Positions 1 through 64,000 of a stretch of DNA of 64,000 bases are shown here, in pieces (within the stretch, counting starts at the first letter, position 1; each line of letters starts with the position of its first letter). The notes beneath the pieces were generated by a model. The model saw only the letters and a program-made list of their open reading frames with translations. It was not told the origin of the DNA and did not search any database. The translations under genes and the position numbers were made by a program. The stretch is taken from the NCBI GenBank assembly GCA_036924085.1, contig JAVGWX010000008.1:52421314-52485313 (forward strand), given 5' to 3'. This DNA comes from Ariolimax columbianus (Eukaryota > Mollusca > Gastropoda > Stylommatophora > Arionidae).

Positions 1-30
1 CACTAAGCTAAGCTTTGAATTTTCCAATGT

Positions 31-100
31 TTCCTTGTCTTAGTCATATACCTGTTTACAGCTGGGTAGACTGCAAGAAGCAAAGACAATCCCACGATAT
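31..100 (-). repeat. Rep-G fragment (dispersed repeat body)
   Basis: The stretch reading CCTGTTTACAGCTGGGTAGA matches, in the same orientation, the minus-strand Rep-G copies near 23,250, 36,590 and 50,870, which also read as a short 'ACCCATTTACA-CTGGGT' block. Only this block survives. It is recognised by comparison within the window, not from a database. Confidence 0.4.
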
Positions 101-109
101 AGGCTGAAA

Positions 110-979
110 CCCATAATATTATTGAAAAGAACATAATTATAAATTGGGCATCCATTGTTATCAGTCAAACACTTACTTGTCAGCAGTAGTTCGTCAACTT
201 TATTGTTTTCAGTCCACACATTCATGTAGTCTTCTATCCGCAATAATGTCTGCGTGGTGCGACTGGATTCCAGCACAACAGTCGGGTATAACTTGTGAAG
301 GAATTAAAAGAAAAGAGCTACAAGGTAATGTTTCATAAGCAGGCAGCATAAACAGCTAGGAGAGATACATGGATTCTGCTGGTCGTTGCAGGAAATCATA
401 CCAAATTATGGATTGTAGATTCATAACTGCAAGTTAAAGCAAATGCTACACATTTCATGAACAAAAATGTGAAGAATTTCTCACCATGTACTCGTATATA
501 AGACACCGGTTGATGTAAAGTTGTCATTCAAAAAGTGCCCTATTTAACGAAATAATTACAGCTATGTGCTTTAAATTGTTCCCATTCTTTTGAAACTACA
601 ATTACATATTATTTCAAACAGTCGGCATGGACACAAACACATTACGATTATCATCACTCTTAATGCAGGTGGGTTTATAATTCAATTATTGTATAATTTG
701 TAACGAAAAAACAAATTAAAACATAATTTTTTTTAATATCTAGGTTTACTTTGTCGAGTCCCAAATGATTCAAAGACGAACGCTGGACCATATCAACCCC
801 TCTGTGGTACCTGCGCGGCAAAAGAAGACTATGTGGCAGTCCCCCTACTAGATGGCAAGATTCGCTGAGTCCAAAAACCCTCGCGATCCTAAAACAAACA
901 AGTTAGCACTGGACAGAATCGAATGGAAACCGAGATGAGATCAGTACAAAACAAAAAAAAAACTAAACTAAACATAGCA
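110..979. other. No recognisable feature
   Basis: About 870 bases of ordinary, slightly AT-rich sequence. Open frames are under 80 codons on both strands and none resembles a known family. Weak similarity to Rep-E may begin near 760 but is too poor to annotate. Confidence 0.5.
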
Positions 980-1105
980 CTGATCGAGCCCAGAGAGCTA
1001 AGCAGAAACATGTACCCAGCTACTACCAACTCGCACAAGAATTGGGACCTACACAAGCTCTAACACCCTTGTAGATGCACAGGTCCACCAAGACTAAAAT
1101 ACAAG
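980..1105 (+). repeat. Rep-E, divergent partial copy
   Basis: The order of blocks GAGCTAAGCAG, AGCTACTACC, TGGGACCTACACA, TGTAGATGCACA and AGACTAA parallels the 3' part of the better copies at 25,598-25,958 and 54,455-54,795. This copy is older and its 5' part is unclear. Confidence 0.4.
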
Positions 1106-1490
1106 TGTGGGTCCACCGATCCCATGATGGGAACCACTGGACCAAAGTTTATGACTGCGGGGTAAAGGTTTTATACTGCGATTTTTTTTTATAAGGTCGT
1201 GCAGAGAATGTTCATAAGGAAAACAATTCAGCTGTTCGACAGAAACGCAAATTGGGGTTCTGTGTTCTCCGCAACCATACCTGCGGGCTGGGCGTGAATT
1301 ATTTGTGTTAATGTATTCAATGTTCCGGTCCATTGTCTTCTCGTGGTGTGGTCATAGGTCTCCACGGAGGAATGACTGTATCTGCTACAGGAGTTCTCAA
1401 CCTTTCTTTGCTCGTCGGCCCTCATTTTGAGTGTAATTAAACACTGGCCTATCATAAGCGTTGTTAGACGTCATGTATTGCTGTTACGCG
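1106..1490. other. No recognisable feature
   Basis: No repeat block, array or convincing coding frame is seen. It lies between a Rep-E remnant and a SINE-A copy. Confidence 0.5.
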
Positions 1491-1840
1491 AGACAGCGTG
1501 GTATAGAGGTGAAACGTACGTTTCACAATTGCAAAGCACTGGGTTTGAATCCCGCCATGTCCAGTTTGGCAGACACGTAGTTTTTTCTTGGTGTTATCGC
1601 TCCCCCGCTTACGGAATGCAAAGCCAACTTATCGTACTATACACCTACCAAGAAGCTTATAACAGCTAAATATGTTGGCGGTTGTAAGAAGGAATATTCT
1701 GCAAAGGACAAGCTACTTACACAACTTTGCTGCTAAGGAAGATAAGGCAGCGAGGAAGGGTAATGGTCACCTCCTTTTCAAAATAAAAGCGGCTACTTTG
1801 AAGACTCGCTCTTTATCCCCGATGGCAGTCTGCTCTTAAT
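1491..1840 (+). mobile_element. SINE-A, tRNA-derived retroposon
   Basis: The 5' end is tRNA-like. A box A-like TGGTATAGAGG lies at 1499-1509 and a box B-like GGTTTGAATCC at 1542-1552, the spacing expected of an internal RNA polymerase III promoter. The head is followed by a non-tRNA body with the block ACCAAGAAGCTTATAACAGC (about 1648-1667) and the block AAAGGACAAGCTACTTAC. The same head or body recurs at 14,853, 32,311, 37,030, 46,290 and 48,110. Its distal part (from about 1740) resembles Rep-G, so Rep-G may be the 3' half of this family. It is non-coding, so any movement would depend on LINE proteins. Confidence 0.75.
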
Positions 1841-2095
1841 TTATATATGTTGCTCCCTTAGCTGACCAAAATAAATAGTAAACGTTTTCTGTGTCATTAT
1901 GAGATATTACATATCTGGTTACTAATTGCTGGAGTAATTTGTCGTTGACATTCTGTTAGGTAATCATTATACACCCACTTACCATCATGCAGTCTTTGCC
2001 ATGTTTCTGAAATTGTCATAAATATATATAGTGCCAGTAATCATTCACTGCTGGCTAATAACAGCTGCTCCAAAAGCCTCCATGCATGCATGTAT

Positions 2096-2143
2096 ACCTT
2101 GTTGTTGCTGTTATTGTTGTTGTTATTGTTGGTGTTATTGCCA
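2096..2143. repeat. (TTG/TTA)n microsatellite
   Basis: Imperfect TTG and TTA trinucleotides. In frame they give a leucine/valine run, which explains an 81-codon open frame here and is not evidence of a protein. Confidence 0.8.
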
Positions 2144-2351
2144 CTCGTACTTCAGGTAGGTACTCTTGAGAATTCTCTTCTGTGGCAGGTATCATTGGCT
2201 CTCCTCAGATCCAAAGACGTACTTGAAAACGTGGACTGGTTCCTATGGCTGTACTGCAATGTGCGGCTCTTCAGTATCCAACTCTATAGCCAGACTACCA
2301 CGGAATTGCCTGTTTCCAGAAAGAACAGCTTATAAATGATGTGGGGATCTT

Positions 2352-3075
2352 GATCAGTATGTTCCACCTGGCCCTGACTAACATAGTCTGATCAGTATGT
2401 TCCACCTGGGCCTGACTAACATAGTCTGATCAGTATGTTCCACCTGGGCCTGACTAACATAGTCTGATCAGTATGTTCCTTCTGGGCCTGACTAACATAG
2501 TCTGATCAGTATGTTCCCTCTGGGCCTGACTAACATAGTCTGATCAGTATGTTCCCTCTGGGCCTGACTAACATAGTCTGGTCAGTATGTTCCCTCTGGG
2601 CCTGACTAACATAGTCTGATCAGTATGTTCTCTCTGGGCCTGACTAACATAGTCTGATCAGTATGTTCCCCCTGGGCCTGACTAACATAGTCTGATCAGT
2701 ATGTTTCACCCCACCCTGACTAACATAGTCTGATCAGTATGTTCCCTCTGGGCCTGGCTAACATAGTCGGATCAATATGTTCCCTCTGGCCCTGACTAAC
2801 ATAGTCTGATCAGCATGTTCCCTCTGGCCCCGACTAACATAGTCTGATCAGTATATTCCCTCTGGCCCTGACTAACATAGTCTGATCAGTATGTTCCCTC
2901 TGGCATTGACTAACATAGTCTGATCAGCATGTTCCCTCTGGCCCTGACTAACATAGTCTGATCAGTATGTTCCACCTGGCCCTGAATAACATAGTCTGAT
3001 CAGCATGTTCCCTCTGGCCCCGACTAACATAGTCTGATCAGTATCTTCCCTCTGGCCCTGACTAACATAATCTAA
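2352..3075. repeat. Minisatellite, 38-bp unit, about 19 copies (SINE-B-derived)
   Basis: The unit contains CTGATCAGTATGTTC followed by CTGACTAACATAGT and repeats every 38 bp, with copies differing at a few sites. The same unit, also at 38 bp, forms the array at 43,495-43,985, which lies inside a SINE-B copy, and a 37-bp version occurs at 47,615-47,762. The array ends beside a sequence resembling the reverse of the SINE-B 5' end. Confidence 0.9.
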
Positions 3076-3125
3076 TAACTTTGATTTGTCTGACCGGACA
3101 TGAGTCTAGGTTACGGTTTGTTTAG
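3076..3125 (-). mobile_element. SINE-B 5'-end remnant
   Basis: GTCTGACCGGACATGAGTCT resembles the reverse complement of the SINE-B start (ACTAACGTCTGGTCAGGC). It is short, but its position at the array edge fits an array grown out of a minus-strand SINE-B. Confidence 0.4.
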
Positions 3126-3839
3126 CTCCAAACGTCTGCACAGATATGCTATTGTTCTCCTATAAAATCCAATGTTAAGTGTGCTTGCCTTTCTGCCGAC
3201 ATTGGCATTGAGTTTTTTTCTGCAGTCCCTCAGGTATCCACAGACTTTGCAAGTCGCAGGAAGGAAATCATCCATAAATTTACTGCTAATAGTCTAATGA
3301 ACGTCCTGCATGCAAACCAGGCAAGATATATTACTCTATCTTCTATGGGTCGATTAAACTTGCAGAACAAATTAATAGTTTTGGCTACATTGTTTCAGGC
3401 ACTGTTTTTTCTAGATGTAGTATTAGAACTCCAACTTCAATTACCACATATAATGTGTTTGATAGCAACTAAATGTTAAATTATTTTATCACTAACATAA
3501 ATGTGTGTTACTGATGATTATATTTGATTAACATAGTTCACTATTTTAATTTATGCTGTCTTTTTTCCTCCAGTCTCTAATAAAGAACTGTTTATGCCGT
3601 TATACCGTTACACCTGTTTATGGACCTCTTCCGTAAAAGCTGCACTTTAACCATGCTTGTTGCACTTGAAACAATAACAAGACGCACTTCTCTATTGAAC
3701 AACAACATAATCTGCAGACTTGAGTTTAGATGTAGTTTTATCTTCAGTTGACAATACTGCCGTTTGAATGGAATTCAGCATCACTCATCTGTTGCTCCTA
3801 TCTTTTATATAACATGCTCCAATGTTTTGGTCTGGCTAG
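3126..3839. other. No recognisable feature
   Basis: AT-rich sequence with no open frame above 60 codons. It may hold strongly decayed upstream LINE-D sequence, but no motif can be named. Confidence 0.45.
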
Positions 3840-4596
3840 AGGTGGCATTTATTTTGATCAGTATAATGAGTTTAATGTAAATAAATGTACACTTATCCAC
3901 ATGGAAAGATCCAATATGGAACATAATTACGGAATAGGCGAGAATAATATTAGAAAGATAGATAATGAAAGAGAGATAGGGGTTATAATTGATCATAGAG
4001 GTAATGTGTGAGCAAGTCCAGGTAGCAGTGAAAAAGGCAAATAAAATATTAGGTATGATAAAAAGAAATATTAAACGTAGGAGCAAGGAAGTGATAGTCA
4101 AACTGTATAAAGCATTAGTTAGACCTAGATTGGAGTACTGTGTACAGGTGTGGAGTCCTTATCATAGAGGGGATATAAATATGCTGGAAAGAATACAAAA
4201 AAGAACGACAAAGCGGATAGTGGGATTCCAGAATTACAGTTATGAGGAAAGACTCAGAAAAACCGGCCTACAGTGTCTAGAAAAGAGAAGAATTCGAGGT
4301 GACAATATAGACTTATAAGGTAATCAAAGGAAAGGATAAATTAGACTATAACAAGTTTTTCAAAATACAACCATCTACAAGAGCAAGAGGGCATAGCTAC
4401 ACATTAACTAAAGAGAGGTCCAGATTAGACATTATGAATTATTTGTGTGGTCAGATAGTGGTGAATGCTTGGAATGCATTTCCACAGGAGATAGTGGAGG
4501 CAGGGACAATTAATGCATTTAGTAATAAATTGGAAGCGCATAGCTTTTAGAGCCAGAAAATGTAAATTAAACTCGTTGTATACAGACTCTGCAGAG
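3840..4596 (+). pseudogene. LINE-D reverse transcriptase C-terminus (CR1/L2-like), 5'-truncated and frameshifted
   Basis: The remnant encodes the end of a non-LTR reverse transcriptase. Frame 1 (to about 4011) has EFNVNKCTLIHM, the region after the catalytic palm. A second frame (3989-4318) has VVK-like LYKALVRPRLEYCVQVWSP and YEERLRKTGLQCLEKRR, the thumb signature of CR1/L2-like LINEs. A third frame (about 4320-4550) has RGHSYTLTKERSRLD and VVNAWNAFPQEIVEAG, ending at TAG 4548-4550. At least two frameshifts separate these blocks, and the endonuclease and palm are missing, so it is dead. It resumes at 5259 after an inserted LINE-H fragment. Family assignment comes from motif recognition and the clade is not certain. 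Confidence 0.88.
4584..4596. repeat. Target-site duplication of LINE-H (left copy)
   Basis: AGACTCTGCAGAG at 4584-4596 is repeated exactly at 5246-5258 on the other side of the LINE-H fragment. Removing the insert and one copy restores the LINE-D 3' sequence seen in other copies (ACTCTGCA-AGTCTTCTAAACCAG at 5840-5860). Confidence 0.88.
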
Positions 4597-5245
4597 ACAC
4601 ATAAAGAAAATGTAAGCCATATAGTCCTGCTTACAGATGCTCTCGCCGTAGTCACAGCGCTAAAAAGCCAGAAAAACACTGAGCTTAATGACTTAAGAGC
4701 AGCACTCTGCAAACTGTGCCAGCAGTCCGCACCAAAAAGGGTAGTGATACAGTGGGTCCCATCACACTGCAACATCCAAGGCAACGAGGAGGCAGACAGA
4801 CTGGTAAAAGACGGTGCAAGACTACCACAAACAGATACTAGTATAACGTACGAAGAGTCAAAACGGCTTATCAAAGCCAGATACATGACCAAATGGGAAA
4901 CCGAACATACTGGTTACACCAAAAACGATGCCTATTACCAGTTGAACCGAAGAGAGCAGGTCGTTGTCTTCAGACTTCGCACTGGCCACAATAGACTGAG
5001 GTACCACCTATTCAACAAATTGAAAATAGGTGGTACCGACGAATGCCCGTGCGGTACCGGTAAAATGACCGCTGAACATCTGCTGCAGAACTGCCCGACA
5101 TACGAGGATCAGAGAGAGCAGATGTGGCCATCACCAGTGGAACTGGTAGACAAGCTCTATGGCAGTGGCGACAGCCTCAGGATGACCGCCGCTTTTTTCG
5201 AAAAAATAATGGTTACTGTCTGACTGCGTACGAAGAAGAAGAAGA
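4597..5245 (+). pseudogene. LINE-H RNase H domain and 3' end, nested in LINE-D
   Basis: An uninterrupted frame runs to the stop near 5223. It contains the RNase H pieces LLTDALAVVTAL and VIQWVPSHCNIQGNEEADRL (the catalytic acidic residue and the His-x-GNE-x-AD block), followed by FRLRTGHNRLRYHL and a C-x-C-G...H...C metal-binding-like tail (CPCG, EHLLQNC) typical of I/jockey-type LINEs. In such elements RNase H removes the RNA strand during target-primed reverse transcription. The endonuclease and RT are absent (5' truncation). After the stop the copy ends in an (AAG)n tail, about 5232-5245. It is flanked by a 13-bp direct repeat, so its limits are well defined. Any start codon upstream at 4513 belongs to the host LINE-D and is fortuitous. 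Confidence 0.9.
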
Positions 5246-5303
5246 AGACTCTGCAGAGTCTTATAGACTAATATAAAGATGTTAAGTTAAGTTAGTTCAG
5301 TTA
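5246..5303 (+). mobile_element. LINE-D 3' end with (GTTAA)n tail, resuming after insertion
   Basis: This starts with the right target duplication (5246-5258), continues TCTTATAGACTAATATAAAG and ends in GTTAAGTTAAGTTAG. The pentamer tail marks the 3' terminus and recurs at 5868-5883, 26,248-26,268 and, in reverse, at 10,606 and 11,612. Confidence 0.85.
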
Positions 5304-5570
5304 CGACACAGTAACAAAGAAATGTAGGTATCTTTTCTTTATGTCTAAAAATGTATTGTTCTGCCGATTCTGGAAGACACGACATAGTGGACAGTCTTTT
5401 AGCGTGGGATGTGGACATCTTATTATCTTAGTATTACATGCTTTTCAGTGCTTCAAAAACCTTTACTTATGAAAGTCAATTAGTTTGGTAACAAGACGAT
5501 TATGTTACCAAAAGAGCTCTGTCTATGCGTACATACGCGTGCTAAACAATATAGAGCAAGACGTCTGCCA
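5304..5570. other. Unassigned spacer
   Basis: Nothing is recognised between the two LINE-D tails. Confidence 0.5.
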
Positions 5571-5883
5571 GGTAACAGATAAGATAAATTAGATTATAAC
5601 ATGTTTTCAAAATAAAGCCGCCTACAAGAAAAAAGAGTGCACCACCACAAATTAATTAAAGAAATGTCCAGATTAGATACTAGGAAACATTTTTTTATTC
5701 AGAGAGCGGTGAATGCTTGGAATGAATTGCCGAAGGAAATAGTGGAGGCAGGAAAAATTAATACATCCATGAATAGATTGGATGCGCATAGGTATTTTTA
5801 GATCAAGTGAGTGTAAACGGAACTGGTTGTATACTCTGCACAGTCTTCTAAACCAGTATAAAATCATTAAGTTAAGTTAAGAT
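5571..5883 (+). mobile_element. LINE-D, 5'-truncated 3' end
   Basis: It aligns with the last coding part and 3' UTR of the 3840-5303 copy. It starts at the GATAAATTAGATTATAAC block, passes through the equivalent of the VVNAWNA-LP-EIVEAG region (GAATGCTTGGAATGAATTGC), then ACCAGTATAAAAT and the GTTAAGTTAAG tail. Small indels break the frame. It is a classic short 5'-truncated LINE copy. Confidence 0.85.
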
Positions 5884-6171
5884 ACTTTAGAAACCTTTTA
5901 GACATTTCGTTGTAGGTTTTGTGGTTTTGTTTGTCCAGTTCTGCAGTCCAGTTCTATGGTTTGTCTTTTTCTTTTTTCTGTTTCTCCTGTCTCAGAAAAA
6001 TCGAACTATCCACTTTAACTAATTCACTCTGTAAAGCCGATAATTCGGCTTCAAAACATTCTTACATAGCCGAAGAGCTTATATATTGGGTTGAGCAGTT
6101 GCCATAATAACATATACGTTTCTTCATATAAAATATTCATAAATCTTTAATTGTACCTGTACGTTCTAGTG

Positions 6172-6430
6172 AAGCCAAGGTAGCGCAGTGGTTAGTGCAT
6201 TGACTTATCAACAGAGCGATCGAGTTTCAATTTCCAGTCTTTGTGGGATATTTTCGATAGCAAAACGGCTTCTGATGTCGATTCAGTCTAAAAAATTATG
6301 TACCAGAATAAAATGGGAAAGTATATGTGGCCGTCGTAATGTTGATCACATCTCTCCCTAGTGTGCCGTTGGTCACAAAAAATATGGGACCAACACCATT
6401 TTACGAATATGCTACATTGGCGTGTTAACA
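6172..6430 (+). mobile_element. SINE-F, tRNA-derived retroposon
   Basis: The box A-like TAGCGCAGTGG at 6181-6191 and a weak box B (GTTTCAATTTC, 6224-6234) form a tRNA-like head. The body (TTTTCGATAGCAAA, ATGTCGAT, GTGCCGTTGGTCA, CAACACCATTTTAC, AATATG) is shared with copies at 22,530 and 49,985. It is not a functional tRNA gene, because the stems do not pair convincingly. Confidence 0.75.
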
Positions 6431-7565
6431 GGACATTTTACTTCTTATTGTGAGTTTTACATTGCACGAATAAATGTGTCCAGAGTCCCACAGTATTCAG
6501 GAGTGTTCGTCACGTATCGTATGGATTATCGTTTCTGGAGCTTTATATCAAACCAGGAATCTAGAAAACTCGGAAGGTATTTTGGCCTGTGTGTATAGCG
6601 AGGTGTGTAACCCATGTATTGTATAGTGTTCGACCCAGGAGCTTTATGGCTTTAAACCAGGACATAGATCGCCGACACGTGAACTACTGTTAGGATTAGA
6701 CCAAGCAAAGCCGCGAGGTCTCCGTACCTCACTGTACATTTACTATCACTGTGTTGAATGTGGAGAAAATATCCAGGAGTTCTTCCTCAGAGGCTCTCTA
6801 ATTCGTGGTTTTTATGATTTACGCGAGCCACAATAACTTACAAAGATAATTGAGAAACATTTATCTTGTCTCTGGCATGGTTTTGTTTCGCACAATTTAT
6901 ATTCCAGCTGTCCCTATTGCCTCTTTCTCAGCTATGTAGCTGCATGCGATTTTTGAGTAGTCATTAAGATATGGATTTACTGTCCATCCGTTCATTCTAT
7001 GTAGATGTCTGTAGATATATCCCATTCAAGTTTTTGGAATTTGTCCTTGATGATCTGTCTTTGTATATATATGGGTCGATTATGTGAATATATCTTTCTT
7101 TCAGATGTATTGCATGGCTATATCTTTTGTTTCCGTGTTTGTTAAGCTTTCCACTTAATTCTGGCACATTTTCATTCAACCCTGGGGATCGTGTTCAATT
7201 CTATAGTGATAATGTACTTCTTGTCATTAAGTGTGTGCCTTTATCTGTGGGTGATCTAGTATGGAGGCTGTTCGTGAGAACGGTGCAGTTTATATGGAAT
7301 CTGCTTGGACTAAATTGTGGCAATATTTTATTAACTGGATTATTTTGAAGGCTTTTCAATTGTTCTGACTGTAGTAGTATTACGTAATCTCTTCTGCCAG
7401 TTATGGCTAAAGCTTTATAATTATTCTCATTTCTTGTACAGGTAGTTTTTTTATAACCAGTTGCAGGTGGAAGGAAGAGAGGAATGACAAAGAAAGCCAT
7501 GGGGTAATAACATCACATAATGGCCATGACATGATAATTCCACTCGTTTACTGGGCTGGGGATAT
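6431..7565. other. No recognisable feature
   Basis: About 1.1 kb without an array, SINE block or coding frame above 100 codons. The frames present (60-99 codons) show no family signature. Confidence 0.5.
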
Positions 7566-8030
7566 AAAAGCATAGAGAAGCACAGAGAAGCATAGAGGAG
7601 CATAGAGAAGCACAGAGAAGCACAGAGAAGCATAGAGGAGCATAGAGAAGCACAGAGAAGCACAGAGAAGCATAGAGAAGCATAGAGAAGCACAGAGAAG
7701 CACAGAGAAGCATAGAGAAGCATAGAGGAGCATAGAGAAGCACAGAGAAGCACAGAGAAGCATAGAGGAGCATAGAGAAGCACAGAGAAGCACAGAGAAG
7801 CATAGAGAAGCATAGAGAAGCACAGAGAAGCACAGAGAAGCATAGAGAAGCATAGAGGAGCATAGAGAAGCACAGAGAAGTATAGAGAAGCATAGAGAAG
7901 CATAGAGAAGCATAGAGAAGTATAGAGAAGTATAGAGGAGCACAGAGAAGCATAGAGAAGTATAGAGAAGCACAGAGAAGTATAGAGAAGTATAGAGAAG
8001 CATAGAGAAGCACAGAGAAGTATAGAGGAC
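7566..8030. repeat. Minisatellite, 10-bp unit (AGCAYAGAGA), about 46 copies
   Basis: The decamers AGCATAGAGA, AGCACAGAGA, AGCATAGAGG and AGTATAGAGA alternate. Because 10 bp read three times is a 10-residue peptide in every frame, all three minus-strand frames stay open and give LLYASLCFS-like repeats of 160-200 residues. Purine-rich on the plus strand. No start context or family supports translation. Confidence 0.95.
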
Positions 8031-8404
8031 TTTATTCCCCATGGCACCCCTCGACTCTATCTGGTTAAGAGATTATTTCTTGATTGTATAATCCGTGTGG
8101 TGATTGTCTTCGGCTGGTTATGTGTTTCTGCTGTTCTTTCGCAGTTTAATTCGGAAACTGGGACAAAAGTTTGTACCCTATAAATACCTTTTTGAACAGT
8201 TCATCGAGAAACGGTGGTAGGTGATAAGAGACTTCAATTACCTTTCATCTAAATGCATTAGTGTCGGAGGTGTCCAGGATTGTAGATAGAACTGAGTTCC
8301 TGGCCTCAGGGGCACCCGCAATTGGGACATTGGTAATAGATAGAAGTGACATTTTGAAGTTGATCAACCACCACCTTTTGGATGAAGACGCTGCAGTCCC
8401 TTGC
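8031..8404. other. No recognisable feature
   Basis: Sequence between the 10-bp array and a Rep-G copy. A faint tRNA-like or SINE head could be present near 8390 but is not supported. Confidence 0.45.
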
Positions 8405-8560
8405 AGGCTATTCACGGCAAAGGTACGTGGTTAAACTCCCATGATCGTCACACTGCAGTCAACCCAACTGTAAATGGATACTTGGAATAAGACTAGGGAA
8501 GTAAAAAGCAGCAAGAAGAGGAAAGGGTCACCACATCTCATACAAGCTGTGATTCAGTTT
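8405..8560 (+). mobile_element. Rep-G (probable SINE 3' body)
   Basis: The block CAGTCAACCCAACTGTAAAT (8456-8475), then AGCAGCAAGAAGAGGAAAGG and CTCATACAAGCTGTG, recurs in the same order at 34,395-34,560 and in reverse at 23,105, 36,515, 45,150 and 50,790. It runs directly into the first unit of the 70-bp satellite, so the satellite unit is the 3' part of this repeat. Confidence 0.75.
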
Positions 8561-10291
8561 ACTTAAGTCTCCAACAACTTCATTCCCTTATAGTAGTGTA
8601 ACTGCTAGCGAACAGACCTTGACTCAGTATACTGGAGTCTCTAACAACTTCATTCCCTTACAGTAGTGTAACTGCTAGCGAACAGACCTTGACTCAGTAT
8701 ACTGTAGTCTCTAACAACTTCATTCCCTTACAGTAGTGTAACTGCTAGCGAACAGACCTTGACTCAGTATACTTAAGTCTCTAGCAACTTCATTCCCTTA
8801 CAGTAGTGTAACTGCTAGCGAACAGACCTTGACTCAGTATACTGGAGTCTCTAACAACTTCCTTCCCTTACAGTAGTGTAACTGCTAGCGGACAGACCTT
8901 GACTCAGTATACTTAAGTCTCCAACAACTTCATTCCCTTACAGTAGTGTAACTGCTAACGGACAGACCTTGACTCAGTATACTGGAGTCTCTAACAACTC
9001 ATTCCCTTACAGTAGTGTAACTGCTAACGGACAGACCTTGACTCAGTATACTGGAGTCTCTAACAACTCATTCTCTTACAGTAGTGTAACTGCTAACGGA
9101 CAGACCTTGACTCAGTATACTTAAGTCTCCAACAACTTCATTCCCTTACAGTAGTGTAACTGCTAGCGAACAGACCTTGACTCAGTATACTTAAGTCTCT
9201 AGCAACTTCATTCCCTTACAGTAGTGTAACTGCTAGCGAACAGACCTTGACTCAGTATACTGGAGTCTCTAACAACTTCCTTCCCTTACAGTAGTGTAAC
9301 TGCTAGCGGACAGACCTTGACTCAGTATACTTAAGTCTCCAACAACTTCATTCCCTTACAGTAGTGTAACTGCTAACGGACAGACCTTGACTCAGTATAC
9401 TGGAGTCTCTAACAACTCATTCCCTTACAGTAGTGTAACTGCTAACGGACAGACCTTGACTCAGTATACTGGAGTCTCTAACAACTCATTCCCTTACAGT
9501 AGTGTAACTGCTAACGGACAGACCTTGACTCAGTATACTTAAGTCTCCAACAACTTCATTCCCTTACAGTAGTGTAACTGCTAGCGAACAGACCTTGACT
9601 CAGTATACTGGAGTCTCTAACAACTTCATTCCCTTACAGTAGTGTAACTGCTAACGGACAGACCTTGACTCAGTATACTTAAGTCTCTAGCAACTTCATT
9701 CCCTTACAGTAGTGTAACTGCTAGCGAACAGACCTTGACTCAGTATACTGGAGTCTCTAACAACTTCCTTCCCTTACAGTAGTGTAACTGCTAGCGGACA
9801 GACCTTGACTCAGTATACTTAAGTCTCCAACAACTTCATTCCCTTACAGTAGTGTAACTGCTAACGGACAGACCTTGACTCAGTATACTGGAGTCTCTAA
9901 CAACTCATTCCCTTACAGTAGTGTAACTGCTAACGGACAGACCTTGACTCAGTATACTTAAGTCTCCAACAACTTCATTCCCTTTCAGTAGTGTAACTGC
10001 TAGCGGACAGACCTTGACTCAGTATACTGGAGTCTCTAACAACTCATTCCCTTACAGTAGTGTAACTGCTAACGGACAGACCTTGACTCAGTATACTGGA
10101 GTCTCTAACAACTCATTCCCTTACAGTAGTGTAACTGCTAACGGACAGACCTTGACTCAGTATACTGGAGTCTCTAACAACTCATTCCCTTACAGTAGTG
10201 TAACTGCTAACGGACAGACCTTGACTCAGTATACTGGAGTCTCTAACAACTCATTCCCTTACAGTAGTGTAACTGCTAGCGGACAGCTGCT
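8553..10291. repeat. Satellite, 69/70-bp unit, about 25 copies, with higher-order structure
   Basis: The unit begins CTTGACTCAGTATACT and ends ACTGCTARCGRACAGAC. Units differ at diagnostic sites (TATACTTAAG or TATACTGGAG; CAACTTCATT, CAACTTCCTT or CAACTCATT; the last is 1 bp shorter, 69 bp). A block of six unit types starting at 8761 recurs at 9179 (418 bp later) and in large part at 9667. The last four units are all 69 bp (23 codons), which creates a 94-codon open frame by arithmetic alone. Confidence 0.95.
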
Positions 10292-10605
10292 GCATTAGGT
10301 ATGCCATTTTTGGTTCCAGCAAGAGTAAGTGGACGCGTCTATAGTTGGCCTTCCTGTATCAAGTCCTTCATGTGTCCTTGTGATTTCTGTGGCACGTAGT
10401 TGTACATTATAAGGTTCCTAGCCCCATGCCCATTCGTAGTTAGTCCCCTTTTTACGACATGCGTATAATGGTGTGTGCAGTGTATATATTCTTCCCTTTC
10501 CCGCAAGTGGAGGACATACTGGTGTTGTTTAGAATTGTGTTGTCACACTACAATCGAACAACAACAGAAAATATTGTCGATGAAAACCATGTCAACTCCA
10601 CTGAG
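10292..10605. other. No recognisable feature
   Basis: Unique-looking sequence between the 70-bp satellite and a minus-strand LINE-D. Confidence 0.5.
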
Positions 10606-11470
10606 AAGTTCATTTAACTTAACTGAACGTCTTTATTCTGGCCTAGAAGACTGCAGAGTTTAAATACAACCAGTTTCATTTACATTACCTTGCTTTAAAA
10701 GCGTCCAATCTATGTTTAACCTAATAATCTGAACCTTTCTTTAGTTAATGTGTAGCTATGCCCTCTCGTTTTTGTAGGTGGCTATATTTTGTCTATACAT
10801 AGTCTAACTTATCCATTCCTTTGATTATCTTACAAACCTGTATTAAGTCACCTCAAGTTGTTCTATTTTCTAGACACTGTAGGCCGGTTGTACTGAGTCT
10901 TTCCTCATAACTGTAATTCTGGAGTCCCACTATCAGCTTTGTCGCTCTTTTTTGTATCCTTTCCAGCATGTTAATATCCCCTCTACGACAAGGACTCCAC
11001 GCCTGTACAGAGTACTCCAATATAGATCGAACTAATGCTTTATACAGTTTGACTATGACTTCCTTGCTCCTACGTTTAATATTTCTTTTTAATCATACCT
11101 AACATAACATTTGCCTTTTTCACTGCTACTTGGACTAGCTAACTCACCTTACTTGTATGATCTATTATAACCCCTAGGTTCTTTTCCTTTTCTATCCTTC
11201 TAATATTTGTCTCGCCCATTCTGCTCCAAATCTGATCTTACTATGCCTATGACTGTACATTTATCTACATCAAACTCCATTTGTCAGTTTACAGACCATT
11301 ATCGAATTTTATCTAAATCTGACCTCAAAATATCCACTTCTGCTTTAGATAAAACACAACTGCAAAGCTTTGTGTCATCAGCGAATAGACTGTGCCAGAC
11401 TGATTGAGTAGATTGGCTGCCTCCTTATTATCACTTTTTATTTTTCCTGTGTTGTCTATGAGAGGGCCTA
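10606..11470 (-). pseudogene. LINE-D, longer decayed copy with palm motif
   Basis: On the minus strand it reads, from the right, GPLIDNTGKIKSDNKEAANLL (near 11,460), then LFADDTKLCS (near 11,385), which is the FADD form of the catalytic RT palm motif. Next come MEFDVDKCTV, the LYKALVR region, WSPCRRGDINMLERIQKR, YEERLSTTGLQCLE, and the 3' UTR with a GTTAAGTTAAATG tail at 10,606-10,620. The block before FADD normally lies far upstream in such polymerases, so most of the fingers and palm have been deleted. Several stops and frameshifts are present (for example CIR-stop-W after the palm). It is the most complete LINE-D here. Confidence 0.82.
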
Positions 11471-11611
11471 CTTTGTCTTTACTTAGACTCTAAACAAACT
11501 CCGACGCACCAATCCACTCGGACATCATTGGAAAAGTCGTTCTGGCAGTCGCCTCTATGAACAATCTATGAGTCTTTCGCTGAAAACTAAGATACCAATT
11601 TACATAACCTG

Positions 11612-11750
11612 TGTTTTAACTTAACTGAATGTCTTTATGCTGGTTTAGAAGACTGCAGAGTCTGTATTCAACCAGTTTCATCTACATGTCCATGCTCTAG
11701 AAGCTATGCGCAAACAGTCTATTTTTAAATGCATTAAATGTCCCTGTCAA
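11612..11750 (-). mobile_element. LINE-D, short 3'-end copy
   Basis: The reverse complement reads ATTTAATGCATTTAAAAATA, then GAAACTGGTTGAATACAGAC, CTTCTAAACCAGCATAAAG and the TTAAGTTAAAAC end. It is a strongly truncated second insertion about 140 bp from the preceding LINE-D and in the same orientation. Confidence 0.8.
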
Positions 11751-11834
11751 TACTGTCATCCTCATCCTGTTGAACGGTTCCTAACCCTGGACTACTCTGT
11801 AGGGCGGCCAAAAGTGCATTGAAACCTTCCACAA

Positions 11835-12345
11835 GAGCAGCCAAGGCGATTTCTTACGATCCCTTGGTATGACTGGATCTCAAACGACGAAGACTTCTCC
11901 ATGGACAGGCATCGGCGAAGACACTCCATGGACAGGCATCGATGAAGACACTCCATGGACAGGCATCGACGAAGACACTCGATGGACAGGCATCGACGAA
12001 GACATTCGATGGGCAGGCATCGACGAAGACACTCGATGGGCAGGCATCGACGAAGACTACTCCATGGACAGGCATTGACATCACACACACCACGTTAACC
12101 GTCACGGTTTGGACCCAGTTTAGACATGTAGCTCGTTTTGTCGAAAATGTCCCCGCCAACCAGCCAATAAAGCAGGCCGTGAACATCAAGAATTGGAAAC
12201 GACTCTCTCCGTCATAGATTTGCCCTCACGTCATTCATGCACTGTTTGGTTAGGCCAAACAGTATCATCCTCAATGCATGCAGCCACTCAACGTGCCCAT
12301 GGCCGGTCGACGCGATATGTCCTTATCACCATAGCGGACTGCACA
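11835..12345 (+). pseudogene. LINE-I C-terminal remnant, interrupted by a 27-bp array
   Basis: Upstream of the array, a WYDWISND-like block (GGTATGACTGGATCTCAAAC, 11,866-11,885) matches the copy at 48,359. Downstream of it, VWTQFRHVARFVENVPANQ (about 12,108-12,165) corresponds to the RWFGHVARM-x(n)-PA block of LINE C-termini. TVWLGQTVSSSMHAATQRAHG (12,244-12,306) and YVLITIADC correspond to the GRPR-TWL...ALVTAIAD end. Frameshifts separate the pieces. The remnant stops where a CTAC-rich satellite begins. Assignment rests on motif order and on the second copy at 48,345-48,900. Confidence 0.65.
11886..12075. repeat. Minisatellite, 27-bp unit, about 7 copies
   Basis: The unit is CATGGACAGGCATCGACGAAGACACTC with few changes. 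It repeats in whole codons, so both strands stay open (WTGIDEDTP on plus, RRCLSMECL on minus). It has grown inside the LINE-I remnant, next to its WYDWISND-like block. Confidence 0.93.
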
Positions 12346-12992
12346 CCTACCTACCTACCAACATATCTATCTACCTATTTGACTAACCTACATACATACC
12401 CACATACCTACCTACTTATCTACCTTCTAACCTACATACCTACCAACCTACGTACCTACCTATCTGACTACCTACTTATCTACCTACCAACCTACATACC
12501 TACCAACCTACTTACCTACCTATCTGACTACCTACTTATCTACCTACCAACCTACATACCTACCAACCTACGTACCTACCTATCTGACTACCTACTTATC
12601 TACCTACCAACCTACATACCTACCAACCTACGTACCTACCTATCTGACTACCTACTTATCTACCTACCAACCTACATACCTACCAACCTACGTACCTACC
12701 TATCTGACTACCTACTTATCTACCTACCAACCGACATACCTACCGACCTACTTACCTACCTATCTGACTACCTACTTATCTACCTACCAACCTACATACC
12801 TACCAACCTACGTACCTACCTATCTGACTACCTACTTATCTACCTACCAACCTACATACCTACCAACCTACGTACATACCTATCTGACTACCTACTTATC
12901 TACCTACCAACCTACGTACCTACCTATCTACCTACCAACCTACATACCTACCAACCTACGTACCTACCTATCTGACTACCTACTTATCTACT
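12343..12992. repeat. Satellite of CTAC tetramers organised in a 60-bp unit, about 10 copies
   Basis: TACC, TACA and TATC tetramers are arranged in a 60-bp higher-order unit ending TATCTGACTACCTACTTAT, nearly identical between copies from 12,420 to 12,900. It begins exactly where the LINE-I 3' end stops. The 260-codon open frame across it (TYLPTYIPTN-like) is a by-product. Confidence 0.95.
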
Positions 12993-13044
12993 TATTTGTC
13001 ACACCTCATACAAAATACAACAGCAGTCCTTCTTGGATCTAGTG

Positions 13045-13410
13045 AAGTACTTTCCAAGGCAAACACAATCCTTCTCAGGGACAACAAAATCCTTTTCATA
13101 GACTACAACATCCTTTTCAGGACTAACAAAATCCTTTTCATAGACTACAACATCCTTTTCAGGACTAACAAAATCCTTTTCATAGACTACAACATCCTTT
13201 TCAGGACTAACAAAATCCTTTTCATAGACTACAACATCCTTCTCAGGGACAACAAAATCCTTTTCAGAGATGGCAAAATCCTGCTGACGGAAAAACAACA
13301 TAAATTTCAGAGACAACAAAATTCTTTTAAGAGATAACAAAATCTTTCTCATGGATAAAGAAAAAGCAACTTTAGAGACAACAAATCTTTATTAAAGTAG
13401 AATAAAAAAT
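13045..13410. repeat. Minisatellite, 42-bp unit (two 21-bp half-units)
   Basis: AACAAAATCCTTTTCATAGA followed by CTACAACATCCTTTTCAGG alternates from 13,084 to 13,230, with more divergent units on either side. Both strands remain open because the period is a multiple of three. Confidence 0.93.
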
Positions 13411-13860
13411 CTTTCTCATGGATAAAACAACCCTTATCATGGATAACATAATACATTATAGATATGATAAATTTATTTATGACTTAACAAAGCATAGTTT
13501 GGGTCAACTTAAAGCCTTTCCTAGAGATAGTACAGTCCTTTTCATAACTGGTAAAGTAATCTGTGGAGTTAGCATTGTTCTTTTTACGTCCACTAATGTC
13601 CATTTCAAAACGAATTATGGACTTTTAAGAGATTATTAAGCCCTTTAAAAGCTAATTATGCCATTTTAAGAGCTAACAAATTTCTTCTTTGGTACACTAA
13701 TGTCCATTTCATAGCTAATTAAGTCTTTTTGAGAGCTAATAAAGTCCTTTTAAAAGCTAGTGAATTATTTTTCAGAATTAATAAAGTAATATATAGAGCT
13801 AACAACATCGTTCTGATGGTTACTAAAATCCTTTTCAGGACCAGTAAACCTGGAGTTCAG
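13411..13860. repeat. Degenerate continuation of the 21-bp repeat
   Basis: Spaced blocks such as AAGTCCTTTTAAAAGCTA, GTCCTTTTCATAACTG and TTTAAGAGCTAACAAA keep the 21-bp motif but with many changes. This looks like an older, unhomogenised flank of the 42-bp array. Confidence 0.7.
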
Positions 13861-14007
13861 ACCACGCGGTCGATCAATACAAAAAATGTCAAAGAAGCCT
13901 TCCAAACACAAAACATAAAAACTAGCCAGAAGTGTTTCAGGTCTAGCGATTAGAACAAAAAGTAGAATGTCGTTTGCAGAACATACCTCAATTACCTTTC
14001 TGCTACA

Positions 14008-14282
14008 TGGCTACTGCAACTCTAAACGAGGCTACTGCAACCCTTAACGGGGCTACTGGCAACCCTTAACGAGGCTACTGCAACTCTAAACGAGGCTACT
14101 GCAACCCTTAACGAGGCTACTGCAACTCTAAACGAGGCTACTGCAACCCTTAACGAGGCTACTGACAACCCTTAACGAGGCTACTGCTACCCTTAACGGG
14201 GCTACTGACAACCCTTAACGAGGCTACTGCTACCCTTAACGGGGCTACTGGCAACCCTTAACGAGGCTACTGACAACCCTTC
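14008..14282. repeat. Minisatellite, 21-bp unit, about 13 copies
   Basis: The unit is AACGAGGCTACTGCAACCCTT, with the variants CTAAACGAGG, GGCTACTGACAACC and AACGGGGC. Confidence 0.95.
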
Positions 14283-14852
14283 TACGGATTATTTCTTTAT
14301 ATGCTAAAAACAAAGAAATCAAAAAGGATATATACATAACTATTTATTAACCAACTAACAAAAACAAACGCGCCCTAACACAGTTTTCTATGGCCATTGT
14401 TGGCCGCCAAAGGCAGTCACATCTTTGCATTAAAAAAAAACTTATTGCTTAAATCAATATCCAAATCCGTAATGTCAACTCTCAGGCTTTAAATCTAAAG
14501 CTGCAAGATACCACAGTGTTTGGAGATGTATAAATTGCCTGAAGCTTGCTCGGAGTTTTAGAACTTGAGAATTAGGTTGTCTTAATAGCTCTACTCAGAT
14601 TGCAGTCATCATCATTAAATGAATTTTTCTATTCGTCTACCGAAGCTAGCTATAACCTGTCTGTTCTCTCTTATTGATGTGTCTTGATGTTGTCAGTTTT
14701 TGTTTCTCTTGCGTGCCCCTTTTGCTACTGCGATGATATATCATTTTCTGATTTGGGATTGGGCTTGTTATTCGCCGTTTGAGCGCCATATTCGCCGTTT
14801 GATTTTTATATACGTTCTGTATTACCTTGATTACTGCCCTCGCCACGCTACA
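14283..14852. other. No recognisable feature
   Basis: AT-rich sequence. A repeated ATTCGCCGTTTGA phrase (14,770-14,800) is the only local structure seen. Confidence 0.5.
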
Positions 14853-15065
14853 GGAGGCTGCGTAGCCTAGGGGTGAAGCGTCCGTTTCACAATACCAACG
14901 CACGTAGTTCGAATCACGCTCGTGTCCAGCTTAGCAGAAATGTGTGTTTTAAAATAATGACAACTTCCCGAACTGCACACTTGCCAAGAAAGTTATATTA
15001 GACAAATATGTTGGCAGTTGTAAAAAGCGACAATCTGTAGAGGACGTGCTTCTTACTTTAGCTAC
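14853..15065 (+). mobile_element. SINE-A copy
   Basis: Box A-like TAGCCTAGGGG (14,863-14,873) and a good box B core GTTCGAATC (14,907-14,915), followed by GTGTCCAGCTTAGCAGA and the body block TGCCAAGAAAGTTATATTAG...ATATGTTGGCAGTTGTAA...GAGGACGTGCTTCTTAC. It parallels 1491-1740 along its whole length. Confidence 0.82.
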
Positions 15066-15639
15066 CTATGATGTTCCTAAATATTAACAAAATACAGTTT
15101 GCTCAACGCCACCATGTCGGGTGCCTCTTCATAGTCAATAAAATATATGAACATAAATATTTTATGTTCAATCATTGTCTATGTGATAAACCTCACTTAT
15201 CACACTGCGTCTCTAGTGTTTCAATATTTGCGTATGCAAAACTGATTTTTATTTAGCGCAAATTATGTTCCTCTTTTTATTATTTTCAGTAGAATTTTCA
15301 ACAAAACATTTGCAAAAAGATAAGATGGAAATGGAGTGCAATAGAAGGATGATGTAAATAAATATTGTGGGCAGAAAAGAAGAAAACAGATAAAATTTAA
15401 TATAAAAGAGAATGTAGCTTATAGACAATATCCCAAGGACAAAAGTTGATATGGTTCATCCATATGTTACTGGTAGGGAGAAGCTGATAGTGGAATACGC
15501 GATGCTCGGAAAGATGGGAAGACGGCGATCCATAACAAAAATGATATGAAGATATAACTGGTAGTTTGAATATGTCTTTATATGAAGGAAGATGATTTGA
15601 CAGAAACTGATATGTGTTCAATGCTGCCCTAACGGAGAC
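15066..15639. other. No recognisable feature
   Basis: AT-rich sequence, no motif. It borders the 3' end of the LINE-J remnant. Confidence 0.5.
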
Positions 15640-17765
15640 TCGTCATTGTATAGAATGTCCTTTACATAACGTCACTCTCATCACAAATTGTCTGCAGGAA
15701 TCTCTTTCAGCCGCTGGCCTTCCAGCCTGCTACACGGTCAAACTCAACGTTTCTTGACCGCTTGTATCAAATCGTGGTCTTGTTCAACCCATGCCTTGTC
15801 TTCCAGGAACCATGCCCTGCAGGACTGTTCTTTCCAGTTCATTATGATGTTTAACGTGGTTGAAAAGTTTAAATTTTCGAGATTTAACACTGCTTATAAG
15901 TCACTGTTTGCCAACATTTCGAATTTCGAGGGTGAATTTTGTTTTCTTTTTTGTCCAGCGCATGTTCAGGATTTTTTATCTACAGCACCATGTCTCGAAA
16001 TGTCCGATCTTCTTTCTTAACATTCCATGTCTAGAAACCCTAGGTTGCGACAGGTAAAATACTTATTCCTCAGGATTTGTAATTTTAGTTATGTGTTTGT
16101 ATTGTACTATATATTTGGCTTATTTCTTATCTTCTGCAGTCAACCGCTTTCTTATTTTATTTGTCCTGTTTTGTATAGAGCCCATGAGTTCAAAGTGCGC
16201 AACATTTTCAATTTTCTTGCTTGCGACAATTTCTGGTTGCATTCCTTTTCTATCGGTGGACAATATCTTAGTCTTTTATAATGTTCAGTAAAAAGATCCA
16301 GGCTTCGCTATGCTTTTTGGGCGGACATCATTAGTTGTTCTAGCCCTTACCGCAGTTTGACAGCAGTCCTGTATCGTCTGCATTTCTTATTTCCGGAATA
16401 AGTTTCCTCAAATTGTGTATGGGTCGAAGTTCGAATAATTTGTATCTGATTTTACATTTCTCATGAACATTTTTTATAGATATTGAAAAGGTATGGTCAA
16501 AGAATGCATCCCTGCTGGACTTTCTCAAACCAATCTGAAGTTTTATACTGAATTCTGACGGCTGCTTGCTGTCCAGTGTACACCGCATAGTGTTTCTTTT
16601 AGGTGGATACAATGTGTTTGGGAATTAATGTCGTTCACGATATTTCAGAGCCTCTATTGTTGCACAGGTAAAAAATCTTGTTGTAGTTAATTAAAACAGA
16701 CATACAGGTCGGATTGAATTATCTGCTTTTCTCAAAGTATTTCTAATATTGAAGATGTGGCCTTTGTCATGCCTGAACCCTGCATGCCCTTGGTTTATTT
16801 TCAATATCAACTTTCTTTGCAGTCGATTCATGATGATGCGCAATACGACCTTACAGTCGTGGCTTATCAAAGCGATAGTGCAATAGTTTGTGCCACAACT
16901 TCAGATATTATTTTTTGGTAGAGGGATATATACGGATCGTTTCGATGCTTTGGGTCAGTCTGTGATGCACCAGATCGTTATACACATTGAGTGATGTATA
17001 CGGATGCTTTCAGTTCCTGTTTGTGTCAGCTCAGCGAGTATGTCATCACATCCTGGAGTCTTACTCCTTTTCAGCGCCTTCATGGCTGCCCGTATCTTGT
17101 CTAGTGTGTAGTCTGGTATATTCCATTTGTTATAATGTCATCGTTCTTTGTATTGTCTTCAAACATCTTGCTACAGTGCTACTTCCATCCATCCTTGCTT
17201 TCTGTCGCCATATCTTTCCTTTATTGTCTGCAGATATGTTTAAATTCGTCCGTCACTGACCTGATTTCCGCAAATATTTGCTTCTCTTGCCCTAAGTATC
17301 ATCTATTTTGTTGCATGTGTTTGTTATATATTGTTTCTGGTCTTTTCTGATCTTTCCCCTGATTTCTCTTGCACAACGTCTGTATTTATCATTGTTGTGT
17401 TCTGTTTTTGTTTTCCCCAGTCTCCTTGCTTGTTATATACGTTTCAGTGTTGTCTGTAGTGGTATAGTTCTGCCTTTTGTACAATTTCCTGGTTATCATA
17501 TCCTGTTCTGTTGAAATGAGAGCATCTCTCACGTATGACGCCAGATCATCAGTTAACATGTCCTCCTGCACTGGCATTAACATTTCGAATTTGTTTTGCA
17601 TTTCAATGCTGTATTCTAATAGTATTTCATTGTTATTAAAACGTAATGGCCTAACTCCTTTGCTGATTCTTTCCATTCGTGTTCTGTATTCTCCTACAAG
17701 TAGTTGATGATTTGTTTCGCAGTATGCTCTCTTGAGTTTCTTTGTCAATGCAATGCCCAATTTCC
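15640..17765 (-). pseudogene. LINE-J, decayed endonuclease/RT LINE (linker, RT, C-terminus)
   Basis: Read on the minus strand from high to low coordinates: a linker (about 17,760-17,400) with LEYSIEMQNKFEML and DDLASYVRDAL; the start of RT with KWNIPDYTLDKIRAAMKALK and PGCDDILAEL (about 17,140-17,070); a degenerate INYNKIFY in place of the YKKAFD motif; VQQGCIL-PYLFNIY (motif B region, about 16,500); IRNADDTGLL (about 16,370), the YADD palm motif with Asn for Tyr; then KLKFFNHVKHHNELERTVLQ and GMVPGRQG, and a last block FVMRVTLCKGHSIQ-stop near 15,645. Many stops and frameshifts make it inactive. The C-terminal module matches the copies at 41,255 and 59,525. Confidence 0.82.
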
Positions 17766-18520
17766 ATCAAAGCTATGTTAATATTTAGTCAATCATTCTT
17801 GCTGCTGAGACTACATTCTGGAATTAATATATCACATATTGAGAATTTTCGGAACACGTTTTATTATTCTTATTGTAGGAATTTATTTTGGGTACTATAG
17901 TTATCACAGATGGTGTAGACAATATTCCTTCTTTACGAATTGTGTTCATGTCTGTCCTGCTTTCATGTGTTCGACTGGTATTTCGTCTATTCCTGGTGCT
18001 TTGTTTTGTGGGATTAAGTGCAGCGCAGTGGGCAATTGTTGTCTTTTGACAAATTTAGCTCTTCCAAATTATCCTCATTCCTAATTACGCCAGCTTGAAT
18101 GATGAGATATTCTATGTTGTACAAATCCGTAACTTATTCTTCTTGTCTCTCTCATTCATTCGTTGTAAATGTCCGTGAGTTTAATTTTTATCCTGCATAG
18201 TTCTTAGTTGAATTCCCCAATATTTTTGTGTGCACGTATATTTGATTTTTATGCACCCGATCTGACCTCCATCTGCCATTTACATTTTCAATTTTATCGC
18301 ACTTTTTCCCCTAACAGTTCTCTTGTGGTATTTTGGATTTGAGATCTATTTCGTTCTGTATTGTCCTATATATTATCCTTTCATACTCAATATTAGTGTT
18401 TTTCTACTGGCGTATTTCTTCAATCCTTCTCAGTATTTCATTTGTCACTCAACTTTTCCCGTGTTCTTCTCTTTTTCTTTCCATCGTTCCATCTACTCCA
18501 CTAACTTCTGCAATGTGTAT
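17766..18520 (-). pseudogene. LINE-K, decayed second RT N-terminal region
   Basis: On the minus strand: TNEILRRIEEIR (about 18,440), then YRTIQNEIDLKSK, KKCDKIENVNGR and VHKNQIYVHTK, and at about 18,010-17,965 NKAPGIDEIPVEHMKAG. This is the region between endonuclease and polymerase of endonuclease/RT LINEs, ending in the first RT motif. LINE-J just downstream has its own equivalent (PGCDDILAEL), so these are two different insertions in the same orientation, not one element. Stops and shifts are frequent. Confidence 0.75.
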
Positions 18521-19038
18521 ATACTAAAAACCGTTGTTCAATGTCATGGAAGACATGTTAGTTGTTTTTATATGTTTTTTTTCTACGTTAAAGTCAAAGT
18601 TAACCTTTTTTCTAACTTGTTTAATGAAGTGATGTTTCAATTAAGTTTAAAAAAAAACAGTTTGCGAAATGTTCGTCCATAGTAATTGACATTACATCAC
18701 AGGTAGGTTGGGGTCAGCATCAAAGCCTGGAACATGGCATGGGATGTAGTGTTTTTCCCTTTGTTCCTATGTCGAGTTTTCACTGGACTATAATTGTTTC
18801 AGATTTTTTAGAGCAATCCATACATACCTTCATTTAGGTACTTAATGCCAAGTGTTCACTTTTATACATCTTTCTTGCTTGCAAAATCCTAATAATCATT
18901 CTCTTATTTAATGCCTTGCCCCTATTCCATATTTCTCTACCACATCTTCCTCAAGTTATTTCCAAACTGTCCAGTTCCTTATTATAATACCATTTTCTAT
19001 ATTCTTTAGTTAATCTGGGAATTTCTCCCAGAGGGTTG
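18521..19038. other. No recognisable feature
   Basis: AT-rich. It could be further decayed LINE sequence, but no motif was identified. Confidence 0.45.
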
Positions 19039-19202
19039 TACGAGGCGTGTTCAAATGAAACATGATCTTACTCCACCAAGTGAACATACGTACGATGCTG
19101 ATGATGACGTCGCATCTGATGTAAACAGCACATACCAACCGTCAAGTTTGCAAAATGTTATTATCCTTCGACTCATAGTTTCCTCAGTAGACTGTTGAAA
19201 AC

Positions 19203-19310
19203 ATGGCGAGTGTGATACGGAATCTGTCTAGAGGCGATCAGCAAGCGGTGATTCGGTTTCTGACGACTGAAGGATATCGACCAGTTGACATTCATCGCTG
19301 AATATTGTAC
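19203..19310 (+). pseudogene. Mariner transposase N-terminus, left arm
   Basis: ATGGCGAGTGTGATACGGAA opens MASVIRNLSRGDQQAVIRFL then TTEGYRPVDIHR, the first helix-turn-helix region of mariner/SETMAR-like transposases, which binds the terminal repeat. It is broken by a stop after about 30 residues and lacks the second helix-turn-helix and the DDE/D domain. Confidence 0.8.
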
Positions 19311-19401
19311 GGTGAAAAAAAATTGTGGTGGACATAAGCTCCGGCGACTGTCCACCTGAATTGCTGCATCAATTTTGGAGATGGCATCTTCTGACGCAAC
19401 A

Positions 19402-19626
19402 CTATGCGCCTTGATCTGGTCTCGGAAGATCTTTCGTTAACTCACGTCTTTCTTTAAATATCGTTGTCCAGTTCTTCACTGTTGTCTTCGACACACTTTT
19501 GCCACCATACGCTGCCTGCATTCTGCGATGAATGCCAACTGGTCGACATCCTTCAGTTATTAGAAATTTATCACCGCTTGCTGATCGACTCTGGACAGAT
19601 TCCGTATCACACTCGCATGTTTTCAA
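19402..19626 (-). pseudogene. Mariner transposase N-terminus, right arm
   Basis: The minus frame has QSRSASGDKFLITEGCRPVG then IHRRMQAAYGGKSVSKTTVK and NWTTIFKERRELTKDLPRPD, the helix-turn-helix domain and linker of a mariner transposase. The frame ends before any catalytic Asp. This arm preserves more of the domain than the left arm. It is a frozen N-terminal fragment, not a working enzyme. Confidence 0.85.
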
Positions 19627-19782
19627 CGGTCTGCTGAGGAAACTATGAGTCGAAGGATAATGACATTTTGCAAACTTGACGGTTGGTATGTGCTATTTGC
19701 ACCAGAAGTGACGTCAATATGCGCAACATACGTATGTTCAGTTGTTGCAGTTAGGTCCAGTTTCATTTGAACACACCTCGTA

Positions 19783-20109
19783 GATTTCTTCCATATCTCT
19801 ATCATCGTGTGTTATAATGAGCATATCAGTTTGTAGAACGACTGTGTTTTGAATTGTTGTAGCTAATTGCTTGAAGGATGTTGATATCGAGAAGTCATTT
19901 TCCCCGGACGAAAATAAATGGTGGAGAAAGTCATTAGTATCTACGTTCCACCTTGATAATACGCGACCGCCATAAAGACGTTATTATCAATAATCGCTTT
20001 GTTCCCATGGATATATTATTGCGTACGGGCAATGTCATAAGTCTGGCAAGCTTTTCTCACAGAAAAAAGTTATTCATTTGATTACTTTACAATGCTCTTT
20101 ATGGGGCAA
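19783..20109. other. No recognisable feature
   Basis: Sequence after the fold-back element, with no family recognised. Confidence 0.5.
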
Positions 20110-20272
20110 ACAGACATAACAAACAAAGAAATGATGTTGGCTTATGATATATACATTTGATACATTAATTTGATACATAAATTGGATGCATATATATGAT
20201 GCATAAATATGATACATAAATATGATACATACATAGAATACATAGATACGACACAAACATCTGAAACATAAA
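20110..20272. repeat. Degenerate AT-rich repeat, about 13-bp unit
   Basis: TATGATACATAAA and related forms recur from about 20,150 to 20,270. Units are divergent and the period is irregular. Confidence 0.7.
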
Positions 20273-20484
20273 TATTATCGATCTAGGCTCAATCGGTGGA
20301 ATCTGATGGTAACGAAGATTGTAGTTCTAGTGTAGAGCGGGAAAGGCATACGATAAAGACATTCATTGAATGAGAGGGTAGAGAGAAGACACGCTCTTAA
20401 GGCGTGAATACTATACACATGGCACGTGTTCCATTCCTGCTCAAGATTGTAGTCGTTTTTATTGATATTTGAGTCATAATATAA

Positions 20485-20836
20485 CCGGGATCAAGATGCA
20501 GAGCAGCGCATGACCTGCAGCGGTCAGCGACCCATAGCTGACTGCTAGCGTCAGGGCCAGCGAACCAGAGCTGCCAAGACCCTTCTACACCTCCACGTGG
20601 TGATCCTGAATAACAGGCTGCAGCAGGGCAGACTGGCTAAGCAGAAGGGATCGAAGAGGGAATGCTAACCCGGTACTAAAAAAAATGCTTGTTGAAGTCG
20701 GATGTGTTGGACCGAAAGATGCAAATATCGCAGTCAAGCTGTAAACTACGACACAACGCGTTCTGTTCTCTGGACTGCATTCTGCTAGTTAGGCCCGTGT
20801 CAGGGTTTGGTAGTGGGAGATTGAGAACGAACGAAG
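20485..20836 (+). mobile_element. SINE-C, near full-length
   Basis: It starts CCGGGATCAAGATG and carries GGCCAGCGAACCAGAGCTGC, ACCCTTCTACACCTCCACG, GGCTGCAGCAGGGCAGACTG and GAAGTCGGATGTGTTGGACC, ending GGGAGATTGAGAACGAACG. The 3' end continues AAGCTAAGCTA instead of the (AAG)n of other copies, a variant shared with 41,718-42,023. The segment TGCAGCGGTCAGCG resembles a tRNA box A, but this is weak. No coding capacity. Confidence 0.85.
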
Positions 20837-21845
20837 CTAAGCTATAATATAACCGCTGAACTGTTTTTTTAATAGTAGTGCAGACAATGTGGAGGTCCCG
20901 TAGCACTCGCTCAAAAACGAGATATTTCAGTGTTCGAAGTCTCAACTTTCGTGAGTAATTTCCCTCCTAACTACCTTGACTAAGTCAAGTTCCCATTTAC
21001 ATATGGGTTTAGTGGATCGTGCCACGACCAGATTACGAACTCGTTCATGCTACTGTGAGAGACAAAATAACTAACTGCTTTCCTTCTCATATTAAAGAAG
21101 GGCAGGTAACTTTGGGATGAGCAATCTAATGATATATTTCATCTCTATCTTCAATCACGTTTTCTTATTAGATCAGCAATTATGGGTTATTGACAGCTTG
21201 CGAGCCACCTGATTCCTCTCATTGTGTCAAGTATTGATCCACAATAAAAGGTTATGTCCCCTATTTTAAGCGATTCTCTTTCTTCTCACTGGCGTCTCAG
21301 GAGGCATGTGCTTCGTGCTGTCTTTTGTCTAGCGAAAATCAGGTTCGATGATTTACATTGTGTAAGCTTAGCAGAAGAGGATAACTTTGGAAGCTCATCT
21401 GAATCGAGACGAGCCCGTTCGAATTAAGCGAGAACACGTGCAAACGTCTGAGCTCCAGATCACAGCCTACAAGTGATTGGGTAAACAGGAGCTGAATTGA
21501 TGGGGACGGGCAGGAAACAACATTGCATTCCAGGAAGGAAGATATATGAATGGCTGGTAACAATAAACTAAGCCTGGGCGGACAGACAGACGCAAGGGAC
21601 AGTCCAAAGCGCCACATGCTCTGTGGTTGTGAGCGTGCAACCTATATTGACTGCTATGATTTCTCTAGGGTACATATCGAATAAGCTCGTCTAAAAATGG
21701 GCTCTAATGATGTTCTGTTTTCTCGCTGAGTTTTGATAAATTTAGAAACGAGGTCAGATAAGCCAGAATAAACCAAAGCAGGAATGAAGAACTATCGCAT
21801 GTCTATACTATATTGATTTTTTTGGAAATAAGATAGAGTGAGTGA
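20837..21845. other. No recognisable feature
   Basis: About 1 kb with no repeat match within the window and no family-like coding frame. Confidence 0.5.
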
Positions 21846-21847
21846 GT

Positions 21848-21880
<33 letters not shown>
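21846..21880. repeat. (AG)n microsatellite
   Basis: A nearly pure AG dinucleotide run, preceded by AGTGAGTGAGTTAG. Confidence 0.97.
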
Positions 21881-21886
<6 letters not shown>

Positions 21887-22014
21887 TATGGTACATATAT
21901 ATGGTCTTTGACGCTACGCGAGTGATTTCGTGAGGGATATATAATAGCACCACTGCTACGCTTAGACCACATTGTATAAAGTGACTTAGTTTGCAGTTTT
22001 ACGTATCTAGAGTG

Positions 22015-22470
22015 AAGGATTATCACAATCGCATAATTAGCATACCTGTCACTCGCGTAATAGCATACCTATCACTCGCATAAGAGCACACCTGTCACTC
22101 GCGTAATTGTACACCTGTCAATCGCGTAATTGTACACATGCCACACACGTAATATCACACCAGTAACTCGCGTAAATGTACACATTCCACACACGTAATA
22201 GCGCACATGTACCTCGCGTAATTGTAAACCTATCACTCGCGTAATAGCACACATGTCACTCGCATAAGAGCACACCTGTCACTCGCGTAATTGTACACAT
22301 GTCAATCGTGTAATAGCGCACATGTCAATCGCGAAATTGTACATATGCCTCACACGTAATATCACATCTGTCACTCGTATAATTGTACACATGCCACACA
22401 CGTAATATCACACCTGTTACTCACGTAACCACACAAGTCACTCACTTATTTGCACACCTGTCACTCAATT
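22015..22470. repeat. Minisatellite, about 23-bp unit, about 19 copies
   Basis: The unit is CACCTGTCACTCGCGTAATAGCA, with alternative halves such as TTGTACACATGCCACACACG. Copies are moderately divergent. Confidence 0.92.
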
Positions 22471-22529
22471 CATAGCAGAAGTCAGAACAGTGCGGTGCTC
22501 TAGAAAGTTTAATCTTATTCAGTAATACA

Positions 22530-22750
22530 AGTGCTGGACCACAGTGGTCGGTGCACTGGATGCCAAGTCGAATGATCTAGGTACAATCCCCAATTGGTGC
22601 GGGGTATTTTTTCGATCGCAAATGGAGTCGATGTCTTCCCAGCCTAAAAAATTTGCTAGCAGAACAGGTGTAGGCCGGCCAAATTCTGACCATAGGTAAA
22701 TATACGCCTAACACCATTTCACCAATATGTCAAACGGAATGTATATGACA
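22530..22750 (+). mobile_element. SINE-F copy
   Basis: The head GGACCACAGTGGTCGGTGCA and box B-like AGGTACAATCCCC are followed by TATTTTTTCGATCGCAAA, GTCGATGTC, AACACCATTTCACCAATATG. It parallels 6172-6430 in order and spacing. Confidence 0.75.
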
Positions 22751-23104
22751 TTGAATATTAAAGAGAATATGTAATTTGGCACACATGTATTACCGGGGTC
22801 AGAAAGTGGATTAAAGAAAAGGGACACTGTTGTAAACTGTCAGAGATGTCGTTGGAAGTGAATGAGGATTGTGTATGGGGACCGGCTGTTGATATTATTA
22901 GACATAATACGAAGACAAGATGCCTACTACATCACATGCTAAAAGAAGGACGAATGTGTAAAGAATATCTCGTGTTGCCAATGATCTGAAGAATAACAAG
23001 TTATTGAACGCAAAGAACAGTTATCCACATCTCTTGGTTATTCTGTTTCGATTTTGATAGAAATGAATGTGACCTCCAGCCAGAGTCTAGGCATTGGAGT
23101 ACCC
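22751..23104. other. No recognisable feature
   Basis: No repeat or gene seen. Confidence 0.5.
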
Positions 23105-23395
23105 TAAAGATCACATTCAGTCCCATGGCAACAGTTGCCGTCGGGGATGAAGATCACTATTTGTGTACTAAGTCGCAGCCTATGCTAGGTGGGGTGTCGA
23201 GTTTCTCCTTGCCGTTTTTACTTTCCCCAACGCACACGTCAGTTACGCATTTACAGCTGGGTCGACTGGAGGAACCATGTCCCTGATTTATTTCTGTCCG
23301 TCCGTCCGTAATTTCGATACCTGGCACGTTGTAATGCCAGTCTAGCAAGTCAGCTCCCCTTCGACTAGGCTACAGACCCCACGGTGTTACTTTAT
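23105..23395 (-). mobile_element. Rep-G copy
   Basis: GTACTAAGTCGCAGCC, AGGTGGGGTG, TTGCCGTTTTTACTTTCCCC and CATTTACAGCTGGGTCGACT follow the order of minus-strand Rep-G (as at 36,515). The far end, TCGACTAGGCTACAGACCCC, looks like the reverse complement of a tRNA-type box A, so this copy may keep a SINE head. Confidence 0.65.
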
Positions 23396-24769
23396 ATTCA
23401 ATAAAACAAAGATAGGAGCTACAGACGAGTGGTACTGATATTATAGCCCATAAACACCTGCTACATAAGTGTCCAAGATCTGAGAAGCAAGAAAGAGTCA
23501 TATACCCGTCAATCGAACCACTCCTGGGCCCAAACTCTATAGAGGTTCGAATACCCTCAGATTAATCACTGCGTCATATGGCTATAATCAAGACAATAAC
23601 AGTTTCTGAAAGCAAACAAAGGAGATACTACTAAATATACTAGAACGTAGCAAAGCCCTGTAAAATAAATAATTATTTGAAACAACCATTACATGAGTTC
23701 GTACATTGCTTTGTCACATCTAACCAGCACACAGACAACGTATATGTGCCGTCTCCGTGACACCACGTGGATCAACATAATGGAGCAGTGATGATTGTGT
23801 GTGTCCTCATTCTGGTGGTATAATGCTCGTGCGGAGAGAAGGTTTGAACCATCAGTGATAACTCAATTAGTGTCGGCTACAATATGATGACCCATGTGGT
23901 TTGGATGAAATCAAAATAATTGAACTTGCGGGTAGTAGGCGAGTACCTTTTAGAAAATATTATTATTGTAAGATAAACATTTGATGTGTTCTACCAAGTC
24001 GAGAGTCCTATAACTTTATTTTATCACTTACTTACTTTTTGTGTCCGGCAACCTCACATAGTTTTTGCCTGAAAACCAGCCACCCCCAGTGTTCTTTCAA
24101 TTCCCACCATCAGGTCCCCACTGTGCAAGATTCCTGCATACTGGGGAATATAATCGGGTGTTCCGGGTTCTGGACAGCCCCACAGGAAGGGCAGTATTCA
24201 TGGTGTGTATCCCCACTTTTTCAGGTTAGACCCACACCTGGACACACCTGTACTGAACCTGTTCGGAGACCTCCACGTAGTATATGGTAAATAATGCCCT
24301 GGTACAGGTTCTTCTTTGATCTTCATCCAACCTTCACCTTTCTTTTGGCACTACCTTACTATGTGGTTTCTCTCGGGGTTCTGTTTTGAAGGCTGTACAG
24401 TCCTTTATCATTTTATTAAAAGTCAGACAGATGTTTGAGTAAATGGAAACTGTCAAATTACAAGAATGGACAGGAGAAGTGACTGAACGGTATACCTATA
24501 AGATGATTTGACACGACTTAAGCCATTTTAATTCTGGTTGAAACATAGGATCGCAAGGTTGTTCTCCGCCGTTGTCTTCTTTAACCATCATCTTGAACTT
24601 CCCTTCTGTTGCACTAGGGTCTACTTCTGCTATAGTTCCTTAGTTTGAAAGGCAGAACGCCCTACCTTTTTCTAGCATCTCCCCCCGTTACAAGGTAAGC
24701 TTGTTGCCAAGAACAGGAGGCTCTCTTCGACATAAACTAATAAGATCATTACTATTCACCAAAATGTAG
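23396..24769. other. No recognisable feature
   Basis: About 1.4 kb. A box B-like GAGGTTCGAATACC occurs near 23,545 but without a matching box A or stems. The longest frame (83 codons, 24,039-24,290) is not recognised. Confidence 0.45.
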
Positions 24770-24935
24770 CCAGGAGCTTTTTATTATTTGTGTTAGTAAT
24801 ATTGCTTTTATTATTAGTATTAATATCATTATTATTATTGTTATAATTACAAATATTATTATAAGTATTTTCTTCTCCTTATTTTTAGCATTATTATAAA
24901 AATTATTAACATTAATAACATTATTATTTTCCAAC
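24770..24935. repeat. AT-rich low-complexity (TTA/ATT)n
   Basis: Imperfect TTATTATTA runs. The apparent 60-codon Asn/Ile-rich frame on the minus strand is a composition effect. Confidence 0.85.
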
Positions 24936-25027
24936 CATTCAGCAGCTAATTCTTAACTGGAATAGATCAGGGAAATCCCAATTAATTTAAACAAAGCGTT
25001 GCTATGGCCGTCACCGCGTTTTTATGG

Positions 25028-25205
25028 GTACCGGGATATCCTTCCCTCTTCGATCCCTTCTCCTTAACCAGCCTACTCTGTTGCAACCTGTTATCTAGGA
25101 TCACTCCGTGGAGGTGGAGAAGAGTCTTGGCAGCTCTAGATGGCTGGCCCTGACGCTAGGAATCAGTTTTGGTTCGCTGACCGCTACAGCTCATGCCATG
25201 ATGAG
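25028..25205 (-). mobile_element. SINE-C, truncated copy
   Basis: TACCGGGATATCC, TTCGATCCCTTCTCCTTAAC, CAACCTGTTATCTAGGATCA, GGCCCTGACGCTAGGAATCA and CAGCTCATGCCATGATGAGC are the reverse of the SINE-C 5' half. The 3' half and tail are absent. Confidence 0.82.
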
Positions 25206-25597
25206 CACATAGACACCATTAGTGACATTAAAGCCCGTTCTGAAAGTTATTCATGTTTAAAAGCTCGGAGACGGCAAACATTCAGGTGTTTCAGTGTTAA
25301 TACCTTGCAAACGTTTTAGTAGTAGTAGCGAATGTATCATCATCGAACGGTTTCTGCGAGCTGTTGAGACAGCCTGGAGTATGAGATCTGTTCGCACATC
25401 AGCTAATCAACATCCCGGAGATCCGTTCGCTGCACTCATAGTTCCTCGATGGATACTCACAGAATCGAGGGTTAAACAAAATGTTTCAATTGCTTCCTTC
25501 CGGGCTTTCCGTAATAGACGACTGAGGAAGGTTGTGTATGGGACTAGCAACATCGCAATGTAAAACCCATTACTGCTGTAACCACTTCATGAACGGT
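25206..25597. other. No recognisable feature
   Basis: A short open frame (89 codons at 25,294-25,563) has an evenly mixed composition, but no family signature was seen. It is the least repeat-like frame in this part of the window. Confidence 0.45.
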
Positions 25598-25958
25598 CAG
25601 CGGAATTTATGTATAACAACGTCAAGAATAGCACCACTGACTCCCAGAGGTCACTGTATGATATGGCATAACACCGGCCATGATTAGATGGTTTGTTAAG
25701 AGCAGCATAGATGGCGCCTAACAGGCTGCGAGTCTACTTTACTCGAGTGTTTGAGTTTATTAAGATGGATTATCACCCCGGTTAACCACCCTCCGCAGCA
25801 CTGGTCCTAACTCAGTGGAGTAATAAGCTGCTCAAACCTAGCCAGCTAAGCAGGAAATCCTCCTCCCTGCTACATCCATCTCACGCTAGAGCTGGGCCAT
25901 GCACAGGGGCATCTGCACATGTAGAAGTACTGGTAGACTAAGAATAAAACCACACTGA
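25598..25958 (+). mobile_element. Rep-E copy
   Basis: TAGCACCACTGACTCCCAGA, GGTTTGTTAAGAGCAGCATA, GGTTAACCACCC, CTCAGTGGAGTAATAAGCTG, GCTAAGCAGGAAATCC and GTAGAAGTACTGGTAGACTA occur in the same order at 54,455-54,795. A non-coding dispersed repeat of about 350 bp of unknown type. Confidence 0.82.
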
Positions 25959-26268
25959 AAAAGAAAAGATTGAGGATAAATTAGACTATAACAAGTTTTT
26001 TTCTTCAAAATATAACCACAAGAGGGCATATCTACAAATTAACTAAAGAAAGGTCAAGATTATATATTCGGAAATATTTTTTTAGTCAGAGAGTTGTGAA
26101 TGCTTGGAATGCATTGTCACAGGAAGTAGTGGAGGCAGTTAATGCAGTTAAGAATATATTTGATGCGCATAGCTTTTAGAGCAAGGAAATGTAAATGAAA
26201 CTGGTTGTTTATAGACTGCAGTGTCTTCTAAACCAGTATAAATACGTTAAGTTAAGTTAAGTTAGGCT
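25959..26268 (+). mobile_element. LINE-D, 5'-truncated 3' end
   Basis: It starts at GGATAAATTAGACTATAACA and runs through TGTGAATGCTTGGAATGCAT, TTTGATGCGCATAGCTTTTA, CTTCTAAACCAGTATAAATA and the tail GTTAAGTTAAGTTAAG. It abuts Rep-E with almost no spacer. Confidence 0.88.
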
Positions 26269-26882
26269 TACTTAACAAATTGGTTATCGTAACCCAATGC
26301 CGGTGTTGAACCTATACTCCAGGATACCAGGTACGTAATGATGACGATCCTACCAAGTCAATGGATAACACGCATTACAGGCTAAGAGTTTAGACCTCAC
26401 AAGATTCCACAACATGGCAGTACAAACAGAGAGAAGTAAGTCGAACCAAGATAGAAAGTCACAATGAGGCTTATTATGGCAACTTAATTCCCCCACTGGA
26501 TCACGGTCTGACTATGCAAGGCGCCATAGGGTTCGCCCCTGGTCTGTTTGGCTTCTAAGATATTATCTGATTTGGGCACGTTAGCAGATGGATGGAGAGT
26601 TGGGAATTATTTTGAGAGGAGGCAACATGAGCTGATAAAAAGAATTGGTGTACATATAGAAAGCGCTAGCTTGCCAAAAATGTGTATGTTTGCCATATAA
26701 AAGCCGTTTGATTCTACAGTCGCCACACAGTGTAGGAGACCAGGTTGTTATTTTACACCGAATAAAAAGAAATCTTGATCTTACCGAAGTTTTGAATTCG
26801 TATGACATAGGTAATGAGGCGAGAGTTCTAACGCCCGGTATCCCAATTCTTCATAACCAAGATTGCAGATCATTATGATTTG
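26269..26882. other. No recognisable feature
   Basis: Spacer before the second mariner fold-back element, with nothing recognised. Confidence 0.5.
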
Positions 26883-26884
26883 TA

Positions 26885-27513
26885 CGAGGCGTATTCAAAT
26901 GAAACAGGACCAAACTGTAACAAGGGAACCTACATACGATGTGCATAATGACGGCAATTCTTGTGTAAACAGTACATACCAACTGTCAAGTTTCCAAATT
27001 TTCATTATCCTCCGTCTCATAGTTTCCACAGCAGACCGTTGAAAACATGGCGGGTGTGATACGGAATCAGTCCAGAGTTGATCAGTGAGCTGCGGTTTGG
27101 TTTCTAACAGCTAAAGGATGTCGATCAGTTGACATTCATCGCAGAATGCAGGCAGTGTATGGTGACAAAAGTGTGTCGAAGACAACAGTGAAGAACTGGA
27201 GAACGATGTTTCACGAAGGTTAACGAAAGATCGTCCGAGACCAGGTCATGCGCATATTGTTACGTTAACTCACGTCCTTACTTAAAGATCGTTGTCCAGT
27301 TCTTCACTGCTGCCTTCAACATCCTTTTGTCACTTGACACTGTCTGCATTCTGCTATGAATGTCTGCTGATAAAACTATGAGTCGGAGTATAATTAAATG
27401 ATGCAAACTTGACGGTTGATTTGTCCTGTTTACACTATAAGAGACGTCATCACGCGCATCGTATGTATGGTCACTTGTTGCAGTTTGGTCCGGTTTCATT
27501 TGAACACGCCTCT
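26885..27513. mobile_element. Mariner-derived fold-back element 2
   Basis: Ends CGAGGCGTATTCAAATGAAAC and, inverted, GTTTCATTTGAACACGCC, with TA at 26,883-26,884 and 27,514-27,515. The left arm (plus strand) reads MAGVIRNQSRVDQ then CRSVDIHRRMQAVYGDKSVS and KTTVKNWRTMF. The right arm (minus, 27,278-27,499) reads TAAVKNWTTIFK-like sequence near the centre and is shorter than in element 1. The architecture is the same: two inverted transposase N-termini and no catalytic domain. Arms have drifted more than in element 1. Confidence 0.87.
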
Positions 27514-27720
27514 TACTAATGGAGTATATAGAAACGTCCTAGTCTGTCCTCAATCTGCCTGCAGTCACCGACAGGACTAACAACAATATCAGTATAGGCA
27601 CTTATGGATTGAGATGATCGCTACTATCTCAGGAGCTTGGGATGGATGGAAGAGGACACCAAATCCCATTTGAATAATGCTGTACCTCTCTTTGCCGCAA
27701 TGAAGCCAATTTCAAAATCC

Positions 27721-27742
27721 AGTATATATATATATATATATA
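27721..27742. repeat. (TA)n microsatellite at SINE-B target
   Basis: An alternating TA run that forms part of the left target-site duplication of the adjacent SINE-B. Confidence 0.95.
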
Positions 27743-27750
27743 CAGTAGGA

Positions 27751-28092
27751 GAGGAGAACTAACGTCTGGTCAGGAAAAATATACTGATACGACATGCTAG
27801 CCAGAGTCAAACAAAACATACTGTCTAAGACCTTGACCTCGGCATCCTAGTAGCCCTCTCTGAAAACAGGCTGCTTTCATGGCAGTCTGGCTGAGATAAG
27901 GGATCGACATGATCCCTGTAGTAGTGAGTGACACGCATATGAAGCAAAGCATAGCACAACCGCCTGGAGGACCCCGGTCCACCTTCATCAGCACTCTCGG
28001 GATGTGAGGAAAGGTACTGCAACCCGCCACTTAACGTCATTTTCAGGGGGTACACAAGAGTAACCTACTCATTGTGGGCATTCCCAACAACA
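27751..28092 (+). mobile_element. SINE-B, full-length with 19-bp target duplication
   Basis: It begins GAGGAGAACTAACGTCTGG, has two to three 38-bp-type units (TACTG-CAGAC, CAAAACATACTG), then GCAGTCTGGCTGAGATAAGG, TGATCCCTGTAGTAGTGAGT, CCTGGAGGACCCCGGTCCAC, CTCGGGATGTGAGGAAAGGT, AACCCGCCACTTAACGTCAT and ends CATTCCCAACAACAAC. The flanking ATATATATATACAGTAGGA occurs at 27,732-27,750 and 28,093-28,111 without a mismatch, so this is a comparatively young insertion. It is the reference copy for the family here. Confidence 0.92.
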
Positions 28093-28302
28093 ATATATAT
28101 ATACAGTAGGAAAACTAAAGTTAGGTTATGTAATATGTTTTACCGGTACTTCCATATGGTTCGGAATGCTGAAGGATGACAAATAGGCATACTCAGACTT
28201 TAAAAACCTTCTACCAAACATTCCTTTGCAGAATGATTAGAGTGCTTTGAACAGACAAAATATGAAATCACCAACTCTTTCAGGAAACCAACCAAGAAGG
28301 TT

Positions 28303-28910
28303 CAGTTCAGTTCAGTTCATCCCGTAACCCAACAGGTCGTTGGGGCACCCATGAAGACACTCCCAACATCCCACACCATCCCTTTCTGTCTGTCGCCGCC
28401 TGTCGTATCTCACCGGGACGAAGGCCTGACCACTCAGTGATGTTGTCCACCCATCTCTTCCTTGGACGTCCTCGCCCTCTCTGTCCCGGTACGGAACCAA
28501 AGAGTATCGAGTTGGTAATTCCGTTGGACCTCGCGACGTGACCGCACCAGGCCATCTTTCGTCTTTCGATAGCTGTGAACAGATCTTCAAAAGGACCAAT
28601 AGCGTCTTCAACTCTGTGACGCATTTCTACGTTCGTGGCACGATCTTTATATGTAACATTTAAGAGTTTTCTATAGCACCTCATTTCTATTGCATGTATT
28701 CCGCCCTGGATATCTGCCGTAATGGTCCAAGTCTCGCAAACATACATAAATATTGATAGCACCAGAGAGCGCATTAGTCTTAACTTTTATGCCGAGGGCG
28801 AGCCGCTTGTCTTGCCATATAGGTTTCAGCCGAGTCAGCGCCGCTGTTGTTTGTGCTACTCTTGCAATTACCTCTGGCTTCGATCCGTTACACACCCAAG
28901 AAGGTATGGA
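28303..28910 (-). pseudogene. LINE-L, RT C-terminal region, 5'-truncated
   Basis: On the minus strand, GSKPEVIARVAQTTAALTRL (near 28,880) is followed, after a frameshift around 28,775, by MRSLVLSIFMYVCETWT (28,774 on). Next come MRCYRKLLNVTYKD, AIGPFEDLFTAIERRKMAWC, GHVARSNG, GQRGRGRPRKRWVDNITEW and SGL, ending at 28,307. This is the thumb and C-terminal basic module of an endonuclease/RT LINE. It ends in a pentamer tail, TTCAGTTCAGTTCAGTTCA on the plus strand. The endonuclease and palm are missing. A related copy lies at 50,225-50,575. Confidence 0.9.
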
Positions 28911-29025
28911 TAGCATTATAAGAGAGAGAAGGTGGAGATGGCTGGGGCACCGCACGAAAGGTTGTCTAAAGCACAAAGGCATGGAAAGTCCTTGCAGAAG
29001 ACTCATGCGACACATAACATAAGAA
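28911..29025 (+). pseudogene. Short LINE C-terminal fragment
   Basis: MDSIIRERRWRWLGHRTKGC (28,909-28,968) resembles the IRKRRWRWIGHVLR block of LINE C-termini and faces the opposite way to LINE-L, which it touches. It is short and the following KGMES does not extend the match well. Confidence 0.4.
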
Positions 29026-29894
29026 GAATTAGATGATCGCCTACGCTATCATGATGTCTGACCTAGAACTTACAAATTGTCCGTGTCCTGTGCACCACGC
29101 CAGACATCATATTGCCAATCCTCAGACTTCTGGATTGCCTTATCATTCCCCTTCAACATGTCTTACATATTACACGTTTCCAGAAGGTTTGGACAGATCA
29201 TCCGTTTGTCTGGGTCTTGTGTTGCTCCAGAGTCGCATACCTCATGTTCCTTGTGTCCCCATCTCTTTTAGTTCCTCTTACATAATGATACCCCAGTGAC
29301 TCCCCTGTTGCGGAAGACAAGTAGTGTCCATGCACAAGTCCCTCCCACACCTTGATCCACGGAACTTGCGTCAGTTCATTCCATTTTTCGATGCAGGGTT
29401 TTCCGAGACTAGCCTGTAACAGCTATGAAGACTAAGAATCTTCGTCTTGATTTCTGTCTTGTGCACTGCACCTGGTTTCAAAACATAAGGTGCCTTGTGT
29501 CGTTTGGCTGGTTTTCTCTTTCGATTTCTAATGAGACACTTCTAGTAGATATCTACTATCAGAAGCTCGACCGCATCACGTGATGTTTCACCCGAGATCG
29601 TTGCTCACGATTTGCCGCAGTAAGTCAGTTGTCTTCATCGCCACAGCCTGCAGTATTGATTCCAGTCAAAATCATGTCAAGCAATGCTATATTCAGTGTG
29701 TCACATCATATTGTACTTTTATGCTGATCCATCAACGGTGTCTGTTTTATCCTTCATAAATCTTCATTTGTATCCTCCTCAAAACTTAATGCCATCAATG
29801 GACAGGGACATCTTCTGATAATTGGTAGGATTACCTCATGAAATATCGATGCATCCTTCGTTTCGTGTTTTCGACGTCTTCATCAACATTGTTT
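29026..29894. other. No recognisable feature
   Basis: About 870 bases, no array and no motif. Confidence 0.5.
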
Positions 29895-30189
29895 TCAGAA
29901 TCATCATCATCATTATCATCATTATCAGCATTATCATCATCATCATTATCCACTATTCCTTTGTTTGTCTGTGTTTTATTTTTCTTGGCTTTGCGACGTA
30001 TTTTTCATATTTGTTTTCTTTTTTTATTGGTTTTTTTCTTTTTTCTTCACCTTACTTCACCTTTTTTCCTTTTTCTTAACCTTTCGTCTTTTTCCCTTTC
30101 CTTCAGCTTTCTTCTTTTTCCCTTTTTCTTCACCTTTCTTTTTTTTTTCTTCACCTTTCTAATTATTTTTATTTTCTTCACATTTCTTC
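29895..30189. repeat. (ATC)n then CT/T-rich low-complexity tract
   Basis: ATCATCATCATTATC repeats to about 29,955 are followed by a pyrimidine-rich stretch of TTTTTCTTCACC-type units (30,020-30,190). Open frames here are Ser- and Phe-rich composition artefacts. Confidence 0.85.
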
Positions 30190-30440
30190 TCCTTGGGTTA
30201 GTTCCTCATCTCTTGGTTAGCCCATCATCTCTTGGATTACTCCACCATCTCTTGGATCAGTCCATGAACTTTTGCGTTAGCCTATCATCTCTTGGATCAG
30301 TCCATCAACTATTGGATTAGTCCACCACCTCTCGGGTTATCCACCATCACTTGGGTTATCCACCATCACTTGGGTTATCAACCATTTATAAGGTTAATTC
30401 ATCATTAATTGGGTTAGTCCGCCATCTCTTTTTCTTTTAT
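30190..30440. repeat. Minisatellite, about 21-bp unit, about 12 divergent copies
   Basis: The unit resembles TTAGTCCATCATCTCTTGGAT, with variants such as GGGTTATCCACCATCACTT. Confidence 0.85.
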
Positions 30441-30829
30441 CAATCAACCATTTTATTTGTAGGATCATTTTGTTCTAACTGACGTTTTAATAATATTCAC
30501 ATTCTATGTAAACGTGAAATGCTTCTTTGCGCTTTTTGTAATTAGCTAAATTTATGCATTGGCTCGTCTCTCTGAAGATCCACCTAAACCGATTTACCTG
30601 TTCTTGATGTTGTAAATTATAGATATCTACAACCTTCCGTAGACATCGCTGTATTTATGAGTTGAGATGCAGTAAAATATACATTGAACAGCATATGGAC
30701 ACAGTATTGTTTTCATAGAGATATGTAACAATAGATTTGATGAGAGCAGATCATGTTTCAAAGACAGAAACAGTTTCGGTATTTCGAGAAAATGTATTAG
30801 GTGAGTTGGATTTAGAAATGGATTAAAGA
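30441..30829. other. No recognisable feature
   Basis: AT-rich spacer between two minisatellites. Confidence 0.5.
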
Positions 30830-31350
30830 GAATGTAGACAGAAAAATGGGATAGAATAAGGTGATGGATGGAACAGAAATAGGGTTGAAAATAGATGGAA
30901 CATAATAAGGAGATGAATAAAACCGAATTTGTGTTGGAAATGGATGGATAGAACGTAATTAGGGATAGAAATAGATGGCGAAAAGGAAATAGATTGAACA
31001 CAATTAGAGAACGTAATGAAAAAGCAGACGAAATGGTTCATAATTATGGATTGAAATAGATGGAATAAGGATATGAATAGGTGAATAGTAAGTAGTTGTG
31101 GAAATAGATGAACAGTAAGTAGTTGTTGAAATAGGTGAACAGTAAGTAGTTGTGGAAAAAGGTGAACAGTAAGTAGTTGTTGAAATAGCTGAACAGTAAG
31201 TAGTTGTGGAAAAAGGTGAACAGTAAGTAGTTAGGGAAATAGGTGAACAGTAAGTAGTTGTGGAAAAAGGTGAACAGTAAGTAGTTAGGGAAATAGGTGA
31301 ACCTTAAGTAGTTGTGGAAATAGGTGGATATTAAGTAGTTGTGGAAAATA
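30830..31350. repeat. Minisatellite, 27-bp unit, with degenerate 5' flank
   Basis: GAACAGTAAGTAGTTGTGGAAAAAGGT repeats about ten times from 31,080 to 31,345. From 30,830 to 31,070, looser GGATGGAACATAATAAGG units share the GGAAATAGATGGAA core and look like an older part of the same array. Confidence 0.88.
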
Positions 31351-32021
31351 GGTAGATCGGAAATCTAAAGTAGGAGTGAAAATTAGTGGAACTTATGTAG
31401 GAATGGAAACAGGTGTAGCATAATAGAAGGAATATATTTAGGAGCGCGATCTTCCCGGTGGATTATACTGTGCGTCTCCTTTGTATTTCTCTTTAATGTC
31501 CAGCTGTATTATCTCTGGTCACATTACTTAACATCGGTGAGTATGTGTTATTACTCCAGTATTGTGAAACTGAAAGTTGGGCAGTAGACATCTTGAGAAA
31601 TAGTTCAGCCTCGATGTGATACTCTTAGTTATATTATGAGGACAGAAGAAACGCTATAGAGACCTCTTGAAAGTATCTGCATAAGCTTCAACATTGACGT
31701 CACCTCCTGGGACTTGTACAGAACCATTTCACCTGCCCCGCAAGCAGCACCAAAGGTGCTCATTTAGCAGAGCGAAATTCCATCGTGGAGGATCAGAGTA
31801 GGCGGGTCGCCCGAAAAAGTAGAACGCACGACAACTCCACAGCCGACGCTTCAAAAGAGTCATCCTTTACGGTAAAGTCTGCTGTGCCAGGATTGCTGTT
31901 TGTAGTTATATGAAAACACATCTCACAGCACGTCTGATGCTGTCGTCATCTTTGCTTGCGATGGGCATCTATTATTATTAGATGTATCGGAGCTAATCTT
32001 AGAAATGAATATATATGTAAG
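31351..32021. other. No recognisable feature
   Basis: No repeat match or coding signature. Confidence 0.5.
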
Positions 32022-32110
32022 TAGCATGTCCTCTGCAGAACTTCGCTCCTAACAACATTCAACCTATTTGGATGTTAAAAGTTTCTTGGCATGCGTGCAG
32101 CACAAACATA
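32022..32110 (-). mobile_element. SINE-A body fragment
   Basis: TAGCATGTCCTCTGCAGAAC and CCTATTTGGATGTTAAAAGTTTCTTGG are the reverse of the SINE-A body (CCAAGAAGCTTATAACAGCTAAAT, GCAAAGGACAAGCTA). The tRNA head is absent. Confidence 0.75.
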
Positions 32111-32310
32111 GAAACATTAGTCAACTATACACATAATTCCTCATAAACTTTATAATAGTGCAGTGGTAATGCCAACCCTAAACGGTAATACATTTCAAAG
32201 ATATAAATTTAATCCAATTTTTATTTTTTCGAGATAATGTATTTAACAGACAAAGGGCGAAGTTTCAAAGAGGTGATAAATATATTTCGGAAAGAAATGA
32301 AATGCAATTT

Positions 32311-32592
32311 TGTTGTTGTTGATGATGTTGTTGTTGGTGATATTGTTGAATGCCCGCGATGAGTATGTTTATTCATTTGGAGGCCCTGACAAAGGCGTTA
32401 CGTGACGGGTTACAATAACTTTAGTCACATCCAGGGGCGTACTCGTAAGGTGGGACGGGGTTCTCCAGAGCCCTTCGGCATTCTCCCGAAATAAATACTC
32501 CGTTTCTGTCAAACTGGACGAGGCGGGATTCGAACCCCGCCAGTTTGGATTGCGAAACGTACGTTTCACCCTTAGGCCACGCTGCCGCCTGT
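32311..32592 (-). mobile_element. Chimeric SINE: SINE-A tRNA head on a SINE-B 3' half
   Basis: Read on the minus strand: GGCAGCGTGGCCTAAGGG (box A, plus positions about 32,567-32,586) and GGGTTCGAATCCC (box B, about 32,526-32,537), the best tRNA-like promoter pair in the window. It then joins GCTCTGGAGAACCCCGTCCC, TGGATGTGACTAAAG, AACCCGTCACGTAACG and GCGGGCATTCAAC with an (AAC)n-type tail. The head matches SINE-A at 1491 and the rest matches SINE-B at 27,751. Confidence 0.82.
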
Positions 32593-32800
32593 GTGTGTTT
32601 GTGTGTGGGTGTGGGTGGGTGTATTATGTGCATGAGTGCATGCATACTTGTATGTTAGTCCGTATGTTTGTCTGTATGTGTGTGTGTGTGTGTATCTGTA
32701 TGTGTGTGTGTGTGTGTTTACGTAAGGGTGTATACATGTGAATGTGTGTATTGTGTGTATGTGTGCGCGCGTGCGTGCGTGCGTACGACGTCCAGCTAGC
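32593..32800. repeat. (TG)n-rich tract
   Basis: Interrupted TG runs with GTATG and GCGTGCGTGCG. Alternating purine-pyrimidine of this kind can adopt Z-DNA. Long open frames on both strands (VCVCVC, THTHTH) are artefacts. Confidence 0.92.
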
Positions 32801-32812
32801 AAATGCCATGCA

Positions 32813-32813
<1 letters not shown>

Positions 32814-32882
<69 letters not shown>
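32814..32882. repeat. (TA)n microsatellite, about 69 bp
   Basis: An uninterrupted TA run, able to extrude as a cruciform and likely length-polymorphic. Confidence 0.97.
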
Positions 32883-32892
32883 CTATCTACTA

Positions 32893-32990
32893 GATTTCAA
32901 GGATGGAATACTAATGTCTGGTCATGCAGAACATAATGTTCAGACAATGTTAGTCATAGTAAGGTGAAACATACTGACAATCTGTATACC
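32893..32990 (+). mobile_element. SINE-B 5'-end fragment
   Basis: ACTAATGTCTGGTCATGCAG, CAGACAATGTTAGTC and GTGAAACATACTGAC match the first 90 bases of SINE-B. As at 27,721, a (TA)n run lies just upstream. Confidence 0.65.
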
Positions 32991-33179
32991 TCCATAACTG
33001 GAGTGGTTTTCCAATCCAACAGAATATAACTAAAGACTCGTTTCTTGCATGTTGCAAGTAATGAAAGTTGGGTATGTTAATGTAAACCTCACCGCGAAAA
33101 CTTCAGTTGCTATATCATCATCATCATCTTCTATCTACTTGTGTCGTTAGAAGACGTGATGAGATGTAGTTTTCTGTCG

Positions 33180-33667
33180 TGTGCCAGTTTTGTCGCTGTT
33201 TGTGTTGTCATTACGTGTTCTTCAGTGCCGAAGTGACGCCATCATCCATCATTATCGTGGTCTGCCTCTTGCTCTGCAACCCTGATTTCTGGTATTGTAG
33301 ATACGAGCAGCTAGTAACTTTGGTTGCATACTTGTCAGGTGTCCGAACCATTTTATTATATGCCTTTCAATGTATCCCATGCACGGTGTTGCACCAACTT
33401 TCTGTCTGATTACTTCAATTCGTACCCTGCACAGACTTGGGGCCTGCTACAGCCTTTCTTAACAACCACAATTTGTCTGTCTTGTGCTTTGGAGAGAGTC
33501 CATGTCTGACACTGGTAGCAGAGAGTTGGTATAAAAATACTATTTATCAGCTGTCTTTTTGTCTCCATTGGAATGTGTTTGTGTTTTAATACGGGCGAGA
33601 GCTGACAGTAAACTGCATTAACATTTGATTCTTGATTCCATCTCTCTGTCCGTTGCTGTAACACCAT
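33180..33667 (-). pseudogene. LINE-M, RT C-terminal region
   Basis: The minus frame from 33,667 reads VYCQLSPVLKHKHIPMETKR then QLINSIFIPTLCYQCQTWTL, the thumb region before the C-terminal module of an endonuclease/RT LINE. After a frameshift near 33,430 it continues RIEVIRQKVGATPCMGYIER, HIIKWFGHLTSMQPK and RARGRPR, the WFGH and GRPR signature. The palm and endonuclease are missing. Confidence 0.85.
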
Positions 33668-34394
33668 ACTGTAAATGATTAGAGTCAGATTTTCCTCAAA
33701 AACTGATTAGAGGAGCAAAATGCAGTATTGAACATTATTTAACAAACCAACTACCGCATAAATTAAATAACGTCTGGTGTGGATAGTTCGAAAAGATGAT
33801 TGAGTTGGTTGGACGGAAACTGGAATTGGGTGAAGGTCATCATATATATTTGATGACTAACAAAAATAGGGAGGCAGAAGGATTCGAAGGTGGTTCCAAA
33901 GCAGACATTATCAAATGAAATACCGTATTGGTGACTTCCTTGTACAAGGTCCTCAGCAATTTGTTAGGGGTTTAAGTCTAGTATCAATTTAGAACAGGAT
34001 ATACGGCAACGTCTCATTTGTAGCACGGTACAGCTTTTTTGCTTATGCTAAAGAAAAAGACAGGAATCGCTCCCAAGTCTCGCCACTTTCCAGTCTATTC
34101 GTCTGTAAACAGTACCTGACAAGCCAGGTAGGCGGCGTACAGTAACTAGTCAACTGGACTGTCCCTTCCACCCACGTCCTCCATCTAAAAAAGCTGAGAT
34201 CTAGGACTATGAAACCTCTAATACTTCATCTCTGACGACAGTTTCCGTTGTTGGGATACCTGTACGTGTCTCCACTTGGATTCGAGCTTGGCATCTTTGC
34301 CACTAGAACCAGGCACTCTATCGTCTCAGATGCTCAGTATTAGAGCTGTGTTAGAGCACTTCCTTTTCATGACAAAGGAAGGGTGTTCAGCTCC
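33668..34394. other. No recognisable feature
   Basis: Two weak tRNA-like words occur near 34,280-34,330 and may be the decayed head of the following Rep-G. Nothing else is seen. Confidence 0.45.
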
Positions 34395-34560
34395 TGCTAC
34401 CAGCAGCTCCAGTTGACCCAATTGTAAATGAGCACCTGGGAAGGAAAAAGGCAGCAAGGAAGGGGACTGCCCACCACACCTCACTAAGCTATGGCTTATT
34501 ACATTGAATCCTCTCCCACTTCATCCCCGATGTCAGTGTCTGCTATGGAACTGCTTTAAA
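34395..34560 (+). mobile_element. Rep-G copy with single 70-bp-type unit
   Basis: CAGTTGACCCAATTGTAAAT, AGGCAGCAAGGAAGGGGACT, CACCTCACTAAGCTATGG and then one unit resembling the satellite (TTATTACATTGAATCCTC...CTTCATCCCCGATGTCAGTG). It shows the unexpanded state of the sequence that is tandem at 8553-10,291. Confidence 0.72.
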
Positions 34561-34861
34561 CAAACAAGAAACTGAAAGTCTGTAGAAAGACTTCTTAAAC
34601 TATTATGCAAGCAGCCAAGCATGAATAAACATCAAGGCCACTTTGAACCTGCTAACATCCGTTGTATACGGCTAAGCGCGCTCGGCGTCACACATTGTCA
34701 TTAAAACAAGTTAGAACATAACAGGTTTATCAGATGAAAATGGCTTAGTAAAAAAAACAAAAAAAGGCAAACGGACTTCAAGTACGTGGGGTAAAGACAT
34801 GACAAGAATCTTTGGGATAGCTTTCTTCAAGTGTCTATTTTTATAGAGAAGGTATGGTTTG

Positions 34862-35215
34862 ATTTGGGTGGATACGTATGGGTGGATACGTATGGGTGGA
34901 CACGTTTGGGTGGATAAGCTTGTATGGATGCGTTTGTGTGTATGCGTTTGGGTGGATGCGTTTGGGTGAATGCGTTTTGTTGGATATGTTTGGGTGGATG
35001 CGCTTTGGTAGATACGTTTGGGTGGATGCCTTTGGGTGGATGCGTTTAGGTGGATGCGTTTGTGTGGATGCGTTTGGGTTGATACGTTTGGGTGGATGCG
35101 TTTGAGTGGATACGTTTGGGTGGATACGTTTGAGTGGATACGTTATGGTGGATACGTTAGGGTGAATGCGTTTGGGTGGATGCTTTTGAGTGGATGCGTT
35201 TGACTGAATGCGTTT
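34862..35215. repeat. Minisatellite, 15-bp unit, about 23 copies
   Basis: TGGGTGGATGCGTTT with TACGTTT and AGTGGA variants. The period is in codon register, so the plus strand stays open (GWMRL-like). Confidence 0.94.
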
Positions 35216-35277
35216 GGTTACTGACGTATTTAACGAATTCCTTGACTTTTTAATTAATAAAATATATATTTTGACTA

Positions 35278-35945
35278 ATTGGGTAGATACATTGGCTTAC
35301 TGAGTGGATACATTTATTTATTGCGAGGATACATTGATTGATTACGTGGATACAGTGACGTATTGCGTGGATATATTTTCTTACTGAGTGAATATATTGT
35401 TTTACTGAATGGATACATTGACTTATTCATTGGATACATTGACTTACTGAGTGGATACATTGACTTTTAGAGTTGATACATCGACCTTTTTGAGAAAATA
35501 CATTGTTTCACTGAGTGGATACATTGATTTATTGTGTTGATACATAGACTTTTTGAGTGGATACATTGACAGAGTGGACACATTGACTTTTAGAGTGGAT
35601 ACATGTGACTTAATGTGTGGAAACGTTGACTTATAGAGTGGATACATTGACTTATAGAGGGAATACATTGCCTTACTGTGTGGATACATTGACATTTACA
35701 GTGGATACATTAACTTATTGTGTGAATATATTGACTTATTGTGTGGATACATTGACTTATTTAGTGGATACATTGACTTTTTTGATCAGTACATTGACTC
35801 ACTGACTCTTTGGATGAATACATTCACTTGCGAACTTTTTTGGATGAATACATTCACTCGCGGACTTTTTTAGATGAATACATTCACTCGCGGACTTTTT
35901 GGATGGATACGTTCACTCACTGACATTAATGGATACATTGACTTC
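35278..35945. repeat. Minisatellite, about 21-bp unit, about 30 divergent copies
   Basis: GTGGATACATTGACTTATTGA-type units, with a second subtype AATACATTCACTCGCGGACTTTTTT near 35,820-35,900. The core GTGGATAC is shared with the 15-bp array immediately upstream, suggesting a common origin. Confidence 0.9.
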
Positions 35946-36514
35946 TATTGTCTTGAAAACAGCATCGCTGTGAGAATGGGGATCGGTAAAGAGAAGGTTA
36001 ATTGGGCCCTAAAAAAGCCCTTCGCAAAGATCGCAGCTTTGCCGTAAACTACGATGCAACGTAACAAAACAGAACGAACTAACAAGAGCTGATGATACAA
36101 GTTTCGAAGGATCTAAATTGCCAACGCCTGCGCGAATGTGACTCAAAGAAGAAGAAATGCAGTAGTTGATTGAGGTAGACCAAAAAAGTACAGCATTGCT
36201 GGGTAAGACGTTGTAAAGACTAAATGGTAGGGGGAGCAATAGCAGTGGGGTAAGGTGCTGTTCAATCAATAAGCGAACGAAAGTACAAAGCAGTGGGTGT
36301 TCGAAGCTCGCAAGTTTAAAGTGACCTCTGAACTCAAAAGAGGTAAGATCGAGTATCTATTACTATCAGAAACGGACGATAAACTCTGAGGTCCCTTGAA
36401 GGTGCATGTAATCTAACGAAATTAACCACTGTACGGGATTAAACAAAAACTAACCGAAAAATAAGGGTGTCAGTCAGCAGGCTCAGCCGCTGGTGAGAAA
36501 GAAAGTGTTTGAGA
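35946..36514. other. Mostly unassigned; small SINE-C-like block
   Basis: AAGATCGCAGCTTTGCCGTAAACTACGATGCAACG (36,028-36,062 region) resembles the SINE-C segment before its 3' end, plus orientation. The rest is unrecognised. Confidence 0.4.
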
Positions 36515-36612
36515 CATCAAGCCACAGCTTGTGCGAGGTGGGGTGGCCAGTTCCCTCCCTCGTTGCTTTTTCCTTCCCTAACTGTGAGTCAGGTACCCAT
36601 TTACACAGCAGA
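36515..36612 (-). mobile_element. Rep-G copy
   Basis: CAAGCCACAGCTTGTGCGAG, GTGGGGTGGCCAGTTCCCTC, TTGCTTTTTCCTTCCCTAAC and AGGTACCCATTTACA. Reverse orientation of 34,395-34,500. Confidence 0.75.
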
Positions 36613-36654
36613 GATGATTAAAATCACGAGAAGAGCCTACTACTGATAACCTTC

Positions 36655-36669
36655 GGATACCAAGAAACG
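36655..36669. repeat. Target-site duplication of SINE-C (left copy)
   Basis: GGATACCAAGAAACG here is repeated exactly at 37,015-37,029, bounding the SINE-C copy. Confidence 0.9.
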
Positions 36670-37014
36670 GGATCAAGATGCTGAGCAGCACATGAGCTGC
36701 AGTGGTCAGCGTGCTAGCGTCAGGGCCAGCGAACCATAGCTGCCAAGACCCTTCTACACCTCCACGCTGTGATCCTGAATAACAGGATGTAGCAGGGCAG
36801 ACTGTCTAAATAGAAGGGATCGAAGAGGGAATGCTAACCCGGTACTAAAAAAATTCTTGCTGAAGTCGGATGTGTTGGACCGAAAGGTGCAAATATCGCA
36901 GCCAAGCTGTAAACTACGACACAACGCATTCCGTTCTCTGGACTACATTTTGCTACTTAAGCTCTTTCAGGGTTTGGTAGCGGGAGATTGAGAACGAACG
37001 AAGAAGAAGAAGAA
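36670..37014 (+). mobile_element. SINE-C, full-length, nested in SINE-A
   Basis: It starts GATCAAGATGCTGAGCAGCA and carries the diagnostic blocks of 20,485-20,836, then ends GAACGAACG(AAG)n. The 15-bp flanking duplication and the simple-sequence tail show target-primed insertion and fix the orientation: the 5' end is GATCAAGATG and the 3' end is (AAG)n. The host sequence on the right continues TATAACAGCCAAATAGG, a SINE-A body. Confidence 0.92.
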
Positions 37015-37095
37015 GGATACCAAGAAACGTATAACAGCCAAATAGGTGGTGGTTGAAAGAAGCGACGTTCTGCAGAGGACATGCTAATTACTTTT
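37015..37095 (+). mobile_element. SINE-A body (host of the nested SINE-C)
   Basis: After the right duplication (37,015-37,029) the sequence reads TATAACAGCCAAATAGGTGG, TTCTGCAGAGGACATGCTAA, matching 1658-1720. Joined to its left half at 36,655 it restores the CTACCAAGAAGC-type motif. Confidence 0.8.
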
Positions 37096-37274
37096 TACCT
37101 GGTAGCAGACATACACCTGCCTGTTTGAATACCAGCATTCCAAGTTAAAAACAAGTGCTCTAGCCACTCTGCCACTTAGACGCTACCTTACAGAAAACCA
37201 ATGTCAAATCACTTGAGCTCGTTATTACAGTTTTAGTTCACATATCATGTCTCTGTACATGTTCTGGTCCTTGC

Positions 37275-38166
37275 AATATGTAGAGGTTGAAGGAGGGGGG
37301 TAGTAGTGTAGCCTACTAGCCTATGTAGAGGTTGAAGGATGGGGGTAGTAGTGTAGCCTACTAGCATATGTAGAGGTTGAAGGATGGGGGTAGTAGTGTA
37401 GCCTACTAGCATATGTAGAGGTTGAAGGAGGGGGTAGTAGTGTAGCCTACTAGCATATGTAGAGGTTGAAGGAGGGGGGTAGTAGTGTAGCCTACTAGCA
37501 TATGTAGAGGTTGAAGGATGGGGGTAGTAGTGTAGCCTACTAGCATATGTAGAGGTTGAAGGAGGGGGTAGTAGTGTAGCCTACTAGCCTATGTAGAGGT
37601 TGAAGGAGGGGGTAGTAGTGTAGCCTACTAGCCTATACAGAGGTTGAAGGAGGGGGGTAGTAGTGTAGCCTACTAGCATATGTAGAGGTTGAAGGAGGGG
37701 GTAGTAGTGTAGCCTACTAGCCTGTACAGAGGTTGAAAGAGGGGGGTAGTGGTGTAGCCTACTAGCCTATAAAGAGGTTGAAGGAGGGGGGTAGTAGTGT
37801 AGCCTACTAGCCTGTACAGAGGTTGAAGGAAGGGGGTAGTAGTGTAGCCTACTAGCCTGTACAGAGGTTGAAGGAGGGAGGTAGTGGTGTAGCCTACTAG
37901 CCTATAAAGAGGTTGAAGGAGGGGGGTAGTAGTGTAGCCTACTAGCCTATGTAGAGGTTGAAGGAGGGGGTAGTAGTGTAGCCTACTAGCATATTGTAGA
38001 GGTTGAAGGAGGGGGGTAGTAGTGTAGCCTACTAGCATATGTAGAGGTTGAAGGATGGGGGTAGTAGTGTAGCCTACTAGCATATGTAGAGGTTGAAGGA
38101 GGGAGGTAGTGGTGTGGCATACTAGCATATGTAGAGGTTGAAGGAGGGAGGTAGTGGTGTGGCATA
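37275..38166. repeat. Minisatellite, 44/45-bp unit, about 20 copies
   Basis: TATGTAGAGGTTGAAGGAGG and GGGTAGTAGTGTAGCCTACTAG make one unit. Units vary in G-run length (5 to 6) and at TATGTAG, TGTACAG or TATAAAG. Subtypes are interspersed (CTGTACAG units cluster at 37,720-37,870). The 151-codon minus frame is an artefact of the 45-bp period. Confidence 0.95.
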
Positions 38167-38504
38167 CATAACGAATTCACTAAAAACACTTGGAGGATAG
38201 CCTGAAGTGGATAGGAAAGCTTTGATAGGAATTAAAGAAAACCCGTGTAGAAAAAATTGAAAAGCGTGTCTGAGTTTTAGAAGAATGTTGAAAATCAGAT
38301 ATGCACTTCAAATGGTTGAAACTTTGAAAAATGTTAATTACGTTACTGCAAAGCTGATGTATCGTTAGTGAGAAAATGAAGGTTGCTAGTACCCAAACAT
38401 CGATTGTATCTTTTCTTTTATCACCTGTAAAATTGTCTAACACAAAATATGTGATTGTGTACCTTTTACGTTTCCGGCATTCACCCTGAAAAGAACGTTG
38501 TGAC
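38167..38504. other. No recognisable feature
   Basis: No array or motif seen. Confidence 0.5.
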
Positions 38505-38580
38505 CTTGCGTTATAGTTTATATGAAGACTGTGATATCTGTGCCTTTCGGCCCGACGCATCCTGGTTTAGCTGGGCTTTG
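38505..38580 (-). mobile_element. SINE-C internal fragment
   Basis: GTTTATATGAAGACTGTGATATCTGTGCCTTTCGGCCCGACGCATCC resembles the reverse of the SINE-C block before its 3' end. Divergent and short. Confidence 0.5.
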
Positions 38581-38810
38581 GGGGGAGTTTCCGGGTTTGC
38601 CTTCATACTGCAATCATTATTCTTTCGCCAGGTTACCTTTAGTGCAACCTGTTTCAGGGGTAGGTGTTTGAAGGTGATATATGCTCAAAGTTAGCTCTGG
38701 TCCGTTGACTCTGATGGAAAAATCTAGCTGAGTTGTTGGCTGCAGTCAGGCCATTCATTGTGCTTCATCTTTGGCAACTGATAGACCTTCACAAGTTTTA
38801 CTAGTCTTCT

Positions 38811-38937
38811 TCATCTTCTTCTTTTTCTTTTTTTGCTTCTTCTTTTTTCTTTTTCTTCTTCTTCTTCTTCTTCTTTTTCTTCTTCTTCTTCTTCTTCTTC
38901 TTCTTCTTCTTCTTCTTCTTCTTCTTCTTCTTCTTCG
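38811..38937. repeat. (CTT)n, about 127 bp: the (AAG)n tail of a minus-strand LINE-H
   Basis: TTC/CTT triplets with a few T-run interruptions at the left, pure from about 38,876. It sits directly at the 3' end of the LINE-H remnant and is the longest such tail in the window. Confidence 0.92.
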
Positions 38938-39330
38938 ACTGATGCTATGCTTTTAGGCCGCCGAGGTTCACATAAGAGATTGCGTTTCATGTCTTCAGCA
39001 GCCCCCCAAAGGTTTTTGAACATGGTCTCTTCCCCAGATCTGACTCTTTCGTCTGCATGTGGGACAGCCCTGCAGGATATATTTTCGTGTGTGCATGGGT
39101 GCTTCCCTGTCGCACGTGATCATGCTTTTAAGACTCATTCTTTAAGGTGACCTTGCGTCTGCAATTTCCTGTTATGAGATTGAAGATCTTTGTCAGTCCA
39201 TCTCTGTCCATTTTCTCTACGTTACCGTTTTCTGGCTTGTAAATCGTTTTGCCAGTCTCTCCCTTTCGTCCTCATGGATCGTTTGGATTGCTTCTTTATT
39301 GTCCTGACTTTACTTCAGTGACTTCCGCTT
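38938..39330 (-). pseudogene. LINE-H, RNase H C-terminal region and 3' end, second copy
   Basis: On the minus strand, after stretches resembling the region between RNase H and the metal-binding tail, KIFNLITGNCRRKVTL (near 39,190) corresponds to VFRLRTGHNRLRYHL at 4960 in the first copy. ILQGCPTCRRKSQIWGRD (near 39,060) corresponds to LLQNCPTYEDQREQMW, and FKNLWGAAEDM to the VDKLYGSGDSL end. Stops and shifts are frequent. The 3' end CATCAGTCG(AAG)n parallels CTGCGTACG(AAG)n at 5224-5245. Confidence 0.65.
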
Positions 39331-39835
39331 CCGAAACGGCGTAGCTTCATCGAATAAAAAGTATGCCTACTATAACCGGTGTTGAAAAGTCGACTAATGA
39401 AGATTATACATGGGGATTGCAGCAAAACAAATTGCTACCAAACGATTCCAACAATTGTGATCAAATGCTTTGATCTAGGCTTCCCATATGGTCCCAGTAC
39501 ATGGATAGTTCCGTTCTCTGTAAGGAGCAAAGAGGGATCGTTGAGATCAGTACATGCTAATCACATAAGAGGAGCCATTCCGTTAGACGAGCCACAGGTT
39601 CCGTTTGACAGAAGATCGCAATTTAAATGTTTCAATTTGCGCAAAATCGAACTGAAGAGTCAATTCTGCTTCAGGAATAAATGCCACATAATATACGTCA
39701 ATTGAACGACATACACTATACCTATTTCCGATCTGGCAGGAGTTCCACATTGTTCTGCCAGTTTGGCGGTGTCCTCCACGCTGCCTGTAAATAAGTATGT
39801 TAAATGGGATTAGTGATCAAGTAACTAGTTCGGAT
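39331..39835. other. Unassigned; one 108-codon open frame
   Basis: A plus frame at 39,379-39,705 begins MLKSRLMKIIHGDCSKTNCY and is of mixed composition, but it resembles no family I know and has no neighbour supporting it. It could be chance or an unrecognised exon. Confidence 0.3.
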
Positions 39836-40165
39836 GGTTGTTGTTGTTGTTTGGAATACCCATAATGAGTGCGTTTGCTCTTTTGTGCGCCCTGAAAAGA
39901 AAGTTAAGCGACTGGTTCCAGTAGCTTTCCTCACATCCTAGGCGTGCTGATGAAGGTGGTCCGAGGTCCTCCAGACCGTTGTGCTATGCTTAGCTTCATC
40001 TGTGTGTCGCTCACTACTGCAGAATACGTCGATCCCTCACCTCGTTAGCCAGGCTGCCACTGAAAAATCCCGTTTCCAAGGGGGGCTACGAGCAAGTCGA
40101 GGTGAGGTTCTAACATGTCTGATCAGTATGTTGTGCCTGACCACACGTTAGTCTTTCTTACCCTA
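39836..40165 (-). mobile_element. SINE-B, near full-length
   Basis: It starts (minus 3' end) GTTGTTGTTGTTGTTTGG, then GCGCCCTGAAAAGAAAGTTA, CTCCAGACCGTTGTGCTATG, GTGTCGCTCACTACTGCAGA, CTCGTTAGCCAGGCTGCC and the 5' end TGTCTGATCAGTATGTTGTG, GCCTGACCACACGTTAGTC. It has a single 38-bp-type unit. Confidence 0.88.
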
Positions 40166-40287
40166 ATCGAACAGTTGAAATAACAAAACCAAACTGTTCG
40201 TTAATGTTATTATCTAAATTTGTGAGTAGCAATAATCGCGAGGAAGCAAGGAAAAACAATATATTTTAGAGGTAAACTTGAACTGAA

Positions 40288-40345
40288 CAGGGGGTGGCCC
40301 AATGGTTTGGCCTACGGTTTATGACCAAGAGAACGTGGGTTTAAA
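40288..40345 (+). repeat. tRNA-like head fragment
   Basis: TGGCCCAATGGTTTGGCC and GTGGGTTTAAAACC are box A- and box B-like at tRNA spacing, but the stems do not close. It looks like the decayed head of another tRNA-derived repeat, running into the LINE-N remnant. Confidence 0.4.
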
Positions 40346-40389
40346 ACCTAAGCAAGCTTCAGGTTTGTTCTATAATTTATGCTTACCAA

Positions 40390-40680
40390 GTCAGGATGTC
40401 GGAATTTTCGTTGCCCTGAACACGCTCATTAAGGTTTCATGTTTTCAGCTGCTTTACACTTGGCTAGCCCTATGGAACTTTTCAAAGTAAGGACTGAGAA
40501 TCGATGACTGCTCCTTTCTAATACAGCCATCCCATGGCTGAGGTAACTGCCTTTATCTCCCTTCTCGTACTGGATGTTATTAACATGTATGCCCCGTTCT
40601 GCTCTGTCACAATCTAACCTCTCACTCTACCAGAGAAGAACCAAATTTATTTCACCATGTGTAGCATCGATGAATCGTGC
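40390..40680 (-). pseudogene. LINE-N RNase H region, heavily decayed copy
   Basis: Recognised by nucleotide similarity to 42,735-43,050: GCTCATTAAGGTTTCATG, CAGCTGCT, TGGCTAGCCCT, CAAAGTAAGGACTGAGAATC, CATGGCTGAGGTAACTGCC, TAACCTCTCACTCTACCAGA and TGTAGCATCGATGAATCG occur in the same order. The reading frame no longer survives. Confidence 0.72.
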
Positions 40681-41254
40681 ATAAAAAATAACAATGACAT
40701 ATAATCCTAGGTTTTATTTATGTGTTCATATTACGTTCACCTCTAACCCAGGTATTATAATATTGAGTATAAAACATACGTGGCACGCATGTTGTTGTTG
40801 GAAGCTACTATGGTAGAATTCACGCTTGACAGATAATGTCTGGCAGCCGGTTATATTTTGACCTTGTAAATTTTGGTAGAGAAGAATGTGAGTCTGGGTT
40901 CTAGTGGCTGTTGTACAATGTTGGGCGTACGGATATACCATCAATGATTCTGGAGACTGCGAAACTGAAATATAACTAAGATTTGCAATTGCTAAACAAA
41001 TTGAAATGCAGATGAAAAATGTGTGGTATGGTACAAGCAAGATAACAAATATCCAACATTCGGTCATGGATTATACAACTGGTGACATAATGTCATAGAC
41101 ATTAAACAAGGTAATTTCGACGCAGATCACAGTTTTTTAAATAAAGTGCCAAAGAAAAATGTTGAACATTTGGACCCAAAAAAAAGACAGAGAAACATTG
41201 CATCTGCTGAATTGTACCGAAAATTGACACCTAGACAACATCGCAAGAAAAACG
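40681..41254. other. Unassigned; one 113-codon open frame
   Basis: A minus frame at 40,726-41,067 starts MTECWIFVILLVPYHTFFIC, hydrophobic enough to mimic a signal peptide, but the rest is unrecognised and there is no support from context. Confidence 0.3.
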
Positions 41255-41625
41255 CTGAGACATTTCGGGCATGGGAAGATACATCGGTCTTGCGAAAGTG
41301 ATAAAGGCGGTGATGGGAAGAGACAACTGTCTGGCGAGAGTTATGATGGTGGTGATGGAAAGAGACAACTGTCTGGAAAGTGATGATGATGAGCATGGGA
41401 GGAGACAACGTTCTGGCGAGAGTGATAATGGAGAGCATGGTTCCTGGGTGGAGGAAAAGAGGTCGACCAAATCGAAGATGGCACCAGGACATTACGGACA
41501 GTCTGTGGATGTCTTTGTTTGATTCTGGCCAGTTCATTTTTACCCCAGACGCCTACATAGCTTTCAGAAGACTACGTTCTGGAAAGAATATATCAAATGA
41601 TGATGAGGATGAACCACTACGGTAA
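41255..41625 (+). pseudogene. LINE-J C-terminal module with internal tandem amplification
   Basis: LARVIMESMVPGWRKRGRPN then RRWHQDITDSLW (about 41,415-41,510) is the IMEGMVPG-x-RGRP-x-RW-x-DIT block of the LINE-J C-terminus, followed by an acidic DDEDEP end. Upstream (41,265-41,410) the phrase GGAAGAGACAACTGTCTGG recurs three to four times at about 50 bp, so the segment encoding RDNCLARVIM-like residues has been tandemly duplicated. Frameshifts are present. Confidence 0.75.
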
Positions 41626-41717
41626 TGACAGTGACAATCCCCCATCTCGTTGGCCAAGCTGATAAAGCGTTGTCTGTCTCCGCGTGAGATGCGATCATGA
41701 CGAACGTGTTATCTTAG

Positions 41718-42023
41718 CTTCGTTCGTTCTCAATCTCCCGCTACCAAACTCTGAAAGGGCTTAAGTAGCAGAATGTAGTCCAGAGAACGAAATGCGCTGT
41801 GTCGTAGTTTACAGCTTGATTTCGATATTTGCACCTTTCGGTCCAACACATCCGACTTCAGTAACCAATTTTTGAGTACCGGGTTAGCATTATCTCCTCG
41901 ATCCCTTCTCCTTAGCCAGTCTGCCCTGCTGTAGCCTGTTATCCAGGATCGCCGCGTGAAGGTGTCGAAAGGTCTTGGCAGCTATGGGTCGCTGACCACT
42001 ACTGCTCAGCATCTTGATCCCTG
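41718..42023 (-). mobile_element. SINE-C, near full-length
   Basis: CTTCGTTCGTTCTCAATCTC, CGAAATGCGCTGTGTCGTAG, CACCTTTCGGTCCAACACAT, GAGTACCGGGTTAGCAT, CTTAGCCAGTCTGCCCTGC and GCTCAGCATCTTGATCCC. Its 3' end (left) is preceded by ATCTTAG, giving GAAGCTAAGAT as in the 20,836 copy, not (AAG)n. Confidence 0.87.
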
Positions 42024-42380
42024 ACCAACATGTAGATCTCGACCCTAGCACAAGCGACGTTTGCTCCTCCCCCTCCCCACACCGCCTAATCCCCCACCAG
42101 TCACCTTCCCCAGATGCTCTCAGTATCAATGATAAGGTCTCCCATTACTCAGATACCGTCGCTTGAAAGGTAAACTGTTACCTGTCACTGTTACAGGTAG
42201 GAAAGCTGGAAGACAGATCGTAACTCGTATGCTATACGTTCTGTTCTGGTCTTTTGAATCGATTCCAATGCACTCTCTGCATACCCATAGGTGCTGAATC
42301 TCTCAGTAAATTGAGTTTTTTTTGGTTTGCGTTCGCCTCATTTCTCCATTCCCTAAGGCGGTGTGCGTTACACTATGTTT
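42024..42380. other. No recognisable feature
   Basis: Spacer. A possible SINE-C-like block lies at its right edge (GCGCCTGTCGGCCCAATGCA, 42,389-42,408). Confidence 0.45.
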
Positions 42381-43045
42381 TTATTTTGCGCCTGTCGGCC
42401 CAATGCATCCGACTTGGACATGCATTTTATGTATGTGTCTGCATTTTCTAAGCATTTTCTTTCTCCGGGGTAACGGCCTGTACTGTGACTGGGAAGCGAA
42501 CCCAGCACCTGCGAATTGTGAGCCATAAGCCCACGTCGTACCTATTCTCAGTAAATTACCACAAGTATGTTTTCTGCTCCTTCCTCTAATGTGATCCATT
42601 TTTTCGCCCCTCATTTGAATTTCAAAGTTCTGCAGTCTGTATATTACTGATTCATCTGTTGCTTTGCCCTCATCCAACAGGCAGTTGCTGATGTACTTGC
42701 TAACGTTCCTGTAATGGATGCTAGCGAGGACAGATTGTCGGCTTTTTCATGGCCCTGAACCCTAACATACCCATGACAGTAGATCCACCCACGCCCATTA
42801 AGGTTTGGTGTTCTTACAGCTGCTATCCACTCGTGCCTTAGATAGCTAGCCCTTCTATATTTTCCAAAGTAAGGATTGAGAATCTGACAGTCTCTGACAG
42901 TTATCCCAGCGCTGAGGTCAGTGCCACCATCTCCATTCTCAAACTGTAGGTTACTGTCCATGTATACTTCACTCCGCTCAGCAACAATCTGACCTCTCAC
43001 TCTACCAGAGAAGCTCCAACTTGATTTCCCACTGCGTAGCATCGA
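42381..43045 (-). pseudogene. LINE-N RNase H domain and C-terminus
   Basis: The minus frame from 43,042 reads WSFSGRVRGQIVAERSEVYM, LSAGITVRDCQ and then GWIYCHGYVRVQGHEKADNL, which is the His-x-GxxGNExAD signature of LINE-encoded RNase H with Gln-Gly-His-Glu in place of Gly-Asn-Glu. The first catalytic Asp region is not clear (YMDSNLQF may be it). The frame shifts near 42,660 into MDEGKATDESVIYRLQNFEI. A minus-strand tRNA-like head (GGGTTCGCTTCCC, about 42,490-42,505) lies within the 3' part. Distinct in sequence from LINE-H. Confidence 0.78.
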
Positions 43046-43244
43046 TCAACCGACATATATGACGACATCACTATCATGAGTGCTATTATACATCAGCTGG
43101 TTAACATCAAGCTTTGCTTTCCTGTTTTAGCACTCTACGCATCGCCAGCAAATGGTTAGGATAATTTGGTTGTAATATGCTTTACTACCGCGAGCAAGGA
43201 CCATTGATTCACCCTCAACTGTTTCCTCTACTATACTCAGTAAA
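43046..43244. other. Unassigned spacer
   Basis: Nothing recognised between LINE-N and SINE-B. Confidence 0.5.
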
Positions 43245-43990
43245 ATGAGTAGGGTACTCTTTTGTGCACCCTGAAAAGGACGTTAAGTGGCGGGTTGCAG
43301 TAGCTTTCTTCATATCCCGAGCGTGCTGATGAAGGTAGACCGGGGTCCTCCAGGTGAATGTGCTATGCTTGGCTCCATCTCCGTGTCGCTCACTACTACG
43401 GGGATCACGTCGAACCTCACATTATTAGACAGACTGTTGTCAACGACAACAGCCCGTTTCCAGGACGACTAACGAGGTCAGATGAGGGTCTTGGGCAGTA
43501 TATTTCTCCTGACCCTGGCTAACATTGTCTGATAGGTGTGTTTTGCCTGACCCTGGCTAACATTGTCTGATAGGTGTGTTTTGCCTGACCCTGGCTAACA
43601 TTGTCTGATAGGTGTGTTTTGCCTGACCCTAACTAACATTGTCTGATAAGTGTGTTTTGCCTGACCCTGGCTAACATTGTCTGATAGGTGTGTTTTGCCT
43701 TACCCTGGCTAACATTGTCTGATAGGTGTGTTTTGCCTGACCCTGGCTAACATTGTCTGATAGGTGTGTTTTGCCTGACCCTAACTAACATTGTCTGATA
43801 GGTGTGTTTTGCCTGACCCTGGCTAACATTGTCTGATAGGTGTGTTTTGCCTGACCCTGGCTAACATTGTCTGATAGGTGTGTTTTGCCTGACCCTGGCT
43901 AACATTGTCTGATAGGTGTGTTTTGCCTGACCCTGGCTAACATTGTCTGATAGGTGTGTTTTGCCTGACCAGACCTTAGTCTCATCGTCC
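43245..43990 (-). mobile_element. SINE-B with expanded 5' region
   Basis: GCACCCTGAAAAGGACGTTA, GGCGGGTTGCAGTAGC, CGGGGTCCTCCAGG, GTGTCGCTCACTACTACGGG, AACGACAACAGCCCGTTTCC, then about twelve 38-bp units and the 5' end CCTGACCAGACCTTAGTCTC. The whole element is about 750 bp against 342 bp for the copy at 27,751, and the difference is the array. Confidence 0.9.
43495..43985. repeat. Minisatellite, 38-bp unit, about 12 copies, inside SINE-B
   Basis: TGATAGGTGTGTTTTGCCTG followed by ACCCTGGCTAACATTGTC, copies nearly identical (GGCTAAC or AACTAAC). It is homologous to the 2352-3075 unit and has the same 38-bp length. Confidence 0.95.
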
Positions 43991-44039
43991 TACTATAGTC
44001 AGTGAAACTAATTATAATGATATGTTCTTTGAACGGCAA

Positions 44040-44285
44040 ACACGGTGCATAAGGCATAATCAAGTGTTCTCCAGTTTGTGTAGTGAACGACACGCCATGC
44101 ATAGTACAACCGCCTGTTAGGACCATGGTCCACCGTCATTACCACGCTCGGAATGTGAGAAAAGCTTCTGCAACCCGTCACTTAACTTCCTTTTCAGGGC
44201 GCACAAAAGAGAAAACCTACTCATTATGGGCACTCACAAACGGCAACAACAACGACAACAACAACAACAACAACTGTGTAACACT
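44040..44285 (+). mobile_element. SINE-B, 5'-truncated, (AAC)n tail
   Basis: GAACGACACGCCATGCATAG, AACCGCCTGTTAGGACCATG, AACCCGTCACTTAACTTCC, TACTCATTATGGGCACTC and a tail of CAACAACAACGACAACAAC. Confidence 0.87.
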
Positions 44286-44599
44286 GCTTGTCTAAGTTAT
44301 TGTATGTTGTTTAGACTCATAGTGCAACCCTCTCTGACGATCGTTCTGCGGAGAGTGTCTTTAGGGCTTGCTCTCTTTCTGCTGCCAGCGGAAGTCCACA
44401 TATCTACTTCCTGTAATGGGAGTCTGCTGTTGTTCATTCTAAGCACATGCCCGACGAATGTCTTCCGGTTTTTCTTTATGATGGTAGAAATATATTGCTG
44501 CTTGTTGTTTCTTTTTAATTAACCAATTGCGTCTTCTTAACTTGCACAAGAACATAAGATAATAATGTTGAACGTTTCTGCTAATGTTCATGAATGTAG
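44286..44599. other. No recognisable feature
   Basis: Spacer between SINE-B and the 40-bp array. Confidence 0.5.
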
Positions 44600-45112
44600 A
44601 GCATCCACTAGACACTACGTCCTTACTAAAACATATACACACACGCATCCACTGGACTACGTTCCCACTCAAACAGATACACACACGCATGCACTGGACT
44701 ACGTCCCCACTCAAACAGATACACACGCATCCACTGGACTACGTCGCCACTCAAACAGATACACACACGCATCCACTGGACTACGACCCCACTCAAACAG
44801 ATACACATATACATCCACTGGACACTACGTCCCCACTCAAACAGATACACACGCATTCACTGGACTACGTCCTCACTCAAACAGATACACTCACGCATCC
44901 ACTGGACTACGACCCCACAAACAGATACACACATACATCCACTGGACTACGTCCCCACTCAAACAGATACACACATACATCCACTGGACACTACGTCCTC
45001 ACTCAAACAGATACACAAACCCATCCACTGGACACTACATCCACACGAAAACAGATCACACACGCATTCACTGCAGTACGTCCATTCTCAGATAAAACAG
45101 ATACACATACGC
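44600..45112. repeat. Minisatellite, about 40-bp unit, about 13 copies (array 1)
   Basis: CACACGCATCCACTGGACTA and CGTCCCCACTCAAACAGATA make the unit. Length varies (38 to 43 bp) through CACTACG or CTACG and missing AC pairs. Long frames (HPLDYVPTQTDT-like) are period artefacts. Confidence 0.94.
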
Positions 45113-45149
45113 AAATAATAGAACAAATAGTTCTATAGATTAAAACTGT

Positions 45150-45265
45150 CGCCAGGGATAAAGTGTTAGAAACGTCATTGCACTAAGCCACATCTTGTGT
45201 GAGATGTGGCTGGTAGTTCCTTTCTGCACCTGGTCTTAATAAGCCATCGCTTTTTGCTGATCTTA
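45150..45265 (-). mobile_element. Rep-G copy (short)
   Basis: GAAACGTCATTGCACTAAGC, CACATCTTGTGTGAGATGTG, GGTAGTTCCTTTCTGC in minus-strand Rep-G order, including the edge of a 70-bp-type unit. Confidence 0.6.
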
Positions 45266-45394
45266 CAGCAGCGGATGTCACATGACGCTGGTAGAGATAA
45301 TAAAGGCAATGCAATCGTTAAATGAACTGGTAATCTACTAACAAACAAACAAAATTGAGATATTACGCAATATTTAAGTATTCACTACTTAATC
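45266..45394. other. Unassigned spacer
   Basis: Nothing recognised. Confidence 0.5.
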
Positions 45395-45690
45395 ATGGCA
45401 ACCTGGCTAACGAGGGGGTGGGGGTGGGGTGGGCTGTGGGTGGGGGTTGAATCGACGTGATCCCCATATTAGTGAGCGGAGAACAGATGAAATCAAGCAT
45501 AACACAACCGCTTGGAGGACCTCGGTCCACCTTCTTCAATACGCTCGGGATATGAGGAAAGCTACTGCAACCGACCAGTTAACGCCGTTTTCAAGGCACA
45601 TGGGAGTAATCTTGCTCGTTGGGGATATTCAACAACAACAGCAGCAGCAACAGCAGCAACAACAACGACAACAACAACTTCATTCACAAC
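45395..45690 (+). mobile_element. SINE-B, 5'-truncated, long CAR-type tail
   Basis: GGCAACCTGGCTAACGAGGG, ATCGACGTGATCCCCATATT, GCTTGGAGGACCTCGGTCCA, GCTCGGGATATGAGGAAAGC and a tail mixing CAACAACAAC with CAGCAGCAG (45,629-45,680). A G-rich run (GGGGGTGGGGGTGGGGTG) at 45,415-45,435 lies within its 5' part. Confidence 0.87.
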
Positions 45691-45904
45691 TACATTTTTG
45701 TGTAAAATTCGTGTTACGCGTTCAAATTCGCGTTACTCGCTATTTCCGTGGTATCTCTGTGTGTGATTGAAGTGTGAAAAGTGTCCCTGCCACACAGAGA
45801 GTATCGTGTACTACTCCCTCTACTGTAGAAGAGTCCAACTATTGTGACCTCACAATTCGTACAGGTCACCAACCTGTTACTAAGGAGTGGTTTTCGGAGT
45901 TTGA

Positions 45905-46165
45905 AATCAACGTTTGGGAACTATAGCCCATTTATGATACTTGAATAAAACAGATATATCTCTGGGAACTATAGTCCATATTAGATACGCGAATAAGACA
46001 TACACCTCTGGGAAATATATCCTATAACGGATACATGAATAAAGATGCATCTCTGGGAACTATATCCCTTATAGGATAGGAAAACAGATACACCTCTTGG
46101 AACTATATCAAACACTTACACACAAAGAAAGATACACACAACTTGGAAATACATCCATTATACGA
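45905..46165. repeat. Minisatellite, about 47-bp unit, about 5-6 divergent copies
   Basis: CTCTGGGAACTATA, then TGGATAC and GAATAAAACAGATACAC recur with frequent small deletions. The end AAACAGATACAC is shared with the 40-bp unit on either side. Confidence 0.82.
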
Positions 46166-46289
46166 AACGCGAAGAGTGAATAGCTCATTTTAAAGGCTCA
46201 AGAAACCTGTCTGACTTCTGACCGGGGCAGTAAGGACAGTCACATGATTCCCTAGCACTATTAATCTAGAATCTCTAAGAGCTAATCGC

Positions 46290-46425
46290 TAAGGGAGAGT
46301 ACGTGGTGTAGAGATGTCAATTGAGCGCAAGTTTGGTTTGCAATCCAAACACACCGGATTCGAAATCACTTCGTGTCCAGTTTGATTGCGCATGTGAGGG
46401 ATTTCTATCGATATATGCACTTCTC
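46290..46425 (+). mobile_element. SINE-A head fragment
   Basis: GTACGTGGTGTAGAGATG, GTTTGCAATCCAAAC and box B-like GGATTCGAAATC (46,356-46,367), then CGTGTCCAGTTTG. The body is missing. Confidence 0.72.
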
Positions 46426-46494
46426 CACGCGCAGAAAGGGTTGGCAACACTGCTGTAAAGCTGCCATAGTGGAAAACATTAAAAATAGGAACAT

Positions 46495-46692
46495 CATACA
46501 CACGCATCCATTGGACACTACGTCCACACTTAAACAGATACACACACTCATCCACTAACACTACGTCCACAATCAAACAGATACACAAACCCATCTACTG
46601 GACACTACGTCCACACTCAAACAGATACACAAACGCATCCACTGCACACTACGTCCTTACTAAAACAGATACACACACGCATCCAATACGGC
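46495..46692. repeat. Minisatellite, about 40-bp unit, about 5 copies (array 2)
   Basis: CACACGCATCCATTGGACAC, TACGTCCACACTTAAACAGA: the same unit as 44,600-45,112, but mostly the longer GGACACTACG subtype. Confidence 0.93.
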
Positions 46693-46799
46693 ATGATATA
46701 ACAAAATAATCTGGGGTTGAAAGTGTCGTCCCTTGGCCAGTATAATTCAGAAATGCAAAGACTTCAAACACAATACGCTAACGCCCAGGGAGGCTGATT

Positions 46800-46965
46800 G
46801 TAAAGAAGAAGACAAGTGTAGCGGACCAGAAGAAGATGTAGAGGATCATAAGAAGGTGTAGATGATAAGAAGAAGATATAGAGGGTCAGAGGAAGATGTA
46901 GATAAGCAGAAGCAGACGAAAAGCACTAGAGGAAGATGTAGAGGATCAGAAAAAGGAAGAAGACA
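46800..46965. repeat. Degenerate purine-rich repeat, about 21-bp unit
   Basis: AGAAGAAGATGTAGAGGATCA-type units with many changes. Confidence 0.8.
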
Positions 46966-47599
46966 AACACAACAATATGAATGAGAGACAACAGTTATTT
47001 TAGTAATATCAGCGTTTACAGACTGCCTTAGAACATCTCTCCATTTCTAGGCGTGCCAAGTAGAGCCCTCAAACACTTACACATGGGAAACATGTTATAT
47101 TTACCAAGACGTTCTTAAGCGTGTGTCACCCGGAGTATTTCTGTGCGGTTACGGAATGTATATACAACGTCAATGTTGCCCTTAAGCAGAATAAAGTGCT
47201 AACTTGACCTATTCTGGCTGATAAAACAGGTCTACTGTCAGGCACAGCATCGGCATAGTTACGACCTAACATGCAGTTACGCCTATCTTAACATTTGACA
47301 TTTTATTTTCCGTCAGACCTTTCTTCGTTTCAATTGCAGTGCACTCAACTCGCATTAGTAATGCCTAAAGTTCACTCGAAATGGGATTTTTTTAAAACCA
47401 TCTTCTACGTCGATAATTTTGTAATGAAGTTGGGGAAAAGAGACATACTAGGATACATCTTTGTTTTTTCCCGTCACCCAATTTAGTGGGTCCATTAGCA
47501 GCTCCGCCCCAGACAATGGACCAGACAGCGACGCATCCCACCTCATTTGATCAAGCGCTGTAAGGATGCAATCTTGCGACTACTATGCCCGATTTTCAT
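46966..47599. other. No recognisable feature
   Basis: No repeat match or gene signature seen. Confidence 0.5.
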
Positions 47600-48022
47600 G
47601 TCAGTGTTAAGATGCTAGTCCGGTCAGGTACAACATACTGACCAGGACGTCGTGTCAGGGTCAGGCGCAATATACTGACCACGACGTCCCGTCAGAGTCA
47701 GGCACAACATACTGACCAGGAAGTCGTGTCAGGGTCAGGCGCAATATACTGACCAAGACCACACTCTCTATTTAATGTAGCGTTCCGTGAAAAGAGGCTG
47801 TTTTCAAGGCAGTCTGGCTGACGAAATGTCGACCGATGCGATCCCCACAGTAGTGAGCTTCACGCAGATGAAGCCAAGCATACCCAATCGCCTGGAGGAC
47901 CGCGGTCTACTTTTATCAGCACGATCGGGACATGAGGAAATCTACGACAACCCGCCACTTAATGTCTTTTTCAGGGCGCACAAAGGTGTACTTACTCATT
48001 GTGGACATTAAAAAAAAACCAA
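47600..48022 (+). mobile_element. SINE-B with small 37-bp array near its 5' end
   Basis: Units GTCAGGCGCAATATACTGAC and GTCAGGTACAACATACTGAC (47,615-47,762, four copies; CGCAATATACT at 47,666 and 47,740, that is two units of 37 bp) precede GCGTTCCGTGAAAAGAGGCT, GGCAGTCTGGCTGACGAAAT, CCTGGAGGACCGCGGTCTAC, CCGCCACTTAATGTCTTTTT and an A-rich end. Confidence 0.88.
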
Positions 48023-48109
48023 ACGTCACTGCTGGAAAGAGTCCCCTATACATCAAGATATGAGATATGCACAGAACTATAACATTATACAAAAACAAAG
48101 GAGATAGAA

Positions 48110-48292
48110 GTTTGTTTCGCAATCCCAACGCACAGGGTTCAAATCCAACCGTGATACGTTTGGCGGACACGAGATTTTTCTAGCTGACATCGCTCACCCA
48201 CTTACAGAAAGTAATGATTACAACCTACCGTACTGTACATCTACCAAGAAGTTTAAAACAGCCGAATAGGTTTTACCGTAATCAACTTTTTG
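48110..48292 (+). mobile_element. SINE-A, 5'-truncated
   Basis: GTTTCGCAATCCCAACGCAC, box B GGGTTCAAATCC (48,135-48,146), GTTTGGCGGACACGAGATTT and the body block TACATCTACCAAGAAGTTTA. Box A is lost. Confidence 0.78.
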
Positions 48293-48344
48293 AAATCCTG
48301 AATCTATTTGGTCTCAATGTGATTTCAATAGCAGTCATACACGC

Positions 48345-48900
48345 AATCTTGCAATTCAATGGTATGACCGGATCTCAAATGACGAAGTCAGTCGGCGGAC
48401 AGTCCTTGAAAGCATCTTTACCACGATATACCGTCGCGACTGGTCGATTTGGGGGTGAAACGAGGGGTGGCTAGTTATGAACACCATACAGGGATCCTAA
48501 GACGTCTTGTTAACCAGCAACAAACCGGAAATGCCAGTCACCACCTGCTGGCGGAGATACTGTGGATGAGATTTAGTGCTTATAGACGTTTTCCTCGTGC
48601 AATGTAGATGATCCAACGACTAACTAACCATTTCCGTTTGGCCCTACTTTGACATATGGTTGACCTTACAGATTACGCCCTAGCCCAGCTCTTAAAGCAG
48701 AACATGGACATCATGGATTGGAAATGGCCTTCTCCATTATGGTTCCGTGCCCCGGGCTGTCCACGTACCACTTGGTGAGGTCAAACCGGAAAGACATCAC
48801 TCACATTGCATGCAGCGTGGGACTCAATTTGTTCATGGATGGTAGGCGCAACGAACACTAGTCGCCAAAGCGGCCTACCTACCTCCAGCAGCAGTCAATC
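48345..48900 (+). pseudogene. LINE-I C-terminal region, second copy
   Basis: GGTATGACCGGATCTCAAATGACGAAG (48,359-48,385) is nearly the same as 11,866-11,892, where a 27-bp array follows; here the sequence continues without the array. Further on, DYALAQLLKQNMDIMDW, RAPGCPRTTW (48,750-48,780) and GQTGKDITHIAC give the PA-x-AL, GRPRTTWLGQ and basic C-terminal blocks. Several frameshifts are present. The two copies together define the family. Confidence 0.68.
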
Positions 48901-49039
48901 TTGCATGACGTGTTTACCAGCCACAAACACAACCTCGATGAATTGCTTCCGGGCCTTAGATGCAGCAGTGGGTGAGCTGATCTGGATCAGGGACCGGTAA
49001 TTGATTCAGACTCTATTCCACCTCCATGTGGACCGCAAC

Positions 49040-49335
49040 AATTCAACCTAACCAATAGATTAGACGAGCCTTCCCCTCATCTTGGAAACTCTGGTCCGCC
49101 GCCGGCTGTCTGTGTTTGGTCACATGGTTCGACTGAACCAGGAAGTTCCGGCTCACAAGAATATTTATTGTCAACTGTGTGTAACAACGGACTACCATCG
49201 GCCGGTTGGAGGTGTCGGAGGGGCTGTAACCCGTTCTACATGGCTCCGGCAGACAGCAGTCTCTCCTTCGGCTTTCAACATGGTAGTTGTCGATCAACGC
49301 AACGCGCCCTACATGAATTGGCGATCATTATTTTA
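49040..49335 (+). pseudogene. LINE-O C-terminal module
   Basis: A single open frame (49,082-49,336) reads LVRRRLSVFGHMVRLNQEVP, AHKNIYCQLCVTTDYHRPVG and TRSTWLRQTA, ending YMNWRSLF. This is the FGHVARL, then R-STWLRQ, then WR-L order seen at the C-terminus of endonuclease/RT LINEs. The GRPR motif itself is lost (GGVGGAVTRSTW). The rest of the element is absent. Related to LINE-I in order but different in sequence. Confidence 0.75.
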
Positions 49336-49354
49336 ATAGATTAAGGATCAAAGT

Positions 49355-49432
49355 TGAAGGTGCCGAAATCGGATGTGTCAGACCCAGAGGAGCATATATC
49401 GCAGCCTAGCTGTAAACTACGACACACTAAAA
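49355..49432 (+). mobile_element. SINE-C internal fragment
   Basis: GAAATCGGATGTGTCAGACC, ATATCGCAGCCTAGCTGTAA, ACTACGACACA, about 75 bp of the SINE-C 3' half. Confidence 0.72.
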
Positions 49433-49833
49433 AGCCCCGTTTTTAGGAGGCACACCGAGAAAGATTAATCGCTTCCTATGTCATGCTGGGAAGGTGCAGC
49501 CTTATCGCCCATTGACCACTCGGGTACAAGAACGGTGGTGAATGTTGATCGTGTATCCTGGATACAAATCTTCTGGCGGTGTTCCCTTTGGTTGTCCACA
49601 AATATCATTTGTTTGCCCTGGTCACTCCATATGGCTGAGTTCAATAGATTGTTGTGCATTAGTTTGATTAGAAAGCATGTTTTGTTAGTAGATGCACGTA
49701 TTTTTCTGCACACAAGAAAACATATATAACGAACAGCAGGAATGAAGGTCAAGTAATAGGGATCCAGGATTCGAACATCAGACCTCCAGATGACGGGAAA
49801 ACCTTGCCATTAGAGCAAATGGATCTAAGATTT
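49433..49833. other. Mostly unassigned; tRNA-like word near 49,760
   Basis: A reverse-strand GTTCGAATCC with a partial acceptor-like pairing lies at about 49,748-49,812. The T and anticodon stems do not pair, so it is not called a tRNA. Confidence 0.4.
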
Positions 49834-49893
49834 ATTCTTCTTCTTCTTCTTCTTCTTCTTCTTCTTCTTTTACTTCTTCTTCTTCTTCTAATT
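49834..49893. repeat. (CTT)n microsatellite
   Basis: TTCTTCTTC run with one TTTAC interruption. It may be the leftover tail of an (AAG)n-tailed element, but no element is seen on its right. Confidence 0.9.
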
Positions 49894-49984
49894 TTAGGTC
49901 ACTGGTCCAAGTAGTCGCCACGTACTTATCAGATCAGGTTTTTATTTACCACCTAAAAACCGTCTGAGTCGTACCAAGCACCGC

Positions 49985-50215
49985 AGTAACACCCGCTCTA
50001 TGTTCAATCACCAATTGATGCCGGATGTTTCTTCGATCACAAACGGCACGGTGTCGATCTAGCCTCAAACATTGGGTTACAAAAGCAGGCCTGGGATATC
50101 AAGACGGATAGCATGATGCTGACTACATCCCCTCTAGCGTGCCGTTAGTCAAGTAAATATGGGTCTAAAACCATATTCCCAATATGACGTATGGTGTATA
50201 GTCATGATCTTCACT
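49985..50215 (+). mobile_element. SINE-F copy
   Basis: TGTTCAATCACCAATTGATG, TTCTTCGATCACAAACGGCA, GGTGTCGATCTAGCC, CTAGCGTGCCGTTAGTCAAG, AATATGACGTATGG in SINE-F order. The head is poorly preserved. Confidence 0.72.
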
Positions 50216-50224
50216 TCCAGGTCA

Positions 50225-50575
50225 GGTCAGGTCATCCTGTAACCGGTGAGGTCGTTGGGGCACACATGAAGACATCCTCACAACCCCACGACACCCTTCT
50301 CTGTCAGCGGCCGCTGCCTGTGCCTCTTCTGGTCGGAGATTGGTTCATTCTTTAATGTTGTCCTCCCACCTTTTTTTGGGCCGGCCTCTTCGTCGCCTGC
50401 CTTGCACCTTTCTGTGGAGGATCGTATTTGCAAAACCATTTGATCTCGATATGTGATTGTACCAAACGAGTGTGCTTCTTTTGACTGTTGCCAAGAGGTC
50501 TTCGAAAGGACCTATTGCTGTTGTAATTCTTTCTCGTATTTCCTAATTTGAAACCCAATCTTTGTAGACTTTCCT
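50225..50575 (-). pseudogene. LINE-L, C-terminal region, second copy
   Basis: On the minus strand: RITTAIGPFEDLLATVKRS, LVWYNHISRSNGFANTIL, QGRRRRGRPKKRWEDNIKE then a stop and NLRPEEAQAAAADREGCRG, aligning with AIGPFEDLFTAIERRK and GQRGRGRPRKRWVDNITEW of 28,303-28,910. The tail is GGTCAGGTCAGGTCA (plus strand), a different pentamer from the first copy, so the two belong to related but distinct subfamilies. Confidence 0.85.
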
Positions 50576-50584
50576 AGTTAAAAT

Positions 50585-50790
50585 AAACAACAAGTCAAGG
50601 TTTCTCCCATAGTACTGTCTGGTGATTTAAGTTGTTAGAGACTTTAGTATACTATGCTAAGGTTTGTCCCATAATAGTTAAACTACCGTCAGAGGATTTA
50701 GATTGTTAGAAACTTCAATATACGAAGTCAAGGTTTTTCACATAGTAGTTAAACTACTGTCAGGCGATTTAAGTTGAAAGCGACTTCAAC
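50585..50790 (-). repeat. Three 70-bp units of the Rep-G satellite
   Basis: The reverse complement reads TTGACTTCGTATATTGAAGT, TTCTAACAATCTAAATCC, GACGGTAGTTTAACTA three times, matching the unit at 8553-10,291. Units are about 25% diverged, so older and unhomogenised. Confidence 0.82.
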
Positions 50791-50960
50791 ATACTGCCAC
50801 AGCTTGTATGAGGTTGTATGACTAGTTCCTTTTGTTGCTGTCTTTTACTTTCCTAGTCATATGTCAGATACCCATTTACAACTGGGTCAATTAAACGTGA
50901 CTACTATTTACCGAGCAGTGAATCAAAACCACTCGGCTATTCGCACCTCGATCAATTTTG
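50791..50960 (-). mobile_element. Rep-G copy
   Basis: CCACAGCTTGTATGAGGTTG, TGCTGTCTTTTACTTTCCTA, CAGATACCCATTTACAACTG, continuous with the 70-bp units on its left, the mirror of 8405-8560. Confidence 0.8.
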
Positions 50961-51649
50961 ATTCTTTGTCAGTCGCTCTACGTGATGGAGCATACCTTGC
51001 TTCGCAACCACTCAGGTGTCAATTAGAGGCTTTAATTCCCCCGTCCTAATTACCAATTGGGTTGCATAAGCGTGTTGTCGATGTCTCATAATCATGGCGA
51101 TATTAGTTACTTTCTTTCCGTCTCTCACAGTCAGCGAGACAATTCCATTCGCTGTTCCAACTCAACTCACTGTCAAAAAAGCATTTTTCAAAGAGAAATG
51201 ACTACCACATCCAAGGATTCCCCGTTGCATGTTACAAACATGGTAGGCATGTCACGTACAATCAACATCAGATAGGCATACCCGTTTGAACGATGCATCG
51301 CCGGCACTTGGGACCATGCAATCAGCATAAAGTTATCTGAGTCACTAGTGGGGACGCCACAACCCCAGGAGGGGAGACGACGACTGGTTTTCAACTAACT
51401 GAAGAGCTCTTTCCGCGAGGGTTGATGCCTGGTGTGCATGTATTATCTCTCTATAACTACAACGGTTACCCAAGTAGGATCACGACATTTAAGAAACCTC
51501 GACTGATTTAATGAGCCAGTCATGATTCCACCACGAGACTGTGAAAAGTAAGTTATTTAATTAGTTTTTGTTGCCCATTCGAATACCGCCTTTTGCGATG
51601 TCTTCGTGTTATCACAATATATAGCTTTACTAAACCCTGGCGACAGTTT
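50961..51649. other. No recognisable feature
   Basis: No repeat or gene signature seen. Confidence 0.5.
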
Positions 51650-52439
51650 ACAGTTTAGTTCTCTGTTGAGACCCTTAATGCAGATTTGTTTTCTTGGATC
51701 ATTAATCTTTCCTACCTGGGCCTCAATTGAGAAGAAACGGCCTTAAAATAGACTTACAATTTTGTCTGTTTGAACAGAAACGTCCTTAATGCATACTTGT
51801 CTTCTTGACTGGACTATTTAGAAGAAACGTCCTTAATGTAGTCTTGTTTTCTCGTCTCGAATATTTAGAAGAAACGTCCTTGAAGTAGTCTTGTCCTTGG
51901 ATCGTTATCGCTCCTTATGTGGGCCTCTGTTGAGAAGAAACTGCCTTTAATTTACATATCATCTTACGATGTTGTCGGTTTCAGCAGAAACGTCCTTAAT
52001 ATAGTCTTGTCTTCTTGACTTGCCTGTTGAAAAGAAACTTCCTTTAATTAATCTTGTCTTCTTAGATCATTACCGCTCATTACGTGGGTCTCTTTTGAGA
52101 AGAAACGGCCTTAACATAGTCATGTCATATTGACAATCTGTTTGAGCAGAAATGTCCTGATTCCAGTCTTGTCTTCTTGTCTCGCCTATTGACAAGAAAC
52201 GTCGTTAACGTAGTCGTGTTTTCTTGGATCATTTCTTCTCCTTTACTGTTGAGAAGAAACGACTAATTTATAATTTTGCCTGTCTGTGTCAGCTGTTCAG
52301 CAGAAATGTATTCAATACAGTCATGCCATTGCGTCTGTCTGAGCAGAAATGTATTCAATACAGTCATGCCATTGTGTCTGTCTAAGCAGAAATGTATTCA
52401 ATACAGTCATGTCATTTTGTCTATCTGTTTGAGCAGAAA
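51650..52439. repeat. Degenerate flank of the 39-bp array
   Basis: AGAAGAAACGTCCTTAATG, AGTCTTGTCTTCTTG and TGTTGAGAAGAAACG recur irregularly, with inserts such as TGGATCATTACCGCTC. These are recognisable but strongly diverged relatives of the following array. Confidence 0.82.
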
Positions 52440-52925
52440 TGTCCTTAATGCCGTCTTGTCTAGTCTATTTAGAAGACACGTACTTAATGCCGTCTTGTCT
52501 AGTCTATTTAGAAGACACGTCCTTAATGCCGTCTTGTCTAGTCTATTTAGAAGACACGTCCTTAATGCCGTCTTGTCTAGTCTATTTAGAAGACACGTCC
52601 TTAGTGCCGTCTTGTCTAGTCTATTTAGAAGACACGTCCTTAATGCCGTCTTGTCTAGTCTATTTAGAAGACACGTCCTTAGTGCCGTCTTGTCTAGTCT
52701 ATTTAGAAGACACGTCCTTAATGCCGTATTGTCTAGTCTATTTAGAAGACACGTCCTTAATGCCGTCTTGTCTAGTCTATTTAGAAGACACGTCCTTAAT
52801 GCCGTCTTGTCTAGTCTATTTAGAAGACACGTCCTTAGTGCCGTCTTGTCTAGTCTATTTAGAAGACACGTCCTTAGTGCCGTCTTGTCTAGTCTATTTA
52901 GAAGACACGTCCTTAATGTAGTCTT
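52440..52925. repeat. Minisatellite, 39-bp unit, about 12 near-identical copies
   Basis: CCTTAATGCCGTCTTGTCTA and GTCTATTTAGAAGACACGT make the unit. The only regular variant is TTAGTGCC or TTAATGCC. 39 bp is 13 codons, so all of three frames give repetitive peptides; no gene is inferred. Confidence 0.96.
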
Positions 52926-54454
52926 TCCTTCTTGTGTCGTTCTCATCGTCTACGGAGCACAGGACGACTTCTGTAACTGCCCAAGTCACAGGAATTCTGT
53001 ATCAAAGCAATTACGTACGCTTCTGCGGCATTGGTTTCTTCTGCAAATTGTTCTGTATGAATGGACAGCTAACTCCTTGCACAGCCATTTTCATTCGCCA
53101 CACAAGGTAATAACGGGCATTTTATTTCCTCATAGGGTTCGACATTGAAACGGATGTTAGCCGTAAAAAAGTAGCAAGAATGCTCGGCCTTGCTTTATAT
53201 TGCATACGAATAATAACATTACACACACATTTCCATAAACGTCGCTGTACACGGGCCTGCAACATAACACGCTATATCTTATGTTTTCATAATCTCTATT
53301 GCGAATTTCCATGCACACAATGTATCAGAGGAATCGCAGCCTCGCGTACATTGGGGGATTTTATGTAATTGCTTTAGGTTCCCCGTTGGATCCTACAGGA
53401 AATATATGAGTGTATTGGTTAGTCTCAAGCAATTACTGTTTAGGACATAGATTCAGGGGGCGAACCAGCTACTGTAGACTAAAAGAATATTGCATTCAAT
53501 ACATTAAGCGTCTACCACGCCGACCTGCGCTAATGTTGGAGAGGACAGACAAACATGTTATCTATGTCTATTGACGAAACTGGAAGAACAGAGAGACAGG
53601 CAAGCCTTTTCCTGAGCTAAGGGACAAGCATGGGACAGACTGTCAGGTTTTATAGAGAATAAAGCAGGTAGGCAATGACGTTCAATATGTTTTGTATCGT
53701 CTTCTTAATTTGGATCTATGAAACTTAATTGATTTTATTTTGTTTTTTTCTTTTACTTTTCTTCGGTATGCGCTTTGGACCTCGTCATTTTGTTTTCATT
53801 GTGGCTTCACGTCGATGCATATCTGTTTGTATTGTCAGCAATTTTATGATATTGTTACAGAAAAAAGTGTCTCGAAAATTTTTAATTCTGATAGCGAAAG
53901 TCACACATGATGCCACAGGAAGCCTACTCAGTCAACATCTACTCTATAATTACTGTGTGCCTCTGTGTGACATGTGCAACAAAGATTTGATTCGCTGATC
54001 GAATCACGTCCTACGGTCAGTTACAATACGAGGTACCGTCTTGGATATTTATAAAATTAGTTGCATTAAAAAAATTAATCCACATTATCAACAAGCTCGT
54101 TGAAACAGCTTTTAATGAAGTCCTTGCTTACTGTTACAGAAGGATTTTATCTTTTGCGGTTCAAAGGTCTTCTTTTTGTAATGATACTGTGAAAACTATG
54201 AAGTACTGTGAACATGACTTTGGTGTTTATTCAAGTAAAATCTGTAGGGATGACGTAAATACCCTACGATGCATTCACAACAAGCATGCTATTTATAAAT
54301 ACTAACAGACACATGCAGATCACCTGCTTGCTAGAAAAGCTGTACAAGGTGAAAGAAATACCAGTGCTGTCTATCATTCTAGCAGCTTTATTAGTATCAC
54401 CATTGATCATCGTTACGTAGAAAAGTCGCGAGTGAACTGCCGGGGTCTTTGTGT
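52926..54454. other. No recognisable feature
   Basis: About 1.5 kb with no array or family match. A frame of 89 codons at 53,729-53,998 begins hydrophobic (MILFCFFLLLFFGM) in a T-rich tract and is not recognised. Confidence 0.45.
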
Positions 54455-54795
54455 ATGACACAGACATGAATAGCACCCCTGCCCCACAGAGAGCTGTGTG
54501 AGATGATATAATATCGGGCATGGTTAGGTGGTTTGTTAAGATCAGCATATATGGCTCTTAACAAGCTGCGGGTCTGCTTTACTCTGGTGTTTGAGTCTAT
54601 TACGATGGTCTCTCAGATCGGTTAACCACCCTATGCGGCACTTTGTTCCCAACACAGTGGAGTAGTAAGCTGCTCGAGTCTAAGCTAAGCAGGAAATATT
54701 TATCGGCTACATCTAGCTCACGCCAGAGATGGGACCTGCACAGAGGCACCCACCCACGTAGAAGTACAAGTCGACTAAGACTAAGACCCAGACGT
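54455..54795 (+). mobile_element. Rep-E copy
   Basis: ATAGCACCCCTGCCCCACAG, GGTTTGTTAAGATCAGCATA, CGGTTAACCACCCTATG, ACAGTGGAGTAGTAAGCTGC, GCTAAGCAGGAAAT and GTAGAAGTACAAGTCGACTA in the order of 25,598-25,958. Confidence 0.85.
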
Positions 54796-55112
54796 AGAAA
54801 ATAACACATTTCTAAATAGTTTTATAAAAAATGGAGAAAAAAAAACGTAAAAATGATAACGAATAAAAATAAAAACAATGTCCACACTGATTTCAGATTT
54901 GGAGCAATGGCAGATTGCTATATTGAACATATTTCTATGTGCATGGCAGTGTGGACTGAAATAATTGAAATAATGATTGACATCAAACAAATATGATCAA
55001 AACCGTTGTGATTAATTTTACCAAAATAGAAGAAGTAAGAACGTTAGCATTATAGATGGTATTGATATATTACGCTTTATACTTGCCAACTATATACTCT
55101 GGACTGTATAAT
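54796..55112. other. No recognisable feature
   Basis: AT-rich spacer. Confidence 0.5.
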
Positions 55113-55675
55113 CTGGACATACAAGGAGGGTAAACTACTTCCACACAGGTTGCCTGAGGCGAATATTCCACATCCGATGGCAAGATCGTGTCACTGACAT
55201 CGAGGTTCTCTCGAGGGCTAAAATGCCCAGCATCCATGCACTGCTAGAAAAAGCACGACTAGGATGGGCCGGATAGACCTCGTCCGTATGTCAGACGAGC
55301 GGCTCCCAAAGAAGCTTCTCTACGGCGAGCTGAGAGAGGGATGGCGCGAGAGAGGGCGCCCAAAGAAACATTTTAAAGACGGTCTGAGGGATTCACTGTA
55401 AAGTTGCTAGATAGACATCGACACCTGGGAATGTCTTGCGCAAAACAGATCTGATTGGAAAGCGCAGTCAAATCGGGTGTAGCTACCGGCGAAGACGACC
55501 GTGTTGTGAAAGCCCAGAGCAGACGCGAGACCCGGAAATCCCGAACAGCGGGAACACTATCAGCTTCTACAAACCTCGTGTGCCCGATATGTAGCAGATG
55601 TTTTCGTGACCGCATTGGCCTGTTCAGCCACATGCGCACCCCCAACCAACATGGAAATCTGAGACAAGGATGATG
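55113..55675 (+). pseudogene. LINE-P, RT C-terminus with C2H2 zinc-finger tail
   Basis: FHTGCLRRIFHIRWQDRVTD and IEVLSRAKMPSIHALLEKAR (55,139-55,258), then after a frameshift LVRMSDERLPKKLLYGELRE and RGRPKKHFKDGLRDSL, then DTWECLAQNRSDWK. A last frame (55,455-55,673) has QSRRETRKSRTAG and CPICSRCFRDRIGLFSHM, a C-x2-C-x12-H zinc-finger-like knuckle. This order (INxFH-LR-I, LRWAGH, GKR-RGRP, DRxxWR, CxxC...H) is the C-terminus of a widespread LINE class in invertebrates. Two or more frameshifts; the endonuclease and palm are absent. Confidence 0.88.
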
Positions 55676-56681
55676 TCGGCGGTCCTCATCGACAACGATG
55701 GACAGCTATTACTTGCCAAACATATATATTTATAAATTAAATTATCTACAGCTGTCTACGGATTCATACAATGTTACATTTTCATTCGAAAGTACATGCA
55801 CTGTAGGCAAATGAAGTAAATACTCTTTACCATCTATTTTATAGAAAGGTTTGAATGAAAATGTAATAAAAAATACCAGAAATGCTGAAATGTAATAGTT
55901 GACCCCGCAAATAGACATACACCCTCCTCCCAGCCACCAAATAATCAGATAAAAATCACATGCCCAGGTCAGAAATTATGTAAAATTAATCATTGAAAGA
56001 GCAATTTATGCATTGAAATCAACCGTTCAGTGTAGAAACAATTATTTGTGAACGCAATGACCTTACTCTGGTCTGGCATACGGATATGTAATTGTCCATG
56101 GGCAAGTATTGGTTGTTTGAGATACTGGCAAATGTTATTCAGATCCTTGTGACCTACTGTTGGTGATGTACGTGACTAATCTAAATGGAAATTGTTTTCT
56201 TGGAAATTTAAAAATTATGTTTGTATCTGGTCGAATAAGTGTCATTCTGGGATAGAGAACAACTTCATTACTATTTAAATGTTAGGTTTTGCTTCAATTG
56301 TACCATTTTGTAATTGTGTAAATGTCATCAGTGGCCCATTCCATATGCCCTTCGAAAAGTAAATTCATCAGTAACATAGTTATAGCAACTAGCTTAAATC
56401 AAAGTTTGTGTGGAGATGTACTCTGAAGGGCCACACCACGCGTAGTAAAGAGAAATGTCTTGGAACATACCAAAGTGAAAAGATAACACAGCAAAGAGAA
56501 AGAAAACAAGAAATGCTAACTATATATTTTTGTGTTCATCAATCCAAATCGTCATGCTATAGCCAGTGAATAATAAAAGGAACAACTGTACTAATTTGTT
56601 CAAAATTTAATGCAATAAATACATTGGAAACAATATTTTCTGAAAGTAAATGTTCGCGATCAGTAGAACAAATCTTCTTCT
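55676..56681. other. No recognisable feature
   Basis: About 1 kb, AT-rich, no motif. Confidence 0.5.
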
Positions 56682-56832
56682 ATAATCGTTGCTAGTTTAG
56701 CCTGGGACTGGATAATCGTTGCTAATTTAGCCTGGGACTGGATAATCGTTGCTAGTTTAGCCTGGGACTGGATAATCGTTGCTAGTTTAGCCTGGGACTG
56801 GATAATCGTTGCTAGTTTAGCCTGAGACTGGA
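56682..56832. repeat. Minisatellite, 30-bp unit, 5 copies
   Basis: ATAATCGTTGCTAGTTTAGC and CTGGGACTGG repeat with almost no change, a young array. Confidence 0.96.
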
Positions 56833-57534
56833 TTCTTCAAGAAATTCTTCTGTCTTTTTCATGACCCAATACCGTCCTACAAATTCTCCTCTAGGGGAGT
56901 CGCGTGGGCAACATCGTTCTCCTCAAATCTGCTGTTGGCGACAGTCCGCAGGTAGATGTGCTGCTGTCATGTCTGCCAGGCCGCAATAACACAGGCTGGG
57001 GGTTCGTATCTTGAATTGGATGTGCAGGTGCTGTCTCATTCTGCTGTGGCCAGTTCGGAGACGTGTTTGATAATTTTATCTTTTCTGGAGAGTTGGTAAT
57101 ATCCGTCATCTACCTGGTAATTGGAATATTCTTCATCCAACTTTACATTGTGATGTCCTTTTATTATGACTTTTGCTTCTGCATAGTTGACCAGGTATTC
57201 TTCGCTTTCTCTTTGACCAAGCTGTCGGTTTCTTCGTTTTCTTTGATGTTACAGTACAAAGCTATCCACTGTGTCACTGCTTTCTGGATACTCTGAAATA
57301 TTTTAGACAAGGCTGCCCCTGAATTAGTTTAATTCAGTTTTCAATTTTTAAGAAAAAAAAACTTGATTTTCCTTCTCGGTCAAATTCGGAAAACTGAACA
57401 TGAAACTATCTTTCGAGAGGGAACGGAAAGACACAAAGTATAACAGTCTGAAACACGAGTGATGACGGAAATACCCGATCTATATATATACATATGTATG
57501 ATTATTTAAATATAAATATATGAATACATAGCAC
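56833..57534. other. No recognisable feature
   Basis: No repeat or gene signature. Confidence 0.5.
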
Positions 57535-57865
57535 CATACGCACGCACGCACGCACTCACATACATACATAGATAACATAAGAACAGACATACAACATATA
57601 CAAACAGTACATACAAAACATACATATAAAACACATGTGAAACCTTAAAAACATATATGCATACATTCATACAGACACTGCTACACACAAATACACACAT
57701 AAACAGACCCAAAGACACATACACACAGAAATACACACGTGCACACATATACATACGAACATACGAACATACACACATCATACACCAACATTCATACACA
57801 CACCTACACATATACACATACACACAACCCATATACACAGATACACGCACATACACATAATAAAC
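57535..57865. repeat. (CA/CATA)n-rich tract
   Basis: ACACATACACAC-type sequence with GCACGCACGCAC at the left. Open frames (THTHT) are artefacts. Confidence 0.9.
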
Positions 57866-57919
57866 AACTTCCAAGGAAAATACCAATGACATCATTTATT
57901 GTCTAATGTGGTATACTAC

Positions 57920-58025
57920 TGCACGCGCGCGCGCGTGTGTGTGTATTTGTGTGTGTATGTGTATTTGTGTGTGTTTGTGTGTGTGTATTTGTGTGTGTGT
58001 GTGTGTATGTTTCTATATGTATGTT
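57920..58025. repeat. (CG)n-(TG)n tract
   Basis: GCACGCGCGCGCGCGTGTGTG is followed by interrupted GTGTGTATTTGTGTG repeats. The alternating purine-pyrimidine core is a strong Z-DNA candidate. Confidence 0.93.
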
Positions 58026-58044
58026 TGCGTGCAAGTACTATAGT

Positions 58045-58363
58045 TTCTTGTAAAGAGAATAAAACAAAAGCGGATGAATTTAAAAAGTTGGGGGTGAACA
58101 GAGAATTAATAACCGAAACCATGGTTAGACAGTTACGTTATTTTGGTCTTATAACAAGACAGACCTCCTTGTTGAATACCGTAGTAAAGGGTAAGGTAGA
58201 AGACAGCCGTTTAAGAGGTAGAGAACGTTTTAAGTGGGCGGATAACATCAGGAGATGGACTGGAAAAAGACTGTCATTCCCACCATTACGGCAAGAGATA
58301 GAGTTCACTGGAGCTCCACTGCAGTCGACCTTCGATGCAAAGATTGGACTTAAACTGAACTGA
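58045..58363 (+). pseudogene. Endonuclease/RT LINE C-terminal module
   Basis: NREL ITETMVRQLRYFGLITR, then SLLNTVVKGKVEDSRLRGRE and RFKWADNIRRWTGKRL, ending at the stop near 58,361. This is the YFGH, LxxTIxxGxVEGxRxRGR, W-DNI-WTG sequence of LINE C-termini, here with Gly-Leu for Gly-His and RGRER for RGRP. It opens right after the (TG)n tract. The upstream part of the element is not seen. Confidence 0.85.
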
Positions 58364-58664
58364 GCTATAGTTAGATGAATACATGCCTCCAACAGCTTTA
58401 CTTTTTCTCAGAAGCAAGTGGACATAACCTCTAAGTAGGACATATCATGGCACCAGGATGGTGCCCGACTTGCTCTGGGCATGAATCCGTTTATTGGATG
58501 CTTTAGTTGACAGACCCACAGGCAGACATTTGCAAACATAATCTCATTGTGATTGACGTCCTGTCACATAGTAGCTGTTTGTCTTATCTATTTTTGTGAA
58601 TATTAAATTTCTATATTTGGACCCGAATCTGTTATGTTTTGTTCTGCGTATGTTTGTGTATGGC
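58364..58664. other. No recognisable feature
   Basis: Spacer, nothing recognised. Confidence 0.5.
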
Positions 58665-59110
58665 GTTGTGTTCTGTTTGGTGAAGTGTTTTGTTTGGTGG
58701 GGTGTTTTGTTTGGTGGGGTATTTTGTTTGGTGAAGTGTTTTGTTTGGTGAAGTTGTTTGTTTGGTGAAGTGTTTTGTTTGGTGGGGTGTTTTGTTTGGT
58801 TGGGTGTTTTGTTTGGTGAAGTGTTTTGTTTCGTTGGGTGTTTTGTTTGGTGAAGTGTTTTGTTTGGTGGAGTGTTCTGTTTGGTGGAGTGTTTTGTTTG
58901 GTGGAGTCTTTGTTGGTAGTGTATTTGTTCGGTATAGTGTTTATTTGGTGGAGTGTTTATTTGGCGAGTTGTTTCTTTTGAGTGAGTAATTTTGTTTGTG
59001 TAAGTGTTTTGTTTGGTGTAGAGGTTATTTATGGATTGTTTTTTCATTTGGGGAGAAGTTTAATTGGAGTAAGTGTTTTGTTTCGGATGAATTTTTTGTT
59101 TTACGAGTTT
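58665..59110. repeat. Minisatellite, 17-bp unit, then degenerate
   Basis: GTTTTGTTTGGTGGGGT and GTTTTGTTTGGTGAAGT alternate to about 58,910. Degenerate relatives (AGTGTTTATTTGGCGAG) reach about 59,110. T/G-rich on the plus strand. Confidence 0.93.
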
Positions 59111-59524
59111 GTTGTTTGCTCCTTTGTGGCCATTTATAAGGGTGGAAATAATCGTATCGATGGTTCGCAGTAATAACACAGAATTGGTGCCAAGATTTGA
59201 CAAATGGGCATACACTTGGGGATTCAGTCGTAATGTCGACGTGATTGTGTTATACCTCCAGAAAGGAACTTAAAAATGTATCAGAACGCGTCGAGTAACA
59301 TCCTCCACAAGACCAACAGAATGTAGGCTAACTTACAATAAGTATATATGTATGAAAAACAACATTTTATTCAATACAAGCTTTCTATTATATCATAGCT
59401 CTTCAACCTGGACGATAGCGTCTACTAGTCGGTTATTTTAGCTTTGAGGAGAGCGGTATCAGAATAATTACATTCTGAATTAAAAATATATTATTAAAAT
59501 TATTATTATTATGACAATCCAGAA
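59111..59524. other. No recognisable feature
   Basis: Spacer before LINE-J, AT-rich towards its right end. Confidence 0.5.
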
Positions 59525-59803
59525 GTTACACAACCTCAGGAAACCATGGTGGAATACCAGCAAACCAACAAAAGTGCAAATTTTGAGAACCTGTGTGTTT
59601 CCCGTGACAGCATACGGTTGTTAAACATGGACAGTTACCCAGATGTCAAGGAAGAGAGTTTACGAGTCGAAATGTTATATAACGGTTACCAGAATACCAT
59701 GACCCGAAAAAAAAGAATTGGACAGAAGTTTATAACAACATTGATAAACCATGAAAGGAAAATTGAAAATACTTTGGGCACATCAAAAGACATCGGTTTT
59801 GAG
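59525..59803 (+). pseudogene. LINE-J, RT C-terminal region, left part
   Basis: In shifting frames: KVQILRTCVFPVTAYGC and WTVTQMSRKRVYESKCY, then INHERKIENTL and FGHIKRHRF, the VFPV-YGCETWT and INxERK...FGHI blocks of endonuclease/RT LINEs. The coding sequence breaks at the SINE-C junction and resumes at 60,187 with VVMEGMVPGM, which restores FGHIKRH-x-GLE-x-VVMEGMVPG. This part is on the plus strand and its other half lies 380 bp downstream. Confidence 0.85.
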
Positions 59804-60185
59804 TCTTCTTCTTCTTCTTCTTCTTCTTCTTCTTCTTCTTCGTTCGTTCTCAATCTCCCACTACCAAACCCTGAAAGGGTAAGTAGCAGAATGTAGTCCA
59901 GAGAACGAGGTGTGTTGTGTTGTAGTTTACAGCTTGGCTGCGTTATTTGCACCTTTCGTTCCAACACATCCGACTTCAGCAAGCATTTGTTTAGTACCGG
60001 GTTAACATTTCCTCTTCGATCCCTTCTCCTTAGTCAGTCTGCCCTGCTGCAGCCTGTTATCCAGGATCACCGGGTGGAGGTGTAGAAGAGTCTTGGCAGC
60101 TCTGGTTCGCTGGCCCTGACGATAGCAGTCAGCTATGGGTCGCTGACCAATGCAGCTCATGCGCTGCTCAGCATCTTGATCCCGG
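59804..60185 (-). mobile_element. SINE-C, near full-length, inserted in LINE-J
   Basis: (CTT)n at 59,804-59,840 (its (AAG)n tail), CGTTCGTTCTCAATCTCCCA, GGTGTGTTGTGTTGTAGTTT, CACATCCGACTTCAGCAAGC, TTAGTACCGGGTTAACATTT, GTTATCCAGGATCACCGGGT, GGCCCTGACGATAGCAGTCA and GCTCAGCATCTTGATCCCGG. It splits the LINE-J coding sequence. Flanks GGTTTTGAGT (59,795-59,804) and GGTCTTGACT (60,184-60,193) match at 8 of 10 and may be an aged target duplication. Confidence 0.9.
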
Positions 60186-60395
60186 TCTTGACTGAGTGGT
60201 AATGGAAGGTATGGTGCCGGGCATGAGAGAAGCAGAGGCAGACCAAGAAGGCGATGAAACACAACATGTTAAGGAATGTTTGGGCATGACTAGGCGCAGA
60301 CTGGAGATTTGGCAAGAGATCGAGTTTCTTTCAGACGGTCTGAGATGTAAGTTACGTTTTTCATAGGTCATGCTACATGATGATGATATGAAATT
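60186..60395 (+). pseudogene. LINE-J C-terminal module, right part
   Basis: VVMEGMVPGM, then REAEADQEGDETQ (a shifted GRGRPRRRW), then MTRRRLEIWQEIEFLSDG and an acidic DDDMKLL-type end near 60,395. The frame moves several times. With 59,525-59,803 it forms the 3' end of a single LINE-J copy. Confidence 0.78.
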
Positions 60396-60496
60396 ATTAA
60401 AAATACACATACTCGACGGACGATCACGAAATGTTCTTCACTTTAGATTTTAGTTGGCAGGAATGCAAATTTACCTTTACGAAAATTATAAAAAGT

Positions 60497-60735
60497 GGGC
60501 GCTAAGTTATTAAATCGAGCGCCAAGTTATTAAAGTGAGCGTCAAGTTATTAAAGTGAATGCCAAGTTATTAAAGTGAGCGCCAAGTTATTAAAGTGAGC
60601 GTAAAGTTATTATAGTGGGCGGAAAATTATTAAAGTGAGCACCAATTTATTAAATCGAGCGCCAAGTTATTAAAGTGAGCGTCAAGTTATCAAAGAGAGC
60701 GCCAAGTTATTAAAGTGAGCGACAAGTATAAAAAT
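60497..60735. repeat. Minisatellite, 20-bp unit, about 12 copies
   Basis: AGCGCCAAGTTATTAAAGTG with GTCAAG, GTAAAG and AAATCG variants. Confidence 0.95.
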
Positions 60736-60974
60736 GTAGACGAACCTTACTTTAAATCATGACATGTTTTGTTTTGTTTTTGAGACAACAGGTGTCAGTA
60801 TTTGAAACATGAAAAAGTCTCGCTAGTAACGACTGTTTCTACAAAATGTCAGCTCTTTAGGTTATGGGGAAGTTGGTTAGAAAAGGAAACATAGAAGTCC
60901 ACGCAAACAGATAACGGTCATGTAGAGTTAAACAGAAGCCTGTACACAAATTCTTCTGGACAAAAATAAATATG

Positions 60975-61675
60975 CTAAACCTGGTCTACAGAAGTTATCT
61001 TAACCTGGTCCACGAAAGATATCTTAACCTGGTCCACAGAAGTTATCTTAACCTGGTCCACAGAAGTTATCTTAACCTGATCCACATAAGTTAGCTTAAC
61101 CTGGTCCATGAAAGTTACCTTAACCAGGTCCACGAAAGTTACCTTAACCTGGTCCCCAGAAGTTATCTTAACCTGGTCCACAGAAGTTATCTTAACCTGA
61201 TCCACAGAAGTTAGCTTAACCTGGTCCACAGAAGTTAGCTTAACCTGATCCACAGAAGTTAGCTTAACCTGGTCCACAGAAGTTAGCTTCACCTGGTCCA
61301 CGAAAGGTACCTTAACCTGGTCCATGAAAGTTACCTTAACCTGGTCCACAGAAGTTAGCTTAAACTGGTCCACAGAAGTTAGCTTACTCTCGTCCACGAA
61401 AGGTACCTTAACCTGGTCCACGAAAGTTACCTTATCCTGGTCCACGAAAGTTACCTTATCCTGGTCCACAGAAGTTATCTTAACCTGGTCCACGAAAGGT
61501 ACCTTAACCTGGTCCACGAAACTTACCTTATCCTGGTCTACAGAACTTAGCTTAACCTGGTCCACAGAAGTGAGCCTAACCTGGTTCACAGAAGTGAGCT
61601 TAACCTGGTCCACAGAGTTAGCTTAACCTGGTCCACAGAAGTTAGCTTAACCTGGTCCACGAAAGTTACCTTAAC
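60975..61675. repeat. Minisatellite, 24-bp unit, about 29 copies
   Basis: AACCTGGTCCACAGAAGTTATCTT, with CACGAAAGTTACC and AGTTAGC subtypes intermixed. 24 bp is 8 codons, so the minus strand (VDQVKLTS) and plus strand both stay open for over 100 codons without implying a protein. Confidence 0.96.
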
Positions 61676-61679
61676 CAAG

Positions 61680-61925
61680 GGGAGAGGAGACTAACGTCTG
61701 GTCAGGCAAAACATAACTGATCAGACAATGTTAGGATAATAGGTGGAAATTGACGTGATCTCCATAGTAGTGAGCGTCACGCAGATGAAACGAAGCAAAG
61801 CCCAACAATCTGGAGGACCCCGGTCTAGCACTCTCGGGATGTGAGGAAAGCGTCTACAACAATTTGTAGAGTGCAAATAAAGAGTCAACGTACTCTTCGT
61901 GATTATTCAGCAACAACAACCTGAT
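61680..61925 (+). mobile_element. SINE-B copy abutting the 24-bp array
   Basis: GAGAGGAGACTAACGTCTGG, CAGACAATGTTAGG, GTAGTGAGCGTCACGCAGAT, GGAGGACCCCGGTCTAGCAC, CGGGATGTGAGGAAAGCG and CAACAACAAC. It lacks most of the 38-bp unit region and part of the middle (CCACTTAACG block). Confidence 0.85.
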
Positions 61926-62215
61926 AGAAGGACCCAACATTAACAATAACAACATGATACAAAGACCCAACATTAAGGTCAACAACATGATACAAGGACC
62001 CAACATGTTAACAACAACATAATAATACAAGGAGTCAATATTAACAACAACATGTTAACAACAACAACATGTTAACAACAACAACATGATACAAGGACCC
62101 AACATAAACAATAAACAACAAAAACCTTCAACAAGGACCCAACATTAACAACAACAACAACATGATAAAGGATCCAACATTAACAACAACAACAACCTTA
62201 TACAAGGACCCACCA
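61905..62215. repeat. Imperfect AAC-rich array
   Basis: AACAACATGATACAAGGACC, CAACATTAACAACAAC and shorter AAC runs repeat at irregular spacing of about 30 to 50 bp. It starts at the (AAC)n tail of the preceding SINE-B. Confidence 0.88.
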
Positions 62216-62604
62216 TCATGCTAACACAAGTTTGTTTTTTTCCATTCACAAATGCGTACTCTTTTCAACTACATTTATTCGAGAATCTATACATATATTT
62301 GCTGATCTCACATTTTTACCTTAAAGCTGTAGTTGCTATTACATCAAGTTGCTAATGTACTCATGAATCCTATTGCGTCATTCAAATTTGCCATCATTCT
62401 GTCATTATAACAGCCAGAGAAATGGGGAACATATTTAAATCGTGAAATACGGGTCATATCTGTCCTGAGACCCGACAATCTAGAGCGAATATATCAATTT
62501 AATAGGATTGTCGAAAGATTGAATTCTAGGCCGGAAATGATTATGTTAATGAATCTATAGTCCCAGAAAAGACGTACTCAAATTTTAGAGAATAGAGTCG
62601 TCGG
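62216..62604. other. No recognisable feature
   Basis: Spacer before the inverted repeat. Confidence 0.5.
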
Positions 62605-62876
62605 GTCTTATTACGTCCAACCACAAGATGGCCGACCTAACTGGGATAAACCAGTGTCGTTAAGGGCAATGTAAACAAACAGAAACATTGACACTCCCTT
62701 GTCATATAACCTTGAACTTTAACCGCAAGCAACCTAAAGTACCCAAATACATTATTACCTGTACGCAGAAGCAGACCATGACAGACTTCGACCATTTTAA
62801 GTATTCTTATTTACAGGGACACGACAAAATAATCGCAGCACAGAAACAAGATGCAAACTAAATAAATGTTCTAGAA
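62605..62876 (+). repeat. Long inverted repeat, left arm
   Basis: About 272 bp from GTCTTATTACGTCCAACC to AACTAAATAAATGTTCTAGAA is repeated in reverse at 63,333-63,605, with about nine differences by eye. The whole inverted repeat is about 1 kb and encloses a hAT-like element. Confidence 0.92.
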
Positions 62877-63212
62877 CAGCGGTTCTTAAAATGTTCGTTA
62901 CCACGGACCCCATTTAAATATGTTTTGATGCCGAGTGCCACCAAAATATTCCGTGCATGAAAATGTCCAGGAATGAATTATGTGTGTGGTATATGTGTGT
63001 TTACAATAGTAAACAATTGAAAATGTTAAATGTCCTGTGGTAATCATAATAAATTTATAATCAAATTGTCTCTCACTCCACATCTGCAACTCACAATACT
63101 CATTTATTTTCATTATACAACCCACATTTACACAATCTAGGAAAGTCTCGTTAGTTGTTAAGCCCAAATAACATGTCAATAAAAGTGGTAACGAACATTT
63201 TAAGAACCGCTG
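62877..63212. mobile_element. hAT-like terminal-inverted-repeat element
   Basis: It begins CAGCGGTTCTTAAAATGTTC and ends with the exact reverse complement of the first 28 bases (63,185-63,212). CAGCGGTTCTTAAA and the nearby CCACGGACCCC are typical of hAT termini (established pattern CAGYGGTTCTYAAA). Flanks TTCTAGAA and TTCTAGAT match at 7 of 8, fitting an 8-bp hAT duplication, but this word is palindromic and lies in a larger inverted repeat, so the duplication is not proof. No transposase is encoded. Confidence 0.7.
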
Positions 63213-63340
63213 TTCTAGATCATTTATTTTCATTATACAACCCACATTTACACAATCTAGGAAAGTCTCATTAGTTGTTAAGCCCAAATAACATTTCAGT
63301 AAAAGTGGTAACGAACATTTTAAGAACCGCTGTTCTAGAT
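63101..63340. repeat. 120-bp direct duplication
   Basis: CATTTATTTTCATTATACAA to GCTGTTCTAGAT occurs at 63,101-63,220 and 63,221-63,340 with about three differences. It includes the right hAT-like end, so that end is present twice. Confidence 0.95.
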
Positions 63341-63605
63341 CATTTTTTTTAGTTTGCATCTTGTTTCTGGGCTGCGGTTATTTTGTCGTGTCCCTGTAAA
63401 TAAGAATACTTAAAAGGGTTGAAGTCTGTCATGGTCTGCTTCTGCGTACAGGTAATAATATATGTGGGTACTTTAGGTTGCTTGCGGTTAAAGTTCAAGG
63501 TTATATGACAAGGGAGTGTCAATGTTTCTGTTTGTTTACCTTGCCCTTAACGACACTGGTTTATCCCAGTTAGGTCGGCCATCTTGTGGTTGGACGTAAT
63601 AAGAC
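63333..63605 (-). repeat. Long inverted repeat, right arm
   Basis: Reverse complement of 62,605-62,876, ending CGTAATAAGAC at 63,605. Flanks of the whole inverted repeat (left TAGAGTCGTCGG, right GGTGTGAGGGCG) show no clear duplication. Confidence 0.92.
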
Positions 63606-64000
63606 GGTGTGAGGGCGAGGCGATACTCACTGATGTGTACTTTAAATTAAATTAAATTTGTAGAATAAATAACCTTAGAGTTCAGTTTGCTGGTACTTAA
63701 CAATCCGTATTCTCTTATGTTAATTTAAACCTTCTGTCCTATTCCAGTTTCGAAATTGGTTTTAAATTCAATTAAACTGTTGACTTCATTTTATGAGAAG
63801 GATGGCATTTCATTTCCTTTACAAGCCTTGTTATATCTATGATTTAGCAGAAGCTTGTATTCTGAGGGGTGTCTCTAGTTTTTCAAACGATATCTGTGAT
63901 CATTTTTGAGAAAAACGATCTTTGATATATTCGGCCTAGAGGCGGTGTTTTGAGAATTCTGCTAGCACAAACGACAGTCTTGCTGATGTGATGAATCACC
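63606..64000. other. No recognisable feature
   Basis: AT-rich sequence to the window end, no motif. Confidence 0.5.

Follow-up and report, generated by a model that had tools for sequence, protein, structure and literature searches.

Tandem arrays derived from SINEs have been published for mouse (B1, in 1998; described in PMC9659126), squamates (PMC10702118) and a limpet (PMC11121367). In mouse B1, as in the element studied here (SINE-B), a dimer inside a SINE expands to a family of unstable tandem arrays, although the mouse motif is a hexamer (a GAGGCA dimer, (GGCAGA)n), whereas SINE-B has a 37–38-bp pair at its 5' end, resides in a mollusc and includes several subfamilies with different units (PMC9659126). 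The squamate SINE-derived satellites likewise repeat a portion of a SINE in tandem and in most cases retain a SINE terminus at one end, and the same paper cites SINEs with internal duplications of about 30 nt. They derive from tRNA-related SINEs, of which its authors report no true dimeric form, and show a subtelomeric preference, whereas the usual SINE-B copy carries the pair (PMC10702118). The PcH-sat of Patella, from Nin-SINE, resembles the present arrays in being a gastropod tandem repeat of SINE origin, but it has a 179-bp unit that is mainly pericentromeric and matches the 3' part of the Lottia Nin-SINE, in contrast to the short 5'-end units and dispersed insertions of SINE-B (PMC11121367). 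Finally, the oyster Cg_HINE non-autonomous Helentrons are mobile elements with central tandem repeats that spread short satellite-like arrays in a mollusc genome; these are DNA transposons (PMC7492417), whereas the target-site duplications and (CAA)n tail of SINE-B are those of a retroposon mobilised by a LINE.

In this study, we analysed a 64,000-nucleotide stretch of DNA (hereafter the window; C8:52421314–52485313) and searched the 2.29-Gb, 401-contig assembly that contains it, following an earlier note which had proposed, from the letters of the window, that a unit of SINE-B became a minisatellite at three places. The observation was confirmed and its interpretation is supported, with amendments: we consider it very likely that the two-unit head of SINE-B seeds minisatellites at some of its insertion sites, through misalignment over repeated rounds. 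SINE-derived minisatellites were already known, and what is unusual here is that the intermediates are resolved and that the two-unit seed persists through subfamilies. No description of SINE-B itself was found in the titles and opening abstract lines of the papers listed by literature searches, the element carrying no name to search by.

The three arrays and their SINE-B hosts

The SINE-B consensus is 354 bp long and has a (CAA)n tail. Its 5' end consists of GGGGAGGAAGACTAACGTCT, then a full 37–38-bp unit, GGTCAGGCAAAATATACTGATCAGACATGTTAGTCAG, and then a second unit, of which the first two-thirds are present and lead into the body, so that every insertion delivers two imperfect direct repeats already paired. 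The element is oriented from its array end to its tail; the copy at 39836–40165, when read from left to right, shows the other strand.

All three arrays exist, with TRF limits within 15 bases of those given before. Array A (2351–3073, minus strand) has a period of 38, 19.0 copies and 92% matches; array B (43508–43970, minus strand) has a period of 38, 12.2 copies (12–13 units) and 97% matches; and array C (47622–47759, plus strand), which represents a separate subfamily, has a period of 37, 3.7 copies (~4 units, GGTCAGGCACAACATACTGACCAGGACGTCGTGTCAG) and 82% matches. The core said to be common to their units is borne out by pairwise matches, those between A and B reaching ~75% over 114 bp (best E about 1e-18), with best E values of 9e-8 for A and C and 2e-8 for B and C. 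Arrays B and C had both been placed correctly within SINE-B. The copy holding array B (43242–43989, minus strand; body ~43242–43498; nhmmer E = 1.1e-70) has a target-site duplication, recognised by sequence reading, that brackets body and array and whose two copies, CTACTATACTCAGT (43228–43241) and CTACTATAGTCAGT (43990–44003), are identical at 13 of 14 bases. The copy holding array C occupies 47601–48022 (plus strand; nhmmer match 47749–48019, E = 2.9e-59).

The position of the arrays at one and the same site of the element, which had been claimed for B and C, extends to array A, whose host is a strongly decayed SINE-B of an old subfamily. Directly 3' of array A, in element orientation, nhmmer detects a decayed body (2168–2357, minus strand): a body model from 56 copies at other loci matches this flank (2357–2168) with E = 4.4e-9, and a body profile from eight window copies or tails recovered its own eight and, as a ninth, the array A flank (E = 2e-5). 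Because the flank of array A matches body models as well, each of the three arrays is followed directly, in element orientation, by a SINE-B body. The GTT-rich stretch at 2102–2140 (minus strand; TRF and sequence reading) is the 3' tail, of (CAA)n type, of the element that holds array A, and a probable head remnant, CATGTCCGGTCAGACAAATC..., was read 5' of the array at approximately 3074–3105 (minus strand), with a score of 12.0 that is just under the 99% null of 12.5.

The earlier note had named as counter-evidence a clustering of the three loci apart from dispersed units. Instead, each consensus unit is closer to the consensus of unit 1 in 27 two-unit copies from the genome (A 0.82, B 0.84 and C 0.84 identical) than to those of the other arrays (A–B 0.74, A–C 0.71, B–C 0.71). 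The arrays are unlike one another because the subfamilies appear to carry different units.

Further SINE-B copies in the window comprise a complete two-unit copy at 27750–28092 (plus strand; sequence reading and nhmmer) within an 18-bp target-site duplication (27732–27749 and 28093–28110), the one-unit copy at 39836–40165 (minus strand; nhmmer and sequence reading) that had served as the earlier reference, a one-unit copy with a deletion reaching into the body at 61680–61925 (plus strand; nhmmer), and two copies without the 5' part at 44079–44249 and 45392–45643 (both plus strand; nhmmer). In addition, sequence comparison revealed an isolated two-unit head at 32907–32977 (plus strand), beside which no body was seen. 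From the 25 non-SINE-B arrays of period 20–70 in the window, 0.22 arrays would be expected on six SINE-B heads (0.26 on seven), against the three observed (Poisson P = 0.0015 and 0.0023, respectively), a probability that is optimistic because the case was singled out from the window itself, the genome samples being the better test.

Several features adjoin these copies. The copy at 61680–61925 is flanked by two arrays, of 24-bp and of 33-bp units (60974–62216); the 33-bp unit contains CAACAACAAC, like the SINE-B tail, and its array is perhaps a tail-seeded minisatellite. A 255-bp inverted repeat (62605–62859 and 63351–63605), 97% identical, surrounds a 2 x 120-bp tandem. A reading of 43245–44250 as an inverted repeat (foldback or MITE), with SINE-B ends face to face, was rejected because the array B copy has its own target-site duplication and the right-hand copy at 44079–44249 is headless.

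Unit number and array frequency in genome samples

First-look searches with two queries gave 8246 and 7786 SINE-B candidates, 40 of which were scored per query. Three samples were chosen by body-only queries, so that array state had no influence on the choice, the copies being found by their intact bodies: a young sample (Y), relatives of the array C body (C; 240 bp upstream included) and relatives of the decayed array A body (O). For each, 40 of 7786 (Y), 86 (C) and 5592 (O) candidates were scored and 30, 20 and 20 fetched, those of C and O out of 39 non-self places each; since the samples hold the copies closest to each query, their rates are not genome-wide rates. Units were counted from head-to-body distance or, in the O and C samples, by sequence reading.

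The single unit at 39836–40165, which had been taken as the norm, is not the usual state. Among the 29 headed copies of the Y sample, 21 have two units (including L030, whose second unit is altered), four have one, and four are arrays, of 10 (L010), 6 (L019), 37 (L020) and 4 units (L028). The 18 copies of the C sample with a head or array include 10 with two units, two with one and six that are expanded (L119 and L129 with 3 units each, L132 with at least 5, and L123, L125 and L136 with at least 6 each), L135 and L138 being truncated. In the O sample a recognisable head or array was present in just 7 of 20 copies: two with two units (L082, L092), four arrays of 8 (L083), 11 (L084), 5–6 (L085, without a clear head) and 10 units (L097), and one array of four copies of a 48-bp head-plus-unit variant (L098). 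Six O copies end at the last unit (L086, L087, L089, L090, L094, L095), and in seven no unit was found beside the body (L079, L080, L081, L088, L091, L093, L096), L080 having one unit about 400 bp away from it. Two units are therefore the most frequent form among young copies and among those of the C subfamily, and the form is present in the old sample too. A further sample, biased by its query, which included a one-unit head, yielded 25 headed copies out of 28, 12 with one unit, 12 with two and one (L045) with three. Neighbouring stretches that had not been selected contained four further arrays (L020 second copy, L036, L037 and L052). As a separate observation, L014, L086, L089, L090 and L095 start at or near the last-unit boundary, CAGGGTCAGG, which may be a recurrent truncation point or an alternative start.

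As a control, 188 kb of non-SINE-B flanks contained 59 arrays of period 20–70, or 0.0256 per 68 bp. Against this rate, arrays of at least three units are in excess on headed copies in all three samples (Y 4/29, P = 0.006; C 6/18, P = 4e-6; O 5/7, P = 2e-7; binomial), and remain so with truncated copies counted (4/30, 6/20 and 5/13; P = 0.007, 7e-6 and 1e-5, respectively), the rate on heads being about 5-fold the flank background in the Y sample and 13-fold in the C sample. Hence the claim that the unit is prone to expansion stands, with the amendment that the seed is the two-unit head and not a single unit; similarly, the retroposon does seed minisatellites, albeit not wherever it lands, as just a fraction of copies expand.

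If expansion continued after insertion, arrays would be commoner in older-looking subfamilies. The samples suggest such a rise, the trend over all three giving P = 0.002, but it becomes weak (P = 0.056) once truncated copies are counted in all three, and decayed two-unit heads, being harder to see than arrays, are easily missed and inflate the old-sample rate; the rise is therefore suggested and not shown. Pairwise, the C and Y rates differ with P = 0.15, and the young and old with P = 0.10 when the six O copies ending at the last unit are counted as non-arrays (5/13).

A contrasting explanation is that there is nothing special about SINE-B, minisatellites arising throughout this genome and an abundant repeat hosting its share of them. 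The genome is indeed minisatellite-rich throughout, with tandem repeats making up 16.6% of the sampled flanks and 21.8% of the window (41 separate minisatellite regions), and for this reason the SINE-B head is not uniquely unstable. Consistent with the same explanation, the one-unit-head-query sample is at background (1/25 headed copies with three or more units, P = 0.47), and another dispersed family, E, seeds arrays from a different segment of 61–70 bp, which means that array seeding is not unique to SINE-B. Two family E arrays occur in the window according to TRF, one of a 70-bp unit (8550–10286, plus strand) that abuts an E flank at 8462–8549 and one of a 71-bp unit x 2.4 (50624–50794, minus strand) that abuts a flank at 50800–50887, and a third flank lies at 36521–36605. 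When genome copies of E were chosen by flank alone (20 fetched of 39 non-self places among the matches listed), seven of the 20 (L100, L101, L108, L110, L113, L116 and L118) carried arrays with units of 61–70 bp at that place. The upstream part of family E looks tRNA-like on reading. Against the view that SINE-B merely hosts its share, the same 68-bp head segment is hit at least 5-fold above the flank rate in three body-selected samples, and we regard that view as rather unlikely. The general tendency to form minisatellites is real and is the probable source of the machinery, with the two-unit head supplying the seed.

Hybrid units and growth within a locus

The consensus of the 27 two-unit copies runs from the head through a 37-bp unit 1 and a partial unit 2 to the body. 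The two units differ in their 3' parts and at position 13, where unit 1 has T in 25 of the 27 copies and unit 2 mostly C, and these differences allow the origin of the units in other copies to be traced. Seven of 16 one-unit copies are unit-1/unit-2 hybrids, because a T-type 5' part is fused to the 3' end of unit 2. Another six are C-type, which fits an exchange further 5' or the plain loss of unit 1 (in one, L006, four more bases are missing), and the remaining three (L030, L044, L050) are other rearrangements. Hybrids of the converse kind are found in expanded copies: L045 consists of unit 1, then a hybrid with a unit-2 5' part and a unit-1 3' part, then unit 2, and in L019 a unit 1 with private mutations occurs three times, ahead of two unit-2/unit-1 hybrids in which private changes of the last unit recur. 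The hybrids in contracted and expanded copies are as expected from slippage or unequal exchange between direct repeats, although descent of the one-unit copies from a one-unit master is a possible alternative. In addition, variants at 33-bp spacing common to L002, L005, L017 and L040 suggest that some head changes may have been inherited via retroposition. With regard to a foldback structure as a conceivable cause of slippage, better folding than in shuffles, which destroy the repeat, was seen for a two-unit stretch (z = -2.9) and for stretches of arrays A (-2.6) and C (-3.7), and not for array B (-0.5) or a single unit (-0.6).

The built-in pair of direct repeats is the likely seed of expansion. 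The pair would misalign at some insertion sites, by replication slippage or unequal exchange, so that a copy either contracts, keeping one hybrid unit, or expands, first to three units and later to more; repeated rounds of this process could generate minisatellites of up to tens of units. The grouping of units by locus that the earlier note had predicted was found in a nearest-neighbour test (655 units of 30 bases; null by label shuffling on the full set). The nearest unit was in the same array for a fraction of 0.81 of the 231 units from the 15 arrays not fetched by unit similarity, and of 0.69 of all 538 units from 37 arrays, compared to 0.034 with labels shuffled (maximum 0.052 in 200). Against this, a raised similarity between adjacent units reached significance in only 8 of 30 arrays, array A included. 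Variants have spread stepwise between the units of one array, as the counts of distinct variants given below show, and expansion probably took place in situ.

An alternative is that arrays were made in one step, at reverse transcription through re-copying of a two-unit RNA, or pasted whole from array-bearing masters. The arrays do lie within the inserted unit, because target-site duplications bracket array B, L028 (4 units) and L045 (3 units), clearly so in the latter two, while convincing duplications were looked for and not found at L010, L019 and L020. Some unit-length variants recur at several loci, L070, L073, L074 and array B are nearly homogeneous, and the weakness of the age trend with truncated copies counted also accords with such an origin. 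What argues for stepwise growth instead is the clustering of units by locus, the propagation of private changes in L019, and the number of distinct variants, which in 20 of 23 arrays tested is lower than a single-step (star) expansion followed by later mutation would give; the L020 second array, L063 and L066 were not below the star expectation, and arrays B and C were outside the test, having too few variants and too few units, respectively. The distinct-variant count was used in place of a shared-variant statistic that was not above the star null in many arrays. On this evidence a one-step or master origin of the arrays is improbable.

Arrays were also retrieved by unit similarity, with a query of three array A units that gave 428 candidates, 40 of which were scored, and 205 matches, representing about 37 separate places among the matches listed. 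Of 20 arrays fetched by the unit alone, 11 had a SINE-B head and 11 a body, and 15 had either above the 99% null, contrary to the possibility, also raised as a potential objection, that arrays of this unit occur mostly without SINE-B flanks. In the four head-only arrays (L059, L061, L063, L078) the head score is just above the null (13.0 vs 12.5), and in L059 part of a SINE-B tail was located on the 3' side of the array besides. Among the matches listed, the units of these loci are 86–96% identical to array A and their bodies mostly 68–78% alike. The idea that units stay unusually similar across loci as the bodies diverge was dropped, because the loci were picked by unit similarity; the window arrays are only 0.71–0.74 alike. 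That a pre-existing minisatellite was captured by SINE-B, or served as its target, is very improbable, for although neither SINE-B end was above the 99% null in five of the 20 arrays (L060, L068, L069, L072, L077), L072 and L077 were accessible from a single side and L069 falls close to the threshold, the unit has a constant position in headed Y and C copies, where it is mostly present once or twice, and array B is inside its target-site duplication.

Classification and significance of SINE-B

SINE-B is probably a LINE-mobilised retroposon. Sequences upstream and downstream of 52 complete genome copies match at a mean of 8.2, compared to 5.1 in mismatched pairs (P = 2e-22), and the target-site match score is at least 7 in 38 of the 52 (null 8.5%) and at least 8 in 31 (null 3.2%). 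The element is short and non-coding, with stops in all six frames of the consensus (the longest open stretch, of 78 codons, is on the antisense strand), and it has target-site duplications and a simple-repeat 3' tail, as expected of a SINE. A Pol III promoter was not recognised: the best score for boxes A and B in the consensus was 12 of 17, no better than 300 shuffles (11–15, mostly 12–13), whereas two tRNA-headed elements in the window scored 16 and 15, and Rfam gave no tRNA, 5S or 7SL match at E 5 to the two-unit copy L016 (411 bases). 'SINE-like' is therefore a safer name than 'SINE'. The arrays themselves conform to SINE-derived minisatellites in that their unit comes from a segment of a dispersed retroposon, with element ends attached, and is homogenised within loci. 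Helitrons and Helentrons are not known to generate target-site duplications, and SINE-B, having duplications, does not belong with them. A search for the SINE-B tail among viral contigs gave no match.

SINE-B has a core in common with a dispersed SINE-like family, D, present in the window at 20484–20836, 25028–25207, 36668–37026, 41718–42021 and 59842–60186; the shared core is 50 bp long, and four of the five D copies beat all 1000 shuffles. In addition, the SINE-B tail domain adjoins a tRNA-like head in a chimaeric SINE at 32337–32600 (tail domain 32337–32469, minus strand; head about 32480–32600). Because of this common core and the tail domain on a tRNA-like head, SINE-B belongs to a modular set of retroposons. 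The tRNA-like head of the chimaera is related to 1490–1720 and 14854–15056. Two window copies of family D have an AAG-rich tail, and on reading its head seems to comprise two imperfect units, with the copy at 41.7 kb resembling a one-unit hybrid. A non-LTR element with an RNase H reading frame (4513–5223) lies at 4513–5251, and its 3' end, ACGAAG(AAG)n, is similar to the tail of family D, a likeness which makes it a possible partner LINE of that family. Of 50 relatives of this reading frame, three bear an organism name, and each of these is a gastropod.

Tandem units within a retroposon are found also in mouse L1, which has tandem monomers at its 5' end, and in human SVA, which has a VNTR, and the monomers of mouse L1 drive transcription. 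By analogy, the 5' units of SINE-B could be putative promoter monomers of a SINE-like retroposon without boxes A and B, two of them being kept through subfamily turnover as drivers of transcription. We rate this as a speculative reading with a small chance of being correct; if it were true, the seeding of minisatellites would be a side effect of promoter selection, and the arrays may act as expandable promoters.

With the two-unit head as the likely seed, SINE-B represents a clear path by which a mobile element gives rise to minisatellites, one that can be counted and in which each insertion is an independent trial. Copies with one hybrid unit, two units, three units and long arrays coexist in one genome, and because the seed duplication is in the usual copy and the intermediates coexist, the birth rate and mechanism of minisatellites are measurable over many replicate loci of differing age. 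Potentially, seeding by SINE-B may also help explain the richness of this genome in tandem repeats.
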